From contig NZ_QLTS01000001.1 of NCBI RefSeq assembly GCF_003269275.1, positions 310,001-374,000 on the forward strand: 64,000 nucleotides of DNA, given 5' to 3'. A program made the position numbers and the translations under genes. Source of the DNA: Phascolarctobacterium faecium DSM 14760 (GTDB taxonomy: Bacteria > Bacillota > Negativicutes > Acidaminococcales > Acidaminococcaceae). The notes beneath the pieces are model-generated. The model saw nothing but the letters and a program-made list of their open reading frames with translations. It made no database searches and was not told the origin of the DNA. Shown one piece after another: positions 1-64,000 of this stretch; the first letter of the stretch is position 1; each line of letters begins with the position of its first letter.

Positions 1-61
1 ACAGCAGCACGAAAGCAACCAGAACCAGCGCAACAAAGCCGATAAATATTTTTTTCGCCAT
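1..61 (-). CDS. N-terminus of a membrane-anchored protein, probably MltG (partial)
   Basis: Only the first 20 codons lie in the window, running off its left edge. They read Met-Ala-Lys-Lys followed by a hydrophobic stretch (IFIGFVALVLVAFVLL), a typical membrane anchor or signal sequence. It starts 4 bases after the ruvX stop, so it is probably translated in the same operon. In many Firmicutes the gene following alaS-ireB-ruvX is the endolytic transglycosylase mltG, which begins with such an anchor. The identity is therefore inferred from position; the catalytic domain is outside the window. Confidence 0.5.
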   Translation of the reverse strand, partial: MAKKIFIGFVALVLVAFVLL

Positions 62-65
62 ACTT

Positions 66-494
66 TCATTCCGTCCTTTTACTTTGTGGACTATCCAGAT
101 AATTTTGCAGAATCACCACAGCCGCCATCATGTCAATAACTTTTTTGCGTTTGCTGCGGCGCAGGTCGGCATCTATCAAAACTTTTTCAGCGGCAACTGT
201 CGAAAGACGCTCGTCCCATAAGACGATTTTAAGCTGCGGGAACATTTCGCCGATCACTCTGGCAAAATCCTCGCAGCTCTGCGCACGTTCGCCTACACTG
301 CCGTTCATATTCTTAGGATAACCTACCACCATCGTATCTACTTCATATTCAGCGATAAGCTCGCCGATACGCTGCAGATCACGTTCTTCACTGGTACGAC
401 GGATTGTTTCCACCCCGTTGGCGATCATCCCCATCAGATCACTGGCGGCTACGCCGATAGTCCGCGTGCCGACATCCAGAGACATACTTCTCAT
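66..494 (-). CDS. ruvX: RuvX/YqgF family putative Holliday junction resolvase / pre-16S rRNA nuclease
   Basis: This 142-residue protein has the YqgF RNase-H-like fold signature. The N-terminal LDVGTRTIGVA carries the first catalytic Asp, VVGYPKNMNGSVG lies in the middle, and LWDERLSTVAAE precedes the C-terminal Asp in VIDMMAAVVIL. Members are cytoplasmic nucleases proposed to act in 16S rRNA 5'-end maturation and in recombination. The length is normal for the family. The ATG at 494 matches the usual start just before the first beta-strand. It lies 19 bases after ireB and 4 bases before the next gene, in the conserved alaS-ireB-ruvX-mltG order, so co-transcription is likely. Confidence 0.95.
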   Translation of the reverse strand: MRSMSLDVGTRTIGVAASDLMGMIANGVETIRRTSEERDLQRIGELIAEYEVDTMVVGYPKNMNGSVGERAQSCEDFARVIGEMFPQLKIVLWDERLSTVAAEKVLIDADLRRSKRKKVIDMMAAVVILQNYLDSPQSKRTE

Positions 495-513
495 GTAAGC
501 AGCTCTCCCCGTC

Positions 514-774
514 TTATTTTGTGTTTTTTTCCAAATATTTTACTACCAGTTCTTCAATAAGCTCATAACGTTCAAAACGACGCAGCTTCGTGCGTGCGTC
601 ATCATGACTGGTAATATATGTAGGATCGCCGCTGAGCAGATAACCTACGAGCTGGTCAATAGGATTATAGCCTTTTTCTTCCAGCGCTTTGCACACCTCG
701 CTGATTGTTTGCGAGACGTCTTTATTTTCATTGTTGCGCTTAAACATCATTGTTTCCTGCGATACCTGAGTCAT
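514..774 (-). CDS. ireB: IreB family regulatory phosphoprotein (UPF0297)
   Basis: A small 86-residue cytoplasmic protein that matches the IreB/UPF0297 family along its length: [19 protein letters not shown] and [20 protein letters not shown] are the family core. In Enterococcus, IreB is phosphorylated by the PASTA kinase IreK on N-terminal Thr residues and negatively controls cephalosporin resistance; here the N-terminus has Thr at positions 2 and 9. A GGAGGGATC ribosome site precedes the ATG. A TACAAT -10-like box sits about 65 bases upstream of the gene, after the alaS terminator, so ireB-ruvX may have its own promoter. Confidence 0.93.
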
Positions 775-889
775 CGTTGATCCCTCCTTGATACAAAATT
801 CCCTTGTTGAACAACCGTTTGATATAGATACATTACTATTGTAGCATACCTTGAGACAAAAAAATATAAAATAACTGTGAACTTGTATA

Positions 890-920
890 AATAAAGGCCG
901 AGAATACTCTCGGCCTTTAA
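890..920 (-). terminator. Rho-independent terminator of alaS
   Basis: The inverted repeat TAAAGGCCGAGA / TCTCGGCCTTTA with a 4-base loop lies just after the alaS stop. The following T-run on the minus strand is short. It separates alaS from ireB-ruvX. Confidence 0.75.
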
Positions 921-938
921 GTTTTTTTGCACAATTTA

Positions 939-3563
939 TTATTTTACCTGTGTTTCGATAACGCCCCAGGCTGCTTCCAACGCTTCACCTAATTTAGAAG
1001 CATCTTTACCGCCTGCCTGTGCCATATCAGGACGTCCGCCGCCGCCGCCGCCGCAGATCCTGGCAACCTCTTTGACAATGTTGCCGGCATGGATACCTTT
1101 AGCGACAGCATCTTTCGTAGCCATAGTCAGAATACTGATCTTGCCGTCGGCAAATACTGAAGCCAGCACAACGACGCCGCCGACCTTATCACGCATCTGG
1201 TCACCCAGATTACGCAGTGCTTCGATATCATCGACACTGACCTGCTGCACTAAAGCTTTGATACCTTTGATGTCGCGAATCTGACTGTCAACGTCACTGA
1301 CCTGAGCTTTAGCGATCTTATCGGCCAGCTCGGCAGCTTTTTGCTCAACAGCTTTCAGTTCGCCCTGCAGAGCTGTCAAACGTGCAGGCACATCAGTTAC
1401 ACGGCATTTCAAGCTTGCAGCCAGGCCTTTTACCATAGCTTCCATTTCGTTGACATGAGCCACAGCACCATGCCCTGTCACAGCTTCGATACGGCGAACG
1501 CCAGCACCGGTGCTGGACTCGGAAATTATTTTAAACATACCGATCTGAGCGGTATTAGTCACATGAACGCCGCCGCAGAATTCCATAGAGAAACCCGGTA
1601 CAGTAACGACACGCACGATATCGCCATATTTTTCGCCAAACAGCGCCATCGCACCACGTTTTTTAGCTTCTTCAATCGGCAGTTCTTCAATGGTCACACC
1701 CTTGGCTGCCAAAATCTCTTCATTAACAATAGCTTCGACGCGGCTCAGTTCTTCTTCTGTTACCGGCGAGAAATGCGAAAAGTCGAAACGCAGACGGTCC
1801 GGACCTACATAACTGCCTGCCTGATTGACATGACCGCCTAAGACAGATTTCAAAGCTGCGTGCAGCAAATGCGTTGCCGTATGATTACGGGCAATATCGC
1901 TTTTGCGGCAGCTGTTTACTTCGTAAGTTACCGCATCTCCCACATTGACTGTACCTTCAACTACACGCCCAATCTGGATCGTAGCGCCGTCCGGCAGTTT
2001 TTTGGTATTTTCAACTTCAATCACACCTGTAGGAGCAGTGATACGGCCCAAATCACCTAACTGGCCGCCGCCTTCAGCATGAAAGGCAGTAACGTCAAGA
2101 ATAACGGCAACGTCTTTACCATCTTCTGCATTTTCGATCGGCTGTGCGTCATGCGCAGGGTACAGCATAACGATTTTACCTGTATCTGCAGCTTCATCAA
2201 CCTTTAAGGAAGCAATATCAATACCGCGGGTATTATAAATAACCGGACGGCCTGCTTTATCATCACGGGCTTCACGCGCCATTTTACGCTGAACCTCCAG
2301 CGCAGCGTCAAAACCAGCTTTATCCATCGTCATTCCGTTTTCTTCCAAGATTTCAGCAGTCAGTTCCCACGGAAAGCCAAAGGTATCGTTCAGTTTAAAA
2401 GCTGTAGCTCCATCCAGTATCGTAGCGCCTGCCGCCTCTAATTTAGCTATCTCGTCACTCAGCAGTTCACTGCCCTGACGCAGAGTACGCAGGAAGCTTG
2501 TTTCTTCCATTTCGATAACTTTTTGGATATATTCGCGTTTTTCGACCAGGTTTGGATAAACATGACCGTACATTTCAATAACCACATCCACAGCACCGGC
2601 CAAAAACATTTTGTCGATGCCGATCAAACGTCCGTGACGTACAGCACGGCGCAGAATGCGACGTAAAACATAACCGCGGCCTTCATTGGAAGGCAGGATA
2701 CCGTCGGCGATCATAAAAGTCATACTGCGGGCATGGTCGGCAATTACCTTCAAAGAAATATCGGTTTTTCTTTCTCTGCCATATTCTACAACCGCTACTT
2801 CAGATGCATATTCAATGATCGGGAAAATCAGATCCGTTTCAAAATTAGACGGTTTGCCCTGCAGCACGGAAGCCAAACGTTCGAGACCGGCACCGGTATC
2901 AATATTTTTGTTAGCCAGCGGCGTATAAGTACCATCTTCATTTTGATTATATTGAGTGAATACCAGATTCCAGATTTCCAGGAAACGGTCACAATCGCAG
3001 CCTACAGCACAAGTCGGTTTGCCGCAGCCGCGTTCTTCACCCAGATCGACATGAATCTCGGAGCAGGGACCGCAGGGGCCGCTGCCGATCTCCCAAAAAT
3101 TCTCTTCCAACCGTACGATGCGTTCTTCAGGCAATCCAACGACATTATGCCAGATATCAAAAGCTTCATCATCTTCGGTATGGATAGTAATCCACAGCTT
3201 ATCAGCAGGAATCCCCAACTCTTTGGTAACAAATTCCCAGCTCCAGGGAATGATCTCTTTTTTAAAATAATCGCCGAAAGAGAAATTACCAAGCATTTCA
3301 AAATAAGTATGGTGGCGGGCAGTACGGCCGACATTCTCAATATCGCCTGTACGCACGCATTTTTGGCAGGTCGCAATACGAGGAGAAGGCGGTTTCATTT
3401 TACCTGTAAAAAAAGGTTTGAAAGGAGCCATACCGGCGCCAATCAAAAGCAGCGTCGGATCATCCTGAGGAATGAGTGACGCGCTGGGCAGGATCAAATG
3501 TCCTCTATCTTCGAAGAATTTTAAAAATTTCTCACGAATTTCATTACCAGTCATGTACTTCAT
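939..3563 (-). CDS. alaS: Alanine--tRNA ligase
   Basis: Charges tRNA-Ala with alanine in the cytoplasm. The 874-residue protein has the full domain set. The class II catalytic core (about residues 1-240) includes RKFFEDRGH-like and SWEFV segments and [14 protein letters not shown]. The tRNA-recognition domain follows, then the editing domain with NHTATHLLH and CGGVHV (zinc-binding His/Cys). The C-Ala domain has the glycine-rich [16 protein letters not shown] near the end. Length is normal. The ATG at 3563 is preceded by AAAGGAGCG. No T-box is visible upstream; instead a short transcription unit lies at 3688-3760. It heads the conserved alaS-ireB-ruvX block. Confidence 0.98.
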
Positions 3564-3687
3564 AATCGTTTTATCGCTCCTTTAAAGTCGAAACATCATA
3601 ATAAAAAATTATATAAAAATTAACGGCTAAAGTCAATTAAACTGACAAAGTATACACTATTTTCCTGACACTAAACTTTTATTTATA

Positions 3688-3760
3688 TAAAAAAGCCGTA
3701 AGCAAAAACTTACGGCTCCACGCCAAGTATTTCAGGAGGACACCCAAAACTTTCGGCACT
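3688..3760 (-). ncRNA. Candidate small RNA with exposed CCUCCU (anti-Shine-Dalgarno) loop
   Basis: A consensus promoter (3765-3793) is followed by about 70 nt that end in a strong intrinsic terminator. The terminator is AGCCGTAAG, loop TTTTTG, CTTACGGCT, then T6 (3717 down to 3688). There is no ORF. The 5' part can fold as GCC..AAGU / ACUUGGC, leaving a loop that contains UGUCCUCCUGA, complementary to the ribosome-binding site core. The unit lies between the PepT-like gene and alaS, both on the same strand. Readthrough from the peptidase gene is possible, but the good promoter argues for an independent RNA. I do not recognise an Rfam family; 6S and SRP RNA are excluded by size and sequence. 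Confidence 0.55.
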
Positions 3761-3764
3761 ATCA

Positions 3765-3793
3765 ATTATAGATATGTTTTTACACAAAGTCAA
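3765..3793 (-). promoter_or_regulatory. Sigma-70-type promoter for the 3688-3760 RNA
   Basis: On the minus strand, -35 TTGACT (3793-3788) is followed by a 17-base spacer and -10 TATAAT (3770-3765). Transcription would start near 3760, inside the alaS/peptidase intergenic region. Confidence 0.7.
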
Positions 3794-3858
3794 TATTCTT
3801 TTTCATTTTTCTCGTTTAATGTAATTTTCTGTTTTTGGTTATTGTGAAAACAGCCTGG

Positions 3859-4986
3859 CTATTTTTCCCCGGTAATTCGGATTATTTCCGTTACCCAGCG
3901 AGCGCAGTCGTACAAATCACACTCACGCAGGCACTCTTCTGTAGTATGTACCTTGTTCATACCTGTAGCTAGAAGTACGCAGGGCAAACCATAGCCGCAG
4001 AGGAAATTGCCGTCACTGCAGCCACCTGTTTTCGTCAGTTCAAAAGGCAGCTGCAGATTATCGGCTGCCTGCTTAGCCAGCAATACCGCCGTATGGTCTT
4101 CCGCTACATGAACAGCAGGACAGCCTTCTACCGGATCAACCTCTAAAATACCGCCGCCGGCTTCAACCACTTCTCTGATACACCTGATCGTTTCATTCTT
4201 CAGCCGCTCCAGCTTATCAGGGTCCATACAGCGCATATCGATCACGAATTTAGCCTGCTCCGCAACGATGTTTGTTGCAGCACCGCCTTCGATCTGTCCT
4301 ATATTTAATGTAGTTTCTTCATCAAGACGTCCGTAAGCAGGCAGCGCCGTCAAAGCTTTCGCCGCCAGCATAATGGCATTGATACCTTTTTCAGGCTCGA
4401 TACCTGCATGAGCCGACTTACCTTTGACTGTAAAATAAATATCGAACAGCCGCGGCGCAGAGTTCGTAACGATACCGGGCGCACCACCGATATCCAGGCA
4501 ATAACCGAGATCAGCCCTGATATCCTTCGGGTCAAGATTGACCACTCCCAGACAACCGATCTCTTCGGCAATCGTAAAACACAGCTGGATATCGCCATGC
4601 GGGATATTCTGCTCCTGCACGGCCCGCACTGCTTCCAGCACAGCCGCTATACCAACTTTATCATCACCGCCTAAAGTAGTAGTTCCGTCAGAATAAAGGA
4701 CTCCGTCCCTGCGCACGACCTTCGTTCCCGTTGTCGGCGGCACTGAATCCATATGTGCTTCAAAAAACAGTCCGGCTGCACCCTCTACATTGCCCGGTAA
4801 AAATGCCCACACATTGCCTGTTGTCCCGCCGATCTTCCTGCCGGCATCGTCCACCTTTACTTCCAGTCCCATTGCCTGCAGCTTCTGTACCAGCAGATCG
4901 GCTTCGGCCTTTTCGTCCTTACTAGGACAGGGCACACTGACCAGTTCTATAAATTCATTTAAAATACGTGTTTTATTAATCATCAT
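3859..4986 (-). CDS. M20/PepT-like peptidase (tripeptidase T family)
   Basis: A 375-residue zinc metallopeptidase of the M20 family, closest to the PepT-like aminopeptidase subgroup. Metal ligands and catalytic residues are visible in order: EAHMDSVPP (His-x-Asp), LGGDDKVGIAA (bridging Asp), TIAEEIGCLG (catalytic Glu-Glu), CLDIGG (Asp) and NKVHTTEE (His). The inserted dimerisation domain runs from about VKGKSAHAG to the middle of the protein. No signal peptide, so it is a cytoplasmic enzyme that removes N-terminal residues from short peptides. The substrate is not readable from sequence. A start one codon later (second Met) is possible. Confidence 0.9.
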   Translation of the reverse strand: MMINKTRILNEFIELVSVPCPSKDEKAEADLLVQKLQAMGLEVKVDDAGRKIGGTTGNVWAFLPGNVEGAAGLFFEAHMDSVPPTTGTKVVRRDGVLYSDGTTTLGGDDKVGIAAVLEAVRAVQEQNIPHGDIQLCFTIAEEIGCLGVVNLDPKDIRADLGYCLDIGGAPGIVTNSAPRLFDIYFTVKGKSAHAGIEPEKGINAIMLAAKALTALPAYGRLDEETTLNIGQIEGGAATNIVAEQAKFVIDMRCMDPDKLERLKNETIRCIREVVEAGGGILEVDPVEGCPAVHVAEDHTAVLLAKQAADNLQLPFELTKTGGCSDGNFLCGYGLPCVLLATGMNKVHTTEECLRECDLYDCARWVTEIIRITGEK

Positions 4987-5067
4987 TATTACCTCACAAT
5001 TTACAGGATATTATCTATTATAGCACCGACCTGCTCCGGCAGCTACTTTTATAAATTGCCAAATAAA

Positions 5068-5094
5068 AAAGAGCAGGGAATCTATCCTTGCTCC
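5068..5094 (-). terminator. Terminator overlapping the end of the 5082-5318 gene
   Basis: On the minus strand GAGCAAGGA / TCCCTGCTC followed by T6 forms a hairpin whose left arm is the last codons and stop of the upstream gene. Confidence 0.75.
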
Positions 5095-5318
5095 TGATCA
5101 AGATATTTTTTTATGATATCTGCGGCTTCTTCCGGCATAATATCATTACATAAGTCAGTGTCATTCAAAATCGCCTGCAGGCTTCTGCTCTGCTGATAAT
5201 CAAAATACTGCCATTTTAAACTGCGGCTGCTCCACATTTCCAAACCTTCTTTTAAATCACCATAACGCAGTAGAAAGAACCATTTATGATCACGGGAAGT
5301 TACTTTTTTATAAAACAT
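5082..5318 (-). CDS. Hypothetical protein, 78 aa
   Basis: I do not recognise this protein. The reading frame opens further upstream, but the ATG at 5318 is chosen because GGAGGG sits 5 bases before it and the upstream codons read through the promoter region. The 78 residues (beginning MFYKKVTSRDHKWF) form a small soluble protein with aromatic-rich middle (KWQYFDYQQ) and an acidic helical C-terminus (MPEEAADIIKKYLDQ). It is a single-gene unit with its own terminator. Its promoter is one of three copies of a C-run element (5344-5436) also found upstream of regulators at 21.3 and 41.3 kb, which suggests shared control. Confidence 0.7.
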   Translation of the reverse strand: MFYKKVTSRDHKWFFLLRYGDLKEGLEMWSSRSLKWQYFDYQQSRSLQAILNDTDLCNDIMPEEAADIIKKYLDQEQG

Positions 5319-5343
5319 ATTCTCCCTCCGTTCCCCTCTGTCC

Positions 5344-5436
5344 TTATTATAGCACAAGAGTACCCCCCCACAAGACATACAAGAACTTTTTATCTTCGCC
5401 TGACGCAACGTTTTTGCTCAAACGTTTTGATAATCG
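5344..5436 (-). promoter_or_regulatory. Copy 1 of a repeated promoter/operator element
   Basis: Reading the minus strand: GATTATCAAAACG, GAGCAA, a spacer, then AAGTTCTTGTATGTCTTGT, a run of G, and a -10 TATAAT (5351-5346). A 22-base core (5370-5391) is identical to 41336-41357, and the order of parts is the same in both copies. A more diverged copy lies at 21331-21397. All three are upstream of minus-strand genes, with the G-run between the putative -35 and -10. Confidence 0.6.
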
Positions 5437-5475
5437 TCCAGTTCCCAAAAATATCTCCTTTATCTGATAAATAGC

Positions 5476-5503
5476 TTGGCAAATAACAAAAATGTGGTAC
5501 AAT
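5476..5503 (+). promoter_or_regulatory. Promoter of yhdT-panF
   Basis: -35 TTGGCA, 16-base spacer, -10 TACAAT, about 70 bases before the yhdT start. It is divergent from the repeated element at 5344-5436. Confidence 0.65.
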
Positions 5504-5575
5504 AATAGCGATAAATCCCGCAGACCGGACCGCTCACTCTTTTCATCCTGGCCGATACTGCAGAAGGAGCAAAAA

Positions 5576-5836
5576 ATGAATCGTAAAGAAAAATTCAAAC
5601 AGGCTAATCGGGAAGCAAATGCCACCTGGTTAGCCCTTCTTATTGTCATCTTCTTTTGGTGCGTCGCAGGCTTTGGTCTTGCTGACGTTAAGGTAGAATT
5701 TTTCCAGACGCCCCTGTGGGTCTGGGCAGGCTGCATCGGCACCTGGCTGTTTGCCATCGTCGTTTCTGTAGTTCTTGCCAATTGCATCTTTAAAGATATG
5801 GACTTGGACGACAAGGAGGATGAAATCAATGGGTAA
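5576..5836 (+). CDS. yhdT: YhdT family membrane protein (DUF997)
   Basis: An 86-residue inner-membrane protein with two hydrophobic segments (about residues 18-38 and 50-72) and an acidic C-terminal tail (DMDLDDKEDEING). This matches YhdT, the small protein encoded directly upstream of panF in many bacteria, probably an accessory of the symporter. The start is set at the ATG at 5576 because AGAAGGAGC precedes it; earlier in-frame codons overlap the promoter. The 3' end overlaps the panF start by 8 bases, implying translational coupling. Confidence 0.88.
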   Translation: MNRKEKFKQANREANATWLALLIVIFFWCVAGFGLADVKVEFFQTPLWVWAGCIGTWLFAIVVSVVLANCIFKDMDLDDKEDEING

Positions 5837-7325
5837 TTTCTTCCACCTCTGGCCTGTTCTTTTATTCCTTGCCTTTATGCTTGGCGTCAGCTTTTGGGTG
5901 CAGCGAGCTTCCCGCGGCGACCGCCAGCAGAACTTTGCTAAAGATTATTTTATCGGCGGCCGCAGTCTGGGCGGTTTTGTCCTGGCTATGACTACCGTTG
6001 CAACCTACAGCTCAGTCAGCACCTTTGTCGGTGGTCCCGGTATGGCCTGGGCCATCGGTTATGGCTGGCTTTATATGGCGATCGTACAAGTCGTAGTCAT
6101 CTTCCTCGTTTTAGGTATTTTCGGCAAAAAGATCGCTATGGTTTCACGCAAAATTGACGCTGTTACAGTAGTCGATGTTATCCGCAGCCGCTATCAATCC
6201 GATTTGCTTGCCAATATTTCCGCGCTGGTGATCGTTGCCTTCTTCTGTGCGACGATGGTCGCCCAGTTCGTGGGAGCTGCCAAGCTCTTTGAAGCTGTTA
6301 CAGGCTTCTCCTATGTCACTGGACTGACATTATTTGGCCTGATCGTTGTCTTTTATACTACTGTTGGCGGCTTCAAAGGCGTTGCCATTACTGACGCTAT
6401 CTGTGCCGTCGCTATGATCATCGGCCTTTTTATCCTGTTCTTCTCAATGCTGGAAACAGGAGGCGGTTATGAAAAAATCATGACCCATATCCAAACCAAT
6501 CATCCCGATATGCTGGAACCGCTTTCCCGCGGCAAAATGCCGATCTCGCTCTATATCAGCCAGTGGCTGCTTGTTGGTGTCTGTACACTGGCACTACCGC
6601 AATCAGTAGTCCGCGGCATCAGTTACAAAAACACCAAAGCCCTGCATAACGCTATGATTATCGGCACCGTCGTTATCGGCGCCATGACTCTGATCGCTAC
6701 CTGGATCGGCGTCCTTTCCAAGGGCGTGCTTACCGATACCCTGCAGGCTTACGGCGGCAGCGTCGATAACATCACCCCGCTTACTATCATTGGTACCATG
6801 GACCCTTTCTGGGCCGGCATCACCATCATCGGTCCTATCGCAGCAACTATTTCTACCGTGTCTTCCCTGCTGCTGGCCTCCTCTTCCGCTATCATCAAAG
6901 ACGTATATATGCACGAATGCTCCAAACGCCATAAAACAGTTTCCAATAATACGATACGTCTGTTCAGCATGGGTGCTACCGTTATCCTTGGCCTTGGAGT
7001 TTACTTTATTGCCATTGCCCCGCCCAGCGTTATCTGGAAAATAAATATGTTCGCTTTCGGAGGCCTGGAAACAGCATTCTTCTGGGTCCTGATCTTCGGG
7101 CTGTTCTGGAAAAAAGCCAACCGCACCGGCGCCGTTTTCGCTATGGCTGGTGGCGTACTCGCCTACTGCACTACTATGGCGCTGCAAATCAAATTCTTTG
7201 ATCTGCACCAGATAGTTATCGGCATCGGAGCTTCGTTGATTTTCTTCCTTATCGGCAACGCCCTTGGCAAAGAACACGACGAACATATTCTGCGTATTTT
7301 CTTTCCCGAAAAGTATAGCGATTAA
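5829..7325 (+). CDS. panF: Sodium/pantothenate symporter
   Basis: A 498-residue sodium:solute symporter (SSF family) of the inner membrane. It has about 13 hydrophobic segments and family landmarks such as FIGGRSLGGFVLAMTTVATYSS near the N-terminus, GGFKGVAITDA and the polar LLLASSSAIIKDVY segment. PanF imports pantothenate for coenzyme A synthesis; the adjacent YhdT supports this choice over proline or other SSF transporters. The start at 5829 has AAGGAGGATG upstream and overlaps the yhdT stop. A bidirectional terminator follows. Confidence 0.93.
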   Translation: MGNFFHLWPVLLFLAFMLGVSFWVQRASRGDRQQNFAKDYFIGGRSLGGFVLAMTTVATYSSVSTFVGGPGMAWAIGYGWLYMAIVQVVVIFLVLGIFGKKIAMVSRKIDAVTVVDVIRSRYQSDLLANISALVIVAFFCATMVAQFVGAAKLFEAVTGFSYVTGLTLFGLIVVFYTTVGGFKGVAITDAICAVAMIIGLFILFFSMLETGGGYEKIMTHIQTNHPDMLEPLSRGKMPISLYISQWLLVGVCTLALPQSVVRGISYKNTKALHNAMIIGTVVIGAMTLIATWIGVLSKGVLTDTLQAYGGSVDNITPLTIIGTMDPFWAGITIIGPIAATISTVSSLLLASSSAIIKDVYMHECSKRHKTVSNNTIRLFSMGATVILGLGVYFIAIAPPSVIWKINMFAFGGLETAFFWVLIFGLFWKKANRTGAVFAMAGGVLAYCTTMALQIKFFDLHQIVIGIGASLIFFLIGNALGKEHDEHILRIFFPEKYSD

Positions 7326-7334
7326 AAATGTTAT

Positions 7335-7379
7335 AAAAAAGCTTCGCAGCATAAAATTACCCGCTGCGAAGCTTTTTTT
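7335..7379. terminator. Bidirectional terminator between panF and the exonuclease gene
   Basis: A 15-bp stem, AAAAAGCTTCGCAGC / GCTGCGAAGCTTTTT, with A/T tails on both sides between convergent genes. Confidence 0.9.
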
Positions 7380-7384
7380 GTATT

Positions 7385-7984
7385 TTATTTATGCAGCTCT
7401 GCTGCCTCGTCCCAGTAAGCCTCCGGCTTCCAGCCGTCAGCAAGCAATTTTACCAGCAGCTTGCCGGTATTGGCAGCATCGTCATAAGCAGTATGCCACA
7501 AACCGCCTGTATCAACGTTTTGTTCTTCTGTTGCCTTCTTCAGCCCGGTCGTATACGTATCGCCTTTCAGCAGCTTATAAGCTGCCGCCAGATCAAGATA
7601 GTCTTCAGGTAAAACAGGATTTTCCAATTTATGCCGTCTGCAGCCTTCCGCCACCACCTTATAATCCTCATCACCCCAGGCCACAAAATAAGTCTGCCCC
7701 GGTACATATAAAGCTTTGATCTGTTCAAGCATCTCTCCAAATTCTATTGCTGATTCCATATCCTTTTCAGTGATCATACAAAAATCCATTCCCTCTTTAG
7801 CCTGCTTCGGATAAAAATGCGGATGGACAAAATTTTGGATCTTACCTGTGACCGCAAGGGAATTTCCATCTATTTTCACCGCTCCGATCTCAATTATTTC
7901 TGAAAAAAATCCTCGTGGACGTCCCATTCTTTTGGTATATTGAGTAAACTCAAAATCTGCCACAAAAAAGTCCCTGCTCATCAA
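7385..7984 (-). CDS. DEDDh 3'-5' exonuclease (KapD/ERI-like)
   Basis: A 199-residue cytoplasmic exonuclease-fold protein. FFVADFEFTQY carries the first Asp-Glu pair (Exo I), WGDEDYKVV the Exo II Asp, and LWHTAYDDAANTGKLL the His and Asp of Exo III. The layout resembles KapD and ERI-1-type nucleases rather than the DNA polymerase epsilon subunit, but substrate (RNA or DNA) cannot be decided. Two consecutive Met codons begin the frame; either could start. It stands alone, convergent with panF. Confidence 0.85.
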   Translation of the reverse strand: MMSRDFFVADFEFTQYTKRMGRPRGFFSEIIEIGAVKIDGNSLAVTGKIQNFVHPHFYPKQAKEGMDFCMITEKDMESAIEFGEMLEQIKALYVPGQTYFVAWGDEDYKVVAEGCRRHKLENPVLPEDYLDLAAAYKLLKGDTYTTGLKKATEEQNVDTGGLWHTAYDDAANTGKLLVKLLADGWKPEAYWDEAAELHK

Positions 7985-8155
7985 TCTGCCACCATCTTTT
8001 CTAAATATTTACATTAATTATAACACCATCTGCCATTAATGCACTATCTGCTGAATTTTCCGAATTATAAAATTTTGCCTAATTACTTAAACTTTCCCTA
8101 AAATAATGCTAAAATATAAAAGTTCATACTTTTATAAACAACAGGAGTGTTATAG

Positions 8156-9055
8156 ATGCAGCAACATCAATTAAAAGGCAGCCTGATGCTGTTTTTCTGC
8201 GCCCTGATCTGGGGACTGGCCTTTGTCGCACAAAGCGTCGGAGCCGACCACGTAGGCGCATTTACCTTCAATGGCCTCCGCTCATTGATCGGCGCGGTTT
8301 TTCTGATCCCCTGCGTCGCCTTTTTTGACCGGCTTGCAGGCAGACCTTTTTCTATTTGGGGTACTGATAACAAAACAGAACAGCAGGACCTTATTACCGG
8401 CGGCATCGTCTGCGGTATCGTGCTGACTATCGCCAGTACTCTGCAGCAGATCGGTATCGGCCATACCACTGTCGGCAAAGCCGGTTTTATTACTACGCTC
8501 TATATCGTTATCGTGCCCCTTTTTGGGCTTATTGTACACAAAACCGTTACCAAACTGCAATGGCTCAGCGTTTTTATTGCCGCTGTCGGTATGTATTTTA
8601 TCTGTATTACCGAAAATTTCAGCGTCAATTACGGCGATATGATCATTTTGGCCTGCGCCTGCTTTTTCGCACTGCATATCATCACTATCGAACGTTTTTC
8701 CGTATTGGTAGACGGTGTGCGGATGTCGCTGCTGCAATTTGCCGTCTGCGGTATTTTAAGTCTGCCTGCCATCTTCTTTTATGAAACGCCGTCCTGGGAA
8801 GCGCTTGACCAGGCCTGGCTGCCTATCTTATACGCCGGCATCATGTCCTGCGGCATCGCCTATACCCTGCAGATCCTTGGTCAAAAATACGTCAATGTTA
8901 TTTTAGCTTCCATCATTTTAAGTATGGAATCCGTCTTTTCGGTTTTCGCAGGCTGGCTGATGCTGGGCGAACAGCTTTCCCTGCGTGAAATAGGAGGCTG
9001 CGTACTGGTCTTTGCCGCGATCCTGCTGGCACAGATGCCTCCCAAACAACAATAA
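8156..9055 (+). CDS. DMT superfamily transporter (EamA domains)
   Basis: A 299-residue inner-membrane protein with about ten hydrophobic segments in two EamA halves: the first ends near TVGKAGFITTLYIVIVPLFGL, the second has the matching ILASIILSMESVFSVFAGWL motif. It belongs to the drug/metabolite exporters; the substrate is unknown. An ACAGGAGTG ribosome site precedes the ATG. The gene is single, with a shared terminator after it. Confidence 0.92.
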   Translation: MQQHQLKGSLMLFFCALIWGLAFVAQSVGADHVGAFTFNGLRSLIGAVFLIPCVAFFDRLAGRPFSIWGTDNKTEQQDLITGGIVCGIVLTIASTLQQIGIGHTTVGKAGFITTLYIVIVPLFGLIVHKTVTKLQWLSVFIAAVGMYFICITENFSVNYGDMIILACACFFALHIITIERFSVLVDGVRMSLLQFAVCGILSLPAIFFYETPSWEALDQAWLPILYAGIMSCGIAYTLQILGQKYVNVILASIILSMESVFSVFAGWLMLGEQLSLREIGGCVLVFAAILLAQMPPKQQ

Positions 9056-9077
9056 AATAAAAACTTGCAGCATAAAC

Positions 9078-9116
9078 AAAACCCGTTTCTATACAAAATA
9101 TAGAAGCGGGTTTTTA
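9078..9116. terminator. Bidirectional terminator after the DMT gene
   Basis: AACCCGTTTCTATA / TATAGAAGCGGGTT stem with flanking A and T runs; the minus-strand YgjP-like gene ends inside it. Confidence 0.85.
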
Positions 9117-9785
9117 TCTTAACCACTGCAAAATATACGCCTGCTGCTTTAACCAACGCTGCCGCATCTGATAATCAGGTAAAACACTGGCTACACGCTG
9201 CCAAAAACGGCGGCTGTGATTCATATTGCCAATATGGCTCAGCTCATGCACCACAACATAATCTAAAACTGCCAGCGGATAAAATACCAGCCGCCACGAA
9301 AAATTCAAATTTCCCTTTATACTGCACGAACCCCAGCGTTTCGCCGCTGAAGACAGCTTCACACTCTGATAAACAACACCCATCAACTCCGCATAATGTG
9401 CTGTCCGTTCCTGCAAAACTGCTAAAGCCTGCTGCCGCAGCCATTTTTCCAGTGCCTGCTGCGGTTTGAACTGTGGACACAACAGCACTGTACCGTTTAC
9501 CTGCACCTGCCCAACCTCCGTCAGACGCAGCGTATAGCTGTTATCCAATACAGACAACTGCATCCCATCGGTCAATATCAGCTCCCGCTTCTTCTGCACT
9601 GCGGCATAATGCTGCTGTTTCTGCTCTATCCACCCGGTCTTTGCCTGCACAAAATGTTCTATATCGCTCAAACGGGCCTGCAACGGTGCCCGCACCCTGC
9701 ACTTGCCCTCGCTGTCGATCACAATAGCAATCGTCCTGCGTTTACTTCGTATCAACTCATAAGCTACTGTCATTCCTGTCTCCAT
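9114..9785 (-). CDS. YgjP-like metallopeptidase (SprT/M48-type)
   Basis: A 223-residue protein with the zincin motif VVHELSHIGNMNHS (HExxH form HELSH with a third His downstream) in the C-terminal half, preceded by KRWGSCSIKGNLNFSWRLV, the family's RWGSC signature. These place it in the YgjP (DUF45) group of putative cytoplasmic zinc peptidases. The function is uncharacterised in most organisms. A second possible start is five codons in (MTVAYELI). Confidence 0.88.
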   Translation of the reverse strand: METGMTVAYELIRSKRRTIAIVIDSEGKCRVRAPLQARLSDIEHFVQAKTGWIEQKQQHYAAVQKKRELILTDGMQLSVLDNSYTLRLTEVGQVQVNGTVLLCPQFKPQQALEKWLRQQALAVLQERTAHYAELMGVVYQSVKLSSAAKRWGSCSIKGNLNFSWRLVFYPLAVLDYVVVHELSHIGNMNHSRRFWQRVASVLPDYQMRQRWLKQQAYILQWLR

Positions 9786-9812
9786 ATCTTTATGCTGTTT
9801 TTAAAATTCTGC

Positions 9813-10727
9813 CTAACCGCACACACGCACGATCATTTCCTTATTTTTCAAACCCGCCAGCCATTCGTGCGGAATACTGTCATAACCATAGTACAAACCT
9901 GCCAGACTGCCGGCAACGGCAGCAACTGTATCGGCATCCTCACCCAAATTTACAGCCCACAACAGACATTCGCGGTATGAATTCGTATTGGCCAGACACC
10001 ACAACGCCGCTTCCAGCGTATCTACAACATAACCGCTGCTCTCGATTTCATCTGCCGGCAATTCATACACACTGCGGTCAATAATACGGCTGTAATAATG
10101 CAGCTCACGGTTATCATCTGCATCAGCCACCTGCCGCAGATCATCTACAGCCCTGATAACACCCCGCACAAGTAAAGTTGCCAGCTTAAAACGCTCCCGG
10201 TGCTGAATGATCTCACCGGCAACAGCACAATACAAAAAACATCCCAAAGTGCAGCAAATATGCGCATGGGTCAGCGCCGAAACATTACGAATGATTTCAT
10301 ATCGTCCTGCTGCCGGCTGTGCCTGCAAATAAAACTCTACCGGCAAAATCCGCATCAGCGAACCATTACCGCAGTTCCATTCGTTACGCGGTGCGCAGCA
10401 CTCCAGAGGTACTCCGTTCAAATAATTCAGCAGCGCCTGCTTCGTTGTTGCGCCAATATCAAAGGCCACGCCTTCAGGCGTCAGATAGCCATATTCCAGC
10501 CACTTGGCAAAACGCCGCAGCAAATCATGATAATCAAGCCGCCAGTCATTTTCGCGCAGGCTTGCTAAAGTGCACAGAGTCAGACTGGTATCGTCCGACC
10601 ACAGACCCTGCCTCATCTCAAGTACCGGGCTGAACTTCAGACTTTCGCGTGTTTTTCCCTGCGCCGGCTGCCCCAACGCATCGCCCACCGCCAAGCCTAA
10701 AACGCCGTTTAAAATATAATCAGTCAT
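9813..10727 (-). CDS. ADP-ribosylglycohydrolase family protein
   Basis: A 304-residue all-alpha hydrolase. It has the family hallmarks GLAVGDALGQPAQ at the N-terminus, LWSDDTSLTLCTLASL (metal-binding Asp pair) and NLGEDADTVAAVAGSLAG (second metal site) towards the C-terminus, so the dinuclear Mg site appears intact. Such enzymes remove ADP-ribose from proteins or small molecules. The start overlaps the end of the upstream DUF1653 gene by 8 bases. No ADP-ribosyltransferase partner is seen in the window. Confidence 0.9.
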   Translation of the reverse strand: MTDYILNGVLGLAVGDALGQPAQGKTRESLKFSPVLEMRQGLWSDDTSLTLCTLASLRENDWRLDYHDLLRRFAKWLEYGYLTPEGVAFDIGATTKQALLNYLNGVPLECCAPRNEWNCGNGSLMRILPVEFYLQAQPAAGRYEIIRNVSALTHAHICCTLGCFLYCAVAGEIIQHRERFKLATLLVRGVIRAVDDLRQVADADDNRELHYYSRIIDRSVYELPADEIESSGYVVDTLEAALWCLANTNSYRECLLWAVNLGEDADTVAAVAGSLAGLYYGYDSIPHEWLAGLKNKEMIVRVCG

Positions 10728-10959
10728 ATTCTTCCTCGGTCAGCTCAAAACGGTATTGCTGCTCCACCTCGGGATACTTTTCACGATCCACCTCGGAAGC
10801 AAACATCGCGTAAGGCCGCACATAATAAGCAAAATCATCATACAAAGCCTGATAAACAACGCACTGCTCACCTGTTTCAGTATGCTGTGCCACAACTAAC
10901 ACCTTATAGTCCTTCCCTTTAAAATGCCGATAGACCCTGCCTGCCAAAATCTTACGCAT
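10720..10959 (-). CDS. DUF1653 domain protein
   Basis: A 79-residue protein matching DUF1653: GRVYRHFKGKDYKVLVVAQH, TETGEQCVVYQALY, VRPYAMFASEVD and a closing YRFEL. The domain is often found near or fused to nucleotide- or ADP-ribose-related enzymes, but its activity is unknown to me. The ATG at 10959 has GAGGT 7 bases upstream, so it is preferred to an ATG six codons earlier (10977). Translationally coupled to the glycohydrolase gene. Confidence 0.85.
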   Translation of the reverse strand: MRKILAGRVYRHFKGKDYKVLVVAQHTETGEQCVVYQALYDDFAYYVRPYAMFASEVDREKYPEVEQQYRFELTEEEYD

Positions 10960-11005
10960 AACAATTACCTCATTCAATATTTAAAATTCATTCTCACAGC
11001 TGTTT

Positions 11006-11437
11006 TTAAAACTCGCGTTCCAGCCCTTCATGCGCCAGCTCCATATTCTCTATCGCATTTTCATTACTTTCGGCGTTAAACCCCGGAACACAATGTTTAA
11101 CAGGCCAGGCGTTAACAAGCTGCCAGCGTGCCATTACTTTTTGGCAATCGTCCAAAAGCTCGATCGTCACATTTTTCCGCTCAAACTCTCCACGCTCAAC
11201 ACTTTCAAACCAATCCGTTAAATACCGCGAAACAGATGTGCCCCATCTCAGTGTTGCGTTACCATACTTTTTTAAGCCCGGCATTTTCACAGGCGTGCCT
11301 GCCTGATGATCACCTGCCCGGTATTCTATGGGCTCGTCAGCCATCTCAGGTGCTGAAACTTCTGAAAAATACCCTACTGCTTTACCATCTATCAAAACAT
11401 TAAAATTATATTTTTTAAAAGGATAGCCTGTTGCCAT
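11006..11437 (-). CDS. Orphan phage/contractile-injection tail-tube protein (T4 gp19-like)
   Basis: A 143-residue protein with the full signature of the T4 gp19 / eCIS inner-tube family. It has FNVLIDGKAVGYFSEVSAPE near the N-terminus, IEYRAGDHQAGTPVKMPGL, KKYGNATLRWGTS, TIELLDDCQ, ARWQLVNAWPVKHCVPGFNA and NAIENMELAHEGLER at the end. In Afp, PVC and MAC systems such proteins stack as hexamers to form the injection tube. No sheath, baseplate, spike, ATPase or other tail gene is found in the window. An AAAGGAGTG ribosome site supports real expression. It could be a domesticated remnant or a protein with a new role. Confidence 0.85.
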   Translation of the reverse strand: MATGYPFKKYNFNVLIDGKAVGYFSEVSAPEMADEPIEYRAGDHQAGTPVKMPGLKKYGNATLRWGTSVSRYLTDWFESVERGEFERKNVTIELLDDCQKVMARWQLVNAWPVKHCVPGFNAESNENAIENMELAHEGLEREF

Positions 11438-11546
11438 TTGCTCTCACTCCTTTATAATTGCCGCCCGATATTCTCATGCAGCCTGTATCTATATTTTACC
11501 CTATTTCAGCTTCAAGTTACCAGCGAAATAATTATGAACTTCAAAT

Positions 11547-11586
11547 AAAAAACAGCCTGCAGCAGTTATCATAAGCTACAGACTGT
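11547..11586 (-). terminator. Terminator after the small membrane protein gene
   Basis: Minus strand ACAGTCTGTAGC / GCTGCAGGCTGT (12 bp with two G-U pairs) followed by T6. Confidence 0.75.
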
Positions 11587-11622
11587 CTAAAGTACAGTTC
11601 TTTAATATTTTTATCGGCTCAG

Positions 11623-11880
11623 CTACATAAAATCTAAAATCGTTACCGGCAACAACTGCATCCCGAAGGCTGGTAAAATGACCAGCAGAACATCGGCAAC
11701 CAGTAAAATCACCGTGCTCCAGAACAACAGCTTACTTAAAATATGTTCATCCCGTTCTTCTTCAGTAAGATTGCGCAGAATAACATTTTCGACGAGAAAG
11801 CTGGCAGCGCCATAATAAAGCCCTATCACCGCCAAGCTCATAACTGCCGTTCCCAGCTCACCGCTTACTTTGATCCTCAT
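11623..11880 (-). CDS. Hypothetical two-TM membrane protein
   Basis: An 85-residue protein that I do not recognise. Two hydrophobic stretches (GTAVMSLAVIGLYYGAASFL and LLFWSTVILLVADVLLVILP) flank a charged segment with NLTEEERDEHIL. The ATG at 11880 is chosen because AGGGG lies 9 bases upstream; an ATG three codons earlier is too close to that site. The gene overlaps the 3' end of the following upstream gene, so both probably form one operon. Confidence 0.65.
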   Translation of the reverse strand: MRIKVSGELGTAVMSLAVIGLYYGAASFLVENVILRNLTEEERDEHILSKLLFWSTVILLVADVLLVILPAFGMQLLPVTILDFM

Positions 11881-12367
11881 AAATTTCATCCCCTATCTTG
11901 TGTATGTTTTTTACTTTGCCAACCGTTTTTTTTACCTGCTGCATTTTTACTTTCAAATCAGTAAAATTAAAACTGCTGAGCTGCGTCCACAAGTCATTTT
12001 TACCCTGAATGGAAACAGTCGTATATTTTAGTACCGGAAAAACACCAAATAATCTGTATGTCGTATCTTCGATATCGATACTCTCAATATCCTTATACAA
12101 ATATACTCCGGCTCTTGTTAATACCCCGCCAAAAATTTCCAGCCCGTTTTCATAAATATCTACTCTGTAGCTGCCGGCCTGCCAAAAAAATACAGCAGCC
12201 GTCCCCACTGCGCAAGTTGCTAAAATCAGCGGCATCATACTTATTCCACCGTCAATTACCGCCATAACCGCCATCAGCAGAAGAAATCCTATCACCCCTG
12301 TCGACATCAGCCTGTTCGACTTCACCACATCAAGCAGCCCCCGCAGTCCAGTACTGTTTGCATCCAT
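11858..12367 (-). CDS. Membrane protein with C-terminal PH-like domain
   Basis: A 169-residue protein of unknown role. Two hydrophobic segments near the N-terminus (about residues 22-60) are followed by a beta-rich region beginning YRVDIYENGLEIFGG and VYLYKDIESIDIED, which resembles bacterial PH-domain membrane proteins (DUF6585-like), then a Lys-rich tail. GAGGTG 5 bases before the ATG supports the start. It overlaps the next gene by 23 bases. The domain call is from pattern only. Confidence 0.6.
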   Translation of the reverse strand: MDANSTGLRGLLDVVKSNRLMSTGVIGFLLLMAVMAVIDGGISMMPLILATCAVGTAAVFFWQAGSYRVDIYENGLEIFGGVLTRAGVYLYKDIESIDIEDTTYRLFGVFPVLKYTTVSIQGKNDLWTQLSSFNFTDLKVKMQQVKKTVGKVKNIHKIGDEIYEDQSKR

Positions 12368-12499
12368 CCAAACACCTCACCTGTAGTTTTGCTTAACAAT
12401 ATAGCATATATTATTTGCAAAGTCACTATCCAGATTAAAAGTTAACAATCAGCTAAATCTAAACAGCCCGGCGCCTATCCTTTGAAAAATAATAAAACA

Positions 12500-12528
12500 T
12501 TGCCAGCAATGACTATCTGTGTTATAAT
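12500..12528 (+). promoter_or_regulatory. Promoter of the 12535-12610 RNA
   Basis: -35 TTGCCA, 17-base spacer, -10 TATAAT on the plus strand; no plus-strand gene lies upstream. Confidence 0.65.
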
Positions 12529-12534
12529 CTCACT

Positions 12535-12610
12535 TGATATTGATGAGCCGATATCTTTTGCTCCGCCTGGAGCACAAAGCACCTGTGTTTTCACGCAGGT
12601 GCTTTTGACT
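12535..12610 (+). ncRNA. Candidate small RNA of three tandem hairpins
   Basis: Downstream of a consensus promoter the sequence can fold into GATAT..ATATC, then GCTCC-GCCT-GGAGC, then a terminator stem AAAGCACCTG / CAGGTGCTTT with a T-rich tail. There is no good ORF and no downstream plus-strand gene close by, so this reads as an independent short RNA of about 75 nt. I do not recognise a riboswitch or Rfam family. Confidence 0.5.
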
Positions 12611-12667
12611 TTTATGCTTCAGCATATCCGCAACTTTGACAGCAATGCCGTAATAAATAATAAAAAA

Positions 12668-12703
12668 CAAACCCTATAACTTCTGACGAAGTTATAGGGT
12701 TAC
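12668..12703 (-). terminator. Terminator of tRNA-Val
   Basis: Minus strand AACCCTATAACTTC, loop GTCA, GAAGTTATAGGGTT, then a T-rich run, starting 10 bases after the tRNA CCA end. Confidence 0.9.
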
Positions 12704-12712
12704 TTTTCAATC

Positions 12713-12789
12713 TGGTGGAACTAACTGGACTCGAACCAGTGACCCCCTCGATGTCAACGAGGTACTCTAACCAACTGAGCTATAGTTCC
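12713..12789 (-). tRNA. tRNA-Val (anticodon GAC)
   Basis: A 77-base cloverleaf including encoded CCA. The acceptor stem begins GGAACTA and ends TAGTTCC-A-CCA, the D-arm is GCTCAGTTGGTTAGAGT, the anticodon loop is TTGACAT (GAC, reading GUC/GUU Val codons), and the T-arm contains GGTTCGAGTCC. It stands alone with its own terminator. Confidence 0.95.
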
Positions 12790-12873
12790 GCAACGATGTT
12801 ATTTTAGCGCAGAATCACCTTTTTGTCAAGCTGTGACAGCGTAAAAATCAATGTCCCCAGGCTGTCCGGCAGT

Positions 12874-13554
12874 TTATTCCCGTATCGTAACTTTAGTACC
12901 GACCTCGACATATGGCAGAAGCTCCAGCAGCTCGCCGTTACGCATCCGCACACAACCTTCAGAAACCATCGTACCAATGGATTCCGGCGCATGTGTACCA
13001 TGAATACCAATCCCGTCCCAGCCTGTTACCAGAGAAATAAAATTAGGCCCGTAAGCCCCTTTAATCTCACCTTTGCCGTCGCCGAAATCATGCGTCCAGT
13101 ACGATGCGTCTAAAATCTCGTCCACCTCAAAATTACCTGTCGGCGTAGTCATATCGCCGGCACGCTGCTTTTGACCCGGTTTTGCCCCAACAGCAACGCC
13201 CCATTGCTTAATTACTTCGTTATCCTTCAGCACATACAGCTTGTACTCACTTTTATCTATCAATATCGTATAAGCAGGTTTAACAGCTTCCGGCTGCTTT
13301 TGCTCCTCTTTAGGAGGCTCTGCAGCAGGGGTTTCCGTCTTGACCTCCTGCCCTGGCTGCTCAGCAGTCTGCGCCGACTGCTGCTGAGATGTCTGCTGCG
13401 GCACCTGCTGTTCTTTACTCAGCCCGTCTAGATACCATATAGCAGCCGAAACCAGCACACCGATCAAAATTATTACAGCGGCGATCTGTTTCTGCTGACG
13501 CTGCCGGCGCCTGACACTTTCTTCCTTAAACTGGTCTTTATAAGATTTGCTCAC
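12874..13554 (-). CDS. L,D-transpeptidase (YkuD family), membrane-anchored
   Basis: A 226-residue protein with a short basic cytoplasmic N-terminus and one membrane segment (about residues 24-43). A Gln/Pro/Glu-rich linker (about 45-92) follows, then a YkuD catalytic domain beginning YTILIDKSEYKLYVL. The active site reads GIGIHGTHAPESIGTMVSEGCVRM, with the catalytic Cys and the upstream His present; the residue two before Cys is Glu where His is common (SHGC). It acts in the periplasm on peptidoglycan stem peptides (3-3 cross-links or lipoprotein attachment). A linker of this length would let the domain reach the wall. Confidence 0.9.
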   Translation of the reverse strand: MSKSYKDQFKEESVRRRQRQQKQIAAVIILIGVLVSAAIWYLDGLSKEQQVPQQTSQQQSAQTAEQPGQEVKTETPAAEPPKEEQKQPEAVKPAYTILIDKSEYKLYVLKDNEVIKQWGVAVGAKPGQKQRAGDMTTPTGNFEVDEILDASYWTHDFGDGKGEIKGAYGPNFISLVTGWDGIGIHGTHAPESIGTMVSEGCVRMRNGELLELLPYVEVGTKVTIRE

Positions 13555-13685
13555 AGTAACATCTCCTTTATGTTTTTATGGTATAACCGACGCCAGTTTT
13601 TGTCAATCGCTGTAAAAATATTTACTAGCAGGTGCAGCCGTGTTAAAATATAAATAACTATTAACCTTTGATGACGGAGGCCCAT

Positions 13686-13922
13686 ATGGAAAACCTGACT
13701 GTAAACTTTCAGCTGCCTGCCGCTGCAGTTTTTATCCCGCTACTGCTGGACGACGGACACGGCGATTATAACCGCAGCTACGAACAATACGAAAACAACG
13801 ACATAGATTATGCAGATTATTCGACCGACCACCGCGATAACAACTATCGTAATTTTGAAAAGAAAAAACGTAAAAAGACACAAAAAGAAATCGTCGCCGA
13901 TATTTTAAAACGCTGGGATTAA
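13686..13922 (+). CDS. Small hypothetical protein, 78 aa
   Basis: I do not recognise this protein. GACGGAGG lies 7 bases before the ATG at 13686, and a strong terminator follows at once, so it is probably a real gene. The protein has a hydrophobic N-terminal part (VNFQLPAAAVFIPLLLDD), a Tyr/Asp/Asn-rich middle (YEQYENNDIDYADY) and a Lys-rich stretch (FEKKKRKKTQKEI) before a short helix. Cytoplasmic location is likely because the hydrophobic part is short and lacks a basic start. Confidence 0.65.
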   Translation: MENLTVNFQLPAAAVFIPLLLDDGHGDYNRSYEQYENNDIDYADYSTDHRDNNYRNFEKKKRKKTQKEIVADILKRWD

Positions 13923-13929
13923 GCACAAC

Positions 13930-13964
13930 AAAACCACTCAACTATAAAAGCTGAGTGGTTTTTA
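13930..13964 (+). terminator. Terminator after the 78-aa gene
   Basis: AACCACTCA / TGAGTGGTT stem with an 11-base loop and T-rich tail. Confidence 0.85.
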
Positions 13965-14097
13965 TATTACCAGCTTAACCTGTTACCTGCTTTATAACAA
14001 CATGCAAAAGCAGCTTGCAATTTCTGCCCGCTGCTTTCACAAGCCTGCACCCCTCACTTATACATTGCTAATATTCCCCTATAACAATGCAAAGTTA

Positions 14098-16551
14098 TCA
14101 AAACGTCCATCTGGCGCCGATGTTCCACTGCCAGTCTTTAGTAAAATCACTGCCTGAGCTGCGTTCCACATCCAGATAAACATGACTGTTTTTACCTGCG
14201 GCAAAAGCGGCGCCAACACCATATTCAAACCAGGTATCGTTAAAGGTATCGCCAACCTTAACTCTATCCCTGCCGTCATACATCGTTACATCATAAGCGC
14301 CGCCGAACTCATGCAGCAGATTGGCCTTAGCATAAACGACGCCTTTGCTGCCGACCTCTTTGCCGATATTGAATCCGATACGTCCGACAGCGCTTTTGAT
14401 CCCGCTCTGGCTTACTTCGATACCATTACTGGTAGTATAACTGTCACCGCCCAGATAACCTAAAGTAAACTGGGCCTGCGGCTCGATATACCAGCCGTTG
14501 TGCAAGACATTTTTCCGGCCGTATTCAGCACTCAGCGATACGCCGGTATTGTTAAAATCACCGGTGATCTTATTATTTTTCGTATCGTACACCTTAAAAT
14601 CATTCTCCAGATTACTGACTTTAAACACCACATCCAAATAATGCCCTTTACTGCCGATTTCCGTATTATAGAAACTGATCGCCTTGCTGCTGTTGTCGCC
14701 GCTGCCACGATTGTAACTGCTGTCGCCGTCAACATAGCTTACCGCCGCCCCCTGATAACGTATCTTGTCGTCAGTATTTTTAGTTATGGTATCGTAACCC
14801 AGCTCGTAAGAAGTATACTTGTTTTCAAAATCAAATTTTCCGTCACGGCCTATTTTTGTTCCCCGCAGCCGGAACCAGGCCCCCTGGGCTTCTTCGCCAT
14901 TATGCCGCAGCTCACCCATACGCTGCAGCAGCTTGTCGTTTTCTGTCCGCCACGTGTGATAGTTCAGCGCATTGGCTGCAATGATCGTATCCGTACTGGT
15001 AGTAGGCTGATCAATATTCGTTACCTGCTTCAAATACCAGTCCTTAGTATAATTACCACTCGTATCGGCAGTATCCTGATGATCCAGCTCATAACGCTTC
15101 CAGTACAGCGTCCCCTCACCATCTACAGCGGCAAAACTGCCGTTATGGTTATTGACAGTCGCCAGCACCGTACCGACGCCTTCTTCCCCTACAGGCGTAT
15201 AACCATTGACCTCGTACAAATCAATATACTGCGTCCCGGTCAACGTATCGGTAACATACAGCTTGTCGCTGTTCAACGAATTCTGACTGGCATCGATATC
15301 CATTTTGATAACGCCGTTCTCACCGCTGAGATTATCTACCGTCAAAGTGCTGAAAGTATTACTGTCGTGAGTCATATCCACTATCGAATTATCGTTATGC
15401 AAATGCGTCAGGTTAGAATCACCAGTCACCTTCCAATAGGAAGCCTCCTCCAGCGAAATATTAGTTTTAGCTGTACTGGCAGTGCTTATCCAGCCCTCGA
15501 TAAACGATCCGCTATTAGCAGTAAGATCAACTATGCCGCCACTGTTATTAAGGATATTGCCGTAAATATTATATTTGCCCGCATTACCCACCACGCTGCC
15601 GTTATTATAAGTATAAATAGCATAACTCGCAGTACCGCCCTCAGTCGCACTGATAACAGCTCCATTTAATACAGCCTCGCTGCCAGTGCCTTGCGCCAAC
15701 ACACCTGCTGCCCATTGGCTTCCATCATCCGCACTGACGTTAATAACAAGATCCTTAGCTGCCTCAAACTTCCCTTTATTAAATACAAATACTCCCAACG
15801 CCACGCCATCCCTGCTGTTAGCAATGATAGAAGCATTTTCCCCCAAAGTAACCTTAGCGTCGTTAAAACCAACCTCGACTCCTCTGGTATCCTTTCCGCC
15901 TGTAACAAATAACCTCAACCCATCACCAACAGAAATAGTAGCTCCGTCATAAGAATCGATACCATAAGTCCAGCCAGTTCCCGCATTGATAACATTCAAC
16001 TCTAAATTATCGCCAACTTCAATAATACCTGAATCCATTGTCGCATTATCACCGGCATACATACCCTTCATCACATTAGGCTGATTATTGGAATCCAGAC
16101 CGCTGACATTACCGGAAACAGTGATTTTAGAATCATCACCGATTTTTACAACTCCGGAAGCATATGTCTTAATACCATAAACATCCAGATTATGTACCGT
16201 TCCTGAAGTATCAATAAAATTCATCTCGATCTGCTTCAGGTCAATCGTGCTGTTATAGCCAAAAATACCAATAGAATCGTAGCCACTGTTTGTAGAGTTG
16301 GCAAAACCATTAATATCCAGCTTGATAGCACCGCTATTATAAATAAAATCATTACCACTGGCATAAATGCCCTTCGTAACATGGCTAATGCTGCTGGAGT
16401 CGATAGACGCTATTCCCCCAAGCGCCTCCAACTCACTTACTGTCGAAAATGGCTGATCGACACCTTCAGCAGCCCACACCACATTATTTAATGACATTGC
16501 TAAAACGCTTGCCAAGACTGCTTTTTTAATTACATCTTTTTTCCTTTTCAT
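14098..16551 (-). CDS. Classical (type Va) autotransporter 1
   Basis: An 817-residue surface protein. A signal peptide (basic MKRKKDVIKKAV then hydrophobic ASVLAMSLNNVVWA) is followed by a Ser/Asn/Gly-rich beta-helix passenger (about 30-510) with pertactin-like repeats. A C-terminal beta-barrel (about the last 280 residues) ends in Trp-Thr-Phe as expected for an outer-membrane barrel. The junction has NALNYHTWRTENDKLLQRMG, which is also found in autotransporter 2. No protease triad is evident, so adhesin-like function is inferred. It has its own promoter (16632-16660). Confidence 0.88.
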   Translation of the reverse strand: MKRKKDVIKKAVLASVLAMSLNNVVWAAEGVDQPFSTVSELEALGGIASIDSSSISHVTKGIYASGNDFIYNSGAIKLDINGFANSTNSGYDSIGIFGYNSTIDLKQIEMNFIDTSGTVHNLDVYGIKTYASGVVKIGDDSKITVSGNVSGLDSNNQPNVMKGMYAGDNATMDSGIIEVGDNLELNVINAGTGWTYGIDSYDGATISVGDGLRLFVTGGKDTRGVEVGFNDAKVTLGENASIIANSRDGVALGVFVFNKGKFEAAKDLVINVSADDGSQWAAGVLAQGTGSEAVLNGAVISATEGGTASYAIYTYNNGSVVGNAGKYNIYGNILNNSGGIVDLTANSGSFIEGWISTASTAKTNISLEEASYWKVTGDSNLTHLHNDNSIVDMTHDSNTFSTLTVDNLSGENGVIKMDIDASQNSLNSDKLYVTDTLTGTQYIDLYEVNGYTPVGEEGVGTVLATVNNHNGSFAAVDGEGTLYWKRYELDHQDTADTSGNYTKDWYLKQVTNIDQPTTSTDTIIAANALNYHTWRTENDKLLQRMGELRHNGEEAQGAWFRLRGTKIGRDGKFDFENKYTSYELGYDTITKNTDDKIRYQGAAVSYVDGDSSYNRGSGDNSSKAISFYNTEIGSKGHYLDVVFKVSNLENDFKVYDTKNNKITGDFNNTGVSLSAEYGRKNVLHNGWYIEPQAQFTLGYLGGDSYTTSNGIEVSQSGIKSAVGRIGFNIGKEVGSKGVVYAKANLLHEFGGAYDVTMYDGRDRVKVGDTFNDTWFEYGVGAAFAAGKNSHVYLDVERSSGSDFTKDWQWNIGARWTF

Positions 16552-16631
16552 AGTTTAACCCTCTCCTTTACAATTGCTCTTGGTTTTTCATTCGCTTATG
16601 CAAATCAACTAAAACCATAGATACTTCGCTT

Positions 16632-16660
16632 ATAGTATAATAAATTAACTGCTTTAACAA
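16632..16660 (-). promoter_or_regulatory. Promoter of autotransporter 1
   Basis: Minus strand -35 TTGTTA (16660-16655), 17-base spacer, -10 TACTAT (16637-16632), about 80 bases before the start codon. Confidence 0.55.
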
Positions 16661-16837
16661 GTTATTCTCATCAGTTTATCACTTCATTTCTGAATTATCA
16701 CAGCAATTTTTCTGTGATACAGATGCTTTATCCGTTCTTTACCTTTAATACTTTTCGTTTTTAACAAAATTATTACCACTAAAAGATTGTAAATATAACT
16801 GTTAAGTTATAATAAGTTACGCATAATAAAATAATTA

Positions 16838-16871
16838 AAAAAAGCACAGACCAATATAGTCTGTGCTTTTA
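16838..16871 (-). terminator. Terminator of autotransporter 2
   Basis: Minus strand AAAAGCACAGAC / GTCTGTGCTTTT stem with T-run. Confidence 0.85.
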
Positions 16872-16930
16872 TAATCTTCTCAAATCTAAATACTGCAATA
16901 AAGAAACGATATCTTTATCAAAACCATAAA

Positions 16931-19900
16931 TCAAAATTCAAACCTTACTCCTGCATTTACCTGCCATTTCTTTTGGATATCGGCGCCAAAGCTCCGTTCG
17001 ATATCGCCGTATAAATGACTGCTGTTGCCCAGCTTGATATTACCACCCAAACCAAGCTCAAACCAGGTATCGCCATAATCCTGCGACTCACTCAATGTTT
17101 CACCATTGCCCGCCAGCATCATGACATCACGGTTACCACCAAACTCATGCAGCATATTCACTTTAAGATATACATCGTTGCCTGACGCATCTTTTTTGCC
17201 TGCTACTACGCCCAAACGTCCAATGCAGCTGTTTACACCGCCCATATAAACATTATTGCCACGATCAGTCGTGTAGCTGCTGCTGCCCAACCGTCCTACA
17301 ATCAGCTGTGCCTGCGGTTCGATAAAAGTCCCCTGTGCTTTATTCAGTTCTATGGTTTTTCCATATTCCACACTCAGACTATACGCATGGCTTTTTGCCT
17401 TGGCCTTATCCGGATAATCGCCATAGGACCTGATGTCCGTATCAAACTGGCCGAAGCGAGTCACTACATCTGTATAGCTGCTGTTATCGCCATGCCAGGT
17501 TCCATAAATACTGCCTGCAAACAGCTTGTCTTTACCGCTTCCGGTCCCATATCTGGCATTAGCATTACCACTATCAATAGCAAAGCCATAGGTACTTTTG
17601 GCATTATCCGCTTTATCATATCCCAGTTGATACATATTATAACCGCTGTCAAAACCGCTGCCGGCAAACTTTCCGCCGCTGTATCGTGCCCAAATGCCAT
17701 CACCATCTACTGTGTTGTCTCTAAAACGCAAATCTCCCAGACGCTTACGCAGACTGTCGTTGGTATTACGCCAGAGAGCGTAACTGTTATCCATTGTAGA
17801 GAGCAATACTCCCGTATCATTATTTATTACTTTTTCTATTTTGGTTAAATACCACTCCTTTTTACTGCCTGTACTACCATCTGCCTTAGTAACATCTGCA
17901 CCATTCTCAATAGTCGGCGTAACATCCCATATACCTCCAGCATTAAGATGCTTTCCTGTAAAGGTGGCTTTTTCACTGGTATCAGTTATCAAAAGTAGAC
18001 TTTTATTACCTGTTACTTCAATACCACTAAGCAGACTTGAATCCTTGACCTGTACATAAGTAATCCCTGCCGTAGCACCTGTAATAGCAATCTTATCGCC
18101 ATTGGTTTCACTGGCAAGGTCGGTATCCATAACAAACTTTCCTCCAGTACCGCTGTAATCGGTAACATTTAAAGTATCTGCTCCTTGTGTCAAATCAATA
18201 ACAGCATTATTATTGTTTATCAACGCATTTACAACACTGTCGCCTGCCATATTCCATGTCGATGCATTATCAAAGCTAAGATTAGTTATTCTATCTGCGC
18301 CATTTGCACCAATACTAGCACCAGTAAGAAAAGAATCCGCCGTCTTCAAACTGATATCGATCAAAGCTCCTTGAGTACCATATTTGGTAAAATGTTTAAC
18401 ATCACCCAGAAGCTGCACTTTTTTTCCTGTCACCGGATCTATTTTAATTGATGCATCGTAACTACCACTATAGCCTACAGCACCTACTGCTGTACCATTA
18501 TTTGTCTTAACAATAACTTCACCCGTATACTCGCTGTGATCCCCAACAGAATTTGCACGTAAACCAATGCCTTTTTCACTTTTAACATCAACCCTTACAT
18601 CACCATCTGCTTTAATACTGCCGCTGATACCTACAGTACCAATCAAACCTGCATCGTTTACTGCGGCCCCCTGTACTGCTACATTAATTTGTGAACCAGC
18701 TTTCGCACTAGATTCTGTGCCATTTACATTAGTCAAAAGTAATCCAAACACACCTTCAGAACTTCCTGTACTGCCAGACTGTAGACCGTTTGCTTCAACA
18801 TCAACATTTAAAACAGCATTAGTTTCCAAATTGAAGCCTTTGTCATCTCTGTCATAAATACCGTGTGTTTGCCAGTAGGTGTCTTTAGTATTTTTCAAAA
18901 CAATATTTGTCACAGAATTATCTGCCAACTTAACGCCGCTGAATAAGCCTTCAGCAAAATCACTGCTGCCTTCAACATTGATATTGTTTTGCAGTCCACC
19001 AATTGTTATATGTGTGGCCGAATTCGTATTCCCTATTACAGCAGCCATTCTTTGATAAGCAGTTGTATCGTGAATATTGATATTCAAATTTCCGGACACC
19101 GTAATGGCATCATTGGATGCGATACCAGCAACCATCCCGCTTTGTCCGCTTATATCCATATTCACATCATGGGCAACAGTGACCTGGCCTGCATTAATGC
19201 CACAAGCACTACCTAAGCTGTTTATCTTCATCTTTACGCTACCGTCAATGGTGGATGTCCCAAGGATACCAGTAACGTTTTTCCCTCCGCTCAACTCTGC
19301 TTTCACATCGCCTGCAACCTGCGCTTCACCTTTAACACCTATAACATCAGCATTGGCATTGCCGATGATACGCATATTCAAATCGCCATTGATCATTGCG
19401 TTGTTGCCACCAACATTGATACCTGTAGTTTTATCGTTGCCATTAATATTATCCAGAATAATAGTTGTGTTATCAGACTTAAAATCCGCACTGGTATTAG
19501 AAATTCCAAGCATACCTGCACTGGCATGACCACTGCCGTTTTCTTTTTTAGTAAGCTTTATAGCAACATTTTTCATTCTCATTTGATTAGATGTCTGATT
19601 TTCTATCCCTACAATATATCCCTTGCCACTGCCGGTAATGTTTATATCATCAGCAGTAAATGTACTCGCGGCACTAGTTCCGTTTTTGTTGGTAATTCCT
19701 ATCAGGTTACCATCATTATTGGCCTCAATTGTAATATTCCCCGCCTTAAAATCTACCGCATTATTTCCGTTAATCCCATGGCTTCCATTGATAATACCGT
19801 AAAGCTCACTGCCATAGCCTGTCAAATCCATTTTTATATTACCGGCAGTAAATTTTGAGGCGTTGTTGGCCCCTGTACTTTGATTGACAATACCATTGAC

Positions 19901-20233
19901 CATAAAATTACCTGAACCGCCAACAACTGTAATTTCCATATTTTTACCTGTATAAACACTGCCGCCATCATTAAAAAAACCTGCCGCCTCATTGCTATCG
20001 CTGCGCACTTCCAGTACAATGTCGTTAGCTGTCAATATACCATTGTTAGTATTTATGATACCCATTGGCTTATCAGTCGTACTGTGCACACTATAACTTT
20101 TACTTGCCTCAGATATATCAAATGTAGTGCCACTATTATTTAAGCCCCATTCCAAAGCCATTGCACTGCTACTACCAACACCCGACAACATTAAACTCAA
20201 AATTATAGCCTTCTCCAAGTTTTTCATTTTCAT
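16931..20233 (-). CDS. Classical (type Va) autotransporter 2
   Basis: A 1100-residue surface protein, paralogous to the neighbour at 14098-16551 in its barrel. A signal peptide (KMKNLEKAIILSLMLSGVG, ending near SSAMA) is followed by a long repetitive beta-helix passenger rich in Asn, Gly and Thr (recurring D/NxxxxIxG and TGI/VxN patterns). A linker with LWRNTNDSLRKRLGDLRF leads to a beta-barrel ending Phe-Glu-Phe. The ATG at 20233 has AAAGG 6 bases upstream; one two codons earlier is too close. It is the last gene of an operon-like string: Rrf2 remnant, Xre, zinc-finger miniprotein, autotransporter, with only about 10 bases before it. Confidence 0.88.
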   Translation of the reverse strand: MKMKNLEKAIILSLMLSGVGSSSAMALEWGLNNSGTTFDISEASKSYSVHSTTDKPMGIINTNNGILTANDIVLEVRSDSNEAAGFFNDGGSVYTGKNMEITVVGGSGNFMVNGIVNQSTGANNASKFTAGNIKMDLTGYGSELYGIINGSHGINGNNAVDFKAGNITIEANNDGNLIGITNKNGTSAASTFTADDINITGSGKGYIVGIENQTSNQMRMKNVAIKLTKKENGSGHASAGMLGISNTSADFKSDNTTIILDNINGNDKTTGINVGGNNAMINGDLNMRIIGNANADVIGVKGEAQVAGDVKAELSGGKNVTGILGTSTIDGSVKMKINSLGSACGINAGQVTVAHDVNMDISGQSGMVAGIASNDAITVSGNLNINIHDTTAYQRMAAVIGNTNSATHITIGGLQNNINVEGSSDFAEGLFSGVKLADNSVTNIVLKNTKDTYWQTHGIYDRDDKGFNLETNAVLNVDVEANGLQSGSTGSSEGVFGLLLTNVNGTESSAKAGSQINVAVQGAAVNDAGLIGTVGISGSIKADGDVRVDVKSEKGIGLRANSVGDHSEYTGEVIVKTNNGTAVGAVGYSGSYDASIKIDPVTGKKVQLLGDVKHFTKYGTQGALIDISLKTADSFLTGASIGANGADRITNLSFDNASTWNMAGDSVVNALINNNNAVIDLTQGADTLNVTDYSGTGGKFVMDTDLASETNGDKIAITGATAGITYVQVKDSSLLSGIEVTGNKSLLLITDTSEKATFTGKHLNAGGIWDVTPTIENGADVTKADGSTGSKKEWYLTKIEKVINNDTGVLLSTMDNSYALWRNTNDSLRKRLGDLRFRDNTVDGDGIWARYSGGKFAGSGFDSGYNMYQLGYDKADNAKSTYGFAIDSGNANARYGTGSGKDKLFAGSIYGTWHGDNSSYTDVVTRFGQFDTDIRSYGDYPDKAKAKSHAYSLSVEYGKTIELNKAQGTFIEPQAQLIVGRLGSSSYTTDRGNNVYMGGVNSCIGRLGVVAGKKDASGNDVYLKVNMLHEFGGNRDVMMLAGNGETLSESQDYGDTWFELGLGGNIKLGNSSHLYGDIERSFGADIQKKWQVNAGVRFEF

Positions 20234-20243
20234 AAACATCCTT

Positions 20244-20450
20244 TCATCTTTTCTGTTTTTGATCAGGTCTTTTTTTATAACAAGAAAAACTGCAAAAATA
20301 CTGCCGTTTTCTTCCTACCAGGGCTGTATAAACGTGGTAAGTCTTATTACAGCCAAACTCACGTCCGCAAATTGGGCACCGCACCGTTAAACCATTTAAA
20401 CCAGGTTGTATACTTTTATTGGTAACCTCTTCCCATATCTCGATATGCAA
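20244..20450 (-). CDS. Cys-rich zinc-finger-like miniprotein, copy 1
   Basis: A 68-residue member of a family found three times in this window. Five Cys lie at 25, 28, 34, 53 and 57: CPICGREFGC, then NKTYHVYTALVGRKRQ, then CSFSC. The C-x2-C...C-x3-C pattern resembles treble-clef/FCS-type zinc fingers; the basic RKRQ stretch could bind nucleic acid. Start is probably TTG at 20450, with AAGGAG 9 bases upstream; no ATG fits. It lies between an Xre regulator (27 bases away) and autotransporter 2 (about 10 bases away). Function unknown; a regulatory role is inferred. Confidence 0.75.
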   Translation of the reverse strand: MHIEIWEEVTNKSIQPGLNGLTVRCPICGREFGCNKTYHVYTALVGRKRQYFCSFSCYKKRPDQKQKR

Positions 20451-20476
20451 CTAAAACATCTCCTTGCCGCTATTTG

Positions 20477-20776
20477 TTACTCGTCGCAGCGCACCAGCCT
20501 AAAGCGCCTAAGCTTATTTTTACTATTCAAAAGCTCTTTATAGCCCTCCGGGTCTACTATCTCGTCTAACGTGCACACAAAACGCTGCTTTATTTTTAGC
20601 AGCATCTTTAAGCTAAGCATCACTCGGCCACTTTCTACATTGCTTAAATGCGTCTGCGAAATACCCAAAAATTTAGCAAATTCTGTTTGCGTTATGCCAT
20701 TGCGGGTACGCCTTACTTGGATCTCGCAGCCAACTTTTTTATAATCCAACTCTTCCATCTTCCCATCCATTTCCAC
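20477..20776 (-). CDS. Xre-type HTH regulator 1
   Basis: A 99-residue protein with an HTH_3 domain at about 15-70: VRRTRNGITQTEFAKFLG, then ISQTHLSNVESGRV as the recognition helix, and MLLKIKQRF. The C-terminal tail is short and basic (NKLRRFRLVR). The longest start is GTG at 20776; ATG codons at residues 3 and 7 are alternatives and no Shine-Dalgarno decides. The recognition helix is nearly the same as in the Xre genes at 24456 and 40702. It probably controls the autotransporter operon. Confidence 0.82.
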   Translation of the reverse strand: MEMDGKMEELDYKKVGCEIQVRRTRNGITQTEFAKFLGISQTHLSNVESGRVMLSLKMLLKIKQRFVCTLDEIVDPEGYKELLNSKNKLRRFRLVRCDE

Positions 20777-20779
20777 CGC

Positions 20780-21191
20780 TTATCCGTGTAGCAGGCTTGC
20801 TACCGTCATTGCTTGCAGCTTCTTTTCAATCAAGCTCTGTAGCTCACAGTAAAAGGCCCGTACCGGACAATTTTCAGTAGCAAAACGGCTGCAATACCTG
20901 CCGACCTCCAAACAACGGTTAAGCTTTGTAGTCGCCTCCAGCACATTGATGATTTCGTAAAGGCTGATCTCCGTTGGCTTTTTAGCCAGCAAAAAGCCGG
21001 CCCTGTGCCCCTACTATTCTTTTGATGATACCGGCCACTACCAGCTTGCTGGTGATTTTTAAAACATAGCTTGGCGGTATACCCATTGCCATAGCTATTT
21101 CATTCGATGTTGCCAGTTCATCTTTGATAGCAAGATACAAAACAGTCCTGATGGCATAATCAGTCGTAACATTTAATTGCATCATCTGCAT
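20780..21191 (-). pseudogene. Rrf2 family regulator broken by a +1 frameshift
   Basis: Two frames together spell one Rrf2 protein. The first (from ATG 21191, with GAGGAG 7 bases upstream) gives LNVTTDYAIRTVLYLAIKDE and the winged helix to GIIKRIVGAQG. The second (to 20780) continues GFLLAKKPTEISLYEIINVL and holds three Cys (RCLEVGRYC...NCPV) placed as in Fe-S-binding IscR/NsrR types. One extra C in GGGCCGGC near 20992-21000 causes the shift. Upstream is copy 3 of the repeated promoter element. Real inactivation, programmed frameshift or an assembly error are all possible. Confidence 0.8.
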
Positions 21192-21330
21192 CGTCCATCT
21201 CCTCACTAATGGAAACCATACCTTCTCAGGTTTCTTTTGTTACAAACAAACAAGCCCTGATAGTTGTCTATAAAATCCAACCAACGGTTTTGCTATTCTA
21301 TATTTTTTCAAAGCATTTTTAATATTTTAC

Positions 21331-21397
21331 ATTATATTATCATATTCGTCCCCCCCGCAAGACATTCTTGCTCGAATTATCAAAAAACTTTGTTCGA
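21331..21397 (-). promoter_or_regulatory. Copy 3 (diverged) of the repeated promoter/operator element, upstream of the Rrf2-Xre-autotransporter operon
   Basis: Minus strand: TTTTTTGATAAT, GAGCAA, GAATGTCTTGC, a run of seven G, then overlapping -10 boxes (TATAAT at 21336-21331). It includes a perfect inverted repeat GCAAGA-CAT-TCTTGC (21357-21371) and a second, TCGAA...TTCGA (21372-21397), both good operator candidates. Confidence 0.55.
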
Positions 21398-21402
21398 TGG
21401 TC

Positions 21403-21431
21403 TTGCAACTGGTAACTTTTAGGTGTATAAT
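21403..21431 (+). promoter_or_regulatory. Plus-strand promoter divergent from the Rrf2 operon
   Basis: -35 TTGCAA, 17-base spacer, -10 TATAAT; only about 70 bases from the minus-strand -10 of the repeated element, so both could be controlled by one regulator. Confidence 0.6.
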
Positions 21432-21436
21432 AAAAA

Positions 21437-21491
21437 ATGTAAAAGATAAGGCGACACTCACCTTTAGGTTAAGTGTCGCCTTATCTTTTTG
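21437..21491 (+). ncRNA. Candidate short hairpin RNA or leader terminator
   Basis: Directly after the promoter comes an 18-bp perfect stem, AAAAGATAAGGCGACACT with its complement, and a 13-base loop CACCTTTAGGTTA, ending in a T-run. Transcription from 21438 would stop near 21490, giving an RNA of about 50 nt, or the hairpin may attenuate transcription of the small frame at 21642. The stem is symmetrical, so it would also stop minus-strand transcripts. Confidence 0.45.
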
Positions 21492-21641
21492 TTTTCCCAC
21501 AACTGCATAGGCTATGACTGTCGCGTCATAGCTCCAAACAATCACATGTTTACTTATTTTGGCATTGAGGTACTGTTAATTACAGGCTTTTTATGCTGCA
21601 ATTAACAGTATTGTTACCATTTCAACCAAATAGCTTCCTAC

Positions 21642-21803
21642 ATGGACGTTATTTTTGTGTACCTTGTTCTTTTACAATGGCACTGCTTAGCTTGTTCAGG
21701 CAGGGCCGCAGCTGACAGGGAAAACAGCAAGCGGCGGTTGAATGAAATCATCAGGCATTTGGAAAACAGATATACAGTAACAGAACCTGTAACGGACTTA
21801 TAA
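21642..21803 (+). CDS. Possible small protein, 53 aa
   Basis: An ATG-initiated frame with a hydrophobic start (MDVIFVYLVLLQWHC), then a charged helical part (RENSKRRLNEIIRHLENRY). It lacks a clear ribosome site. The codons look coding-like, and it ends a few bases before the bidirectional terminator at 21808. It could be a real short membrane peptide, the end of a decayed gene, or chance. I do not recognise it. Confidence 0.3.
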   Translation: MDVIFVYLVLLQWHCLACSGRAAADRENSKRRLNEIIRHLENRYTVTEPVTDL

Positions 21804-21807
21804 GCAT

Positions 21808-21845
21808 AAAAAATACCGGATAGAATATCTATCCGGTATTTTTTG
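21808..21845. terminator. Bidirectional terminator after the trimeric autotransporter gene
   Basis: AATACCGGATAGA-ATA-TCTATCCGGTATT with A and T runs on either side. Confidence 0.9.
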
Positions 21846-21863
21846 TGTTTTAATCGGTTCTTT

Positions 21864-24416
21864 TTATTGCAATTTCGCTTTTAAGGTTTCGATTTCACGG
21901 CTTTGCGCTTCTAATTTCATCAATAACAGCTGGATTTTTTCTTCCTGAGCTTTTAAGGAAGTATCGACTTCACGGCGTGTGTAAATAATATCACGTTTTG
22001 GTACTTCGCCTTTTTTAGTGCGGTCTAAAGCAAAGTTTACACCAATATTACCCATTTTTTTACCGCCCTGGGTTATACCCATCCCCAGCGAAAACATTAC
22101 TTCCTGATTTGGTGCATAAAATCCGCCGACGGCCAAAGCGTTTTTGCCATCATATGACCCCATTGCCATCGCCAGTTCACCTTTGTTACCATCCTGGAAG
22201 CGTGGGTGCAGACCTGCCATTGCCGCTGATAATGCGCCAACGCTGTCTATTTCTTCTCCAAAACGGCTGATATCGTTACTGAGTCCCTGGATATCCTGTT
22301 TTACCTGATATAACTGGCTGCCGTTTACAGCGTCTGTTGAGGTCGCATCGACACGTCCGGGAGCAACATTACTGATCGTTTTGTTATTGGCATTGATACC
22401 GTTGCTGTCGATGTAGGTTTCGTTGCCGACCTTATATTCTTTGGCTTCGATGCTGTTTAAGCTTATATCATCTTTTAAAGATACTTTATAATCGTTGTTG
22501 CCCAGTTTATCTATCTGGATATTTTCACCGGCGCTTAAATCTACACTGCCAACAGTTCCAAGAGTATCCATGACTGATTTTAACTGTTCTTCAGTTGCAG
22601 CACGACCAGTTGTTGCAAAATCAGCGCTGTTCAAAGTCGTATTGGTAAGACCTGTTATTTCACCGATTTTATTGCCGTTATCAGTGCTCCCTTCTATAGT
22701 GACATTACCAACTTGTACTTTGTCTTCTAAACTTACTTTGTATTTTACAGGATCACCGTCCTGAGCAACATTTTCTACCTTCACACCGCTGTTGCTGTCG
22801 CCTTCAACAGTAACTTTATTGGCTGCGATCTGGTCATTGATATCACCAAATTTGACCTCCAGATTATCAACCCTGTTATTCAGGTTAGTGATAGAGGTAT
22901 TATTACTGATGTCAAGAGTTTCTCCAAGCTTAGCGTTAGGCGCAATAGTTATTTTAGCTCCTTCTGCAGTAGTTTCAACGCTGACATCGATTTTATCTTT
23001 GGCTCCGATAAATTTGATATCTGTTTTGTTTTCGCCGCCAAGTCTGATATCTGTTTTAGTACCAATTTCGTTACTTACAGTAAATCCGCCCTGCAGCTTT
23101 GTGATATTTTCGTTGTTAGTTGTCTGGTCTGTATTAAGTTCATCTACCAGATTTTTTACACTTTTAAGCTGCGCTACATTGACTGCGTCAGTATCTTCTG
23201 TACCTGCCGCCAAATTGGTGATCTGGCGTGTATTAGCGGCATGGAACTTACCGTTCTCATCTGTATATGCTGCCGAACCTACGCTTATTGCGCCATCACT
23301 GCTGCGCCATGCTGAAAGGGCATTATTTTTTTCTTCTAAAGCATTTAAAAAATCCTTATTTTGGCTTAACCATGCATTTTTTTGTTTAGTAGCTTCTAAC
23401 ATACGAGTTGACAGATCAGCTTTTTTGGCCAAGGCAGTCTCATAAGCTTTTTGTTTTTCCGCATCCGTACTGCCTTTTGTATTGCGCAGGATATCGTCGT
23501 TCTTTTGCGCTTCATCATAAAGGCTGTAATAGTTTTTCATAACCTCTGTATATTCGTTATTTTTTTCAGACCATTTATTATTGAATTGATTTACAACATC
23601 AGCTTTACCAATAGATGCGGCAAGCTCCATCTCTGTTGCAGGCTGACCAGCAGCAGTCGCTACAAAACCAATTTTCCCAGCAGCCGTATCGGCAACTGCA
23701 TCAGGGCCAAGCGCAACACCGCCGTTTGCCAAAACCGATGCACTATCGCCCAGCGCGCTGCCACGCCATGCTACATAAGTCCTGTCACCCAGGGCAACAC
23801 CATAAGCTTCTGCAGAAGCGCTGTCCCCCACCGCAACGCCGCCTCTGGCAAACGCATTATTGCCAATAGCTGTGCCGCTGTAGGAAGAAAATAATTCCCC
23901 AGGCAGATTTTTGTAAAAATCACCGGCAGTTGCGTTATAGCCTATGGCAACGCCGTTAGTACTTTGCGTATTATTACCAACAGAAGTGCCTTTGTTCGTT
24001 GCATATGCATTAACACCGACAGCAGCCGAGTTACTAGTGGCATAACTGGCAGCGCCCAAACTCGTAGAGCTGATAACAGACGTTGCATTATAACCGACCG
24101 CAGTACTGTATCCATGCGACGCAAATGCACCCATACCCGCTGCCAAAGCGCCATAATTATTTTTATCTAAGGCGTTAGGCCCTGCGCCTTCTCCATTCTC
24201 ATTATTATTTTGAGACTTTTGGCTGGCCTTCTTATAATCAATAATTCCTTTTTGGGACAAATCTTCAAGAGTAGGTTCTGTACCTACGCCAAAATAATAT
24301 CTACTGCCCTGATTAGTTACCCCTGTAGCATCTGCTGCAAAACTATTACTGACATATACAGACTGCATCAAAGCTAAGGCAATGCAAAGGCTCAATTTTT
24401 TATTTATTTTTTTCAT
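21864..24416 (-). CDS. YadA-like trimeric autotransporter adhesin
   Basis: An 850-residue type Vc adhesin. The signal peptide (KKLSLCIALALMQSVYVSNSFA) is followed by a head of YadA repeats (about 75-245) such as NSAAVGVNAYA, NGVAIGYNA and GGVALGPDA. A coiled-coil segment (about 255-370), HIM/neck motifs (RQITNLAAGTEDTDAVNVAQ; ISNVAPGRVDATSTDAVNGS) and the YadA anchor (LSAAMAGLHPRF to GVNFAL) follow. Unlike the usual architecture, about 50 residues follow the last barrel strand and form a heptad-like coiled coil (EKIQLLLMKLEAQSREIETL). Directly upstream lie an Xre gene and a zinc-finger miniprotein gene. Confidence 0.93.
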   Translation of the reverse strand: MKKINKKLSLCIALALMQSVYVSNSFAADATGVTNQGSRYYFGVGTEPTLEDLSQKGIIDYKKASQKSQNNNENGEGAGPNALDKNNYGALAAGMGAFASHGYSTAVGYNATSVISSTSLGAASYATSNSAAVGVNAYATNKGTSVGNNTQSTNGVAIGYNATAGDFYKNLPGELFSSYSGTAIGNNAFARGGVAVGDSASAEAYGVALGDRTYVAWRGSALGDSASVLANGGVALGPDAVADTAAGKIGFVATAAGQPATEMELAASIGKADVVNQFNNKWSEKNNEYTEVMKNYYSLYDEAQKNDDILRNTKGSTDAEKQKAYETALAKKADLSTRMLEATKQKNAWLSQNKDFLNALEEKNNALSAWRSSDGAISVGSAAYTDENGKFHAANTRQITNLAAGTEDTDAVNVAQLKSVKNLVDELNTDQTTNNENITKLQGGFTVSNEIGTKTDIRLGGENKTDIKFIGAKDKIDVSVETTAEGAKITIAPNAKLGETLDISNNTSITNLNNRVDNLEVKFGDINDQIAANKVTVEGDSNSGVKVENVAQDGDPVKYKVSLEDKVQVGNVTIEGSTDNGNKIGEITGLTNTTLNSADFATTGRAATEEQLKSVMDTLGTVGSVDLSAGENIQIDKLGNNDYKVSLKDDISLNSIEAKEYKVGNETYIDSNGINANNKTISNVAPGRVDATSTDAVNGSQLYQVKQDIQGLSNDISRFGEEIDSVGALSAAMAGLHPRFQDGNKGELAMAMGSYDGKNALAVGGFYAPNQEVMFSLGMGITQGGKKMGNIGVNFALDRTKKGEVPKRDIIYTRREVDTSLKAQEEKIQLLLMKLEAQSREIETLKAKLQ

Positions 24417-24455
24417 GAAAAATCAGCTTCCTTCCAACAATGGAAGTATTTATCT

Positions 24456-24794
24456 TCAGCCTTTCTGTAAAACTTTCATTATTTCTATGGCTTTAGACAA
24501 ATCTTCCAGTCTAAAGTTATTTTCTTCGACTATAGTTTTTATTTTTTGGCATTCGTTTTTTTCTGCTTCGTTTTCAGAGAGTGTTTTTTCTTCAAAAAAA
24601 TATTCTATCGGACATTCAAACAATTCTTTTATTTTTATTAAGTGCAACAAAGTCACACCAACTCTGCCATTTTCGATATTGCTTAAATGTGTTTGCGATA
24701 TACACAGTTTTTTAGCCAGCACCTTTTGTGATATTTTATTTTCAATGCGCAGAAGCTTTATTCTGTGTCCAATTTTTTGAAGCTCTTTTTCCAT
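24456..24794 (-). CDS. Xre-type HTH regulator 2
   Basis: A 112-residue protein with an N-terminal HTH_3 domain (IKLLRIENKISQKVLAKKL, CISQTHLSNIENGRVGV) and a Glu/Lys-rich C-terminal helix region (about 65-112) that could mediate dimerisation. The ATG at 24794 is chosen because CGGAGG lies 9 bases upstream. It is 39 bases before the trimeric autotransporter gene and 50 bases after the zinc-finger miniprotein, same strand. Likely regulator of that adhesin. Confidence 0.85.
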   Translation of the reverse strand: MEKELQKIGHRIKLLRIENKISQKVLAKKLCISQTHLSNIENGRVGVTLLHLIKIKELFECPIEYFFEEKTLSENEAEKNECQKIKTIVEENNFRLEDLSKAIEIMKVLQKG

Positions 24795-24844
24795 TATCAA
24801 GCACCTCCGAAAACAAATAGTAACAAACATTTTTGCCGGCAAAA

Positions 24845-25045
24845 TTATTTTCTTGGGTTTGGCCGTTTATTAAAACAAGAATAACTGCAATAATATTGCC
24901 TTTTTCTGGCAAGCAAAGCCGTATAAACATGATATGTTTTGTTACAGCTGAATTCACGGCCACAAATAGGGCATTTCATCATTAATGATTCAATGCCTGA
25001 TCTACGTGATGTCATTTCACTGTCATGGCAGAATTTTGAATTCAT
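24845..25045 (-). CDS. Cys-rich zinc-finger-like miniprotein, copy 2
   Basis: A 66-residue paralogue of 20244-20450, with Cys at exactly the same positions (25, 28, 34, 53, 57) and an extra Cys at 6. Its core reads CPICGREFSC, NKTYHVYTALLARKRQ and CSYSC. AGAAGG precedes the ATG at 25045. It is the first gene of a three-gene string ending in the trimeric autotransporter. A long AT-rich upstream region with a palindrome (25106-25119) may hold its operator. Confidence 0.75.
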   Translation of the reverse strand: MNSKFCHDSEMTSRRSGIESLMMKCPICGREFSCNKTYHVYTALLARKRQYYCSYSCFNKRPNPRK

Positions 25046-25366
25046 AGAATCGCATTCCTTCTTTATTTTTATAATTTTTATGAATAAATTTCACTGCAGT
25101 AAAAGGAAAGTAGACTTTCTAGGGTTACTTTAACTCCAAAAAATATAAATTTAATCATATAATAAATTTTATATATAATAAATTTCTTATATTATGATAT
25201 CATGTATATATTCTCAGCGCAATTTTGTTTATATTACAAATGTTTTATTTTTCTTCAAACTAAATTTTATGTTATAGCTAATTATTCAAAAGTAGCTAAT
25301 ATTATGAATTATTTTAAATTTATTAAGCATAATAAAAATGTCGTTTTTCGGAAAATTTTAATAAAT
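25046..25366. other. AT-rich upstream region of the miniprotein-Xre-adhesin operon
   Basis: No gene is seen. It is much more AT-rich than the flanks, with repeated TATAATAAATTT blocks (about 25155-25190) and a perfect palindrome GAAAGT-AG-ACTTTC (25106-25119), 60 bases before the miniprotein start. A promoter is likely here, but many -10-like boxes prevent choosing one. Confidence 0.5.
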
Positions 25367-25367
25367 A

Positions 25368-25403
25368 TAAAAATCCCGGATAGTAATATGTCCGGGATTT
25401 TTA
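25368..25403 (-). terminator. Terminator of the thioesterase gene
   Basis: AAAAATCCCGGA / TCCGGGATTTTT stem with flanking A/T. Confidence 0.85.
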
Positions 25404-25426
25404 TATTTATATTATGCTGTTCGCGA

Positions 25427-25909
25427 TCAAAGGAATTTAGGCGGCAAGGTTTCAAAGCCAACCCTGTCTGCCACTTTATCTATGGATTGCAGGCCCGGCA
25501 GAACAAACATTTTTGATGTGCCCTGAACAAGCAGTCTGCCGTTTTCATCTTTTAACGTACCTTCGGCAAGCCCGATCGTCCTCCCCATTCTTATCAGTCT
25601 GCCTTCCGCAATTATTTTGCCAGAAGCAGCAGCGGCAAGGTTATTCACCTGCAGGTCAAGCGTAGTTATGCCGTCCTCTTCGCCGATGCAGCAGTAAAGA
25701 GCCCAAAAGGTAACCGTGTCAAGAATTGATGAAAAGACGCCGCCATGTACTGAAGCAAAGGGATTATTTAGGCTGTCATTGATCTGCGTTTCGACACGGC
25801 AGTAGCCATAGTCAAGCTCACATATCTTCATGCCCAGCAGTTTAAGATACGGGGCTCTGTTGGCAATCGCCATAATTGCTTTGGCGTATTCAGGATTCAC
25901 TTTTCGCAT
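25427..25909 (-). CDS. PaaI-family hotdog thioesterase
   Basis: A 160-residue cytoplasmic protein of the hotdog fold. NPFASVHGGVFSSILDTVTFWAL is the PaaI signature with the HGG turn and the catalytic acidic residue on the following helix; later strands include TTLDLQVNNLAAAASGKIIAEG. It probably hydrolyses an acyl-CoA thioester, substrate unknown. Single gene with its own terminator. Confidence 0.88.
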   Translation of the reverse strand: MRKVNPEYAKAIMAIANRAPYLKLLGMKICELDYGYCRVETQINDSLNNPFASVHGGVFSSILDTVTFWALYCCIGEEDGITTLDLQVNNLAAAASGKIIAEGRLIRMGRTIGLAEGTLKDENGRLLVQGTSKMFVLPGLQSIDKVADRVGFETLPPKFL

Positions 25910-26055
25910 TGCATTTCACCTGCTCTTTCAATTTTTGCAGCTATCACTCTTTCAGCTTTTATATTACACTAATTTTTCATCTTAATAAAGCTTTTATTCT
26001 TCACTGCCTGACAATTATGATAAAGATCCTTTGCTAACGATAAGGCCTGCAGCAA

Positions 26056-26087
26056 AAAAATACCGGACAGATATCTGTCCGGTATTG
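26056..26087 (-). terminator. Terminator of ileS
   Basis: A 28-base perfect palindrome ACCGGACAGAT/ATCTGTCCGGT with T7 on the minus strand. Confidence 0.85.
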
Positions 26088-26114
26088 CATTTTAATTTTA
26101 TTATGCAGTTTTAC

Positions 26115-28901
26115 TTATTTCAAAGCTGCCGCACAGCGTGCGCACACAGTCGGATGCTCAGCATCTTTACCTACGGTATCGCTATAGATCCAGCAGCGTT
26201 CGCATTTCTCGCCTTCCGCAGCCTGAACAGTTACTTTCAGGTCTTCACGTCCGGTCGCTTCTACGCCGCCGGCCAAACCTTCCACCAGTTTAGCCTGCGA
26301 TACGATCAGCAGTGTCGCCAGATCACCTTCAACGGATCTGAGTATCGCCAGCGCTTCGCCTGTAGCATGCAGCTCGACTTTAGCGTCCAGAGAATGACCG
26401 ATAGTTTTAGCGCGGCGGGCACCTTCCAGAACTCTGGTGATCTCGCTGCGGATCTCGATGAAGTTATCCCATTTGCTTTCCAGGGCTTCGTCGATATATT
26501 CTTCCTTGCATTCTGGCCACGGCATCATGAATACGGATTCAGGCATGGAAGCAGGTTTTTTCATGAACTGCCATACTTCTTCCATCGTGAAGCTGAGTAC
26601 GGGCGCGATCATTACGACCAGATCCAGCATGATCTCGTACATTGCAGTCTGAGCGCTGCGGCGTTCAAAGGAATCGGCCTTGTATGCATACAGGCGGTCT
26701 TTGAGGATATCCAGATAGTAGCTGCTCATCTCGACGCTGCAGAAATTATGGATAGCATGATAGAGCACATGGAAGTCGTAGCTTTCATAAGCTGCGGAAA
26801 CCTCTTTTTTCAAGAGCTGCATATGCATCAAAGCCCAACGATCCAGCTCCAGCATATCCTTAAATTCAACTTTATCGGTTTCATAATTGAAATCGTTGGT
26901 GTTGCCCAGGATATAGCGAATGGTGTTGCGGATCTTGCGATAAACCTCAGAGAGCTGTTTCAGTATCTCTTTGGAGATACGAATATCAGCCTTGTAATCG
27001 GAGGAAGCTGCCCACAAACGAATGATATCGGCGCCATATTGGGCGATAACTTCCTGCGGGGCAACAGTATTGCCTACAGATTTAGACATTTTGCGGCCTT
27101 CGCCGTCAACAACGTAACCATGCGTCAGAACTGCGTGGTAAGGCGCTTTGCCTTCGGTAGCAACGGAAGTGAGCAGTGAAGACTGGAACCAGCCGCGATG
27201 CTGATCGCTGCCTTCCAGATACATATCTGCAGGCCATGCCAGTTCGGGACGGGTTTTGCAGACTGCTGCATGGGAAGAACCGCTGTCGAACCAGACATCC
27301 ATGATATCAGATTCTTTGCGGAAATGAGTGCCGCCGCATTTGGGGCATTTGGTGCCCTGCGGCAGGATCTCCTCAGCAGAATGAGCCCACCAGGCATCAG
27401 AGCCTTCTTTAGCAAACAGGTCGGCAACAGCATTGATAGTATCGTCGTTGACCAGGTGTTCGTTGCAGTCTTCACAGTAGAAGATCGGGATCGGTACGCC
27501 CCAGACACGCTGACGGGAAATGCACCAGTCGTGACGGTCGGCGACCATATTATGGATACGTGCTTCGCCCCAGGACGGGATCCACTGCACGTCATTGGCA
27601 ATAGCATTCAGGGCTTCTTCACGGAAGCCGTCAACAGATGCGAACCACTGCTCGGTCGCACGGTAGATGATAGGGTTCTTGCAGCGCCAGCAGTGTGCAT
27701 ACTGATGGCGGATGTTTTCTTTGCCAAACAGGCGGTTCAGCCCGGCCAGATATTTGATGATGGGTACGTTGGCATCAAAAACGAACATGCCTGCAAAATC
27801 CGCACCGGCTTCTGCTGTCAGTTTACCTGAGCCGTCAACAGGGCAGATGATCGGCAGATTGTAGCGAACGCCGGTCTCAAAGTCGTCGGCGCCATGTCCG
27901 GGAGCGGTATGTACACAGCCTGTGCCGGCTTCCAGCGTAACATAATCAGCCAAAACGACTAAGGATTTGCGGTCAATAGTTTCAAACGGATGTCTGCATT
28001 CAGCATATTCCATATCTTTACCTTTACAGGTGCCGATGATATTGCTGAGGTCTTTTTTGCAGACCTTGCCAACGGCTTCCAGCATCTCTTTGGCCATAAA
28101 CAGGATTTCGCCTTCGCATTCTACCCAGGCATATTCAAAGTCCGGATGCAGCGCGATCGCTACGTTGGCAGGCATGGTCCACGGAGTAGTGGTCCAGATA
28201 ACGATATAGGCCGGTTTGCCCTGAGCTGCTTCTGGCAGCATGCCGTTGTCTTTGACGAGCGGCATTTTTACGAAGATCGCCGGCGACTTTTCTTCACCGT
28301 ATTCGATTTCAGCTTCTGCCAGAGCGGTTTCGCAGTGCGGACACCAGTAAACAGCTTTTTTACCTTTATAGATATAGCCTTTTTTTGCCATCTCGCCGAA
28401 AACATGGATCTGTACAGCTTCATAATCGTGGGTCATGGTGATATAAGGATGATCCCAATCTCCAAGAACGCCCAGACGTTTGAAGTCGGTACGCTGCTCG
28501 TCGATCCATTTTAAAGCGTAGTCGTGACATTCTTTACGCAGTACCAGTGTATCAAGCTCATGGCGGTTCAGTCCCAGATTTTTGATAGCGGCGTGCTCGA
28601 TCGGCATACCATGGGTATCCCAGCCGGGAACATACGGGGTATCAAATCCCTGCGCATATTTATATTTCATAATGATGTCTTTCAAAATCTTGTTTAAAGC
28701 CGTACCCATATGGATCTTGCCGTTAGCGTACGGCGGACCGTCGTGCAGGACAAATTTTTTATGGCCCGCATGCAGTTCCTGTTTCTTTTCATAGATTTTG
28801 TTTTCTTCCCAGTATTTCAAAAATTCGGGTTCGCGTTCCGGTAAACCGGCACGCATCGGAAATTCAGTTTCCGGTAAATTAAGAGTCTTGCTGTAATCCA
28901 T
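26115..28901 (-). CDS. ileS: Isoleucine--tRNA ligase
   Basis: A 928-residue class I aminoacyl-tRNA synthetase. The HIGH-type motif is [20 protein letters not shown], the CP1 editing domain follows, and KMSKS is [16 protein letters not shown]. The C-terminus has a zinc finger CERCWIYSD...CARCAAAL. The ATG at 28901 has GGAGG 7 bases upstream; the frame is open further but starts there by homology. A T-box leader and promoter precede it. It closes the sepF-divIVA cluster as in Bacillus, followed by a terminator. Confidence 0.98.
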
Positions 28902-28914
28902 GTGTACACCTCCA

Positions 28915-29168
28915 AAAAAATAAAGCCCCGCTCCCAAAAAGGGACGAGACTATAAACCCGTGGTACCACCCTCATGACAGACTTAAGCTGCCTGCCACTC
29001 GAAACACCATAACGTGTGTTACCCGTCCGGGCTTACTGTTTTCAGCCCAGAAGCTCTGAAGTGATCTTCCCCTGCCATCTTTCCGGTCGGGCTCGCACTG
29101 TCCCCGACTCGCTTGACTGTGCCCGGCAGGCTACTGTCTTCGTCATCGCTGCTGCTTTTATTAAAACA
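28915..29168 (-). promoter_or_regulatory. T-box riboswitch leader of ileS
   Basis: The minus strand carries the T-box core AGGGTGGTACCACG (about 28974-28961), followed by a terminator hairpin (CTCGTCCC...GGGAGCGGGGC and T-run) ending about 14 bases before the ileS start. The Stem I region contains GGAAGATCACTTCAGAG, with ATC as the likely isoleucine specifier. Uncharged tRNA-Ile would stabilise the antiterminator and switch ileS on. Confidence 0.95.
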
Positions 29169-29173
29169 AAGTC

Positions 29174-29203
29174 ATTATACACCATTATACAAGTTATAGT
29201 CAA
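29174..29203 (-). promoter_or_regulatory. Promoter of the T-box/ileS unit
   Basis: Minus strand -35 TTGACT (29203-29198), 18-base spacer, -10 TATAAT (29179-29174). The -35 touches the end of the upstream phosphatase gene. Confidence 0.75.
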
Positions 29204-29871
29204 TGGTATTTGCCATATTTAAACTCAAAGATGCCATAACCGCTGTCAGTATGCAGATGTGAGGTATCGTTGAGCCTGAACACAGCATGTTCGCGCCATT
29301 TGTTGATTCCCAGGACCGTCACGCTGGACGGCAGGATATCGACAGAAAAATTTAAAACGTTGACGGCAGCTATATCAAGCCCCAGCCAATGGAAAATGAT
29401 GTTTTGGATCGTGCCTTTATGGGCTACGATCAGAAGATTTTCCCGCTCCAGATCAGCGCATTTTATCAGGCCCTGCACATTACGGTCATAAAATTCCTGC
29501 CGCGTTTCGCCGCCCGGATAGTTGCGGTGATGCAGTTCCTTTAAGGTCGGAGGCTGCTGATACAAAGCTTTGGCAGCCGTTTCAGTCAAGCCTGCCGCCT
29601 GTCCATTATTTTTTTCGCGCAAAAATTCATACGGTTCCAGCTTACTGATTCCCAGCCTGGCGGCGATGATCCGGGCTGATTCTTCCGCCCGCTTCAAATC
29701 GCTGGTCAGGATTCGCAGATCACGGCTTTGCCCTGCAAAATCTTTGGCTAATTTGGACGCAACGGCCTGCAGCTGAACCTTTCCCGCAGCCGTAAGCTCC
29801 GAATCGGTCCAACCGCCTGTCAAATGCTCTGTATGATGAGTTGCTTCACCGTGGCGTACCAAAATAATCAT
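29200..29871 (-). CDS. Histidine phosphatase family protein
   Basis: A 223-residue phosphoglycerate-mutase-like protein: IILVRHGEATHHTEHLTGG holds the RHG catalytic motif with the nucleophilic His, SDLKRAEESARIIA the second Arg, and LLIVAHKGTIQNIIF the second catalytic His. Glycolytic mutase activity is unlikely from the context; the substrate is unknown. It sits between divIVA (14 bases) and the ileS promoter and is probably the last gene of the division cluster transcript. Confidence 0.9.
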   Translation of the reverse strand: MIILVRHGEATHHTEHLTGGWTDSELTAAGKVQLQAVASKLAKDFAGQSRDLRILTSDLKRAEESARIIAARLGISKLEPYEFLREKNNGQAAGLTETAAKALYQQPPTLKELHHRNYPGGETRQEFYDRNVQGLIKCADLERENLLIVAHKGTIQNIIFHWLGLDIAAVNVLNFSVDILPSSVTVLGINKWREHAVFRLNDTSHLHTDSGYGIFEFKYGKYH

Positions 29872-29885
29872 GCTGCCGACCTCGC

Positions 29886-30803
29886 TTATTTTTCAGTATC
29901 TTCGCTAAAGTTTTTCAAAAGCTCCATTTGGCCTTCCAAAATGCTCATCATATGCTGACGATGCACAGCGGCCTTTTTGACCTGATCTTCAAAGATACCT
30001 TTTGCGAGAGCAGCTTTATTTTCTGCTTCAAAAATCATTTTTCTTACTTTTTCGTCGGTGTCAGCCAAAAGCGTTCTGGAACGTTCTTCGGCATCGGCGA
30101 TCATCGTTCTGTAGCGTTCGTCGGCTTCGCCGGTCAGCTTTTGTGCTTCGGCACGTGCCTGTGCCAAAACATCGCTGGCCTCGTCTTTTGCCTGCGACGA
30201 CATTTTTTTGCACAGATCCTCTGTCGTCACTTTCATTTTAGCGACTTCTACTTCGGCGGCACTGCGCATTTTGTCTACAAAATTCTGAGTCTCATTTTTC
30301 ATCTGCTTCAGCTCGGCCTCAGCTTCGCCGCGCAGTCTGGCAATTTCCGCCAGCGTGTCATTACGCAATTTTGTAGTTTCACTTTCAGCTTCGCTGCGCA
30401 GTTTTTCAGCATAAGCTTCTGCTTCTGTCCTGGCCTGAGTCGCCGCGATTTCAGCGTCCATTTTTGCTTTAGCAGCAGCAGCCTGGCATTCAGAAGTGAT
30501 CTCTTTGCATTTCATGGCAGTTTCCTGCTCCAGCAGGGCAGCCTTTTGCTCGCTGTTCTTTTTCACTTCGTCGGCAGTTTCCTGTGCGATGACCAAAGTG
30601 TTCTGCATGGTGGATTCCATTTGCTGATAGTATTCCAGTTTGGCGCTGACGCGTTCCACAGCATCTTTAAGCTCTACGTTGTCCTGATACAGGCGTTCAA
30701 AATCCTTGGCAACTTTGGCAAAAAACTCATCGACCTCTTCGGTGTCATATCCGCGGAAGCCTTTGGAAAAGTTCTTATTGTTTAAATCTAACGGTGTCAA
30801 CAT
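29886..30803 (-). CDS. divIVA: DivIVA domain cell-division protein
   Basis: A 305-residue protein with the N-terminal membrane-targeting DivIVA motif (LTPLDLNNKNFSKGFRGYD, then DEFFAKVAKDFERLYQ) and a very long Ala/Glu/Lys-rich coiled coil (about 35-290). It is longer than Bacillus DivIVA because of extra coiled-coil repeats (AQARAEAQK, TEAEAYAEK-like units). It marks curved membrane at septa and poles and recruits division or wall-synthesis factors. Located directly after ylmH, as in Bacillus. Confidence 0.93.
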   Translation of the reverse strand: MLTPLDLNNKNFSKGFRGYDTEEVDEFFAKVAKDFERLYQDNVELKDAVERVSAKLEYYQQMESTMQNTLVIAQETADEVKKNSEQKAALLEQETAMKCKEITSECQAAAAKAKMDAEIAATQARTEAEAYAEKLRSEAESETTKLRNDTLAEIARLRGEAEAELKQMKNETQNFVDKMRSAAEVEVAKMKVTTEDLCKKMSSQAKDEASDVLAQARAEAQKLTGEADERYRTMIADAEERSRTLLADTDEKVRKMIFEAENKAALAKGIFEDQVKKAAVHRQHMMSILEGQMELLKNFSEDTEK

Positions 30804-30821
30804 ATCGTGATACCCTCCCCA

Positions 30822-31607
30822 TTAAATATATCTTTTCAGCGTGATGCTTAAACGACCTTTTTTGGTAGTGCCCCTGATCTCGGCTACTTCTACCCTGCCG
30901 CGGCTGCGGAAAGAAATGATATCGCCTTCGCTGACCGGCTGGGCTGCGTTCTTGGCCTCTTTCCAGTTTACTTTAACATTCTGGCCTTTGATCTCGTCAG
31001 CCATACGTGACCGGGATACGCCATATCCTGCAGCAGCAACGGCATCCAGCCTTAAAGCTGCAACTGTAGCGCTGATGACCTTGACCTTTTCTTCCTTCTG
31101 CAGCAGGTCAGCTTCTGTGATCTCGGTCAGTGAAACCGGGGCAGAACCTATCTGCGTCAGATTGTTCATAATGTAAGCAGCAAAGGATTTGTCGGCTACG
31201 AACTGTGCTCCTTCAGGGATAAAAATAATATCGCCCAAAATCTCGCGTTTACAGCCCATCCCCATAAAAGCTCCCAAAATATCGCGGTGACTGAGTTCAT
31301 AATAGCGTTTGTCCCATTCGACTTTAAAGCAGACCATGCCAAAATCCGGCTGACCAAAAAAGTCTTCGGCAACAAAAGCAACTTTCATACGCTCGGCATT
31401 TTTAAAACCGCCGCTGGTTTCCAGCTTCACATTTTCAAAATTGGCCGCAACGATCTCGGCCACATTACAGCCATGCGGATCAAGAAAATCGCTGACGCGG
31501 AATTTTCGGCTTCTATGAGCCCCTTCCGCCAGATCAAGCAGCTTGGCTGCCAGTTCTTCATCGCCGCCGGCCCGAAAATATCTTAAAATCTTTTCTCTAT
31601 CTGCCAT
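30822..31607 (-). CDS. YlmH-like S4-domain RNA-binding protein
   Basis: A 261-residue cytoplasmic protein: an N-terminal YlmH/YggH-type region (AAKLLDLAEGAHRSRKFRVSDFLDPH), a central domain and a C-terminal S4 domain (AALRLDAVAAAGYGVSRSRM...VNWKEAKN). YlmH relatives bind ribosomes or 50S-peptidyl-tRNA and help rescue stalled translation. Position between proC and divIVA supports the call. Confidence 0.92.
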   Translation of the reverse strand: MADREKILRYFRAGGDEELAAKLLDLAEGAHRSRKFRVSDFLDPHGCNVAEIVAANFENVKLETSGGFKNAERMKVAFVAEDFFGQPDFGMVCFKVEWDKRYYELSHRDILGAFMGMGCKREILGDIIFIPEGAQFVADKSFAAYIMNNLTQIGSAPVSLTEITEADLLQKEEKVKVISATVAALRLDAVAAAGYGVSRSRMADEIKGQNVKVNWKEAKNAAQPVSEGDIISFRSRGRVEVAEIRGTTKKGRLSITLKRYI

Positions 31608-31610
31608 TGG

Positions 31611-32438
31611 TTATTTACCCTTCAATTTCTCACTGCGTTCCAGCACGGCCAGTACAGCATCATACATCGCAGCACGCACTCCGCGGTTTTCCAGAGCATG
31701 GATACCGGCAATGGTAGTTCCGCCTGGCGAAGTTACCTGATCGCGCAGCTGCGCCGGATGCAATGCTGTTTCCAGCACCATTTTGCCGCTGCCGGCAAAT
31801 GTCTGGGCGGCCAGCTTGATCGCCAGCGCCCGCGGCAGGCCTGCATTAACGCCAGCATCTGCCAGAGCGTCGATCAGCATAAAGACATAGCCCGGACCAC
31901 AGCCTGATACCGCCGTGATCGCTTCGATAGCACTTTCAGCCACTACTTCGACCTCGCCGCAGGAACCAAAAATAGTTTTAGCGGCGTTGATCATCCCGGC
32001 GCTGGCCTTGCTGTCAGGTGCGATAGCAGTCATACCCGCACCTACTGCCAGCGGTGTATTGGGCATCACTCTGATGACCGCATGTCCCGGCACTACCTGA
32101 TGCAGCTTCGCCAGATCGACACTGCCCATGATCGAAAGCACCGTTGCCTGCGGCGGCATTGCTGCAGCAAGCTCAGCAGTGATCGCCGCATCAACAACCT
32201 GCGGTTTTACTGCCAGAATGATCAGCCCTGCATCTTTTACCACAGCTTTATTATCACCAGATGCTTTAATGCCGTAGGTTTTCTGTAAATATTCACAGCG
32301 TGCCGCTGACGGCTCGCCGACAAAGATCTCACCCGGGTCAGCCAGTCCGGCTCCCAGAATACCTTTGATGATAGCTTCAGTCATAGCGCCGCCGCCGATA
32401 AAAGCCAGCGGGCCGGTTTGAGCTGTTATTTTTTCCAC
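31611..32438 (-). CDS. proC: Pyrroline-5-carboxylate reductase
   Basis: A 275-residue NAD(P)H-dependent enzyme that makes proline. N-terminal Rossmann motif FIGGGAMTEAIIKGILGAG, then VIRVMPNTPLAVGAGMTA and the C-terminal signature RDQVTSPGGTTIAGIHALE. It overlaps the sepF end by 13 bases, so it is translated in the division operon. In Bacillus the gene after sepF is ylmG, which is absent here. Confidence 0.96.
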   Translation of the reverse strand: MEKITAQTGPLAFIGGGAMTEAIIKGILGAGLADPGEIFVGEPSAARCEYLQKTYGIKASGDNKAVVKDAGLIILAVKPQVVDAAITAELAAAMPPQATVLSIMGSVDLAKLHQVVPGHAVIRVMPNTPLAVGAGMTAIAPDSKASAGMINAAKTIFGSCGEVEVVAESAIEAITAVSGCGPGYVFMLIDALADAGVNAGLPRALAIKLAAQTFAGSGKMVLETALHPAQLRDQVTSPGGTTIAGIHALENRGVRAAMYDAVLAVLERSEKLKGK

Positions 32439-32989
32439 GGTTGACCACCCTTTTCATCATAAATGTTGACGCTGGCGTCGATATCTACGTTTTTCGGGGC
32501 ACAGACCAGAATATTACGGCCGATTTTTTTCATACTGCCGCCTAAAGCGTAAATAGTCCCGCTGATAAAGTCGGTCATTCTTTTGGTCACCAGGCCTTCA
32601 GTACCTTCAAAGTTCACTACTACAGGCTGGTTGTTGCGCAGATAATCGGCAACCTTCTGCGAATCGTCAAAATTAGCCGGTTCCAGCACTACTACCTTGA
32701 CCTGCTTTTGAGCAAGCGGCATGGAAATGGTTTTGCCTTCAGGCGAATTTTGGACGTTCTTTTTGCTGAAGAAGGATTTTTTCTCGGCCGGCGCTTCGCT
32801 TCTGCTTTCGCTTTTTTCCAAAGCGTCAGGCTCGGGGGGAAGTGCTGCCCTGCTGACGGCAGGTGTGCTGCGGGGAATCCGTTTAGGAGCTGGTTCAGCT
32901 TTTTTTACGGGTTCCTCTTCCTCTAAAAGTTCATCATCTTCCTCTTCATATAGACCTAATGTTTCAGAGATACGATCAAAAAATTTCAT
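32426..32989 (-). CDS. sepF: Cell division protein SepF
   Basis: A 187-residue protein: an N-terminal amphipathic membrane-binding helix (KFFDRISETLGLYEEED), a disordered acidic/Pro-rich linker (about 25-95) and a C-terminal SepF domain (VKVVVLEPANFDD, ADYLRNNQPVVVNFEG, DFISGTIYALGGSMKKI). It tethers and bundles FtsZ. The start at 32989 is preferred because it gives the canonical SepF N-terminus; the frame is open upstream. Gap of 22 bases to yggS. Confidence 0.95.
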   Translation of the reverse strand: MKFFDRISETLGLYEEEDDELLEEEEPVKKAEPAPKRIPRSTPAVSRAALPPEPDALEKSESRSEAPAEKKSFFSKKNVQNSPEGKTISMPLAQKQVKVVVLEPANFDDSQKVADYLRNNQPVVVNFEGTEGLVTKRMTDFISGTIYALGGSMKKIGRNILVCAPKNVDIDASVNIYDEKGGQPWKK

Positions 32990-33011
32990 ACATTTCACCA
33001 TACCTTCATGC

Positions 33012-33710
33012 TCATTTATTTTTACTGTAATCGCGCTTACCAAATAAGGCCGTACCCACACGCACGATGTTGGCCCCTTCTTCAACAGCTACTGTAAAGT
33101 CGTGAGTCATACCCATCGACAGCAGCTCGATCCCGGTCCGCTGCGCACGCAGCTCGCAAAAACAGCGGTAACCTTCTTTAAAAACGGGGCGTGTTTCCTC
33201 TATATCATCGCACAGCGGCGCAATAACCATCAAACCGCGTACACGCAGGTTTTGATATTCGTCCAGCTGCGGCAATACCGCCAGATAATCTTCAATCAAA
33301 AAGCCTGTCTTCTGCTCCTCGCGGGCGATGTTGAGCTGCAGCAAAATATCCTGCTGCTTATGCTGCTGTCCAGCCGCCTTGTCCAGCGCAGCCAAAAGAT
33401 GCTCGCTGTCAGCTGATTCAATCAGATCGAACAAGGTGACGGCCTGCCTGGCTTTATTGGTCTGTAAATGGCCGATCAGATGCCAGAAGCCGCGGTCAGG
33501 CACAATAGTGCGTTTTTCCTTCGCTTCCTGCACCCGGTTTTCGCCGATATTAGTCACACCAAGCGCCAGCGATTCCAGCACCACGTCTACGGGATGATTT
33601 TTAGTTACGGCGACCAGTGTTACCTTATCGCCGGTCAGTTTAGTTTCAGTTCGCCGGCTCAAAGCTTCGGCGATCTGGGTCTGTACTTTGTGCAGATTGT
33701 CTTTTAACAA
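33012..33710 (-). CDS. YggS family PLP homeostasis protein
   Basis: A 232-residue PLP-binding protein of the YggS/YlmE/PLPBP family. VTLVAVTKNHPVDVV holds the Schiff-base Lys, NIGENRVQEAKEK, HLIGHLQTNKARQAV, and LSMGMTHDFTVAVEEGANIVRVG complete the TIM-barrel motif set. It buffers free pyridoxal phosphate and influences amino-acid metabolism; no enzymatic reaction is known. Conserved neighbour of sepF. Confidence 0.95.
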   Translation of the reverse strand: MLKDNLHKVQTQIAEALSRRTETKLTGDKVTLVAVTKNHPVDVVLESLALGVTNIGENRVQEAKEKRTIVPDRGFWHLIGHLQTNKARQAVTLFDLIESADSEHLLAALDKAAGQQHKQQDILLQLNIAREEQKTGFLIEDYLAVLPQLDEYQNLRVRGLMVIAPLCDDIEETRPVFKEGYRCFCELRAQRTGIELLSMGMTHDFTVAVEEGANIVRVGTALFGKRDYSKNK

Positions 33711-33763
33711 AATAAAGACCTCCTAAAAGTTTTATATTCGCCACAAAAACTATTATTCCTTTT

Positions 33764-34564
33764 TTATCTTCGGCAAATGCTTACGCCCATGCGCCCGGTT
33801 TTACCCAACTCGGCACGATAGGAAAAAAACAGTTCCCGATTATCGCAGGTACATGTCGCGGCACAGTGGATATTACCTCGCTCCAGTCCTGCTGCTTTTA
33901 ATTGTAATCTATTCATCAGCCATAAGTCCAGATGATATTTACCATTTGGTTTAAGCGTAAAACACTCACGGTATTTTGCACCCGCCGTCAGAACTTTATC
34001 GTCTACTTCGTAACAGCAGCTGCCAATCGACGGTCCGATCGCCGCCAGCATTTTTTCCGGGTTGCAGCCATAATGACGGCACATCATCTGCACCGTTTTG
34101 AGGGCGATCTCCTCCACACTGCCGCGCCAGCCTGCATGCGCCAGTCCCACAGCCCCGGTTTCTGTATCAGCCAGCAAAACCGGTACGCAATCTGCATAAA
34201 ACAGCAGCAGCGGCACATTTTGCAAATCGGTGATCAAAGCATCAGTGTCGGCAATAGTATCGGCAAAATCCACAGCGCCGCTGCCGATAAGGCCTTCTGT
34301 CACACAAACGACCTTACTGCCGTGCACCTGGGCACAGGTAGTAAACCTTGCCGCATCCACACCCAACGCCGCCGCAAACTGCCTGCGGTTGGCGTTTACA
34401 AGCTCTGCTTCATCGCCCACATGCAGCGCCAGGTTGAATCCGTCCGGCACAATACTGCTTGCTCCATGCAGACGGCAGCTGCAGCCGTTGCTGAATCCTG
34501 CTTCTGTCAGCGCCGTAAATTCACCCAGCCAGACCGGCCCGTTATTTCTTAATCTGAAACTCAT
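33764..34564 (-). CDS. pgeF: Peptidoglycan editing factor PgeF / YfiH-LACC1 family
   Basis: A 266-residue Cu-oxidoreductase-fold protein of the YfiH/YlmD/LACC1 family. Metal-binding residues are in ARFTTCAQVHGSKV, LLFYADCVPVLLAD and AVGLAHAGWRGSVEEI. Proposed roles are purine nucleoside phosphorolysis/deamination and removal of mis-made peptidoglycan precursors. ATG at 34564 has GGAGG 7 bases upstream and overlaps the upstream stop (ATGA), so it is coupled to the radical SAM gene. First ylm gene of the division cluster. Confidence 0.92.
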   Translation of the reverse strand: MSFRLRNNGPVWLGEFTALTEAGFSNGCSCRLHGASSIVPDGFNLALHVGDEAELVNANRRQFAAALGVDAARFTTCAQVHGSKVVCVTEGLIGSGAVDFADTIADTDALITDLQNVPLLLFYADCVPVLLADTETGAVGLAHAGWRGSVEEIALKTVQMMCRHYGCNPEKMLAAIGPSIGSCCYEVDDKVLTAGAKYRECFTLKPNGKYHLDLWLMNRLQLKAAGLERGNIHCAATCTCDNRELFFSYRAELGKTGRMGVSICRR

Positions 34565-36297
34565 ACCTGTGCCTCCCCGCAAACACCGCAGCGGCGGCAT
34601 AAGTCAAAACACATCGGTGTAAATTCTTCCCGCTGCGCCTTCTGCCACTCGCTGATCAAATAAGCTTCGGTAAAGCCCATATCCAAATGCTGCCAGGGCA
34701 AAGGCCTGCCGATCTCGTAAGCAGCAGCAGCAAGTTCCTCTATATCCAGTCCCTGCTCTTTCAGCACCTGCTTCAGCGGCATTTCTCTGCGGAAGGCTTC
34801 CAGTAAAGCGGTGCCGATCCTGCGATCACCCCTTGCCAAAACTGCCTGCAGAACAGTTTCCTTCAAGGATTCTGTCTGCACCTGGATATGTTTCGCTTTT
34901 TTAAAAGCGGTTTCCAGCATTTTTAAACGGCGTTTCAAGGTTTTGACATCGCACAGCGGCGACCATTGAAACGGTGTAAACGGCTTGGGGATGAAACCAT
35001 TCACGGAAATTATCAGATCGCCTTTATTAAGGGCGGCATCCATCTTTTCTCGTACCCGACCGATCATCGCTATCATTTCTTCGATATCACTGTCAGCTTC
35101 CCCCGGCAGGCCCAGCATATAATACAGCTTGATATTTTTCATACCTGCTGCCGCTGCCAGTTCTATGGCATTAAAAACATGTTCTTCGGTAATGCCTTTA
35201 TTGATGATATTACGCATTTTCACGCTGCCTGCTTCCGGAGCCACAGTCATCGTCCTCTGACCGCTGGCAGCCAAAGCCTGCGTCAGCTCTACATCTAAAG
35301 TGTCGGCCCGCAGAGAGGCTACCGTAAAAGGTACCTGCTCATCTACCAGTGTCTGTGTCAGTTCTTTGATGTACGGATAATCAGATACCGCGGCCCCCAT
35401 CAGCCCGACCTTTTTAGTCTGTGGCGGACGGTTGCGTATTTTAGCAAGCAGCAGCTCAAGATCGCGCGCCCGCGGTTTGCGGAAGCAATAACCTGCCATG
35501 CAGAAACGGCAATGCCGCCCGCAGCCTCGTGCTACTTCGACGATATACATATTTTCAAATTCAGTCGCATCTGTCATAATTGCCGATGTCTGCGGATAAT
35601 TATCCAGTTCACGTACCCACTGACGTTTTACGCTGGCAGGCACCTGCGGTGACGCCAGCATACCGCAGAACATACCGCCAGCATCGTACTGCGGCTTATA
35701 AAACCGCGGCACATAGATGCCGCTCAGCTGCGCCAGCTCCAACAGTGTATCTTCCTTAGACAGGCCTTTGTCCCTGGCTTCATAAACAGCGTCCAGCAGT
35801 TTATTGACAGTTTCTTCACCTTCACCGATCACGAAAGCATCGGCAACCCCTGCTAAAGGCTCAGGATTGAAGGTCGCGCAGGGACCGCCGATGATCACCA
35901 GCGGTTCTTTGGCGCCGCGTGCTGCCGCCTCAGGCTTCACATTGCTCTGCGCCAGCATAGTCAGTAAATTGGTATAATCCATTTCAAATGACATCATCAC
36001 GCAGATAACTTCAAAATCTGCAAGCTGCCTCTGTGTTTCCAGTGATAAAAGCGGCGTTTTCGTGCGTTTATGCTCTGCTAAGAGCTTGCTGTCAGGCAGA
36101 AAGAAACGTTCGCAGGCTGAATCGCCGCGGCTGTTGATGAGCTGATACAGGATATGCAGTCCCAGATTCGACATCCCCAGATGATAAGTATTGGGGTAAA
36201 TAAAGGCCACCGGCCTCCGCGCGCCAGGCGCAAATACCTGTACCCCGCTCTCGCGGGCAACTATTTCTTTCAACGCATTTTTAAGCTCCCAGGTCAA
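34561..36297 (-). CDS. B12-binding-type radical SAM protein (TIGR03960-like)
   Basis: A 578-residue protein. An N-terminal B12-binding-like part (FIYPNTYHLGMSNLGLHILY) with the PLVIIGGPCATFNPEPL segment is followed by a radical SAM barrel carrying the 4Fe-4S motif CGRHCRFCMAGYCF. The C-terminus has a Cys cluster CFDLCRRCGVCG that could bind a further cluster. These are the features of the TIGR03960 family, which in many Firmicutes is encoded with a TIGR03936 partner that is not seen here. The reaction is unknown. Overlaps pgeF by 4 bases. Confidence 0.88.
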   Translation of the reverse strand: MTWELKNALKEIVARESGVQVFAPGARRPVAFIYPNTYHLGMSNLGLHILYQLINSRGDSACERFFLPDSKLLAEHKRTKTPLLSLETQRQLADFEVICVMMSFEMDYTNLLTMLAQSNVKPEAAARGAKEPLVIIGGPCATFNPEPLAGVADAFVIGEGEETVNKLLDAVYEARDKGLSKEDTLLELAQLSGIYVPRFYKPQYDAGGMFCGMLASPQVPASVKRQWVRELDNYPQTSAIMTDATEFENMYIVEVARGCGRHCRFCMAGYCFRKPRARDLELLLAKIRNRPPQTKKVGLMGAAVSDYPYIKELTQTLVDEQVPFTVASLRADTLDVELTQALAASGQRTMTVAPEAGSVKMRNIINKGITEEHVFNAIELAAAAGMKNIKLYYMLGLPGEADSDIEEMIAMIGRVREKMDAALNKGDLIISVNGFIPKPFTPFQWSPLCDVKTLKRRLKMLETAFKKAKHIQVQTESLKETVLQAVLARGDRRIGTALLEAFRREMPLKQVLKEQGLDIEELAAAAYEIGRPLPWQHLDMGFTEAYLISEWQKAQREEFTPMCFDLCRRCGVCGEAQV

Positions 36298-36332
36298 CTT
36301 GTCTACCTCGTTTATACTCTCTCAGTGTGCTG

Positions 36333-37826
36333 TTAGTCCTTCAACCGTTTTTCAAACATTTCGATCACCGTTTTCAACACCTTCAGGCGGGCATAATATT
36401 TATTATTGCCTTCCACTATCGTCCACGGTGCATAATCAGTACTTGTGCGCACCAGCATTTCGTTCACAGCCGCTTCATAGGCATCCCATTTCTCACGGTT
36501 GCGCCAGTCTTCGTCAGTGATCTTCCATTCCTTGTTCGGATTTTGCTCCCGCTCCTTAAGGCGTTTATACTGCTCGTCTTTATCTATCTGCAGCCAGAAT
36601 TTGCCTATCACCGTACCGTATTCCGCCCATTGGGCTTCCATCTCGTTGATCTCGGCATAGGCCCGCCCCCATTCATCCTGCGTTGCAAAGCCTTCGATAC
36701 GTTCTACCATGACCCTGCCGTACCAGGTACGGTCAAAAATGGCGATCTCTCCCTGTTTGGGAAAGCGTGTCCAAAAACGCCATAGATAGTTAAAAGATTT
36801 CTCTACCACGTTGGGAGCCGCTACCGGGTTCACCGAATACCCCAGCGGATCGAGAGCTGCCGTCAGCCGACGGATCGCTCCGCCCTTACCGCCTGCATCC
36901 CAGCCTTCAAAGCCAAAGACCGAAGGAATACCCTTTTTATACATTTCATACTGCAAAATACTCAGTTTGGACTGGTATTTATCCAGTTTCTCTTTATATT
37001 CCGCTTTTGCGATTTCTTTGGACAGATCGACCTTTGATAAAACGTCGTAGATCTCGGTACGCGGCAACACCAGCTGCTGCCCGGCTTTCTGTCTGCGGGC
37101 TTCCGCTTCGGCCAGCGCCAGTTCCAGCCGCTGTACGATCACATCAAATATCGAGACCTCGGCAAAACGCGTATCGTCGCCGGCGATCAGATACCAGTGG
37201 GCATTAGGCCGGTCGCTGTCGATAAACATTTTCTCGTAGATTTCCAGATACCGCTGATAATCTACAAAATCATCATCGCTTTCGCTGACCTTGTTCCAGC
37301 CTTTACCATAGGTTTTTTCAGCCTTCTGCACATTAGCCTTCAGCTGTTTTTCGGAAACGTGTACAAAAAATTTCAGCAGCACATAATTATCATCAGTCAG
37401 CTGCTTTTCAAAAGCATTGATATGCCTGTAGCTCGTATTTATTCTTTTAACTTGATCCGCATCGCGGTCAAAGGTATATTCATTTTTCAGATAGTACCAG
37501 CTGCGGTAATACACAGCCATATTGCCTTTTGCCGGCAGCTGCCGCCAGAAAGGCTCAAAAAAAGGTTGGTCCGGTTCTTCATCCGCCATTTTTGAAGCCG
37601 AATAAACTCTGAACCCGCGGGCATCCATCTGCTGCATCATATGATTGATGATGACGCTGCGCTGTGACCCACGCCAGCCTTCAAACAAAATTATTACAGG
37701 AATACCAGCAGCGCGGCAAGCACGCTGCAGTTCTCCCAGCCTGGTTTCAAAATAACTCATTTTTTCATTATAGGCATCTTTTTTCAGGCTTTGTTTTAAA
37801 TCGATTTTTTCTAACACCAATATCAC
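36333..37826 (-). CDS. Polyphosphate:AMP phosphotransferase (double-domain PPK2)
   Basis: A 497-residue cytoplasmic enzyme with two PPK2 domains. The C-terminal one (from about residue 245) has an intact Walker A, FEGWDAGGKGGAIRRLT, and the lid/Walker B EIAIFDRTWYGRVMVER. The N-terminal one has a degenerate loop (LFEGWRGSQRSVII), as is usual for the class II enzyme PAP. It makes ADP from AMP and polyphosphate. Stands 36 bases before the radical SAM gene. Confidence 0.92.
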   Translation of the reverse strand: MILVLEKIDLKQSLKKDAYNEKMSYFETRLGELQRACRAAGIPVIILFEGWRGSQRSVIINHMMQQMDARGFRVYSASKMADEEPDQPFFEPFWRQLPAKGNMAVYYRSWYYLKNEYTFDRDADQVKRINTSYRHINAFEKQLTDDNYVLLKFFVHVSEKQLKANVQKAEKTYGKGWNKVSESDDDFVDYQRYLEIYEKMFIDSDRPNAHWYLIAGDDTRFAEVSIFDVIVQRLELALAEAEARRQKAGQQLVLPRTEIYDVLSKVDLSKEIAKAEYKEKLDKYQSKLSILQYEMYKKGIPSVFGFEGWDAGGKGGAIRRLTAALDPLGYSVNPVAAPNVVEKSFNYLWRFWTRFPKQGEIAIFDRTWYGRVMVERIEGFATQDEWGRAYAEINEMEAQWAEYGTVIGKFWLQIDKDEQYKRLKEREQNPNKEWKITDEDWRNREKWDAYEAAVNEMLVRTSTDYAPWTIVEGNNKYYARLKVLKTVIEMFEKRLKD

Positions 37827-37844
37827 CTTGTTCTCTATAGATTA

Positions 37845-38525
37845 TCAGTCAAAAGCAGTTAAAAATTCAGTCATGCAGGCAGCAACACCTTTCTTTACTG
37901 CCCTGCTCTGGCTCGCGCCGCCGATCTTCCAAAAAGCTACGGCCGACGATGACCCAACTTCCTCCACGATCCTGTTGAACAGATATTTCTCAGTTTTTAC
38001 ATCCACACATTTCAGCTTCATGGTAATGACTGAACTATAAGTCTGACTGCCGACGATAACCATAAAGCCGGTTTCCTTGTTGCGCGGCGGCTCCATCTCC
38101 ATGTAGATCACACGGTCGACGCCCAGCTCTTTCCCAACGGCAACAAGCTCTGCCAATACCGGCGCGTCAGCGTTTTCAAACGGATGGTTCTGCATCGCCT
38201 TAGCAACAGCTTTGGCACTGGCAACGGTATTCACGCCGCCTTTTTTAGCAGGCGGATATTTCTCTTTCAGCGCGTCTTTGATAGAATTAGCCGCTACCTT
38301 ACGGCCCTTTTCATCCATGCCCGACTGGTCGATATACGGCAGCACCGCCACCGAATAAGGCACTGTCGAAGCAGTTATTTTTTTCTCTGCCTCTTTGTCA
38401 GCCCTGCCTGTATCGGCTACGCCGGCAGTAACGGCATCGATTGAAGAACTTTCCTGTGCCTGCAGCGGAGCGGCCCCAAAAAGCAGCGCTCCAGCCAGCA
38501 GTACAGCAGCAAGTTTTTTATTCAT
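37845..38525 (-). CDS. Secreted/periplasmic protein of unknown function
   Basis: A 226-residue protein with a clear signal peptide (MNKKLAAVLLAGALLFGAAP, cleavage near LQA-QE). The mature part contains VAVLPYIDQSGMD, a pattern seen in CsgG-like and lipoprotein penicillin-binding-activator folds, and repeated alpha/beta segments (ELGVDRVIYMEME, FMVIVGSQTYSSVI). No lipobox Cys. I infer a periplasmic role in envelope maintenance, without further support. Confidence 0.75.
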   Translation of the reverse strand: MNKKLAAVLLAGALLFGAAPLQAQESSSIDAVTAGVADTGRADKEAEKKITASTVPYSVAVLPYIDQSGMDEKGRKVAANSIKDALKEKYPPAKKGGVNTVASAKAVAKAMQNHPFENADAPVLAELVAVGKELGVDRVIYMEMEPPRNKETGFMVIVGSQTYSSVITMKLKCVDVKTEKYLFNRIVEEVGSSSAVAFWKIGGASQSRAVKKGVAACMTEFLTAFD

Positions 38526-38571
38526 TAACTAACAACACTTCTTTCGTTAGAAAAATAATCTTGCCCAATTA

Positions 38572-39009
38572 TCAAAAACTATCATCGTACGGTTTCAGCG
38601 ACCGAGGTTTGTCCAATATCTGCGCCATCACAAAGCCATAGCGTACATCTTCAGCTACTGTCCCGCGGCTGCGAAAGCCTTTAAAGGCAGGCTGGGGCTT
38701 CTGCGGCTCAAAACGTTTATACAAGGGTTCCGGAACAGCAGCTTCTGCTGCCGGTGCAGGTTCCTGACAGGTATTTTCCGCCTCAGGCTGCTTTTTGGGC
38801 GCCCGGTCTTCAGGAAACTCCACATACCACGGTACAGCTTCTTCGTCCTCACCTTCATAGCCGCGCCCCTGCCTTTCCTCCGGCAGCTGCGTCTGCCAAT
38901 CAGCAGGCTGCTGCGGTGGCGGCGCAGGACGCTTCTTGCGGTTACGGACATCGAAAAAGATAAAAAACAACAGTACGATGAGAGGATAAAACAGCATTAA
39001 ATTGTCCAT
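38572..39009 (-). CDS. Membrane-anchored hypothetical protein
   Basis: A 145-residue protein: one N-terminal membrane segment (LMLFYPLIVLLFFIFF) and a low-complexity Pro/Glu/Gln-rich cytoplasmic or periplasmic tail that ends in GFVMAQILDKPRSLKPYDD. GAGG precedes the ATG. I do not recognise it. It lies directly downstream of floA, suggesting a link with the membrane microdomain genes. Confidence 0.65.
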   Translation of the reverse strand: MDNLMLFYPLIVLLFFIFFDVRNRKKRPAPPPQQPADWQTQLPEERQGRGYEGEDEEAVPWYVEFPEDRAPKKQPEAENTCQEPAPAAEAAVPEPLYKRFEPQKPQPAFKGFRSRGTVAEDVRYGFVMAQILDKPRSLKPYDDSF

Positions 39010-39053
39010 ACATTCGCCTCATCTCAATACAATAACCGGCTCATACAGTCGGC

Positions 39054-40055
39054 TTATTTCGGGTTGCTGCCTTTTTCGCCGCTATTTTCAGGGCTGGAAC
39101 CGGCAATCATTTTCCGCATATCAGTATCAGCATTGATATTGTTCATGCGGTAGTAATCCATCACGCCTAAACGGCCGTTTTCCAAAGCATCTGCCAACGC
39201 AGTCGGTACTTTGGCCTGAGCTTCGACGACCTTCGCCTGCATTTCCTGGGTATAGGCTTTCATTTCCTGTTCTTTAGCAACTGCCATTGCGCGGCGTTCT
39301 TCGGCGCGGGCCTGGGCGATTCGTTTATCGGCTTCAGCCTGGTCAGTCATCAAAGCGGCGCCAATGTTACGGCCTACGTCGACATCGGCAATATCAATAG
39401 ACAGGATCTCAAAAGCAGTACCTGCGTCAAGTCCTTTAGCCAAAACGGTACGCGAAATGAAATCAGGATTTTCCAATACATCGCTGTGTTTAACAGCAGA
39501 ACCAACATTAGTAACGATACCTTCACCGACACGGGCGATAATAGTCGCTTCACCGGCGCCGCCGACCAGACGGTCAATATTGGCGCGTACGGTAACGCGG
39601 GCTTTGACCTTCAGTTCGATGCCGTCTTTAGCAACTGCCGAAACTACCGGCGTTTCAATTACTTCGGGGTTAACGCTCATCTGTACTGCTTCCAGCACAT
39701 TACGTCCGGCAAGGTCAATAGCGCAGGAACGCTCAAAAGACAGCGGGATCTGAGCTCTGTGAGCAGCGATCAGCGCATCGATGACACGGTCAACGTTACC
39801 GCCTGCCAGATAATGCGCTTCCAGCTGATTGACATTGACGTCCAGACCTGCCTTATTGGCTTTGATAAGCGGCAGCACGATCTGGGAAGCCGGCACGCGG
39901 CGGAACCGCATACCCACTAAATTGAAAATACCAACGTTGACACCGGCAGCGATAGCCGAGATCCACAGCGCCAGCGGTACAAAATTCAAAAATACGGCGA
40001 TACCGGCAATGATCAGGATAAACATGAACCCGCCGTTAAACAAAAAATCAAACAT
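39054..40055 (-). CDS. floA: Flotillin-like protein FloA
   Basis: A 333-residue bacterial flotillin. N-terminal membrane segments ([20 protein letters not shown]) are followed by an SPFH-type region with [19 protein letters not shown] and a long helical stretch rich in Ala/Glu/Gln ([20 protein letters not shown]). It organises membrane microdomains. The start is ATG at 40055 with AAAGGAAG upstream; a GTG one codon earlier is possible. Gap of 16 bases after nfeD, the usual partner. Confidence 0.95.
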
Positions 40056-40071
40056 CACAACACTTCCTTTA

Positions 40072-40548
40072 CTAGTTAGTTTTTACTTCCTGAACAAACA
40101 GTTTATTGCCTTCCACTTTCACGATCTCTACCAATGCGCCCGGCATGATATAATCGCCAAAGCTCACCACGTCGACACGTTCGCCGTCGATGATGACAGT
40201 TCCCGCAGGACGCAGCGGTGCTACGACCTCTCCACGTTTACCAAGATACTGCGAGTGATCCTCGGCACCTGTATAACCGTGACGGTTCTCTTGTTTCTCC
40301 CATAAAACAAAGGGATTCCACTTGCTTTCGGCGGGCAGATAAACAAACAGCAGGGCAACTACTGCGCCCAGTGCCAGTACAACACCAAGCAAAATATACG
40401 CGGCCTCAGCGCCGCCGCCCAGCAGATAATATGAGCCTGCCAGCAGCGAGATCAGACCCGTAACGCCAAAAAAGCCAAACCCCGGCACCACTGCTTCGAT
40501 TCCCAAAAGCACGATCCCGACGCCCAGTAAAATATATTCGATTGGCAT
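40072..40548 (-). CDS. NfeD family membrane protein
   Basis: A 158-residue protein: three to four membrane segments (about residues 5-85) and a C-terminal OB-fold NfeD domain ([40 protein letters not shown]). This short form without the protease domain typically pairs with FloA. GGGAGG precedes the ATG; its promoter is at 40577-40606. Confidence 0.93.
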
Positions 40549-40576
40549 AGGCTTTTACCTCCCTTCGTATCGTTAT

Positions 40577-40606
40577 ATTATACCAAAAAACTTACCTAAC
40601 AGGCAA
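40577..40606 (-). promoter_or_regulatory. Promoter of nfeD-floA
   Basis: Minus strand -35 TTGCCT (40606-40601), 18-base spacer, -10 TATAAT (40582-40577), about 30 bases before nfeD. Confidence 0.7.
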
Positions 40607-40628
40607 ATTTCACTATTCTTTTACAAAA

Positions 40629-40657
40629 GTCAAACCCCACCGGCGGCGGGGTTTGTT
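40629..40657 (-). terminator. Terminator of the Xre 3 gene
   Basis: CAAACCCC / GGGGTTTG stem with a GC-rich loop, 45 bases after the Xre stop; short T-run. Confidence 0.6.
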
Positions 40658-40701
40658 CTTGATGCTGCTATTTGATTGTTCATATTCTTTTCCGCAGCAG
40701 C

Positions 40702-41208
40702 CTATTCCAGCTTAATACCGTCGCCTTCAACTGATACCGACGCCTGTTCGATCGTATTGCGGCGGCGTTTATCAAGATTACGGTATTCTTCCTGCTGCAT
40801 TTTTTCAGCCTTAATATTCGTCAGAGTCCCCGTATATTTACTGTCGGAGGACGGGGCGTAATTATCTGACGAAGGCTCCGGTTCTGGGCTTTTTTCCTTA
40901 ATGACAAGCTTCCCGGTGACATTCAGCGCATAACCGTCCTGTGCAGAGAAATATTCCCTGACCTCCATCACTGTTTTCGTCAGTTCCGTAAATTCCAGCT
41001 GCAGCAAATCATCTAATGTACACTCCAGCGCATTAGCGGCACGTAGTAAAACACGGAAATTAACTGCGACTCTGCAACACTCAATATTGCTCAGATGCGT
41101 TTGACTGATAACCAAAGCCCGGGCCAGTTCACCCTGGCTGATACCGCGGCATGTCCTGAGCAGCTTGATATTAGCGCCGATTATTTTCAAACAGCGTTCA
41201 TCGTACAT
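40702..41208 (-). CDS. Xre-type HTH regulator 3
   Basis: A 168-residue protein with an N-terminal HTH_3 (KLLRTCRGISQGELARAL, VISQTHLSNIECCRVAV) and LLRAANALECTLDDLLQL, followed by a charged, Ser/Pro/Lys-rich tail (about 90-168). The recognition helix ISQTHLSNIE is shared with the two Xre genes of the autotransporter modules, so these three are recent paralogues. A copy of the repeated promoter element (41310-41403) lies upstream, so it may regulate or be regulated together with those loci. Confidence 0.85.
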   Translation of the reverse strand: MYDERCLKIIGANIKLLRTCRGISQGELARALVISQTHLSNIECCRVAVNFRVLLRAANALECTLDDLLQLEFTELTKTVMEVREYFSAQDGYALNVTGKLVIKEKSPEPEPSSDNYAPSSDSKYTGTLTNIKAEKMQQEEYRNLDKRRRNTIEQASVSVEGDGIKLE

Positions 41209-41555
41209 ATTGCCCGCCTCACATCTTAATGTAATCAGATCATATTTTTTAAATTTATCAGCACTTTATCTGCTATTACTTGCAGAACATTTACCAAACA
41301 ATATTTTCTATAATTTTAGCACTGTTGTAACCCCCACAAGACATACAAGAACTTTTTTACGCCGCCGTCCGGTTCCGTTATTGCTCTTACGTTTTGATAA
41401 TCGCCAAAATCACCTCCAGCAAACAGTGCTGCTGCCCGTCCGCACAACACTTTCACACTACTGTCCTGGCAGATATGGTATAATAAAAGCCATTAAACAA
41501 CTCTGATATTTTTTATTCGGCAGCTTCGCCTGTCCTGACACAGAAAGGTACAGCT
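41209..41555. other. Divergent intergenic region with copy 2 of the repeated element
   Basis: Contains copy 2 (41310-41403), the likely promoter of Xre 3 (-10 TAAAAT at 41318-41313), and a weak plus-strand promoter region before the radical SAM gene. No further gene is seen. Confidence 0.55.
41310..41403 (-). promoter_or_regulatory. Copy 2 of the repeated promoter/operator element
   Basis: Same order as copy 1: GATTATCAAAACG, GAGCAA, then AAAAAGTTCTTGTATGTCTT with the G-run and a -10 box. Identical over 22 bases (41336-41357) to 5370-5391; flanks are diverged, which argues for function rather than recent duplication. Confidence 0.6.
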
Positions 41556-42428
41556 ATGCATTATGTGCAAGTAAAAGGCATCCTCTCAGCTAAAAATGGT
41601 ATGAACCTGTATCGCGGCTGCTCACACGGCTGCATTTACTGTGATTCACGCAGCAGCTGTTATCAGATGCCGCATGCTTTTGAAGATATCGAAGTCAAAC
41701 AAAACGCTCTTGTACTGCTGGAAGAAGCCCTGCGGCGCAAGCGCAAAAAATGTATGATCGGCACCGGGTCGATGACAGATCCTTATATTCCTCTGGAAAC
41801 CGAACTCGGCAGCGTGCGGCAGGCTATGGAGCTTGTTTATAAATATGGCTGCGGTTTTACAGTGCTGACTAAATCGGACCGGATCCTGAGGGATCTTGAT
41901 CTGCTGCAAAAAATAAACGCGTCTGCAAAATGCGTAGTCCAAATGACTCTGACCACCTATGACGAAGAATTGTGCAAAAAAATAGAGCCGTATGTAAGTA
42001 CGACCCGTGAGCGTTTCGAAGCTTTAAAGCAATTACGTGACGCAGGTATCCCGACTGTAGTCTGGCTTGCTCCCATTCTGCCTTTTATCAACGATACCGA
42101 AGCTAATCTCCGCGGTATTTTATATTACTGTATCGAAGCCGGCGTTTACGGCATTATTTGTTTCGGTATGGGGCTGACGCTGCGCGACGGCAACCGCGAA
42201 TACTTTTACCAGCAGCTGGACAGACACTTCCCCGGACTGAAAAAACGCTATATCGACACCTACGGAAATCAGTACGTTATCGACAGTCCCAACAGTAAAC
42301 AGCTGATGCAGCTGCTGCGGCAAAAATGCCGTCAGCATGGTATCATTCAGGATAATCAGCAGTTATTTGCCTATCTGAGCACTTTTCCAAGCAATCAGGC
42401 AGACCTGCAGCAAAGTTTATTTGAATAA
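41556..42428 (+). CDS. SPL-like radical SAM protein
   Basis: A 290-residue radical SAM enzyme. The cluster motif is NLYRGCSHGCIYCDSRS (Cx3Cx2C), then IGTGSMTDPYIPLE and FTVLTKSDRILRDLDLL. This pattern matches the spore-photoproduct-lyase-like family that occurs in many non-sporulating bacteria and whose substrate is unknown. AGAAAGG precedes the ATG. A long hairpin overlaps its stop codon. Confidence 0.88.
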   Translation: MHYVQVKGILSAKNGMNLYRGCSHGCIYCDSRSSCYQMPHAFEDIEVKQNALVLLEEALRRKRKKCMIGTGSMTDPYIPLETELGSVRQAMELVYKYGCGFTVLTKSDRILRDLDLLQKINASAKCVVQMTLTTYDEELCKKIEPYVSTTRERFEALKQLRDAGIPTVVWLAPILPFINDTEANLRGILYYCIEAGVYGIICFGMGLTLRDGNREYFYQQLDRHFPGLKKRYIDTYGNQYVIDSPNSKQLMQLLRQKCRQHGIIQDNQQLFAYLSTFPSNQADLQQSLFE

Positions 42429-42440
42429 ACTTTACTGCAG
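42405..42440 (+). repeat. Long inverted repeat across the stop codon of the radical SAM gene
   Basis: CTGCAG, one mismatch, AAAGTTTATT, a 2-base centre and the complement, 16 paired bases in total, with the TAA stop inside the right arm. There is no T-run after it, so it is not an ordinary terminator. Confidence 0.6.
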
Positions 42441-42480
42441 GCTGGTATAAAAACAATTTGAAGAAAGGTTTTGTATTTCT

Positions 42481-43359
42481 ATGAAATCATCTTACTATAA
42501 ATACTTTGCTGCGCTTTTGTTATTTGGTTCCAACGGCATCGTTGCCAGTAATATCAATCTGCCCAGCTACGAAATCGTTCTGCTGCGTCTATTGCTTGGC
42601 AGCCTTTTTCTTATAACTGTTTTTACGGTTTCCAGACAAAGGTTTACTTTTTACCGGAATAAGCACACTTGCCTTTATCTTTTCATTTCGGCGTCAGCTA
42701 TGGGAGCAAGCTGGATGCTGCTTTACGAAGCCTATCAGCAGGTCGGGATCAGCATAGCATCTTTAGCCTATTACTGCGGTCCGGTAATCGTTATGATTCT
42801 TTCACCTTTTCTTTTTCGTGAAACTCTGACCTGGCCTAAAATAGCTGGTTTTTTAACTGTTCTGGCCGGGATGTGCCTAGTGAACTTACAGGCGCTGGAC
42901 GAAGGTAAAACTATTTGGGGTCTTTTCTGCGGCTTAATGTCTGCGTTTATGTATGCACTGATGGTAACAGCAAATAAAAAAGCCAAACCTAAATCCGGTT
43001 TGGAAAATTCTTTGCTGCAACTTGTCATCGGCTCTTTTATCGTCGTCGCATTTGTCAGTATGCAGAAAAACTTTGTTCTGTCACTGACAACGATTGACTG
43101 GATACCGGTTTTACTGCTCGGCTTGCTTAATACAGGAATCGGCTGTTATTTATATTTTTCTTCTATTACAGACTTGCCAGTCCAGACCGTTGCCATATGC
43201 GGTTATCTGGAACCACTGTCTGCAGTTGTTTTTTCTGTACTCTTTTTACATGAAGTCCTGTTGCCTTTACAAATGCTAGGAGCCGTACTTATACTTGGCG
43301 GCGCCATATTTGGAGAATGCTTCAATCCTGAAAAACAGCAGTGGCTGCAGTCAAAATAA
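42481..43359 (+). CDS. DMT superfamily transporter (EamA domains)
   Basis: A 292-residue inner-membrane protein with ten hydrophobic segments in two EamA halves; landmarks are YYCGPVIVMILSPFLFRE in the first and GYLEPLSAVVFSVLFLHEVL in the second. Probably an exporter or importer of a small metabolite; no substrate can be named. GAAAGG precedes the start. A strong terminator follows. Confidence 0.9.
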   Translation: MKSSYYKYFAALLLFGSNGIVASNINLPSYEIVLLRLLLGSLFLITVFTVSRQRFTFYRNKHTCLYLFISASAMGASWMLLYEAYQQVGISIASLAYYCGPVIVMILSPFLFRETLTWPKIAGFLTVLAGMCLVNLQALDEGKTIWGLFCGLMSAFMYALMVTANKKAKPKSGLENSLLQLVIGSFIVVAFVSMQKNFVLSLTTIDWIPVLLLGLLNTGIGCYLYFSSITDLPVQTVAICGYLEPLSAVVFSVLFLHEVLLPLQMLGAVLILGGAIFGECFNPEKQQWLQSK

Positions 43360-43374
43360 AGCTCAAAAGCATAA

Positions 43375-43408
43375 TAAAAAAGCAAGCCGCTAGCGGCTTG
43401 CTTTTTTA
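43375..43408. terminator. Bidirectional terminator after the DMT gene
   Basis: AAAAAAGCAAGCCGC / GCGGCTTGCTTTTTT palindrome between the DMT gene and the minus-strand epimerase gene. Confidence 0.9.
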
Positions 43409-43467
43409 TTATCACTATTTAAATCAAATGCTTTACTAAACTAAAAATCACTATTTACATCTTATAC

Positions 43468-44241
43468 TTAAAATCGCAGTGCACCATAACGGCTTTCCAG
43501 CTTATGCAGGTGTTCGGTAAGAACTCCCGGCTCAATATAAGCATATTCCAATATCTGCAGTGCATTCGGTGCATAATCCCTGATAGAAGCAAAATAAGGT
43601 TCCCATTCGATCGTTCCCAGTCCTACAGGCTGATGGCTGTCTCCGCTGCCATCGTTATCATGCACATGTACAGCCAACAGCTTTTTCTGCAGCCGTTTCA
43701 CGGTTTCAGGAAGATTCCAGCCATTAACGTGGGCATGTCCCGTATCCAAAAGTGCCAGAGCCTGCGGATAACGTTCAAACAGTGCCAGATATTCTTCAAA
43801 ATCAAAAAGCAGTGATCCACAGGGACGCAGACCCACATTTTCTATAACAACTTGAACGCCGTAGCTTTGTGCCAGGCTGATCACTTCAGCCAAGCGCTGA
43901 TAGACCAGTTCTTTAACTGCGGCAACCTCACCATGGTAAATTTCATTGGTATGCACAACTACAAATTCTGCTTTGATCTTTTGGGCATAGGTAAAGGTTT
44001 GAGCGTAGGCTTTTAAATAATATTCATCACTGCTGTCTGCCAGATTTACAGCAACACAGGGACCATGGATAGAAAATGTTCTTTTTTCCTTATTATTCTG
44101 CGCCAGCGGCAGCAATACCGTATCCCAATAATGGTCGGTCCCGAATTCATAAAAAAATTCGATATTATAGGTCAACGGCAAACCGCTGAGATATTTTTTA
44201 TTGAAACCGCCAAAAGCCAGATCACTAACTGCCCATTGCAT
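43468..44241 (-). CDS. TIM-barrel sugar phosphate isomerase/epimerase-like protein
   Basis: A 257-residue xylose-isomerase-like TIM-barrel protein (AP endonuclease 2 superfamily). Metal-binding motifs are RTFSIHGPCVA, EFVVVHTNE, VQVVIENVG, LLDTGHAHVNG and AVHVHDNDGSGD. It is the last gene of the ABC importer operon (overlapping its ATPase gene by 17 bases; GGGAGG before the ATG), so it probably acts on the imported compound. In other Ugp operons a UgpQ phosphodiesterase is usual at this place. Confidence 0.88.
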   Translation of the reverse strand: MQWAVSDLAFGGFNKKYLSGLPLTYNIEFFYEFGTDHYWDTVLLPLAQNNKEKRTFSIHGPCVAVNLADSSDEYYLKAYAQTFTYAQKIKAEFVVVHTNEIYHGEVAAVKELVYQRLAEVISLAQSYGVQVVIENVGLRPCGSLLFDFEEYLALFERYPQALALLDTGHAHVNGWNLPETVKRLQKKLLAVHVHDNDGSGDSHQPVGLGTIEWEPYFASIRDYAPNALQILEYAYIEPGVLTEHLHKLESRYGALRF

Positions 44242-45328
44242 CAGTAAAAACCTCCCCTTTTTCTATATAGCCAATATTCCTGCCGCTTGTCACATCAAAC
44301 AGACTCACATCGTCCCAGCTGAAACAGATCCCGCTGGAATTTTGTACATCCGCATTGCGGTCACTTACTGTAACGCTGATATTCTCACCACTCTCAAGCT
44401 GTAATTCAACAGTACGCTGATTACCTGTATTTTCTACATAAGTTATACTTCCCTGCACAGCAGCGTCCTCGCTTAAACGGCAATGCTCAGGCCTGATACC
44501 CAGCAGCAGGTCTCTGCGCTGTCCGATCACCTGACGCCACAGCTCCGGTACCGGCAGTACGGCCTTGCCGATACAAATACAATCACGGTTAAAACGTGCT
44601 TTGAGGATATTCATTGACGGGGCGCCAATAAAACCGGCAACAAATGTATTAGCCGGGTGACGGTAGATCGTATCCGGAGCGGCTATCTGCTGCAGTTCGC
44701 CATCTTTCAGCACAACGATACGATCGGCGACAGTCATTGCCTCTACCTGATCATGCGTTACATAAATCATTGTCGGTTTATAGATCTCATGAATACGTAC
44801 CAGTTCTGTCCTGGCCTGCTGCCGCAGCTGAGCGTCCAAATTGGACAGCGGTTCATCCAGTAAAAAGTAGGGTGATTGCTTTACAAGGGCACGGCATAAG
44901 GCCACTCTCTGTTTCTGCCCGCCTGAAAGCTGTTTGGGCTTATAGTTTTCATAGCCTCTTAAATTAAGTATTTCTAAGGCTTCATCGGCTCTTTTTTTGA
45001 TTTCCGCTTCCGGAAGCTTTTGGATATGCAGGCCAAAGGTGATATTATCCCAGACAGAAAGATGCGGAAACAGCGCATAGCTTTGAAAAACCATGGCAAT
45101 ATTACGTTCACCGGGAGCAATATCATTAACTACTCTGCCTCCCATTTTCAGCTGACCGCTGGTAATATCTTCCAAACCAGCGATCATTCGCAGCGTAGTA
45201 GTTTTGCCGCAGCCGGAAGGCCCCAGCAAAATCAGGCGCTCGCCTTCTTTTATTTCCAGATTCAAAGACTTGACGATTTTAGCATCGCCGTAAGATTTAC
45301 AGACGTTTTCAAATACAATACTGTTCAT
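44225..45328 (-). CDS. ABC transporter ATP-binding protein (UgpC/MalK type)
   Basis: A 367-residue ATPase of a carbohydrate importer: Walker A GPSGCGKTTTLRMIAG, Q-loop VFQSYALFPH, signature LSGGQKQRVALCRAL, Walker B YFLLDEPLSNLDAQL, and H-loop YVTHDQ. The C-terminal TOBE-type regulatory domain starts about residue 240 (AAPDTIYRHPANTFVAGFIG). Operates with the two permeases and the binding protein encoded upstream. Substrate specificity among UgpC/MalK/MsmK cannot be set from sequence. Confidence 0.93.
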   Translation of the reverse strand: MNSIVFENVCKSYGDAKIVKSLNLEIKEGERLILLGPSGCGKTTTLRMIAGLEDITSGQLKMGGRVVNDIAPGERNIAMVFQSYALFPHLSVWDNITFGLHIQKLPEAEIKKRADEALEILNLRGYENYKPKQLSGGQKQRVALCRALVKQSPYFLLDEPLSNLDAQLRQQARTELVRIHEIYKPTMIYVTHDQVEAMTVADRIVVLKDGELQQIAAPDTIYRHPANTFVAGFIGAPSMNILKARFNRDCICIGKAVLPVPELWRQVIGQRRDLLLGIRPEHCRLSEDAAVQGSITYVENTGNQRTVELQLESGENISVTVSDRNADVQNSSGICFSWDDVSLFDVTSGRNIGYIEKGEVFTDAMGS

Positions 45329-45331
45329 ATA

Positions 45332-46159
45332 TTATCCTTTGACCCCCGATTGCATAAAGGTATTGAGTATAAATTTTTGGCAGACGAGATATAATGCCAG
45401 CGGCGGCAGACTGGTCAGAGTAGCGACAGCCATAGCTATCCCCCACTCACTGCCGCCTTCAGCGCTGATAAACATTTGCAGTGCCAGCGGCAGGGTATAG
45501 GTTTCTTTGTCCTGCAGTACCAGCAGCGGCCAAAAGTATTCGTTCCATGAGTTGATAAAAAACAGGATACCGACTGCTATTATCGACGGTTTGATCAGCG
45601 GCAGCACAACCTTGCGCAATACCTGCAGCGGGCCGGCATTATCTAAAACAGCGGCTTCCAGCAATGGTTTGGGTATGCCGCGCATCGTCTGACGCATCAG
45701 GAACACACCCATACCATCAACAAACTGCGGCAGCATAACACCCCAGGGAGTATTCAGCAGGTCCAGCCTGCTCATCAGCAAATAATTCGGCATAATCAGT
45801 ACCGTTATCGGAATAAAGAAGGTCAGCAGCATGCTGTTAAAAACTGTTTCTTTATATTTAAAGTCATAATAGATAAAGGCAAAAGCTGCCAAAACACTGG
45901 TCAGCACTTTGAATACTGTTACGAACGCAGCAATGAAAAATGTATTATAGATATAAGTAAACAGCGGAAAATTGCCTAATACGGTAAGATAGTTATTCAA
46001 TGTCGGTGGCAGAGGCAATGGATTGAGTGTTGCCTGAAAAATCTGGTCCATATCTTTGAGCGATGTGGAAACCATAAAAACTATCGGCCACAGCTGAATA
46101 AATACTGCCACAAGCAAAGGCAGATGCCAGCAAAGATCTTGATGTGTTTTAGTTTTCAT
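45332..46159 (-). CDS. Carbohydrate ABC transporter permease (UgpE/MalG type)
   Basis: A 275-residue inner-membrane protein with six predicted segments and the EAA loop PKPLLEAAVLDNAGPLQVL ... VLPLIKPS that contacts the ATPase. It overlaps the partner permease gene by 11 bases and ends 3 bases before the ATPase start. Second permease of the importer. Confidence 0.93.
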   Translation of the reverse strand: MKTKTHQDLCWHLPLLVAVFIQLWPIVFMVSTSLKDMDQIFQATLNPLPLPPTLNNYLTVLGNFPLFTYIYNTFFIAAFVTVFKVLTSVLAAFAFIYYDFKYKETVFNSMLLTFFIPITVLIMPNYLLMSRLDLLNTPWGVMLPQFVDGMGVFLMRQTMRGIPKPLLEAAVLDNAGPLQVLRKVVLPLIKPSIIAVGILFFINSWNEYFWPLLVLQDKETYTLPLALQMFISAEGGSEWGIAMAVATLTSLPPLALYLVCQKFILNTFMQSGVKG

Positions 46160-47027
46160 AATAAACTTTTTTCTCCAGATATTTATTTTTCAGATACAGG
46201 AACGCCATATAACAGAACATGGTGATAATAGCGAAAGCCGCTGATTTACCGGTTTGGAAGAAAATAAAACCATACTGATAGACGATATATACCAAATTGG
46301 AACTGCCCTGATCCGGTCCTCCCTGCGTCAGCATATTGACAGGTACCAGTACATACTGCAGACCGAAAACTACAGTGATCGTGAAAACATAAATTGCAGT
46401 AGAAGAAGTCATCGGTATGATAATACGTCTAAAGATCGTCCAGTTCGAAGCGTTCTCCAGCTTGGCTGCTTCGATCATTTCCCTTGGCACGGCAACCATC
46501 GCTGCCAGCATCACGATCAGGTTATAACCAAATACTTTCCAGCCAATGATAGTACAGATAGAAAAAATAACGAGCAGATTTTCCTTAAACCAGCGCGGCG
46601 ATTCCATATCAAACCACGCAAGCACTATACTAAGCGGTCCGGCCAAAGGATTATAGATCCACAGGAACAGAATGCTTGCCACCGCCAGGGATAAAGTTGC
46701 CGGCAGAAACAAAACAGAGCGATAAAACATTTTTCCCCGCTGAAGAAGATGCCCGAGGATAAACGAATAAAGATACGGCAAGACAAAGTTGAACAGCAGC
46801 ATAATAAGCACAAAAATTACCGTATTCCCAATGATTTTGTACACCTCTTTGCTGCCTAAAATATCAATGTAGTTGCTCAGTCCCACATATTTCATCGTCG
46901 GGCTGATCATATTCCAGCTGAAGAAGCTAAGATACAGATTCTGCAGCAACGGCCAGTAAAAGAAAATAACAAACAGCAGAGCCGCCGGCAGTAAGAACCA
47001 AAACGCAGGCCACTTGGCTTTATTCAT
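46149..47027 (-). CDS. Carbohydrate ABC transporter permease (UgpA/MalF type)
   Basis: A 292-residue inner-membrane protein with six segments and the EAA loop VPREMIEAAKLENASNWTIF ... IIIPMTSS. The ATG at 47027 is chosen for AAAGGAG 7 bases upstream and a normal MNKAKWPAFWFLLPAALL start; the longer frame would run through the upstream hairpin. First permease of the operon. Confidence 0.92.
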   Translation of the reverse strand: MNKAKWPAFWFLLPAALLFVIFFYWPLLQNLYLSFFSWNMISPTMKYVGLSNYIDILGSKEVYKIIGNTVIFVLIMLLFNFVLPYLYSFILGHLLQRGKMFYRSVLFLPATLSLAVASILFLWIYNPLAGPLSIVLAWFDMESPRWFKENLLVIFSICTIIGWKVFGYNLIVMLAAMVAVPREMIEAAKLENASNWTIFRRIIIPMTSSTAIYVFTITVVFGLQYVLVPVNMLTQGGPDQGSSNLVYIVYQYGFIFFQTGKSAAFAIITMFCYMAFLYLKNKYLEKKVYYEN

Positions 47028-47047
47028 AACAACTCTCCTTTGGTAAA

Positions 47048-47080
47048 AATCAGGATGCCGCAACAAGCAGCATCCTGATT
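47048..47080 (-). other. Intercistronic hairpin between binding-protein and permease genes
   Basis: Minus strand AATCAGGATGC / GCATCCTGATT (11 bp) followed by a T-rich run, directly after the binding-protein stop. Such hairpins often stop part of the transcripts or protect the upstream message, giving more binding protein than permease. Confidence 0.7.
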
Positions 47081-47096
47081 GGTTCAATCGTTTGTA

Positions 47097-48407
47097 TTAC
47101 AGTAAGTTATTGATCTTTTCTGCAGTTTCGTGCAGCGCTTGGGCGGCAGTTTCTTTGCCGCTCAGTATAATATCGCGTGCGTCAATCAAGAGCTGTTCAG
47201 CCTGTAATCCGTTAGCGCCAGGGAAGCTGGCCCATTTTACCAGATTAGGCATCGTAGACAAGGCAACCTGGATATTTTTGTTTTCTTCGATCATTTTTTT
47301 GAAACCGTTGGGGTCGTCTGCTACGCCTTTACGCGGAGGTAGATAACCTGTACCGGTGCTCCATTTAGCCAGCGCTTCAGGAGATTCGATATATTTAATG
47401 AATTCCCATGCTGCTTTTTGTTTATCGGCATCTTTTGAGAACAGCATCAGGAAGTTACCACCTGCCGGCACTTTCAATTCTTTGCCTTCAAACTGTGGGA
47501 AAGGAGCTGCCATAACTTTGAACTTGGCGCTTTTTTCAAAATTGGCACGTTTGCCAATAGTAGTGCAAACCATCCCCAACTTACCGGACAGATAAGCCTG
47601 GAACCCTTCTTCATTAGTAGCATGCAGGCCATTGCCGTCTTTGACCATATCAGCCAACAACTGATAAGCTGCTGCTGCTTCGGGAGTATCGAAACCGGCT
47701 TTGACTTTGCCGCCTTCATTTTTCAGCATTGAACCGCCGTTAGATTCAATAATGGCCTGCTGAGTCCAGTTATCAGCATATTCCTGCATAAAAAAGCCCA
47801 TATTACCGGTCTTTTCTTTGATCTGTTTTGCCGCACTCACTACCTCTTTCCAGGTTTTAGGCGGATTATTGGGGTCAAGTCCTGCTGCAGTAAAAATTTC
47901 AGGATTATAGAACAGGACAGGCACACTTATAGAATATGGAATACCGATCTGTTTGCCGTCATCAGTCTGAGCCAATGCCAGAACATTAGGCAGATAATTC
48001 TCTTTCAAGAAATTTTTGTCTTCAGGAGCCTGCTTTTCGATCATCGGCTGCAGGTCAGTGTATTTAAGATTTTCAGCGGCATAGTTCAAATAAGACCAGC
48101 CCATCTGCACAACGTCAGGATTTTTACCGGAAGCGATAGCTGCCTGCAGATTTTGTGTCAACCCTTTATACATATCAGGGTTATATTTTTCGACAACCTG
48201 GATATTGGGATGCTTGGCATTAAAATCGGCAACCAGTTCTTTAACCGTTGTACCGCCGAAGCTTTCGGAGGCTACATGCCAATATTCAATCTGCACTTTT
48301 TTGTCAACACCGCCTTTAGACTGATTATCACTGCTGCCGCAGCCGGTAAAGACCATCGCACTGGCAGCTGCCAAAAGCAGTGCCGCAAGTTTCTTCTTCA
48401 TCATCAT
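47097..48407 (-). CDS. Extracellular solute-binding lipoprotein (UgpB/MalE type)
   Basis: A 436-residue periplasmic binding protein. The signal peptide ends in a lipobox (VFTGC, Cys about 23), so it is a lipoprotein. The mature part has the family 1 pattern: IEYWHVASESFGGTTVKEL and NAKHPNIQVVEKYNPDMYKG at the start, NPPKTWKEVVSAAKQIKEKT in the middle. UgpB-like relatives bind glycerol-3-phosphate or glycerophosphodiesters; maltose-type sugars are also possible. GGAGGG precedes the start. First gene of the five-gene operon. Confidence 0.9.
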   Translation of the reverse strand: MMMKKKLAALLLAAASAMVFTGCGSSDNQSKGGVDKKVQIEYWHVASESFGGTTVKELVADFNAKHPNIQVVEKYNPDMYKGLTQNLQAAIASGKNPDVVQMGWSYLNYAAENLKYTDLQPMIEKQAPEDKNFLKENYLPNVLALAQTDDGKQIGIPYSISVPVLFYNPEIFTAAGLDPNNPPKTWKEVVSAAKQIKEKTGNMGFFMQEYADNWTQQAIIESNGGSMLKNEGGKVKAGFDTPEAAAAYQLLADMVKDGNGLHATNEEGFQAYLSGKLGMVCTTIGKRANFEKSAKFKVMAAPFPQFEGKELKVPAGGNFLMLFSKDADKQKAAWEFIKYIESPEALAKWSTGTGYLPPRKGVADDPNGFKKMIEENKNIQVALSTMPNLVKWASFPGANGLQAEQLLIDARDIILSGKETAAQALHETAEKINNLL

Positions 48408-48594
48408 TTTTACCCTCCACTTTTTAGTTACGAGCTCTGTTATGTATGATAACGAATTTTGATTAAATCTAAACGTTGTTTTTGTTAAAGATTTGTAAAG
48501 TTTGTTGCAAAAATATGTTTAGAAAAAATAAAAAAACAGTAAAACTTTATCCAAGTTCCACCGTCCTTTAATTCTTTAAAACTTCAATATATTA

Positions 48595-48622
48595 AACCCC
48601 CGACTGTATAACAGTCGGGGAA
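48595..48622 (-). terminator. Terminator of the zinc-finger miniprotein 3 gene
   Basis: Minus strand CCCCGACTGT / ACAGTCGGGG stem followed by a T-containing tail. Confidence 0.7.
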
Positions 48623-48678
48623 ATTATATCTTAACTAAAGCATTTCCATGTCAATCAGCCAAATCATCAGTCTAAATA

Positions 48679-48876
48679 CTACTTAGCTCCCGGTCTATTC
48701 TTAAAGCAGGAGTACCTGCAATAATAGTAGCGTTTTCTTTTTATCAAAGCCGTGTAAACATGATGAGCTTTATTACAGACGAATTCTTTGCCGCCAACCG
48801 GGCAAATCATCACCAGAGAACCGACGATGCTTTTAGCTTTTGTTTCAATTGTGTTCATTGTTTCTTTTTCTTTCAT
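48679..48876 (-). CDS. Cys-rich zinc-finger-like miniprotein, copy 3
   Basis: A 65-residue paralogue of 20244-20450 and 24845-25045 in the same register. The second Cys (28) is Gly (CPVGGKEFVC), leaving Cys 25, 34, 53 and 57, which is still enough for one tetrahedral zinc site. The core AHHVYTALIKRKRYYYC is otherwise conserved. GGGGTGAT precedes the ATG. Unlike the other two, it has no Xre or autotransporter neighbour; it stands alone between the importer operon and addAB. Upstream is a long AT-rich region, as with copy 2. Confidence 0.75.
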   Translation of the reverse strand: MKEKETMNTIETKAKSIVGSLVMICPVGGKEFVCNKAHHVYTALIKRKRYYYCRYSCFKNRPGAK

Positions 48877-49413
48877 AGCAGATCACCCCAAACTCAGAAT
48901 ATTTTTTGGTCTGAGCTTACTTCAATGGAATTTTCACTTTATCACTCCCTTACAAGGCTTTTGAGCTTTATATTCATCGGGGTACCAATTATTGAGCGCC
49001 GTTTTAACGACGTTGTTTTTGCTTATTGCTAAGGACACCCGTCAGTTACACTTTTTTAAAAGTAAACTATCTCTGTCAGATATTTTTTAAACTTCCTCTT
49101 ATTGCAAAAATTTATAATTTGTAAATTTTAATTTATATTATTGAAAAAAGTTTGTCTTTTTAAATTTTTATTTTTCTTTATAGATATTTTTAGGTATAAT
49201 AACATATTTGTTTTGAGTATGCAAGATATCTTTATTTACATAATTAATTTCAGATTTAATTTATTGTGATATTTTGCCATTCTTGTTAACTATAGGGAAT
49301 GTTTGTGATTTATAGATACAAGTGAATAGAATTATTAAAAATACTGTATGTATCGTCATTGTTGCGCTTCTTTAACCTATGAAAATATTAAATTTGAACA
49401 ACTACAGATAAAT
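48877..49413. other. Long AT-rich intergenic region upstream of miniprotein 3
   Basis: No supported gene. Near its gene-proximal end are two very short frames with ribosome-site-like sequences and a hairpin (CTCAGA / TCTGAG). At 49050-49063 there is an inverted repeat ACTTTT-TT-AAAAGT, and 49058-49071 resembles the palindrome upstream of miniprotein 2 (11 of 14 bases). The rest is nearly pure A/T. Confidence 0.5.
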
Positions 49414-49444
49414 AAAAAACACCTGTATTCACAGGTGTTTTTTA
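49414..49444 (-). terminator. Terminator of addA
   Basis: AAAAAACACCTGT / ACAGGTGTTTTTT stem, 20 bases after the addA stop. Confidence 0.9.
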
Positions 49445-49463
49445 TTTATTAATTTTCAACTAT

Positions 49464-52400
49464 TTATTCTTGGCCTGCGCAGAAGTAGGCAAACGGACAG
49501 TTTTTACAATATTTCGTTTTCACAGTAAATTCACTTTCTCTGCGTTTAGAAAAAATATCCCTGCATAACTCAGCAACTTCCTGCAATCTATCACTGCAAT
49601 CCTGCAGCTGCCAGCAGGAATTATTTTGTAAAAAGTGCAACTCGGCCAATGTCACCGGACGCTGCCATAATTCTGCAGCTGCCTTTTGATACAGTGCCAA
49701 CTGATAAATATAACCCGGTGCAGGTTCGCCTGCTTCCGGCGGCACGCCTGTCTTATAGTCAACGATCCTCAGCGTACCGTCACTGTTAAAAACAGTACAG
49801 TCAATATAACCGCTGAAAGCAGCAGCAATCCCATATTCCTGCAGCAACGGTAGTTCAAAGCTAATTTCAGCCTTACGTTCAGCATTCTGCAGCTTTTGAT
49901 AAAGAGGTCCATTAATATATTGCATATATATATCATATGTCCGTGCAGCGCTTCCCTGTACCTTATTTATCTGCAGCGCTGATCTGAAAGCCTGTTCCGG
50001 TTCGTAACCGTTCGTCAGTAATTCCAAAGCCTTATGGATCACAGTCCCCTGCAGTGCCGCCGGCAGATAACCGTCTGAATCAGTTACCTTTACAGCTTCA
50101 TACCCCGGCATCTGCAAAATATATTGATAATAATAACAGCGGGGGCAATCAAGATACGTCTGCAGCGCTGTTGCTGACAAGCTGCGCTGCCACTCCAACC
50201 CGTATTCCGGCAGCGGTTTGATCCGCTGCAGCAGTTCATCTGTTACAATAACCTTCTCCAACTCTGCTGCTGCGTTAACAGAAATTTCTTTTTTATCAGC
50301 TGCATATTCCTTTAACAGGAAATGATCATATTCCTGTAAAATATTGCGCAGGCTGCTGAACCATGTCTCACTTCTGCTTTTGCTGCTGCTGTCATAAGTC
50401 CCTGATAGGATCAGCCTGTCCTGCGCCCTTGTCATTGCAACATATAACTGCCTCTGTTTTTCAGCGCTATCCAACTGCTTTTCTATGTCTTTGATTGCCA
50501 GCATGACGCTTGTATCCTGCAATTCACCGCCGATATCAACTTTAATGCCTAAACCTGCGTCTGCATTAAATCTCAGCATATCCGTATCGCCTTTGCCCTT
50601 GGCATCAAGCGCGGGTACAAAAACTACAGGGAATTCCAAGCCTTTGGATTTATGGATCGTCATAATCGTCACGAAATCGCAGCCAGTCGTATCTGCAGCA
50701 GCAGCCTCTCTTGCTCCGGCCTGGCGCAGCTGCTGCAGCCGCAGCAGATATTCTGCCAGCGTCCCATGTTTTTCTATGGTATAGGCCTCAGCCAAAGCAA
50801 TCATTTTTTTTATATTAGCAAGCTTTTCCAGACCAAATTCCTGCGCTGTCAGAAGCGGTTCCAGTTGCAAGACGTCAACAATAGTATGCAGCAATTCCGG
50901 CAATGGCGTCGTCTCCGCATATTGCCGCAGCTGCCGAAGTTTCTCCGCAGCAGTCAATAGATGGCAACGCTTCTGATAATCGATCAACAGCCATGCATCC
51001 TTCTGCAGCAGCTGCCATAAGGTAACTGTCTGCTCCTTCTGCTTGTTCAGCTCCAGAAAAAGTGCTGTCAAGCTTTCATCATCAACAGCAAAATATGGCG
51101 ACCTCAGCACACCAGCAAGCTCCAGACTGCGGCTGCTGTCTTCCAAAAATACCAGTAAATTGATCAAATCAATGATTTCCCGTCGTTCATAAAAACCTTT
51201 ACCATCAACGATAGTATAAGGTATACCCGCCTGCTGCAGAGCAGAGGCAAAACTTTTAGCCGATGTTAATGCACCGAGTAGTATTACCATATCTTTGTAG
51301 GATATTTGTTCTTCGGTATGCAGCTGCAGTATCCGTTCTGCTATAACTGCTGCCTCCGCTTCCCTGCGGATGGCTTTGCTTTCTTTATCGTATGCGATTA
51401 CCAGCATTTCCGGCAAAATATCAGTCGCACGATTGGCATTCAACGCTTCAAAATAAACGTCCTGCTGTCTGTCTTCACCTAATAATGCCGCAAAGGCCAA
51501 ATTGCATAAATCAAGCACTTTATCAACTGTACGGAAGTTATCATCTAAAACGATATTACTGCCGCCAGCAGCTTCTATATCGCGCCTGACACGGGCAAAT
51601 ACACTTACGTCAGCGCCGCGGAAACGATAAATTGATTGCTTGGCATCACCTACTACGAACAGCTTATGTCCCAGCAGCCTGTCTTTATCACCGCCGCACA
51701 GCAAATAAACAAGTTCTCTTTGGCGTTCGTTAGTATCCTGAAATTCGTCGACCATAATATACTGATAGCGGCTGCTGTTTTTACTGCAAACCTGGCGGTT
51801 ATTTTTTAAAAGCTCCAAGGCCCTGCTTTCCAAGTCGTCGAAGCCCAGCATATTATTAAGCTCCTGCTGTTCACGCAGATAAGCACTGCAATTCACCAGA
51901 GCCTGCTGCCAGCAGGGTATCAATTTCAGTGCAGCTGCGTCTGCCGCCAGCAAATGCAGCTGCTGCAGAATTTCTTTAGCCGCTTTGACCACTGCTTTAT
52001 CACTGCTTGTTGCAGCTAGAGTACCCACATAGCTGTCTAAAAGCGTCATATTTTCAGGCTTGCTGCTGTCTGCTGCCGCCTTTAAAAGTTCCGGAAGGTG
52101 TTCGCGCAGCAATTCCAGCTTTTGCCTATGAGCTGAGGCTTTCACCTTCATTTTGTCTTCTGCCAGTTCCAATAGCAGCTCCTGCAGTTGTACCTGTAAT
52201 ACGTTTTTCTCGTTCATCTTTGCCTGATACGGCTGTAACAAATCACCAAAGTTCAAAATCGCATCCATTTTAGGTATGGCAAGCAATAGCTGTTTTACAA
52301 CATCAGCTGCGGTATATTCATCAGCCAGACGTAAAATATCACTGTCACCGCGGCGCAGTCCCTGTTTTACAAACTGCTGCACAGTGCGCAGTAAAAATTC

Positions 52401-52811
52401 ATCCATTTCTACTTCTTCAGCTACCTGAAAAGCAGGATCAAGACCTGCTTCCACGGGATTTTCTTTCAACAGACTGTTACAAAAACCATGTATAGTATTG
52501 ATACGCGCCTGTTCCAGCAGTTCCAGCTGCTGCTGCCAGAAAGATGCATGCAAAGCATCCTCCTGCTCCAATTCCGCCAAACGTCTGCGAACCCTTTCTT
52601 TCATTTCACCCGCGGCTTTGCGCGTAAAGGTAATAGCCAGAATATCGGCAGCACTTACCTGTTTGCCGCCCTGCCTGAGGCTCTGTCGAAGAATGTTGAC
52701 AAAACGTTCTACGAGAACACGTGTTTTACCACTGCCGGCGCCGGCAGACACAGATACATTTCTATCCAGCGTCTCTATCGCTTCCTGCTGGGCTTTAGTA
52801 AAATCAAACAT
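49464..52811 (-). CDS. addA: AddA-like helicase-nuclease with C-terminal Cys cluster
   Basis: A 1115-residue UvrD-type helicase with C-terminal RecB-like nuclease, the A subunit of the AddAB double-strand break repair enzyme. Walker A is SVSAGAGSGKTRVLVERF, motif II YIMVDEFQDTNERQ, motif VI LYVAMTRAQDRLILSG. The nuclease has FSGYIDCTV and LRIVDYKTG. Cys in YLDCPRCYYYQYIL and in KYCKNCPFAYFCAG frame the nuclease as in iron-staple nucleases; Bacillus AddA lacks this. The start at 52811 overlaps the addB stop by 8 bases; an upstream open frame overlaps addB. Confidence 0.93.
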   Translation of the reverse strand: MFDFTKAQQEAIETLDRNVSVSAGAGSGKTRVLVERFVNILRQSLRQGGKQVSAADILAITFTRKAAGEMKERVRRRLAELEQEDALHASFWQQQLELLEQARINTIHGFCNSLLKENPVEAGLDPAFQVAEEVEMDEFLLRTVQQFVKQGLRRGDSDILRLADEYTAADVVKQLLLAIPKMDAILNFGDLLQPYQAKMNEKNVLQVQLQELLLELAEDKMKVKASAHRQKLELLREHLPELLKAAADSSKPENMTLLDSYVGTLAATSSDKAVVKAAKEILQQLHLLAADAAALKLIPCWQQALVNCSAYLREQQELNNMLGFDDLESRALELLKNNRQVCSKNSSRYQYIMVDEFQDTNERQRELVYLLCGGDKDRLLGHKLFVVGDAKQSIYRFRGADVSVFARVRRDIEAAGGSNIVLDDNFRTVDKVLDLCNLAFAALLGEDRQQDVYFEALNANRATDILPEMLVIAYDKESKAIRREAEAAVIAERILQLHTEEQISYKDMVILLGALTSAKSFASALQQAGIPYTIVDGKGFYERREIIDLINLLVFLEDSSRSLELAGVLRSPYFAVDDESLTALFLELNKQKEQTVTLWQLLQKDAWLLIDYQKRCHLLTAAEKLRQLRQYAETTPLPELLHTIVDVLQLEPLLTAQEFGLEKLANIKKMIALAEAYTIEKHGTLAEYLLRLQQLRQAGAREAAAADTTGCDFVTIMTIHKSKGLEFPVVFVPALDAKGKGDTDMLRFNADAGLGIKVDIGGELQDTSVMLAIKDIEKQLDSAEKQRQLYVAMTRAQDRLILSGTYDSSSKSRSETWFSSLRNILQEYDHFLLKEYAADKKEISVNAAAELEKVIVTDELLQRIKPLPEYGLEWQRSLSATALQTYLDCPRCYYYQYILQMPGYEAVKVTDSDGYLPAALQGTVIHKALELLTNGYEPEQAFRSALQINKVQGSAARTYDIYMQYINGPLYQKLQNAERKAEISFELPLLQEYGIAAAFSGYIDCTVFNSDGTLRIVDYKTGVPPEAGEPAPGYIYQLALYQKAAAELWQRPVTLAELHFLQNNSCWQLQDCSDRLQEVAELCRDIFSKRRESEFTVKTKYCKNCPFAYFCAGQE

Positions 52812-55800
52812 TTTCTTCACCGCCTTCTGCTGCCAGTTCGCCGTAGGCCCGGCAAATATCCTTCCCAGGACAATACTCAGGGCAGTTTTTACGCGGCGCC
52901 GGCGGGAAATTCCCCTGCCGCAAGGTATTGATATATCCTCTGACAGTCGTACGGCAAAAATCTGCAAAAGCCAGCCATTGATCTTCTGCATCACTGAACG
53001 GTTTATTATTTGTTGTAAAAGGCGTTTTTCCTAAAGTCTGCATGGCAAAACCGCCTTTGCGTTTCGCTTCCTTTAGTGAATAGTAACCGCCGCCAAGCAC
53101 TTTGCTCTGAGGCTCTAAGGCTGCAAGCGCCATAAGATATACCGGAATCTGCAAATCCAGTCCTTCTGTCAGCTCACTGCCCGACGGAGTTTGGCTGCGT
53201 TTATAATCCGTAACAAAAATACCATTACCGTCACTGTCGATACGGTCGATACGTCCGTTCAAATAAATTTTTCCGCCGTTGACCTCCAGCACCAACGGAG
53301 CACTGCCGTTACGCCCAAAATCCCATTCTATTTTTACTGGTACAAAAGGTTCCCATTTTTTCTGGTATACAAGCTCCCGCTGCAGCCAGCGGCGCAGCAG
53401 CAAATTCAGCTTCCGACGCTGCGAAGGCCAGAAATCTGTAACGGCAATCTTTTTCCCAGTAATATATTCATCACAAACTGACGTCATAATGTCATCAAGC
53501 TGACTTATAAGCTCAGTCGGCGGATATTTGGTAAGCTTTTCGTGCAAATGTCCCGCCATAAATCGTGCTAAAACATCATGCAGCAGGCTGCCTTCAACAG
53601 CAGGCTCCACCGTTTCTGTAAGTTCTTCATATTGCTGCTGTTTCCAGACATAGCTTAGTAAAAACCTGTATGGGCATTGAGCATAGGTTTCTAAATGCGA
53701 CGCACTGAATAAACCGCCAACAGCTTCATTAATAGCCCGCTGCAGCTGTACGTCTTCAAAAACTCCCTTATAAACACTATCGCCTTGCTCACGAATTCTT
53801 TCGATACTGCTGCGCAGTGTCCAATCTGCTCCCAACCGCTCCAACAACCAATTATGGCAGGTATCTTTTTGGGTAATCCCCAGCAGCAGCTCCTGCTCAG
53901 ACAAAGCCTCCTGCCAGCCTATACGTCCAGCTCTGCTTCTGGTTATACACCCGGCTGCATATAATCGTTCCACATCTTCAATATATGCGGAAGCGCCAGC
54001 TGTATCGTCGCTGTACCAGCTCAAAGTCAGAGTTTCTGTTGCCATTGCTGCCACTGCGGCAAAAAAGAATTTATCCTCAGCATAAGCACACGCAGTATTA
54101 TCCAATTCCACGCCGACACCGCTCAATTCGGCCCGTTCTCTGTCATTGTAGATCCAGTTTTCATTTTTACTGCGCGGAAACTCACCTTCGCGCAGTCCCA
54201 TAATGTAAACATGCTTGAACAGCAGCCCCTGCAGATTAGCAGCTTCTCCGAATAAAATACCTTCACTGTCGGCCGCTGTTAAAATGATTTGCCGTTCGGA
54301 ACAGGCAGAAATCAGCAGCTGGCTGTATTCCTCCGCTTTTAAAGGCACACTTTCCAAACCGCCATTCTGATAATCTTCACTCAGTGTATCCAAAACTTCG
54401 GATAATTGCCGTACTGTCTCTACTATATTTTTAACCTCAAGCAGATCTGCCCTGCCATTTTTATAATTTTCGCCAGCCTTAACAGGCAGCTCCAAAGCTT
54501 CTAATATTGTTTTAAATGTTTCTCCATAAGCAGCCGCCGTATCTCGCCGCTGCACCTTGTCCAGCAGCAACTCAAGTTCGCCTAAATCAGCTGACCACTG
54601 CTTATTTTCATTGGCATCAGCCTTATCACGAACTGCCTTACGCAGTTGCCGCAGATCATTATATAAATATTCCTGTTTCAATCTGTTGAGCTGCTCTCCG
54701 TCAAAGCTATAGACCAGCTTTACAACGCCGCATTTTAACAGACGCCAGTAAGCAGCGATAGCTTCACTGCCGCCGGCAGCTACGTTCAAAAGTAAACGCA
54801 GAAATTCACAGACAGGCTGAGCACTCAGAGAAGCGATCTTAGGTAAAGTAACAGGTATACCATATTCATCACAAACAGCTCTGATACCGCTGTAAGTCTT
54901 AAAATCACGTACAGCAACCAAAAAATCATTATAAGCGGCGCCATGCTGCAGCTTAGCTTTTATAGAACGCAGCACTGCCCGCAGTTCACCTTCACTATCT
55001 CCTGATTCAATAAAATTTATACTGTCAGCAACAGCCAGCGTCTGGCAGCTTCCAGCACCTAACTTAGCCGTTAAGTGCTGCAGATCAGGCTTTCGTACTG
55101 AACCTTCCATATGCAGATCATGCAGCTGAGCAAAACCGCTTAAATAACCGAAACTCCGCTCTACAGCAGCAAATATTTCCGGTCGTTTGGGCTCGTACAT
55201 CAAACCGATACTGATCTGACAATGCCGTGACAAAGATTTTATAAGCAAACGCTGCAAAGCATCAAAATGATAAAATTCGCTGAAATATAACTGCTGCCAA
55301 GGCAGCTTGGCCTGCGGTCTTTCTAAAACCGCTATTGCTAACCGGTATAAACCCTCTACATCATACCAGTTTTTTTGTTTTAGCTTATTGCGATAAAGGT
55401 TATAAAGTGCCGCTACTTCACGGTCCTTCATCACATAGGCAGGATTGCGCTGTTCCCATTCCAGCAGCGCCGTAGTAATTTCTTCCTGTGTCGACCCACT
55501 GCGTGAAAGCTGACCCAAAAGCCCGGTAACAGCTTTAACGAAACCTTCTTTATCTGCCAGTTTACTAAAATAGTCCAGGCCCTGCAATTTAGCCAGCTGG
55601 TGCAGCAAATCACCCACAAGCAGTTCCTGTGTCCTCCGGGAAATCATTTCCAATTTTACTTCCGGCGGCAAATCCAGCAGCTGTCTGTTTAATGCTACGA
55701 TACGGTTGGGCAGATATTCAAAATTAACTGCCTGCGCCCTGCCTGACCGGCGGGCATGATTCACAAGCAATCTGCTTGGAAGCACCAGCAACGCTTCATC

Positions 55801-55881
55801 ATAGCTATATTTGTTTTCTGCCTCTGCCGAAAAAAAATCCCTGGCCGTAGCACCTAACGGTACTGTATATAAATCGATCAT
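52804..55881 (-). CDS. addB: AddB-like exonuclease subunit
   Basis: A 1025-residue protein: inactivated helicase fold plus RecB-type nuclease. The N-terminus (IDLYTVPLGATARDFF) lacks the Walker A found in Bacillus AddB, closer to RexB. The C-terminus has LETYAQCPYRFLLSYVW, the nuclease core GRIDRIDSDGNGIFVTDYKRS, and CPEYCPGKDICRAYG, which together would hold a 4Fe-4S cluster. With AddA it resects broken DNA ends for RecA loading. Transcribed first, coupled to addA. Confidence 0.92.
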   Translation of the reverse strand: MIDLYTVPLGATARDFFSAEAENKYSYDEALLVLPSRLLVNHARRSGRAQAVNFEYLPNRIVALNRQLLDLPPEVKLEMISRRTQELLVGDLLHQLAKLQGLDYFSKLADKEGFVKAVTGLLGQLSRSGSTQEEITTALLEWEQRNPAYVMKDREVAALYNLYRNKLKQKNWYDVEGLYRLAIAVLERPQAKLPWQQLYFSEFYHFDALQRLLIKSLSRHCQISIGLMYEPKRPEIFAAVERSFGYLSGFAQLHDLHMEGSVRKPDLQHLTAKLGAGSCQTLAVADSINFIESGDSEGELRAVLRSIKAKLQHGAAYNDFLVAVRDFKTYSGIRAVCDEYGIPVTLPKIASLSAQPVCEFLRLLLNVAAGGSEAIAAYWRLLKCGVVKLVYSFDGEQLNRLKQEYLYNDLRQLRKAVRDKADANENKQWSADLGELELLLDKVQRRDTAAAYGETFKTILEALELPVKAGENYKNGRADLLEVKNIVETVRQLSEVLDTLSEDYQNGGLESVPLKAEEYSQLLISACSERQIILTAADSEGILFGEAANLQGLLFKHVYIMGLREGEFPRSKNENWIYNDRERAELSGVGVELDNTACAYAEDKFFFAAVAAMATETLTLSWYSDDTAGASAYIEDVERLYAAGCITRSRAGRIGWQEALSEQELLLGITQKDTCHNWLLERLGADWTLRSSIERIREQGDSVYKGVFEDVQLQRAINEAVGGLFSASHLETYAQCPYRFLLSYVWKQQQYEELTETVEPAVEGSLLHDVLARFMAGHLHEKLTKYPPTELISQLDDIMTSVCDEYITGKKIAVTDFWPSQRRKLNLLLRRWLQRELVYQKKWEPFVPVKIEWDFGRNGSAPLVLEVNGGKIYLNGRIDRIDSDGNGIFVTDYKRSQTPSGSELTEGLDLQIPVYLMALAALEPQSKVLGGGYYSLKEAKRKGGFAMQTLGKTPFTTNNKPFSDAEDQWLAFADFCRTTVRGYINTLRQGNFPPAPRKNCPEYCPGKDICRAYGELAAEGGEENV

Positions 55882-55954
55882 TTTTCTTCTCCGCTCAATA
55901 AAATTATATATTTATTGTACCACAAAACAGCAGTTTCCAGTATTAAGCACAGAC

Positions 55955-55988
55955 AAAAAGCAACAGCTGACAGAGCCGTTGCTTTTAA
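55955..55988 (-). terminator. Terminator of the GNAT gene
   Basis: AAAAGCAAC / GTTGCTTTT stem overlapping the stop of the acetyltransferase gene, between it and addB. Confidence 0.75.
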
Positions 55989-56452
55989 ATACCTAACTTA
56001 TTTTCATTTACTGTTTTTCCAGACAGAGGGAGCGTAAATTTATAGTGAAATTTATGCATGCCTTGCCGTTCATAGAAGCAATGCGCCTTTTCCCGCAGCA
56101 TATTACTGCTTAGTTCAAACTGAATACAACCATTGTCCCGGGCCAGCTTCTCCGCATAAGCAAAAAACTGCTGCCCTAAGTTCCTGCCGCGATGGGATCG
56201 CTCCACATCAAATTCTAAAATCTCTGCTATTTTTGCGGCATGATGCAGCTGTCCTTCTACGCGCAAATGTAAAAATGCAACGGTTCTGCCCTCAATTTCA
56301 CCAATCATGAGAAAATGTTCCGGCAGCTTCAATAAACTACCGAAGATATTTTCAAATTCCAGCAGCGGCAAATCCTGCTCCTCTAATTCACAAATCAGAG
56401 CGTACACAGCTCTTACATCCTGTAATTCAGCCTTTCTTATCAGCACCCGCAT
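55985..56452 (-). CDS. GNAT family acetyltransferase
   Basis: A 155-residue protein with the GNAT fold: IRKAELQDVRAVYALICELE at the start, acetyl-CoA loop FDVERSHRGRNLGQQFFAYA (R-x-x-G-x-G/N type) and a closing CFYERQGMHKFHYKF. Substrate unknown (PhnO-like size). The start is not certain; ATG at 56452 overlaps the end of the c-di-GMP gene by 26 bases and the frame is open upstream. Last gene of the cyuA-AsmA-GGDEF/EAL string. Confidence 0.8.
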   Translation of the reverse strand: MRVLIRKAELQDVRAVYALICELEEQDLPLLEFENIFGSLLKLPEHFLMIGEIEGRTVAFLHLRVEGQLHHAAKIAEILEFDVERSHRGRNLGQQFFAYAEKLARDNGCIQFELSSNMLREKAHCFYERQGMHKFHYKFTLPLSGKTVNENKLGI

Positions 56453-58693
56453 CACTTCCATCATAAAATTCTTTTTGCAGCAACGCCGCAAAATCTTCAG
56501 CCAGCTGCGGTTTACCAAAATAATACCCCTGAATATAATCACAGCCAACACTTTTCAAAAATTCAAACTGCGCTGCAGTCTCTACTCCTTCGGCAGTCAC
56601 TTCTATTTGCAGAGAATGAGCCAGATAAATGATATTTGAAATGATTTTTTCACTGCGGTCATCCCCAATATCGTCGACAAAGCTTTTGTCCAGCTTCAAA
56701 ACGTCGATAGCTACATTTTTAAGCATCATCATCGAAGAATAACCGGTTCCAAAATCATCCATCAAGACTTTGATGCCAACTTTATGCAATGCTTCGATAA
56801 CATTATTCATAATACTGATATTTTCAAAAAAGGCACTTTCCGTCAGCTCCAGCTTTATATAAGCAGCAGACAAACCGCTTCCATTCAAAACACCGATATA
56901 TTCGTCAACAATATGCGGATCATACAGGCACATCCGCGACATATTGACTGATATTGGCACAGGTATAAGCCCCTGTTTAAGCCAACGCATCTGCTGGCGA
57001 CAGACGAGTTCGAACATATAACGGTCAACCTTATTGATAAATCCATTACGTTCAAAAAGCGGCACAAATTGATAGGGCGGAACAATAATACCGTTACTTC
57101 TGCGCCAGCGTACTAAAGCTTCTGCACCGATAAGTTTCTGCTCTTTGGTACTGTACTTGGGCTGATAGTAAGCAATAAATTCGCCTTCAGCCAAAGCTTT
57201 TTCCATCTGACTTTCAATTTCTTTTTCGTGCAACAGCTTATCACGTACGGCTCCGTCATAAAAAGCCCAGGCTGTGTCACCTTTATTTTTTATTGTCTGC
57301 CGGGCAATATAAGCTCTGTCTGCCATACTGACGATATCATCAGTTTCACCGTCAACCTCGTATATACCCATAGAAAGGGATAGTTTATAGACCTGTCCGC
57401 TTTTTGTAATATAGTTATTCAAATGCAGACATAAATCATTGATACGCCAAAGCAGTTCTTCTCTCGTATCAAATCGCAGCAAAAAAATAAATGTATCGGC
57501 AACACCATGCGCTAATATTTCGCCTTCATTCAGGCTTGCTTTTACTTCCTGCCAAATATAACGCAAAAGGTCATTGCCTTCTCCATAGCCAAACATATCG
57601 TTGAAATATTTAAAGCCGTCGATATCCATACTTATGATAGCTGTTTTCTTATCTGTTTCAGGCAATAACAGTTCTGCTTCTTTAAAAAATTTGGCAAAAG
57701 AATGCCCGCCAGTAACTTCATCGACATAAGCGATATCCATTAGTTCCTTTTGATTGCGGGTGTGAATACGCATAATATGCCAGATAAACAGTAAAAAAAT
57801 CGCAATCAATAAAATACCCAGCAAATAAGTTTTATTCAGAACCATATTAGTCTTATCTTCAATAACACTGGCTGGAGTTACCGTCAGCAGCATCCAGTTA
57901 TTTACACCAATCGGTGAACAGTACATATATTTCTGACTGCCGTTATAAAATTCAATATAACCGCCTTTTTTGCTGTTGATCATCTGCCAGAGTTTTTCTG
58001 CGCTGTCTTTATTATTTACCGGGTCTGCTGTCAGCAGGGCAGCATAAACATTCCTAAAGTTTTTGAAGCTTTCTGTATGCTGTGAATCCACTACAACGTC
58101 GCCATTTTCCTGTACTACATAAGAATATCCGGCACCGCCAAAAAAGATACTTCAATAGTTTTTCTGAAAGTATCCAGGCTATAGGTCGCAAATAAAACCC
58201 CGCTCGGCTTATTACTGTCATCTTCAAGAATAGGTACTGCATAAACAGCTATCCGTCCGCCGTCAGTATAATCGTCAAGATTGCGTGAAACAGTCGTCTG
58301 CCCACGAAGTGCCTTGACAAAATATTCACGTTCTGAAATATTCAGTTGAATACCATCAGTCGTATAAGCACGTCCATCAGGTAATACTACTCCAATCCGC
58401 TTAAAGCTGTTACGCTCAGCCGCTTCCTTCAAATAAGCAGCTGCTGCCTGGGGATCATTAACAAAAATCCGGCTGACATCATGTGAAAGTTCTGCTAAAA
58501 GATTCTGCTTGTTTTTGATTTCGTTATGCAGCATCAATGCTCCCTGATTGGAAAGTTCTTTCAGTGAATTGATGTTTTCTTCTTTATAGCTTTCTTCAAT
58601 GCTTCTGCTATAGGAAAAAACAGCAGTCAACAAAATAATAATGGCAATCAAACCCAACAAAAGCGTGCCATAAAGCCTTTTATATTTGCCCAT
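56427..58693 (-). pseudogene. dCache-GGDEF-EAL c-di-GMP protein split by a frameshift
   Basis: Two frames make one sensor enzyme. The first (58693 to about 58140) has a membrane segment (LLLGLIAIIILLTAVF) and most of a dCache periplasmic domain. The second continues it (NWMLLTVTPASVIEDKT), then a second membrane segment, a GGDEF domain and an EAL domain to 56427. Frames join in phase if one T is added to T6 in CTTTTTTGG at about 58142-58150. The GGDEF motif is degenerate (GVADTF). EAL residues are intact (IGAEALVRW, ELTES, DDFGTGYSS, KLDKSFV), so a phosphodiesterase is expected if read through. Confidence 0.85.
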
Positions 58694-58727
58694 CGCTGTC
58701 TTCCTCCAATTTCCGAAACATTTTCAG

Positions 58728-60128
58728 TCAGATTATTTTAACAGTTTGTCCGCTCTCAGGCTCTTCCAAATAGATCTCGCCAATATGCAGCTTACCCTTC
58801 ACTATTTCAAAAGCATCTGTTTTGATTGTCCCCATTTTTGTTTCAATGACAACATTTTTAAACTCCAGACGTTTATTTTGATTGGAAAACTCGCCGCTGA
58901 TACTGTCGAAAGGTATTATATAATATGACCCTTTTCCAGACCTAAAACTGCCATAGGTCAAAGCAGTTTTAGGGTCACCTTGGGAACGAATCTTAAAATC
59001 CAGTTCTACCTTGCATTTTATTTTACCGTTACGTGCAGCAATGCTGCCCAGCAAATCATGTCCCAAAGCATCAATATTATAATATTTTGTATCCAGATGA
59101 TAATCGCCAAAAGCTTCGACTGTGCCGCCAAAAACATTTCCTGTTACATTAGTGAATTTCAGCAGTGCATCTTCATAATGCAAATCACCTCTGACCTTAG
59201 AAAAATGCAATCCCGGAATATTCAATTCTTTAAAAGTCAAATGACCATCGATAACAGGGCTTGGAAGCTCGCCGGTGACGGCAGCAGTGATAGAAACCGT
59301 ATCTTTGATATCTGCGATCCCCAATGAGGCAGGTAACACATTATACAGTTCCAAATGCAGATCGTAATGGGGAATCTGCTGCGCTAAATTGATGTTTCCC
59401 TTTATTTCCACCCCATCGCCAACCATAGTGCCGCCAAATTTTCCAGTCACAAAATCAATCGTAAGCTTTTTCTGCGTATCAATATCAATTATTGCATTAA
59501 CTTCATTCAGTACAAAATAACGGTTATGATAACCGGCAGTTAAGGTACAGTTATTAAAAACAACACGCATTTTCAGCCGCTTATTTTCTAAATCCAGATT
59601 CAATTCATGCCTGTCTCCAGGATGCCTTTCCTTTACTACGATCTTTTCCTGCGCTATATGTTCAAGTTCAGCTGCTGTTTCGTTTCCTGACAAAACAGCT
59701 TCCTTTTGTTCAGCCCGGTCAATAACTCTTTTGGCCTGTGCCTGCTCAAAAATATCCAACTGCATCTTTCTGTTGAATCTTACGGCAAACAAAGCGTTGT
59801 CCAATTCCAGTTCCTTAATAGTAGATGTACTGATACTTCTGGTAATAATATCCCATGTCCGCACCTTGAAACGTCCCTGCGGCACATGTACGATAGGCTG
59901 ACCGTCAATATCAAGCCAGACAAGATTCTGAAACTCTACCCGCCCCCAAATGTCGGCATCAATACTGCCAAGCGTCACCGAGCCTTTGAGCACTTTTTGA
60001 GCAGACATAGTTTTATTAAAAATAAGCATAGCCTGATCACTGGCTATTTTACACAAAGTAAAATAAGTAACTGTCACAAGCGCCCACAGTCCCAAAGCGA
60101 TATAAATATATTTCTTTTTTATCTGCAT
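58728..60128 (-). CDS. AsmA-like / TamB-related inter-membrane protein
   Basis: A 466-residue protein with an N-terminal membrane anchor (KYIYIALGLWALVTVTYF) and a long periplasmic beta-rich part, repeating short amphipathic strands such as LELDNALFAVRF, LTFKELNIPGLHFSKVRGDL and VTGNVFGGTVEAFGDY. This is the pattern of AsmA/YhdP/TamB-type proteins, which carry lipids between the inner and outer membrane. The presence of such a gene fits the double-membrane organism. It lies 35 bases before the c-di-GMP gene, same strand. Confidence 0.8.
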   Translation of the reverse strand: MQIKKKYIYIALGLWALVTVTYFTLCKIASDQAMLIFNKTMSAQKVLKGSVTLGSIDADIWGRVEFQNLVWLDIDGQPIVHVPQGRFKVRTWDIITRSISTSTIKELELDNALFAVRFNRKMQLDIFEQAQAKRVIDRAEQKEAVLSGNETAAELEHIAQEKIVVKERHPGDRHELNLDLENKRLKMRVVFNNCTLTAGYHNRYFVLNEVNAIIDIDTQKKLTIDFVTGKFGGTMVGDGVEIKGNINLAQQIPHYDLHLELYNVLPASLGIADIKDTVSITAAVTGELPSPVIDGHLTFKELNIPGLHFSKVRGDLHYEDALLKFTNVTGNVFGGTVEAFGDYHLDTKYYNIDALGHDLLGSIAARNGKIKCKVELDFKIRSQGDPKTALTYGSFRSGKGSYYIIPFDSISGEFSNQNKRLEFKNVVIETKMGTIKTDAFEIVKGKLHIGEIYLEEPESGQTVKII

Positions 60129-60166
60129 ATTATCACTATCCTTTGAGCGGACTGTTTCAGCTACGC

Positions 60167-61453
60167 TTAAATACTCTGTGTTTTCGTCATAATCTTCAAA
60201 ATTTCCTGATCAGTAGTAGCCATTCCCTCTTTAGCCAGCTGCCCCACATTTTTTATAGTGTTCTCAACACCTTTGCTGACGATACCATCGCCTCCGTAAA
60301 ATTGCTGCCCTTCTTTATACATATGATAACCTAATATACCTGCATCGATAGCCGTAGCTATTTTAGCAGCGCACGAAGCTTTAGCGCCGTCGCAGATAAT
60401 ACCGGAAGTTATTGCCAGAGAATTGACGATCGTGTGAGAAACTTCATCAACACCGCCTCCATACAGATACGCAATACCGGCACCACTGGCACAGCCGGCA
60501 CTGACTGCACCGCAGTAAGCCGACAGCCTGCCGATACCTGACTTCAAATGGATCGTGATCAGATTAGATACCAGCAAGGCCCTATAACGTTTCTCGTCAG
60601 AAACACCCAACTCCTTAGCATACTCTATAACTGGTATGGAGGCAGTAATCCCCTGATTACCGCTGCCGGAATTGATCACGACTGGCATCTCGCAGCCGTT
60701 CATTCTGGCGTCAGAACCGGCAGCTGCTTTGGCTTTAGCTCTTATTTTTACGTCATCCGTTCCATAAGTCTTTAAAAGGACCTTACCGATATTAGCTCCA
60801 TAATCGCCAGCCAAGCCTTCCTCTGAAATATTAACATTACATTCGATCTGAAGATCAAGAATATCCTTAACATCTTCTATTCTTGCAGTATCAGCAAATT
60901 CAATAATCTCCTGTACATTCATAAATCCACGATCTGTAAAGCCCAAACTGTCTTCGACTGCAATATCTTTCTGCAGCACATATTTATCATCTTCTCTTAT
61001 TTCCACTATATTTGTATGAAACTCACAGATGCGTACATAAGCAGAATGGCCATTACCATAAACAGTGATCATTATATCAAAGATTTTTTTACTATCAGAA
61101 AAATTAACTGTTATTGGTGTGCTTTCTAAAAATTTATGAATTACGGCAACTGCTTCTGTACTCACTTCCGAAATAACTTTAAGCTCCTTCGCGGCATCTC
61201 CTGCCACAATACCTGCTGCCGCTGCCACTTCAATACCGCGCAGTCCCCCTGTATTCGGTACAATAACACTTTTTACATTCTTGATGATATTACCGCTGAC
61301 CTCAATTTCTACACGTTCAGGCAAACAGCCTAAATGCTCTCTGGCAATAGCTCCGGCATAAGCAATAGCAATAGGCTCAGTACACCCCATCGCCGGAATC
61401 AATTCCTCTTTCAGCACATTGATATAATCCTGGTATTTTTGCCTTGTTATCAT
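60167..61453 (-). CDS. cyuA: L-cysteine desulfidase (CyuA/YhaM family, UPF0597)
   Basis: A 428-residue cytoplasmic protein of the serine-dehydratase-alpha-like family. The signature LIPAMGCTEPIAIAYAGA has the first cluster Cys; conserved Cys also occur in CGAVSAGCASGAGIAYLYGG and GIICDGAKASCAAKIATA, which would hold a 4Fe-4S cluster. The enzyme splits cysteine to pyruvate, ammonia and sulfide, an anaerobic trait. AGAGGGG precedes the ATG. No CyuP permease lies beside it. Confidence 0.9.
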   Translation of the reverse strand: MITRQKYQDYINVLKEELIPAMGCTEPIAIAYAGAIAREHLGCLPERVEIEVSGNIIKNVKSVIVPNTGGLRGIEVAAAAGIVAGDAAKELKVISEVSTEAVAVIHKFLESTPITVNFSDSKKIFDIMITVYGNGHSAYVRICEFHTNIVEIREDDKYVLQKDIAVEDSLGFTDRGFMNVQEIIEFADTARIEDVKDILDLQIECNVNISEEGLAGDYGANIGKVLLKTYGTDDVKIRAKAKAAAGSDARMNGCEMPVVINSGSGNQGITASIPVIEYAKELGVSDEKRYRALLVSNLITIHLKSGIGRLSAYCGAVSAGCASGAGIAYLYGGGVDEVSHTIVNSLAITSGIICDGAKASCAAKIATAIDAGILGYHMYKEGQQFYGGDGIVSKGVENTIKNVGQLAKEGMATTDQEILKIMTKTQSI

Positions 61454-61493
61454 CTGCTTACCCCTCTGTATTTATGATTTATTCTTAATTATT

Positions 61494-61720
61494 CTATACA
61501 TCTGACCTGTGACTCTTTATAAAATCATAATAAAAGTCCCCAAAAGTAATAAGGACAGAACCGATAATTGTTTTTACAGTAAATTGTTCATGTAAAAATA
61601 CCGCTGCCATCACCAAAGTGATGACTATACTGAATTTATCCACCGGAACTACTTTCGAAGCAGCGCCAAGCTACAGCGCTTTAAAATAACATAACTCTAA
61701 AAGCAATGTGAAACGATGGT
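61494..61720 (-). pseudogene. C-terminal remnant of an EamA transporter
   Basis: Minus-strand translation reads ELCYFKAL, stop, then LGAASKVVPVDKFSIVITLV and FLHEQFTVKTIIGSVLITFG to a stop at 61494. This is the end of a small EamA/DMT protein (family form YFKALQLGAASKVVPIDK), with CAG changed to TAG and the N-terminal part missing. It follows directly after the CatA-like gene. Confidence 0.75.
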
Positions 61721-61734
61721 TCTAATCCATTAGT

Positions 61735-62382
61735 TCAGTCTTCAACCAATCTTTCAATTTCTTTCTCAAGCAATAAAAATGCTTTGGAAACTACATAACC
61801 ATCAGCAATCGCATGATTCATTCTCACCGTCACAGGCATCAGCAATCTGCCATTTTCACTGTGATATTTTCCCCAGTTTATAATCGGAGGGAAATGCAGA
61901 TGTCCGTCAGGCAGTTCTACATGTAGTGCTTCATATGACAACCAGGGAATATAGGAAGCATCAAAATAGTTTAATTTACTGCCGTCCAGACCATAACTGC
62001 GGGTCTGTTTAGCCTTTTCCATATCAGCGCAGCATCTGTCATAAAAAGCCTGGTAATCTTCGCTGAACTCTGTATAAACTACTGTAAAAGTCTCCGTATC
62101 CTCGTGGAAAACATAATGCGCAGTGTTGATTTTATCAAATACGACTAACTTATCTTCCTGATACAAATACCGCATTTTGTAGTCATCTCTGGTATTCAGC
62201 GCCTTGGTCAGGACATACAGAAAATTGATATAAAATTTAGTTCCAGTTTGTTTTGAATATGCAACAAGTTCACTAACATCGATCTTGGATGTAATCATAA
62301 CCGAACATTTACAGTCCATCGTAAAATGCCTGTAAATATCCTTACGATAATACTTTTCCATATCTAAAACTTTATAATCCAT
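61735..62382 (-). CDS. CatA-like O-acetyltransferase (chloramphenicol acetyltransferase family)
   Basis: A 215-residue cytoplasmic enzyme of the type A CAT family: DIYRHFTMDCKCSVMIT and FYINFLYVLTKALNTRDDYK at the N-terminus and the catalytic His region VTVRMNHAIADGYVVSKAF near the end. The catalytic His and the Asp-Gly are kept, but the first His of the HHxxxDG form is Asn and the Cys is Ala. Chloramphenicol resistance is therefore not certain; other small acceptors are possible. The ATG at 62382 has AAGGTGG upstream; a GTG three codons earlier is less likely. Confidence 0.88.
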   Translation of the reverse strand: MDYKVLDMEKYYRKDIYRHFTMDCKCSVMITSKIDVSELVAYSKQTGTKFYINFLYVLTKALNTRDDYKMRYLYQEDKLVVFDKINTAHYVFHEDTETFTVVYTEFSEDYQAFYDRCCADMEKAKQTRSYGLDGSKLNYFDASYIPWLSYEALHVELPDGHLHFPPIINWGKYHSENGRLLMPVTVRMNHAIADGYVVSKAFLLLEKEIERLVED

Positions 62383-62479
62383 AATTACCACCTTTTACAC
62401 AACACAAATCAACTTTGGCCGTTTAACAAGTTTGCATAAATTAAGTATTCAAATAATTCCAAAGAATCTTTTTTCCAAT

Positions 62480-63286
62480 TTATTGTTGACATCGCAATTG
62501 CCAAAACGCCACAGCGCTTGCAGCAGCTACATTAAGTGAGTCCACATTGTACTCCATAGGGATCTTCACAACATAATCGCACGCATCAATCGCAGCCTGA
62601 GATAAGCCGTAGCCCTCTGTACCAAAAACCAAAGCCAGCCTGCCCTCTGCCATCAGCGCCTGATCATCTATACTGACAGCATGCTCACACAAAGCCATTG
62701 CAGCTGTTTTAAAGCCCCATTCTCCCAGCTCTTTGACATTGTTTTCTATATAAGTCCAAGGTATCTGAAATACCGTTCCCATACTGACACGTACTGCTTT
62801 TCTGCATAAAGGATCACAGCAGGAGCGCATCACAAGTACCGCATCAACACCTAACGCCGCTGCCGATCGGAATATTCCTCCTATGTTGGCTGCATCCGTG
62901 ATATTATCCAATACCGCCACCCGCCTGGCTTGAAAACATATCTGCTGTACTGAAGGCAGCCTGGGCCTACGCATAGCACACAGGATACCGCGGGTCAGCT
63001 TATATCCTGTCAGTCCAGCCAGCACATCCCTGTCCCCGGTATAGACTGTAACATCCTCATACCGAGCAAGAATATTTTGGGCCTGTCCCGTGATATGTCT
63101 GCGCTCCATCAACAAGGAAATCGGCTCACAGCCAGCAGCAAGCGCCAACTCTATGACTTTGCCGCTTTCAGCGATAAAGATGCCCTTTTCCGGTTCCAGC
63201 TTATGGCGCAGCTGCTTTTCAGTCAATTTTGTGAATACTTCCAGTTCAGGAGCAGAAATGTCATTTATTTCTATAATATTTGCCAT
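62480..63286 (-). CDS. TrmH/SpoU family RNA methyltransferase
   Basis: A 268-residue SPOUT methyltransferase. An N-terminal substrate-binding part (KLTEKQLRHKLEPEKGIFIAE) is followed by the knotted domain: VAVLDNITDAANIGGIFRSA (motif 1), LALVFGTEGYGLSQAAID (motif 2) and VKIPMEYNVDSLNVAAASAV (motif 3). It 2'-O-methylates rRNA or tRNA; the target cannot be named. Good match in length and all motifs. Confidence 0.93.
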   Translation of the reverse strand: MANIIEINDISAPELEVFTKLTEKQLRHKLEPEKGIFIAESGKVIELALAAGCEPISLLMERRHITGQAQNILARYEDVTVYTGDRDVLAGLTGYKLTRGILCAMRRPRLPSVQQICFQARRVAVLDNITDAANIGGIFRSAAALGVDAVLVMRSCCDPLCRKAVRVSMGTVFQIPWTYIENNVKELGEWGFKTAAMALCEHAVSIDDQALMAEGRLALVFGTEGYGLSQAAIDACDYVVKIPMEYNVDSLNVAAASAVAFWQLRCQQ

Positions 63287-63300
63287 TATGCCACTCTTTC

Positions 63301-64000
63301 TTAGAAAAGCATCTCTCCCGGGTTATAGCCGCTTGGCAGCTCTTCTTCAACTAAAAAATGAAATTCTTCATCACGCAGGACCGGCAAAAATACGGCATAG
63401 GGGATCTCTAAAAATTCAGACGTATAACTGCTGGCCCCGAACCATTTACCCTCTTTGGTACCTAAATTCAAATCTCTGGCAAACTTGGTATCATTAGAGC
63501 AATCATGTACAACCAAATTCCATTTCTCTTTTGCTGCGGCTGCCATAAATCTGAGTGTCAGTTCGCGGCTCCAGATTGGTGATATATATCCATGGCGGGC
63601 AATATACATTTTTTCACCCCAATAATTCTCAATATTATTGGGATTCAAATGCAGCTCCGCACAATTAATAAAATCTAATCCCGTGTCCAAAACAGCCTGT
63701 TTTTTCAAAAAGAATTTTTCAAAAAACTCATTGGTCATAGGCGTTTCAATGCCGACTTTTTTGATATACTTTTTTGCTATGCCAATATTTTCAATGACCT
63801 TATCAGCACAACCGGAAGCTCCTAAATTAAATCTAAGCTCATTCAGGCCAGCCTCCCCCAATGCTTTAAGCGTTGTTTCCGTAGCCAGAGTGCCGTTAGT
63901 ATATAGATGCTGATAAATACCAGCCTTGTTAAATTTTTGAATAATATTATAATATTTCTCGATTTCCATAAAAGGTTCTAAATATACATAGGCAACCCCT
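63301..64000 (-). CDS. Radical SAM protein, C-terminal part (partial)
   Basis: The frame extends past the right edge, so the N-terminal Cys motif is outside. The visible 230 or so residues read VAYVYLEPFMEIEKYYNIIQ, LYTNGTLATETTLKALGEAG, LNELRFNLGASG and NIGIAKKYIKKVGIETPMTN, which is the second half of a radical SAM barrel (the YTNGT and R/KFN strands that follow the GGEP-type motif). The C-terminal part (HDCSNDTKFARDLNLGTKEG) is not one I recognise. It ends 15 bases before the TrmH start. Confidence 0.8.
   Translation of the reverse strand, partial: GVAYVYLEPFMEIEKYYNIIQKFNKAGIYQHLYTNGTLATETTLKALGEAGLNELRFNLGASGCADKVIENIGIAKKYIKKVGIETPMTNEFFEKFFLKKQAVLDTGLDFINCAELHLNPNNIENYWGEKMYIARHGYISPIWSRELTLRFMAAAAKEKWNLVVHDCSNDTKFARDLNLGTKEGKWFGASSYTSEFLEIPYAVFLPVLRDEEFHFLVEEELPSGYNPGEMLF

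Follow-up and report, generated by a model that had tools for sequence, protein, structure and literature searches.

Xre regulator genes and a putative Negativicutes surface promoter at autotransporter operons of Phascolarctobacterium faecium

Two autotransporters (ATs) of different types lie close together in a stretch of 64,000 nucleotides (the window, on contig C1 of the 2.32-Mb Phascolarctobacterium faecium genome), and each is preceded on its own strand by a gene for an Xre-type helix-turn-helix (HTH) regulator and a gene for a Cys-rich miniprotein. We asked whether the two small genes form a dedicated control pair for surface adhesins, as an earlier note on this DNA had proposed, and whether the arrangement is a peculiarity of one locus or part of a wider pattern.

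Two modules and the recurrence of the Xre gene at autotransporters

Module A runs along the minus strand in the order split Rrf2 gene, Xre, miniprotein and type Va AT. According to the open reading frame (ORF) list, its Xre gene (20477-20776) encodes 99 aa; the protein matches PF01381 (E 1.6e-11, 44.5 bits, cut-off 23), and the alignment shows a short, basic C-terminus. After 26 bases follows the listed ORF of the 68-aa miniprotein A (20244-20450, TTG start), with a CxxC-x24-CxxxC zinc-finger pattern and a match to zf-FCS that stays below cut-off (E 5.6e-4). Only 4 bases separate its stop from the start of the 1102-aa AT (16931-20239; PF03797, E 1.2e-32, 114 bits, cut-off 26). The Rrf2-type regulator gene (20780-21206, minus strand) is frameshifted into two pieces, 20982-21206 and 20780-20992, with PF02082 in each; it is the opening gene of the operon and probably a pseudogene, and a whole relative precedes an AT at another locus (L103). 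Downstream of module A lies a second type Va AT (14098-16551, minus strand; PF03797, E 2.7e-32) with no Xre or miniprotein gene of its own. A hairpin at 21441-21489 was read as a terminator.

Module B, also on the minus strand, has the order miniprotein, Xre and type Vc AT. The ORF of the 66-aa miniprotein B (24845-25045) is followed after 50 bases by the Xre gene (24456-24794; PF01381, E 1.7e-14, 54 bits, cut-off 23), whose product has a C-terminal helix and whose ATG start falls within a listed TTG ORF (24456-24842). A further 39 bases separate it from the 850-aa trimeric AT (21864-24416; YadA_stalk PF05662, 76.5 bits; YadA_anchor PF03895, 33.1 bits). Much of the original description of the pair is borne out: Pfam assigns the ATs to differing types (PF03797 in A; YadA_stalk and YadA_anchor in B), the ORF list shows the order of the small genes reversed, and both Xre proteins contain ISQTHLSN, although their overall identity is only 38%. 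Two details need amending. Gaps of about 30-50 bases apply to module B, whereas those of module A are shorter, and the miniproteins, said to have five Cys, do have Cys 25, 28, 34, 53 and 57 in common, but miniprotein B also has Cys6 and thus six. The miniproteins are 53% identical overall and 61% across 57 aligned codons.

The link between Xre genes and ATs recurs well beyond these modules. The genome encodes 24 ATs (19 classical, 5 trimeric) and 24 Xre-like genes. Eight of the 24 lie within 300 bp of a same-strand AT, against 0.08 expected (a ~100-fold excess); because modules A-D supplied the Xre profile, A, B and C are tied to this choice, and the other five of the eight are independent of it. 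Further Xre genes lie at a distance within an AT operon (L102, L111) or behind a large surface protein (L108). Within the Acidaminococcaceae, all 13 analysable high-scoring Xre loci of genus g16 adjoin ATs or AT-like genes, 10 standing before and 3 behind an AT or a secreted gene with the same signal-peptide family, and in genus g10 an upstream promoter box (described below), an Xre gene and an AT follow one another at two loci, in two genomes. The high-scoring Xre genes of genera g17, g2 and g13 are not adjacent to ATs. At most AT-linked Xre genes the miniprotein is missing: this holds for the remaining AT-linked loci of the genome and for all those in g10 and g16. In Xre A, C and D a short basic tail stands in place of the C-terminal helix, which is kept in Xre B and in the majority of the other AT-linked Xre proteins.

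This pattern supports one part of the proposed control pair and not the other. The regulator accompanies no fewer than 8 ATs in operons of this genome and is also found with ATs in g10 and g16, and the arrangement is, as had been argued, not the product of one simple duplication. The pairing is not dedicated, however, since most AT-linked Xre genes lack a miniprotein and some miniprotein copies (two in this genome and those of two other genomes) are orphans. The Xre gene is the recurrent partner of ATs, and this link is the stronger finding.

The Cys-rich miniprotein and its distribution

The miniprotein matched no family above cut-off in Pfam, PHROGs or NCBIfam; zf-FCS/MYM and C2H2 fingers came nearest, with zf-FCS/MYM (TRASH) scores of 20.1 bits for miniprotein A and 8.1 bits for B against a cut-off of 22.4. 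A PDB sequence search returned partial CPxCG-type matches only. An AlphaFold2 model of miniprotein B is of fair quality (mean pLDDT 70) and folds into a pair of hairpins and a short helix, the last Cys pair lying where the helix begins. Foldseek placed the TRASH domain of ZMYM5 at the top of the list for this model, with L24-type ribosomal proteins, which we take to be eL24, near the top; the matches are not significant (E ~1). The miniprotein has the C-x2-C-xn-C-x3-C spacing of the TRASH clan (zf-FCS/MYM, eL24), and its modelled structure may resemble the hairpin-hairpin-helix fold of that clan; it is set apart by family scores that all stay below cut-off and by being a stand-alone protein of 60-80 aa. 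Sequence and model together would fit a treble-clef zinc finger with C25, C28, C53 and C57 as ligands. Phage relatives keep these four Cys and not Cys34, a pattern suggesting that the zinc is most likely structural. The metal- or redox-sensing role once assigned to the Cys-rich protein is therefore left unsupported.

Six intact miniproteins (A-F) were found in the genome, two of them orphans. Copy C, on contig C4, belongs to a third module with the order Xre, miniprotein and AT. Copy D, on contig C3, is separated from its Xre gene by two genes, presumably a YibE/F pair, with a trimeric AT further on. In orphan copy E (48679-48876, minus strand of the window), Gly takes the place of the zinc ligand Cys28; orphan copy F is on contig C13. 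Weak matches with stops (C10, C3:165829) were excluded, save the C10 remnant, a decayed copy directly behind an AT. Among ~400 Negativicutes genomes, GTDB species genomes, phages and plasmids, close relatives occurred only in two metagenome-assembled genomes (MAGs) of the same family (G006, G020), both as orphans, and distant ones as short proteins in two uncultured phage contigs. The expected enrichment beside Xre and AT genes holds within this genome; elsewhere there are too few copies for a judgement. The miniprotein is an add-on of one lineage, rarer than the AT-linked Xre gene, and its orphans imply that it can act without an Xre partner or is decaying. Among the copies, pN is 0.14-0.37 and pS ranges from 0.5 to saturation; low pN at (near-)saturated synonymous sites shows the copies to be old and maintained by purifying selection.

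These data bear on two other readings of the small genes. If the AT loci were hot spots for mobile regulators, the genes could be passengers and the miniprotein a phage zinc-finger remnant unlinked to adhesin control. The distant relatives in phage contigs, the decayed copy on C10 and the broken Rrf2 gene of module A are in keeping with this, but a same-strand, near-overlapping gene order is conserved in three genera with different ATs, selection on the miniprotein has been long, and neither an integrase nor long flanking repeats were seen at the window's modules; we consider passengers unlikely. Still less probable, to the point of being hardly credible, is a toxin-antitoxin pair that stabilises the locus and stands before ATs by chance. 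Such pairs usually consist of a small gene and an Xre gene within a single operon, and the Xre protein weakly resembles the models of HipB, HigA and MqsA, with scores far short of the cut-off in every case. The miniprotein, however, has no toxin-family match in Pfam, NCBIfam or PHROG, its model shows a zinc finger and no toxin fold, it occurs without Xre in copies E and F and in both MAGs, and it is absent from most Xre-AT operons.

A conserved box upstream of surface genes

Sequence from upstream of module A reappears in front of other ATs, and through it a promoter box was found, consisting of GTCTTGYGGGGGGG, a short spacer and TGNTATAAT (GTCTTGYGGGGGGG-N-TGNTATAAT), ~31 nt overall. The genome has 19 exact sites and none for a reversed-pattern control; by a hand count that includes slightly relaxed forms, the box is present in the operon of 16 of the 24 ATs. 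It occurs in 59 of 300 Negativicutes genomes and in 0 of 241 genomes from the rest of the phylum. In the window, pattern search places GTCTTGCGGGGGGGACGAATATGATAATATAAT (21331-21363, minus strand) at the start of the module A operon, with GCAAGAC, the inverted partner of GTCTTGC, 36 bp upstream (21400-21406, minus strand). The variant box GTCTTGTGGGGGTTACAACAGTGCTAAAAT (41313-41342, minus strand) precedes an Xre paralogue of the AT-linked type (40702-41208, minus strand; HTH_3) whose neighbours include no AT after it, and GTCTTGTGGGGGGGTACTCTTGTGCTATAAT (5346-5376, minus strand) lies ahead of a peptidase-like gene (3859-4986). Module B has no box, and several ATs of the genome have neither box nor Xre gene.

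The genes behind the boxes belong largely to the cell surface, although the names of some were assigned by eye. The first gene encodes an AT beta-domain at 11 of 55 sites and an Xre protein at 6; others encode YadA proteins, OmpM-like SLH porins, sugar transferases and MBOAT enzymes. The 40 sites in foreign genomes precede ATs, trimeric ATs, OmpM-like SLH porins, a TonB-type receptor, capsule operons, MBOAT enzymes, chemoreceptors and secreted proteins, with a minority of unclear genes; two-partner secretion genes are also preceded by the box. By its gene context and distribution, the box looks like a class-specific surface promoter. A text search of the open-access literature for the box string found no published description.

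The box overlaps the -35 and has an extended -10, and a few housekeeping-like genes also carry it, as expected if it were merely a strong sigma-A promoter variant typical of Negativicutes, with no dedicated regulator. Against this, the G-tract and GTCTTG are conserved beyond sigma-A needs, and sites are few per genome and mostly at surface genes. In addition, an exact inverted GCAAGAC lies 30-37 bp upstream of 22 of 37 GTCTTGC boxes and of 0 of 24 GTCTTGT boxes (0.3% in shuffles), a split that was counted by hand and includes paralogous promoters within one genome, which are not independent. The partner is present at 12 foreign sites, and its distance from the box varies freely. We therefore regard a plain sigma-A variant as improbable, and a box recognised by a regulator of its own as the better candidate.

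Two candidate roles of the GCAAGAC/GTCTTGC pair were rejected. The two sequences could base-pair in an RNA leader ahead of module A, but they are located upstream of the -10 and Rfam shows no match, which makes a DNA site likelier; for an inverton, the arms enclose just 30-37 bp with no promoter within. The runs of 5-10 G in the -35/-10 spacer could also suggest a phase-variation switch in which slippage alters promoter spacing. This seems very unlikely, because the length from GTCTTG to TATAAT keeps close to 31 nt despite differing numbers of G, and nearly all runs in this genome have exactly 7 G.

A proposed mechanism and its precedents

The reading we favour, with some reservation, is that of adhesin operons with built-in Xre feedback, a shared surface promoter and an optional zinc-finger miniprotein. 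A sigma-A-type promoter carrying GTCTTGYGGGGGGG between -35 and -10 would drive many surface genes, and a putative class-wide regulator would bind the box. The small Xre protein, encoded before or after the adhesin in many AT operons, most likely tunes expression by binding the promoter of its own adhesin or those of sister adhesins, by analogy with MrpJ and with Bartonella Trp at badA. It is probably not the general box-binding factor, since the box extends to other families of Negativicutes and the AT-linked Xre genes were seen in Acidaminococcaceae. The miniprotein would be co-transcribed in some operons, where it most likely aids Xre or itself binds nucleic acid. The operon anatomy and its recurrence, the conservation and gene context of the box, and purifying selection on the miniprotein are observed; co-transcription, binding, the direction of regulation and the part played by zinc are what we infer.

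More tentatively, and with slightly less than even confidence, we envisage a Negativicutes-wide outer-surface regulon (ATs, trimeric adhesins, two-partner secretion, OmpM, capsule, O-antigen) under one putative GTCTTGYGGGGGGG-box regulator, to which some Acidaminococcaceae would add a private Xre protein per operon, in some cases with a zinc-finger miniprotein, selecting the adhesin displayed. The candidate Negativicutes-specific surface promoter is a novel lead that is wider than the modules. The class-specific box and the operon-encoded Xre genes offer concrete DNA sites and genes with which to test adhesin control in diderm Firmicutes, and together could explain the choice of the displayed AT in a bacterium with some 24 of them.

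Several known systems resemble parts of this arrangement. MqsA-type antitoxins join a CxxC zinc-binding domain to an Xre HTH; here the two are separate genes in either order, the Cys spacing is different and there is no MqsR toxin. TIGR03830 gave a weak match only.

A closer functional parallel is MrpJ of Proteus mirabilis, an HTH regulator encoded in a fimbrial operon that controls other adhesins, an AT among them (PMC11599158). As in the AT operons described here, a small HTH regulator is encoded in an adhesin operon. A hallmark of MrpJ-type regulators is the repression of motility together with increased adhesion. They belong, however, to chaperone-usher fimbriae of an unrelated phylum, have no zinc-finger partner and are likened by HTH fold only; the Xre genes have ATs as neighbours and lie in no chaperone-usher fimbrial operon. 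In Bartonella, Trp proteins form a small multicopy Xre family of 108-152 aa acting upstream of a trimeric AT gene (PMC5387305, PMC8070961), and Trp1 and Trp3 bind upstream of badA (PMC8070961). The trp genes have no linkage to badA and lie behind Brt RNAs, whereas here Xre lies within the AT operon; an Rfam scan of the window and loci L010-L013, with models that do not include the Brt RNAs (described as genus-specific), found only a T-box and tRNA. Neither is the same system as the operons described here, and both MrpJ and Trp are precedents for the control of adhesins by HTH or Xre proteins.

Miniprotein copies and a phage relative

Besides the copies that stand in modules, the window carries an orphan miniprotein gene (copy E, 48679-48876) in which the predicted zinc ligand Cys28 is replaced by Gly; it adjoins a sugar ABC transporter operon. 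In module C, the miniprotein reading frame (locus L010, 4907-5257) lacks a stop at the usual end and extends, out of frame, into the beginning of the autotransporter gene. Two genes resembling a YibE/F pair lie between the Xre gene and miniprotein D (locus L011, 7973-9479), and a decayed miniprotein remnant containing stops was found immediately 3' of an autotransporter (locus L013, 5266-5400). A 60-aa relative, CPVCGKEF..HVYK..FVCTYKC, is encoded on a phage contig (L286, 4956-5138).

Leader, operon head and box spacing

The window also contains an ordinary T-box leader (28937-29155) upstream of the isoleucyl-tRNA synthetase gene. At the head of the module A operon, an Rrf2-type regulator gene is split by a frameshift (window 20780-21206); an unbroken relative, with three clustered Cys, lies upstream of another autotransporter (locus L103, 3106-3612). 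The GCAAGAC-GTCTTGC spacing varies freely between 30 and 37 bp (window 21400-21406 and other boxes), which would be odd for a rigid dimer site.

Possible surface modification genes

At three loci, genes that, named by eye, resemble autotransporter-modifying glycosyltransferases were found upstream of autotransporters (L109, 5127-6494; L108, 7592-8899; L111, 4598-5950). This gene order suggests that the adhesins are glycosylated. In several Negativicutes, MBOAT acyltransferase operons stand behind the box (loci L203, L207, L211 and L176), possibly forming a surface acylation branch of the same box regulon.
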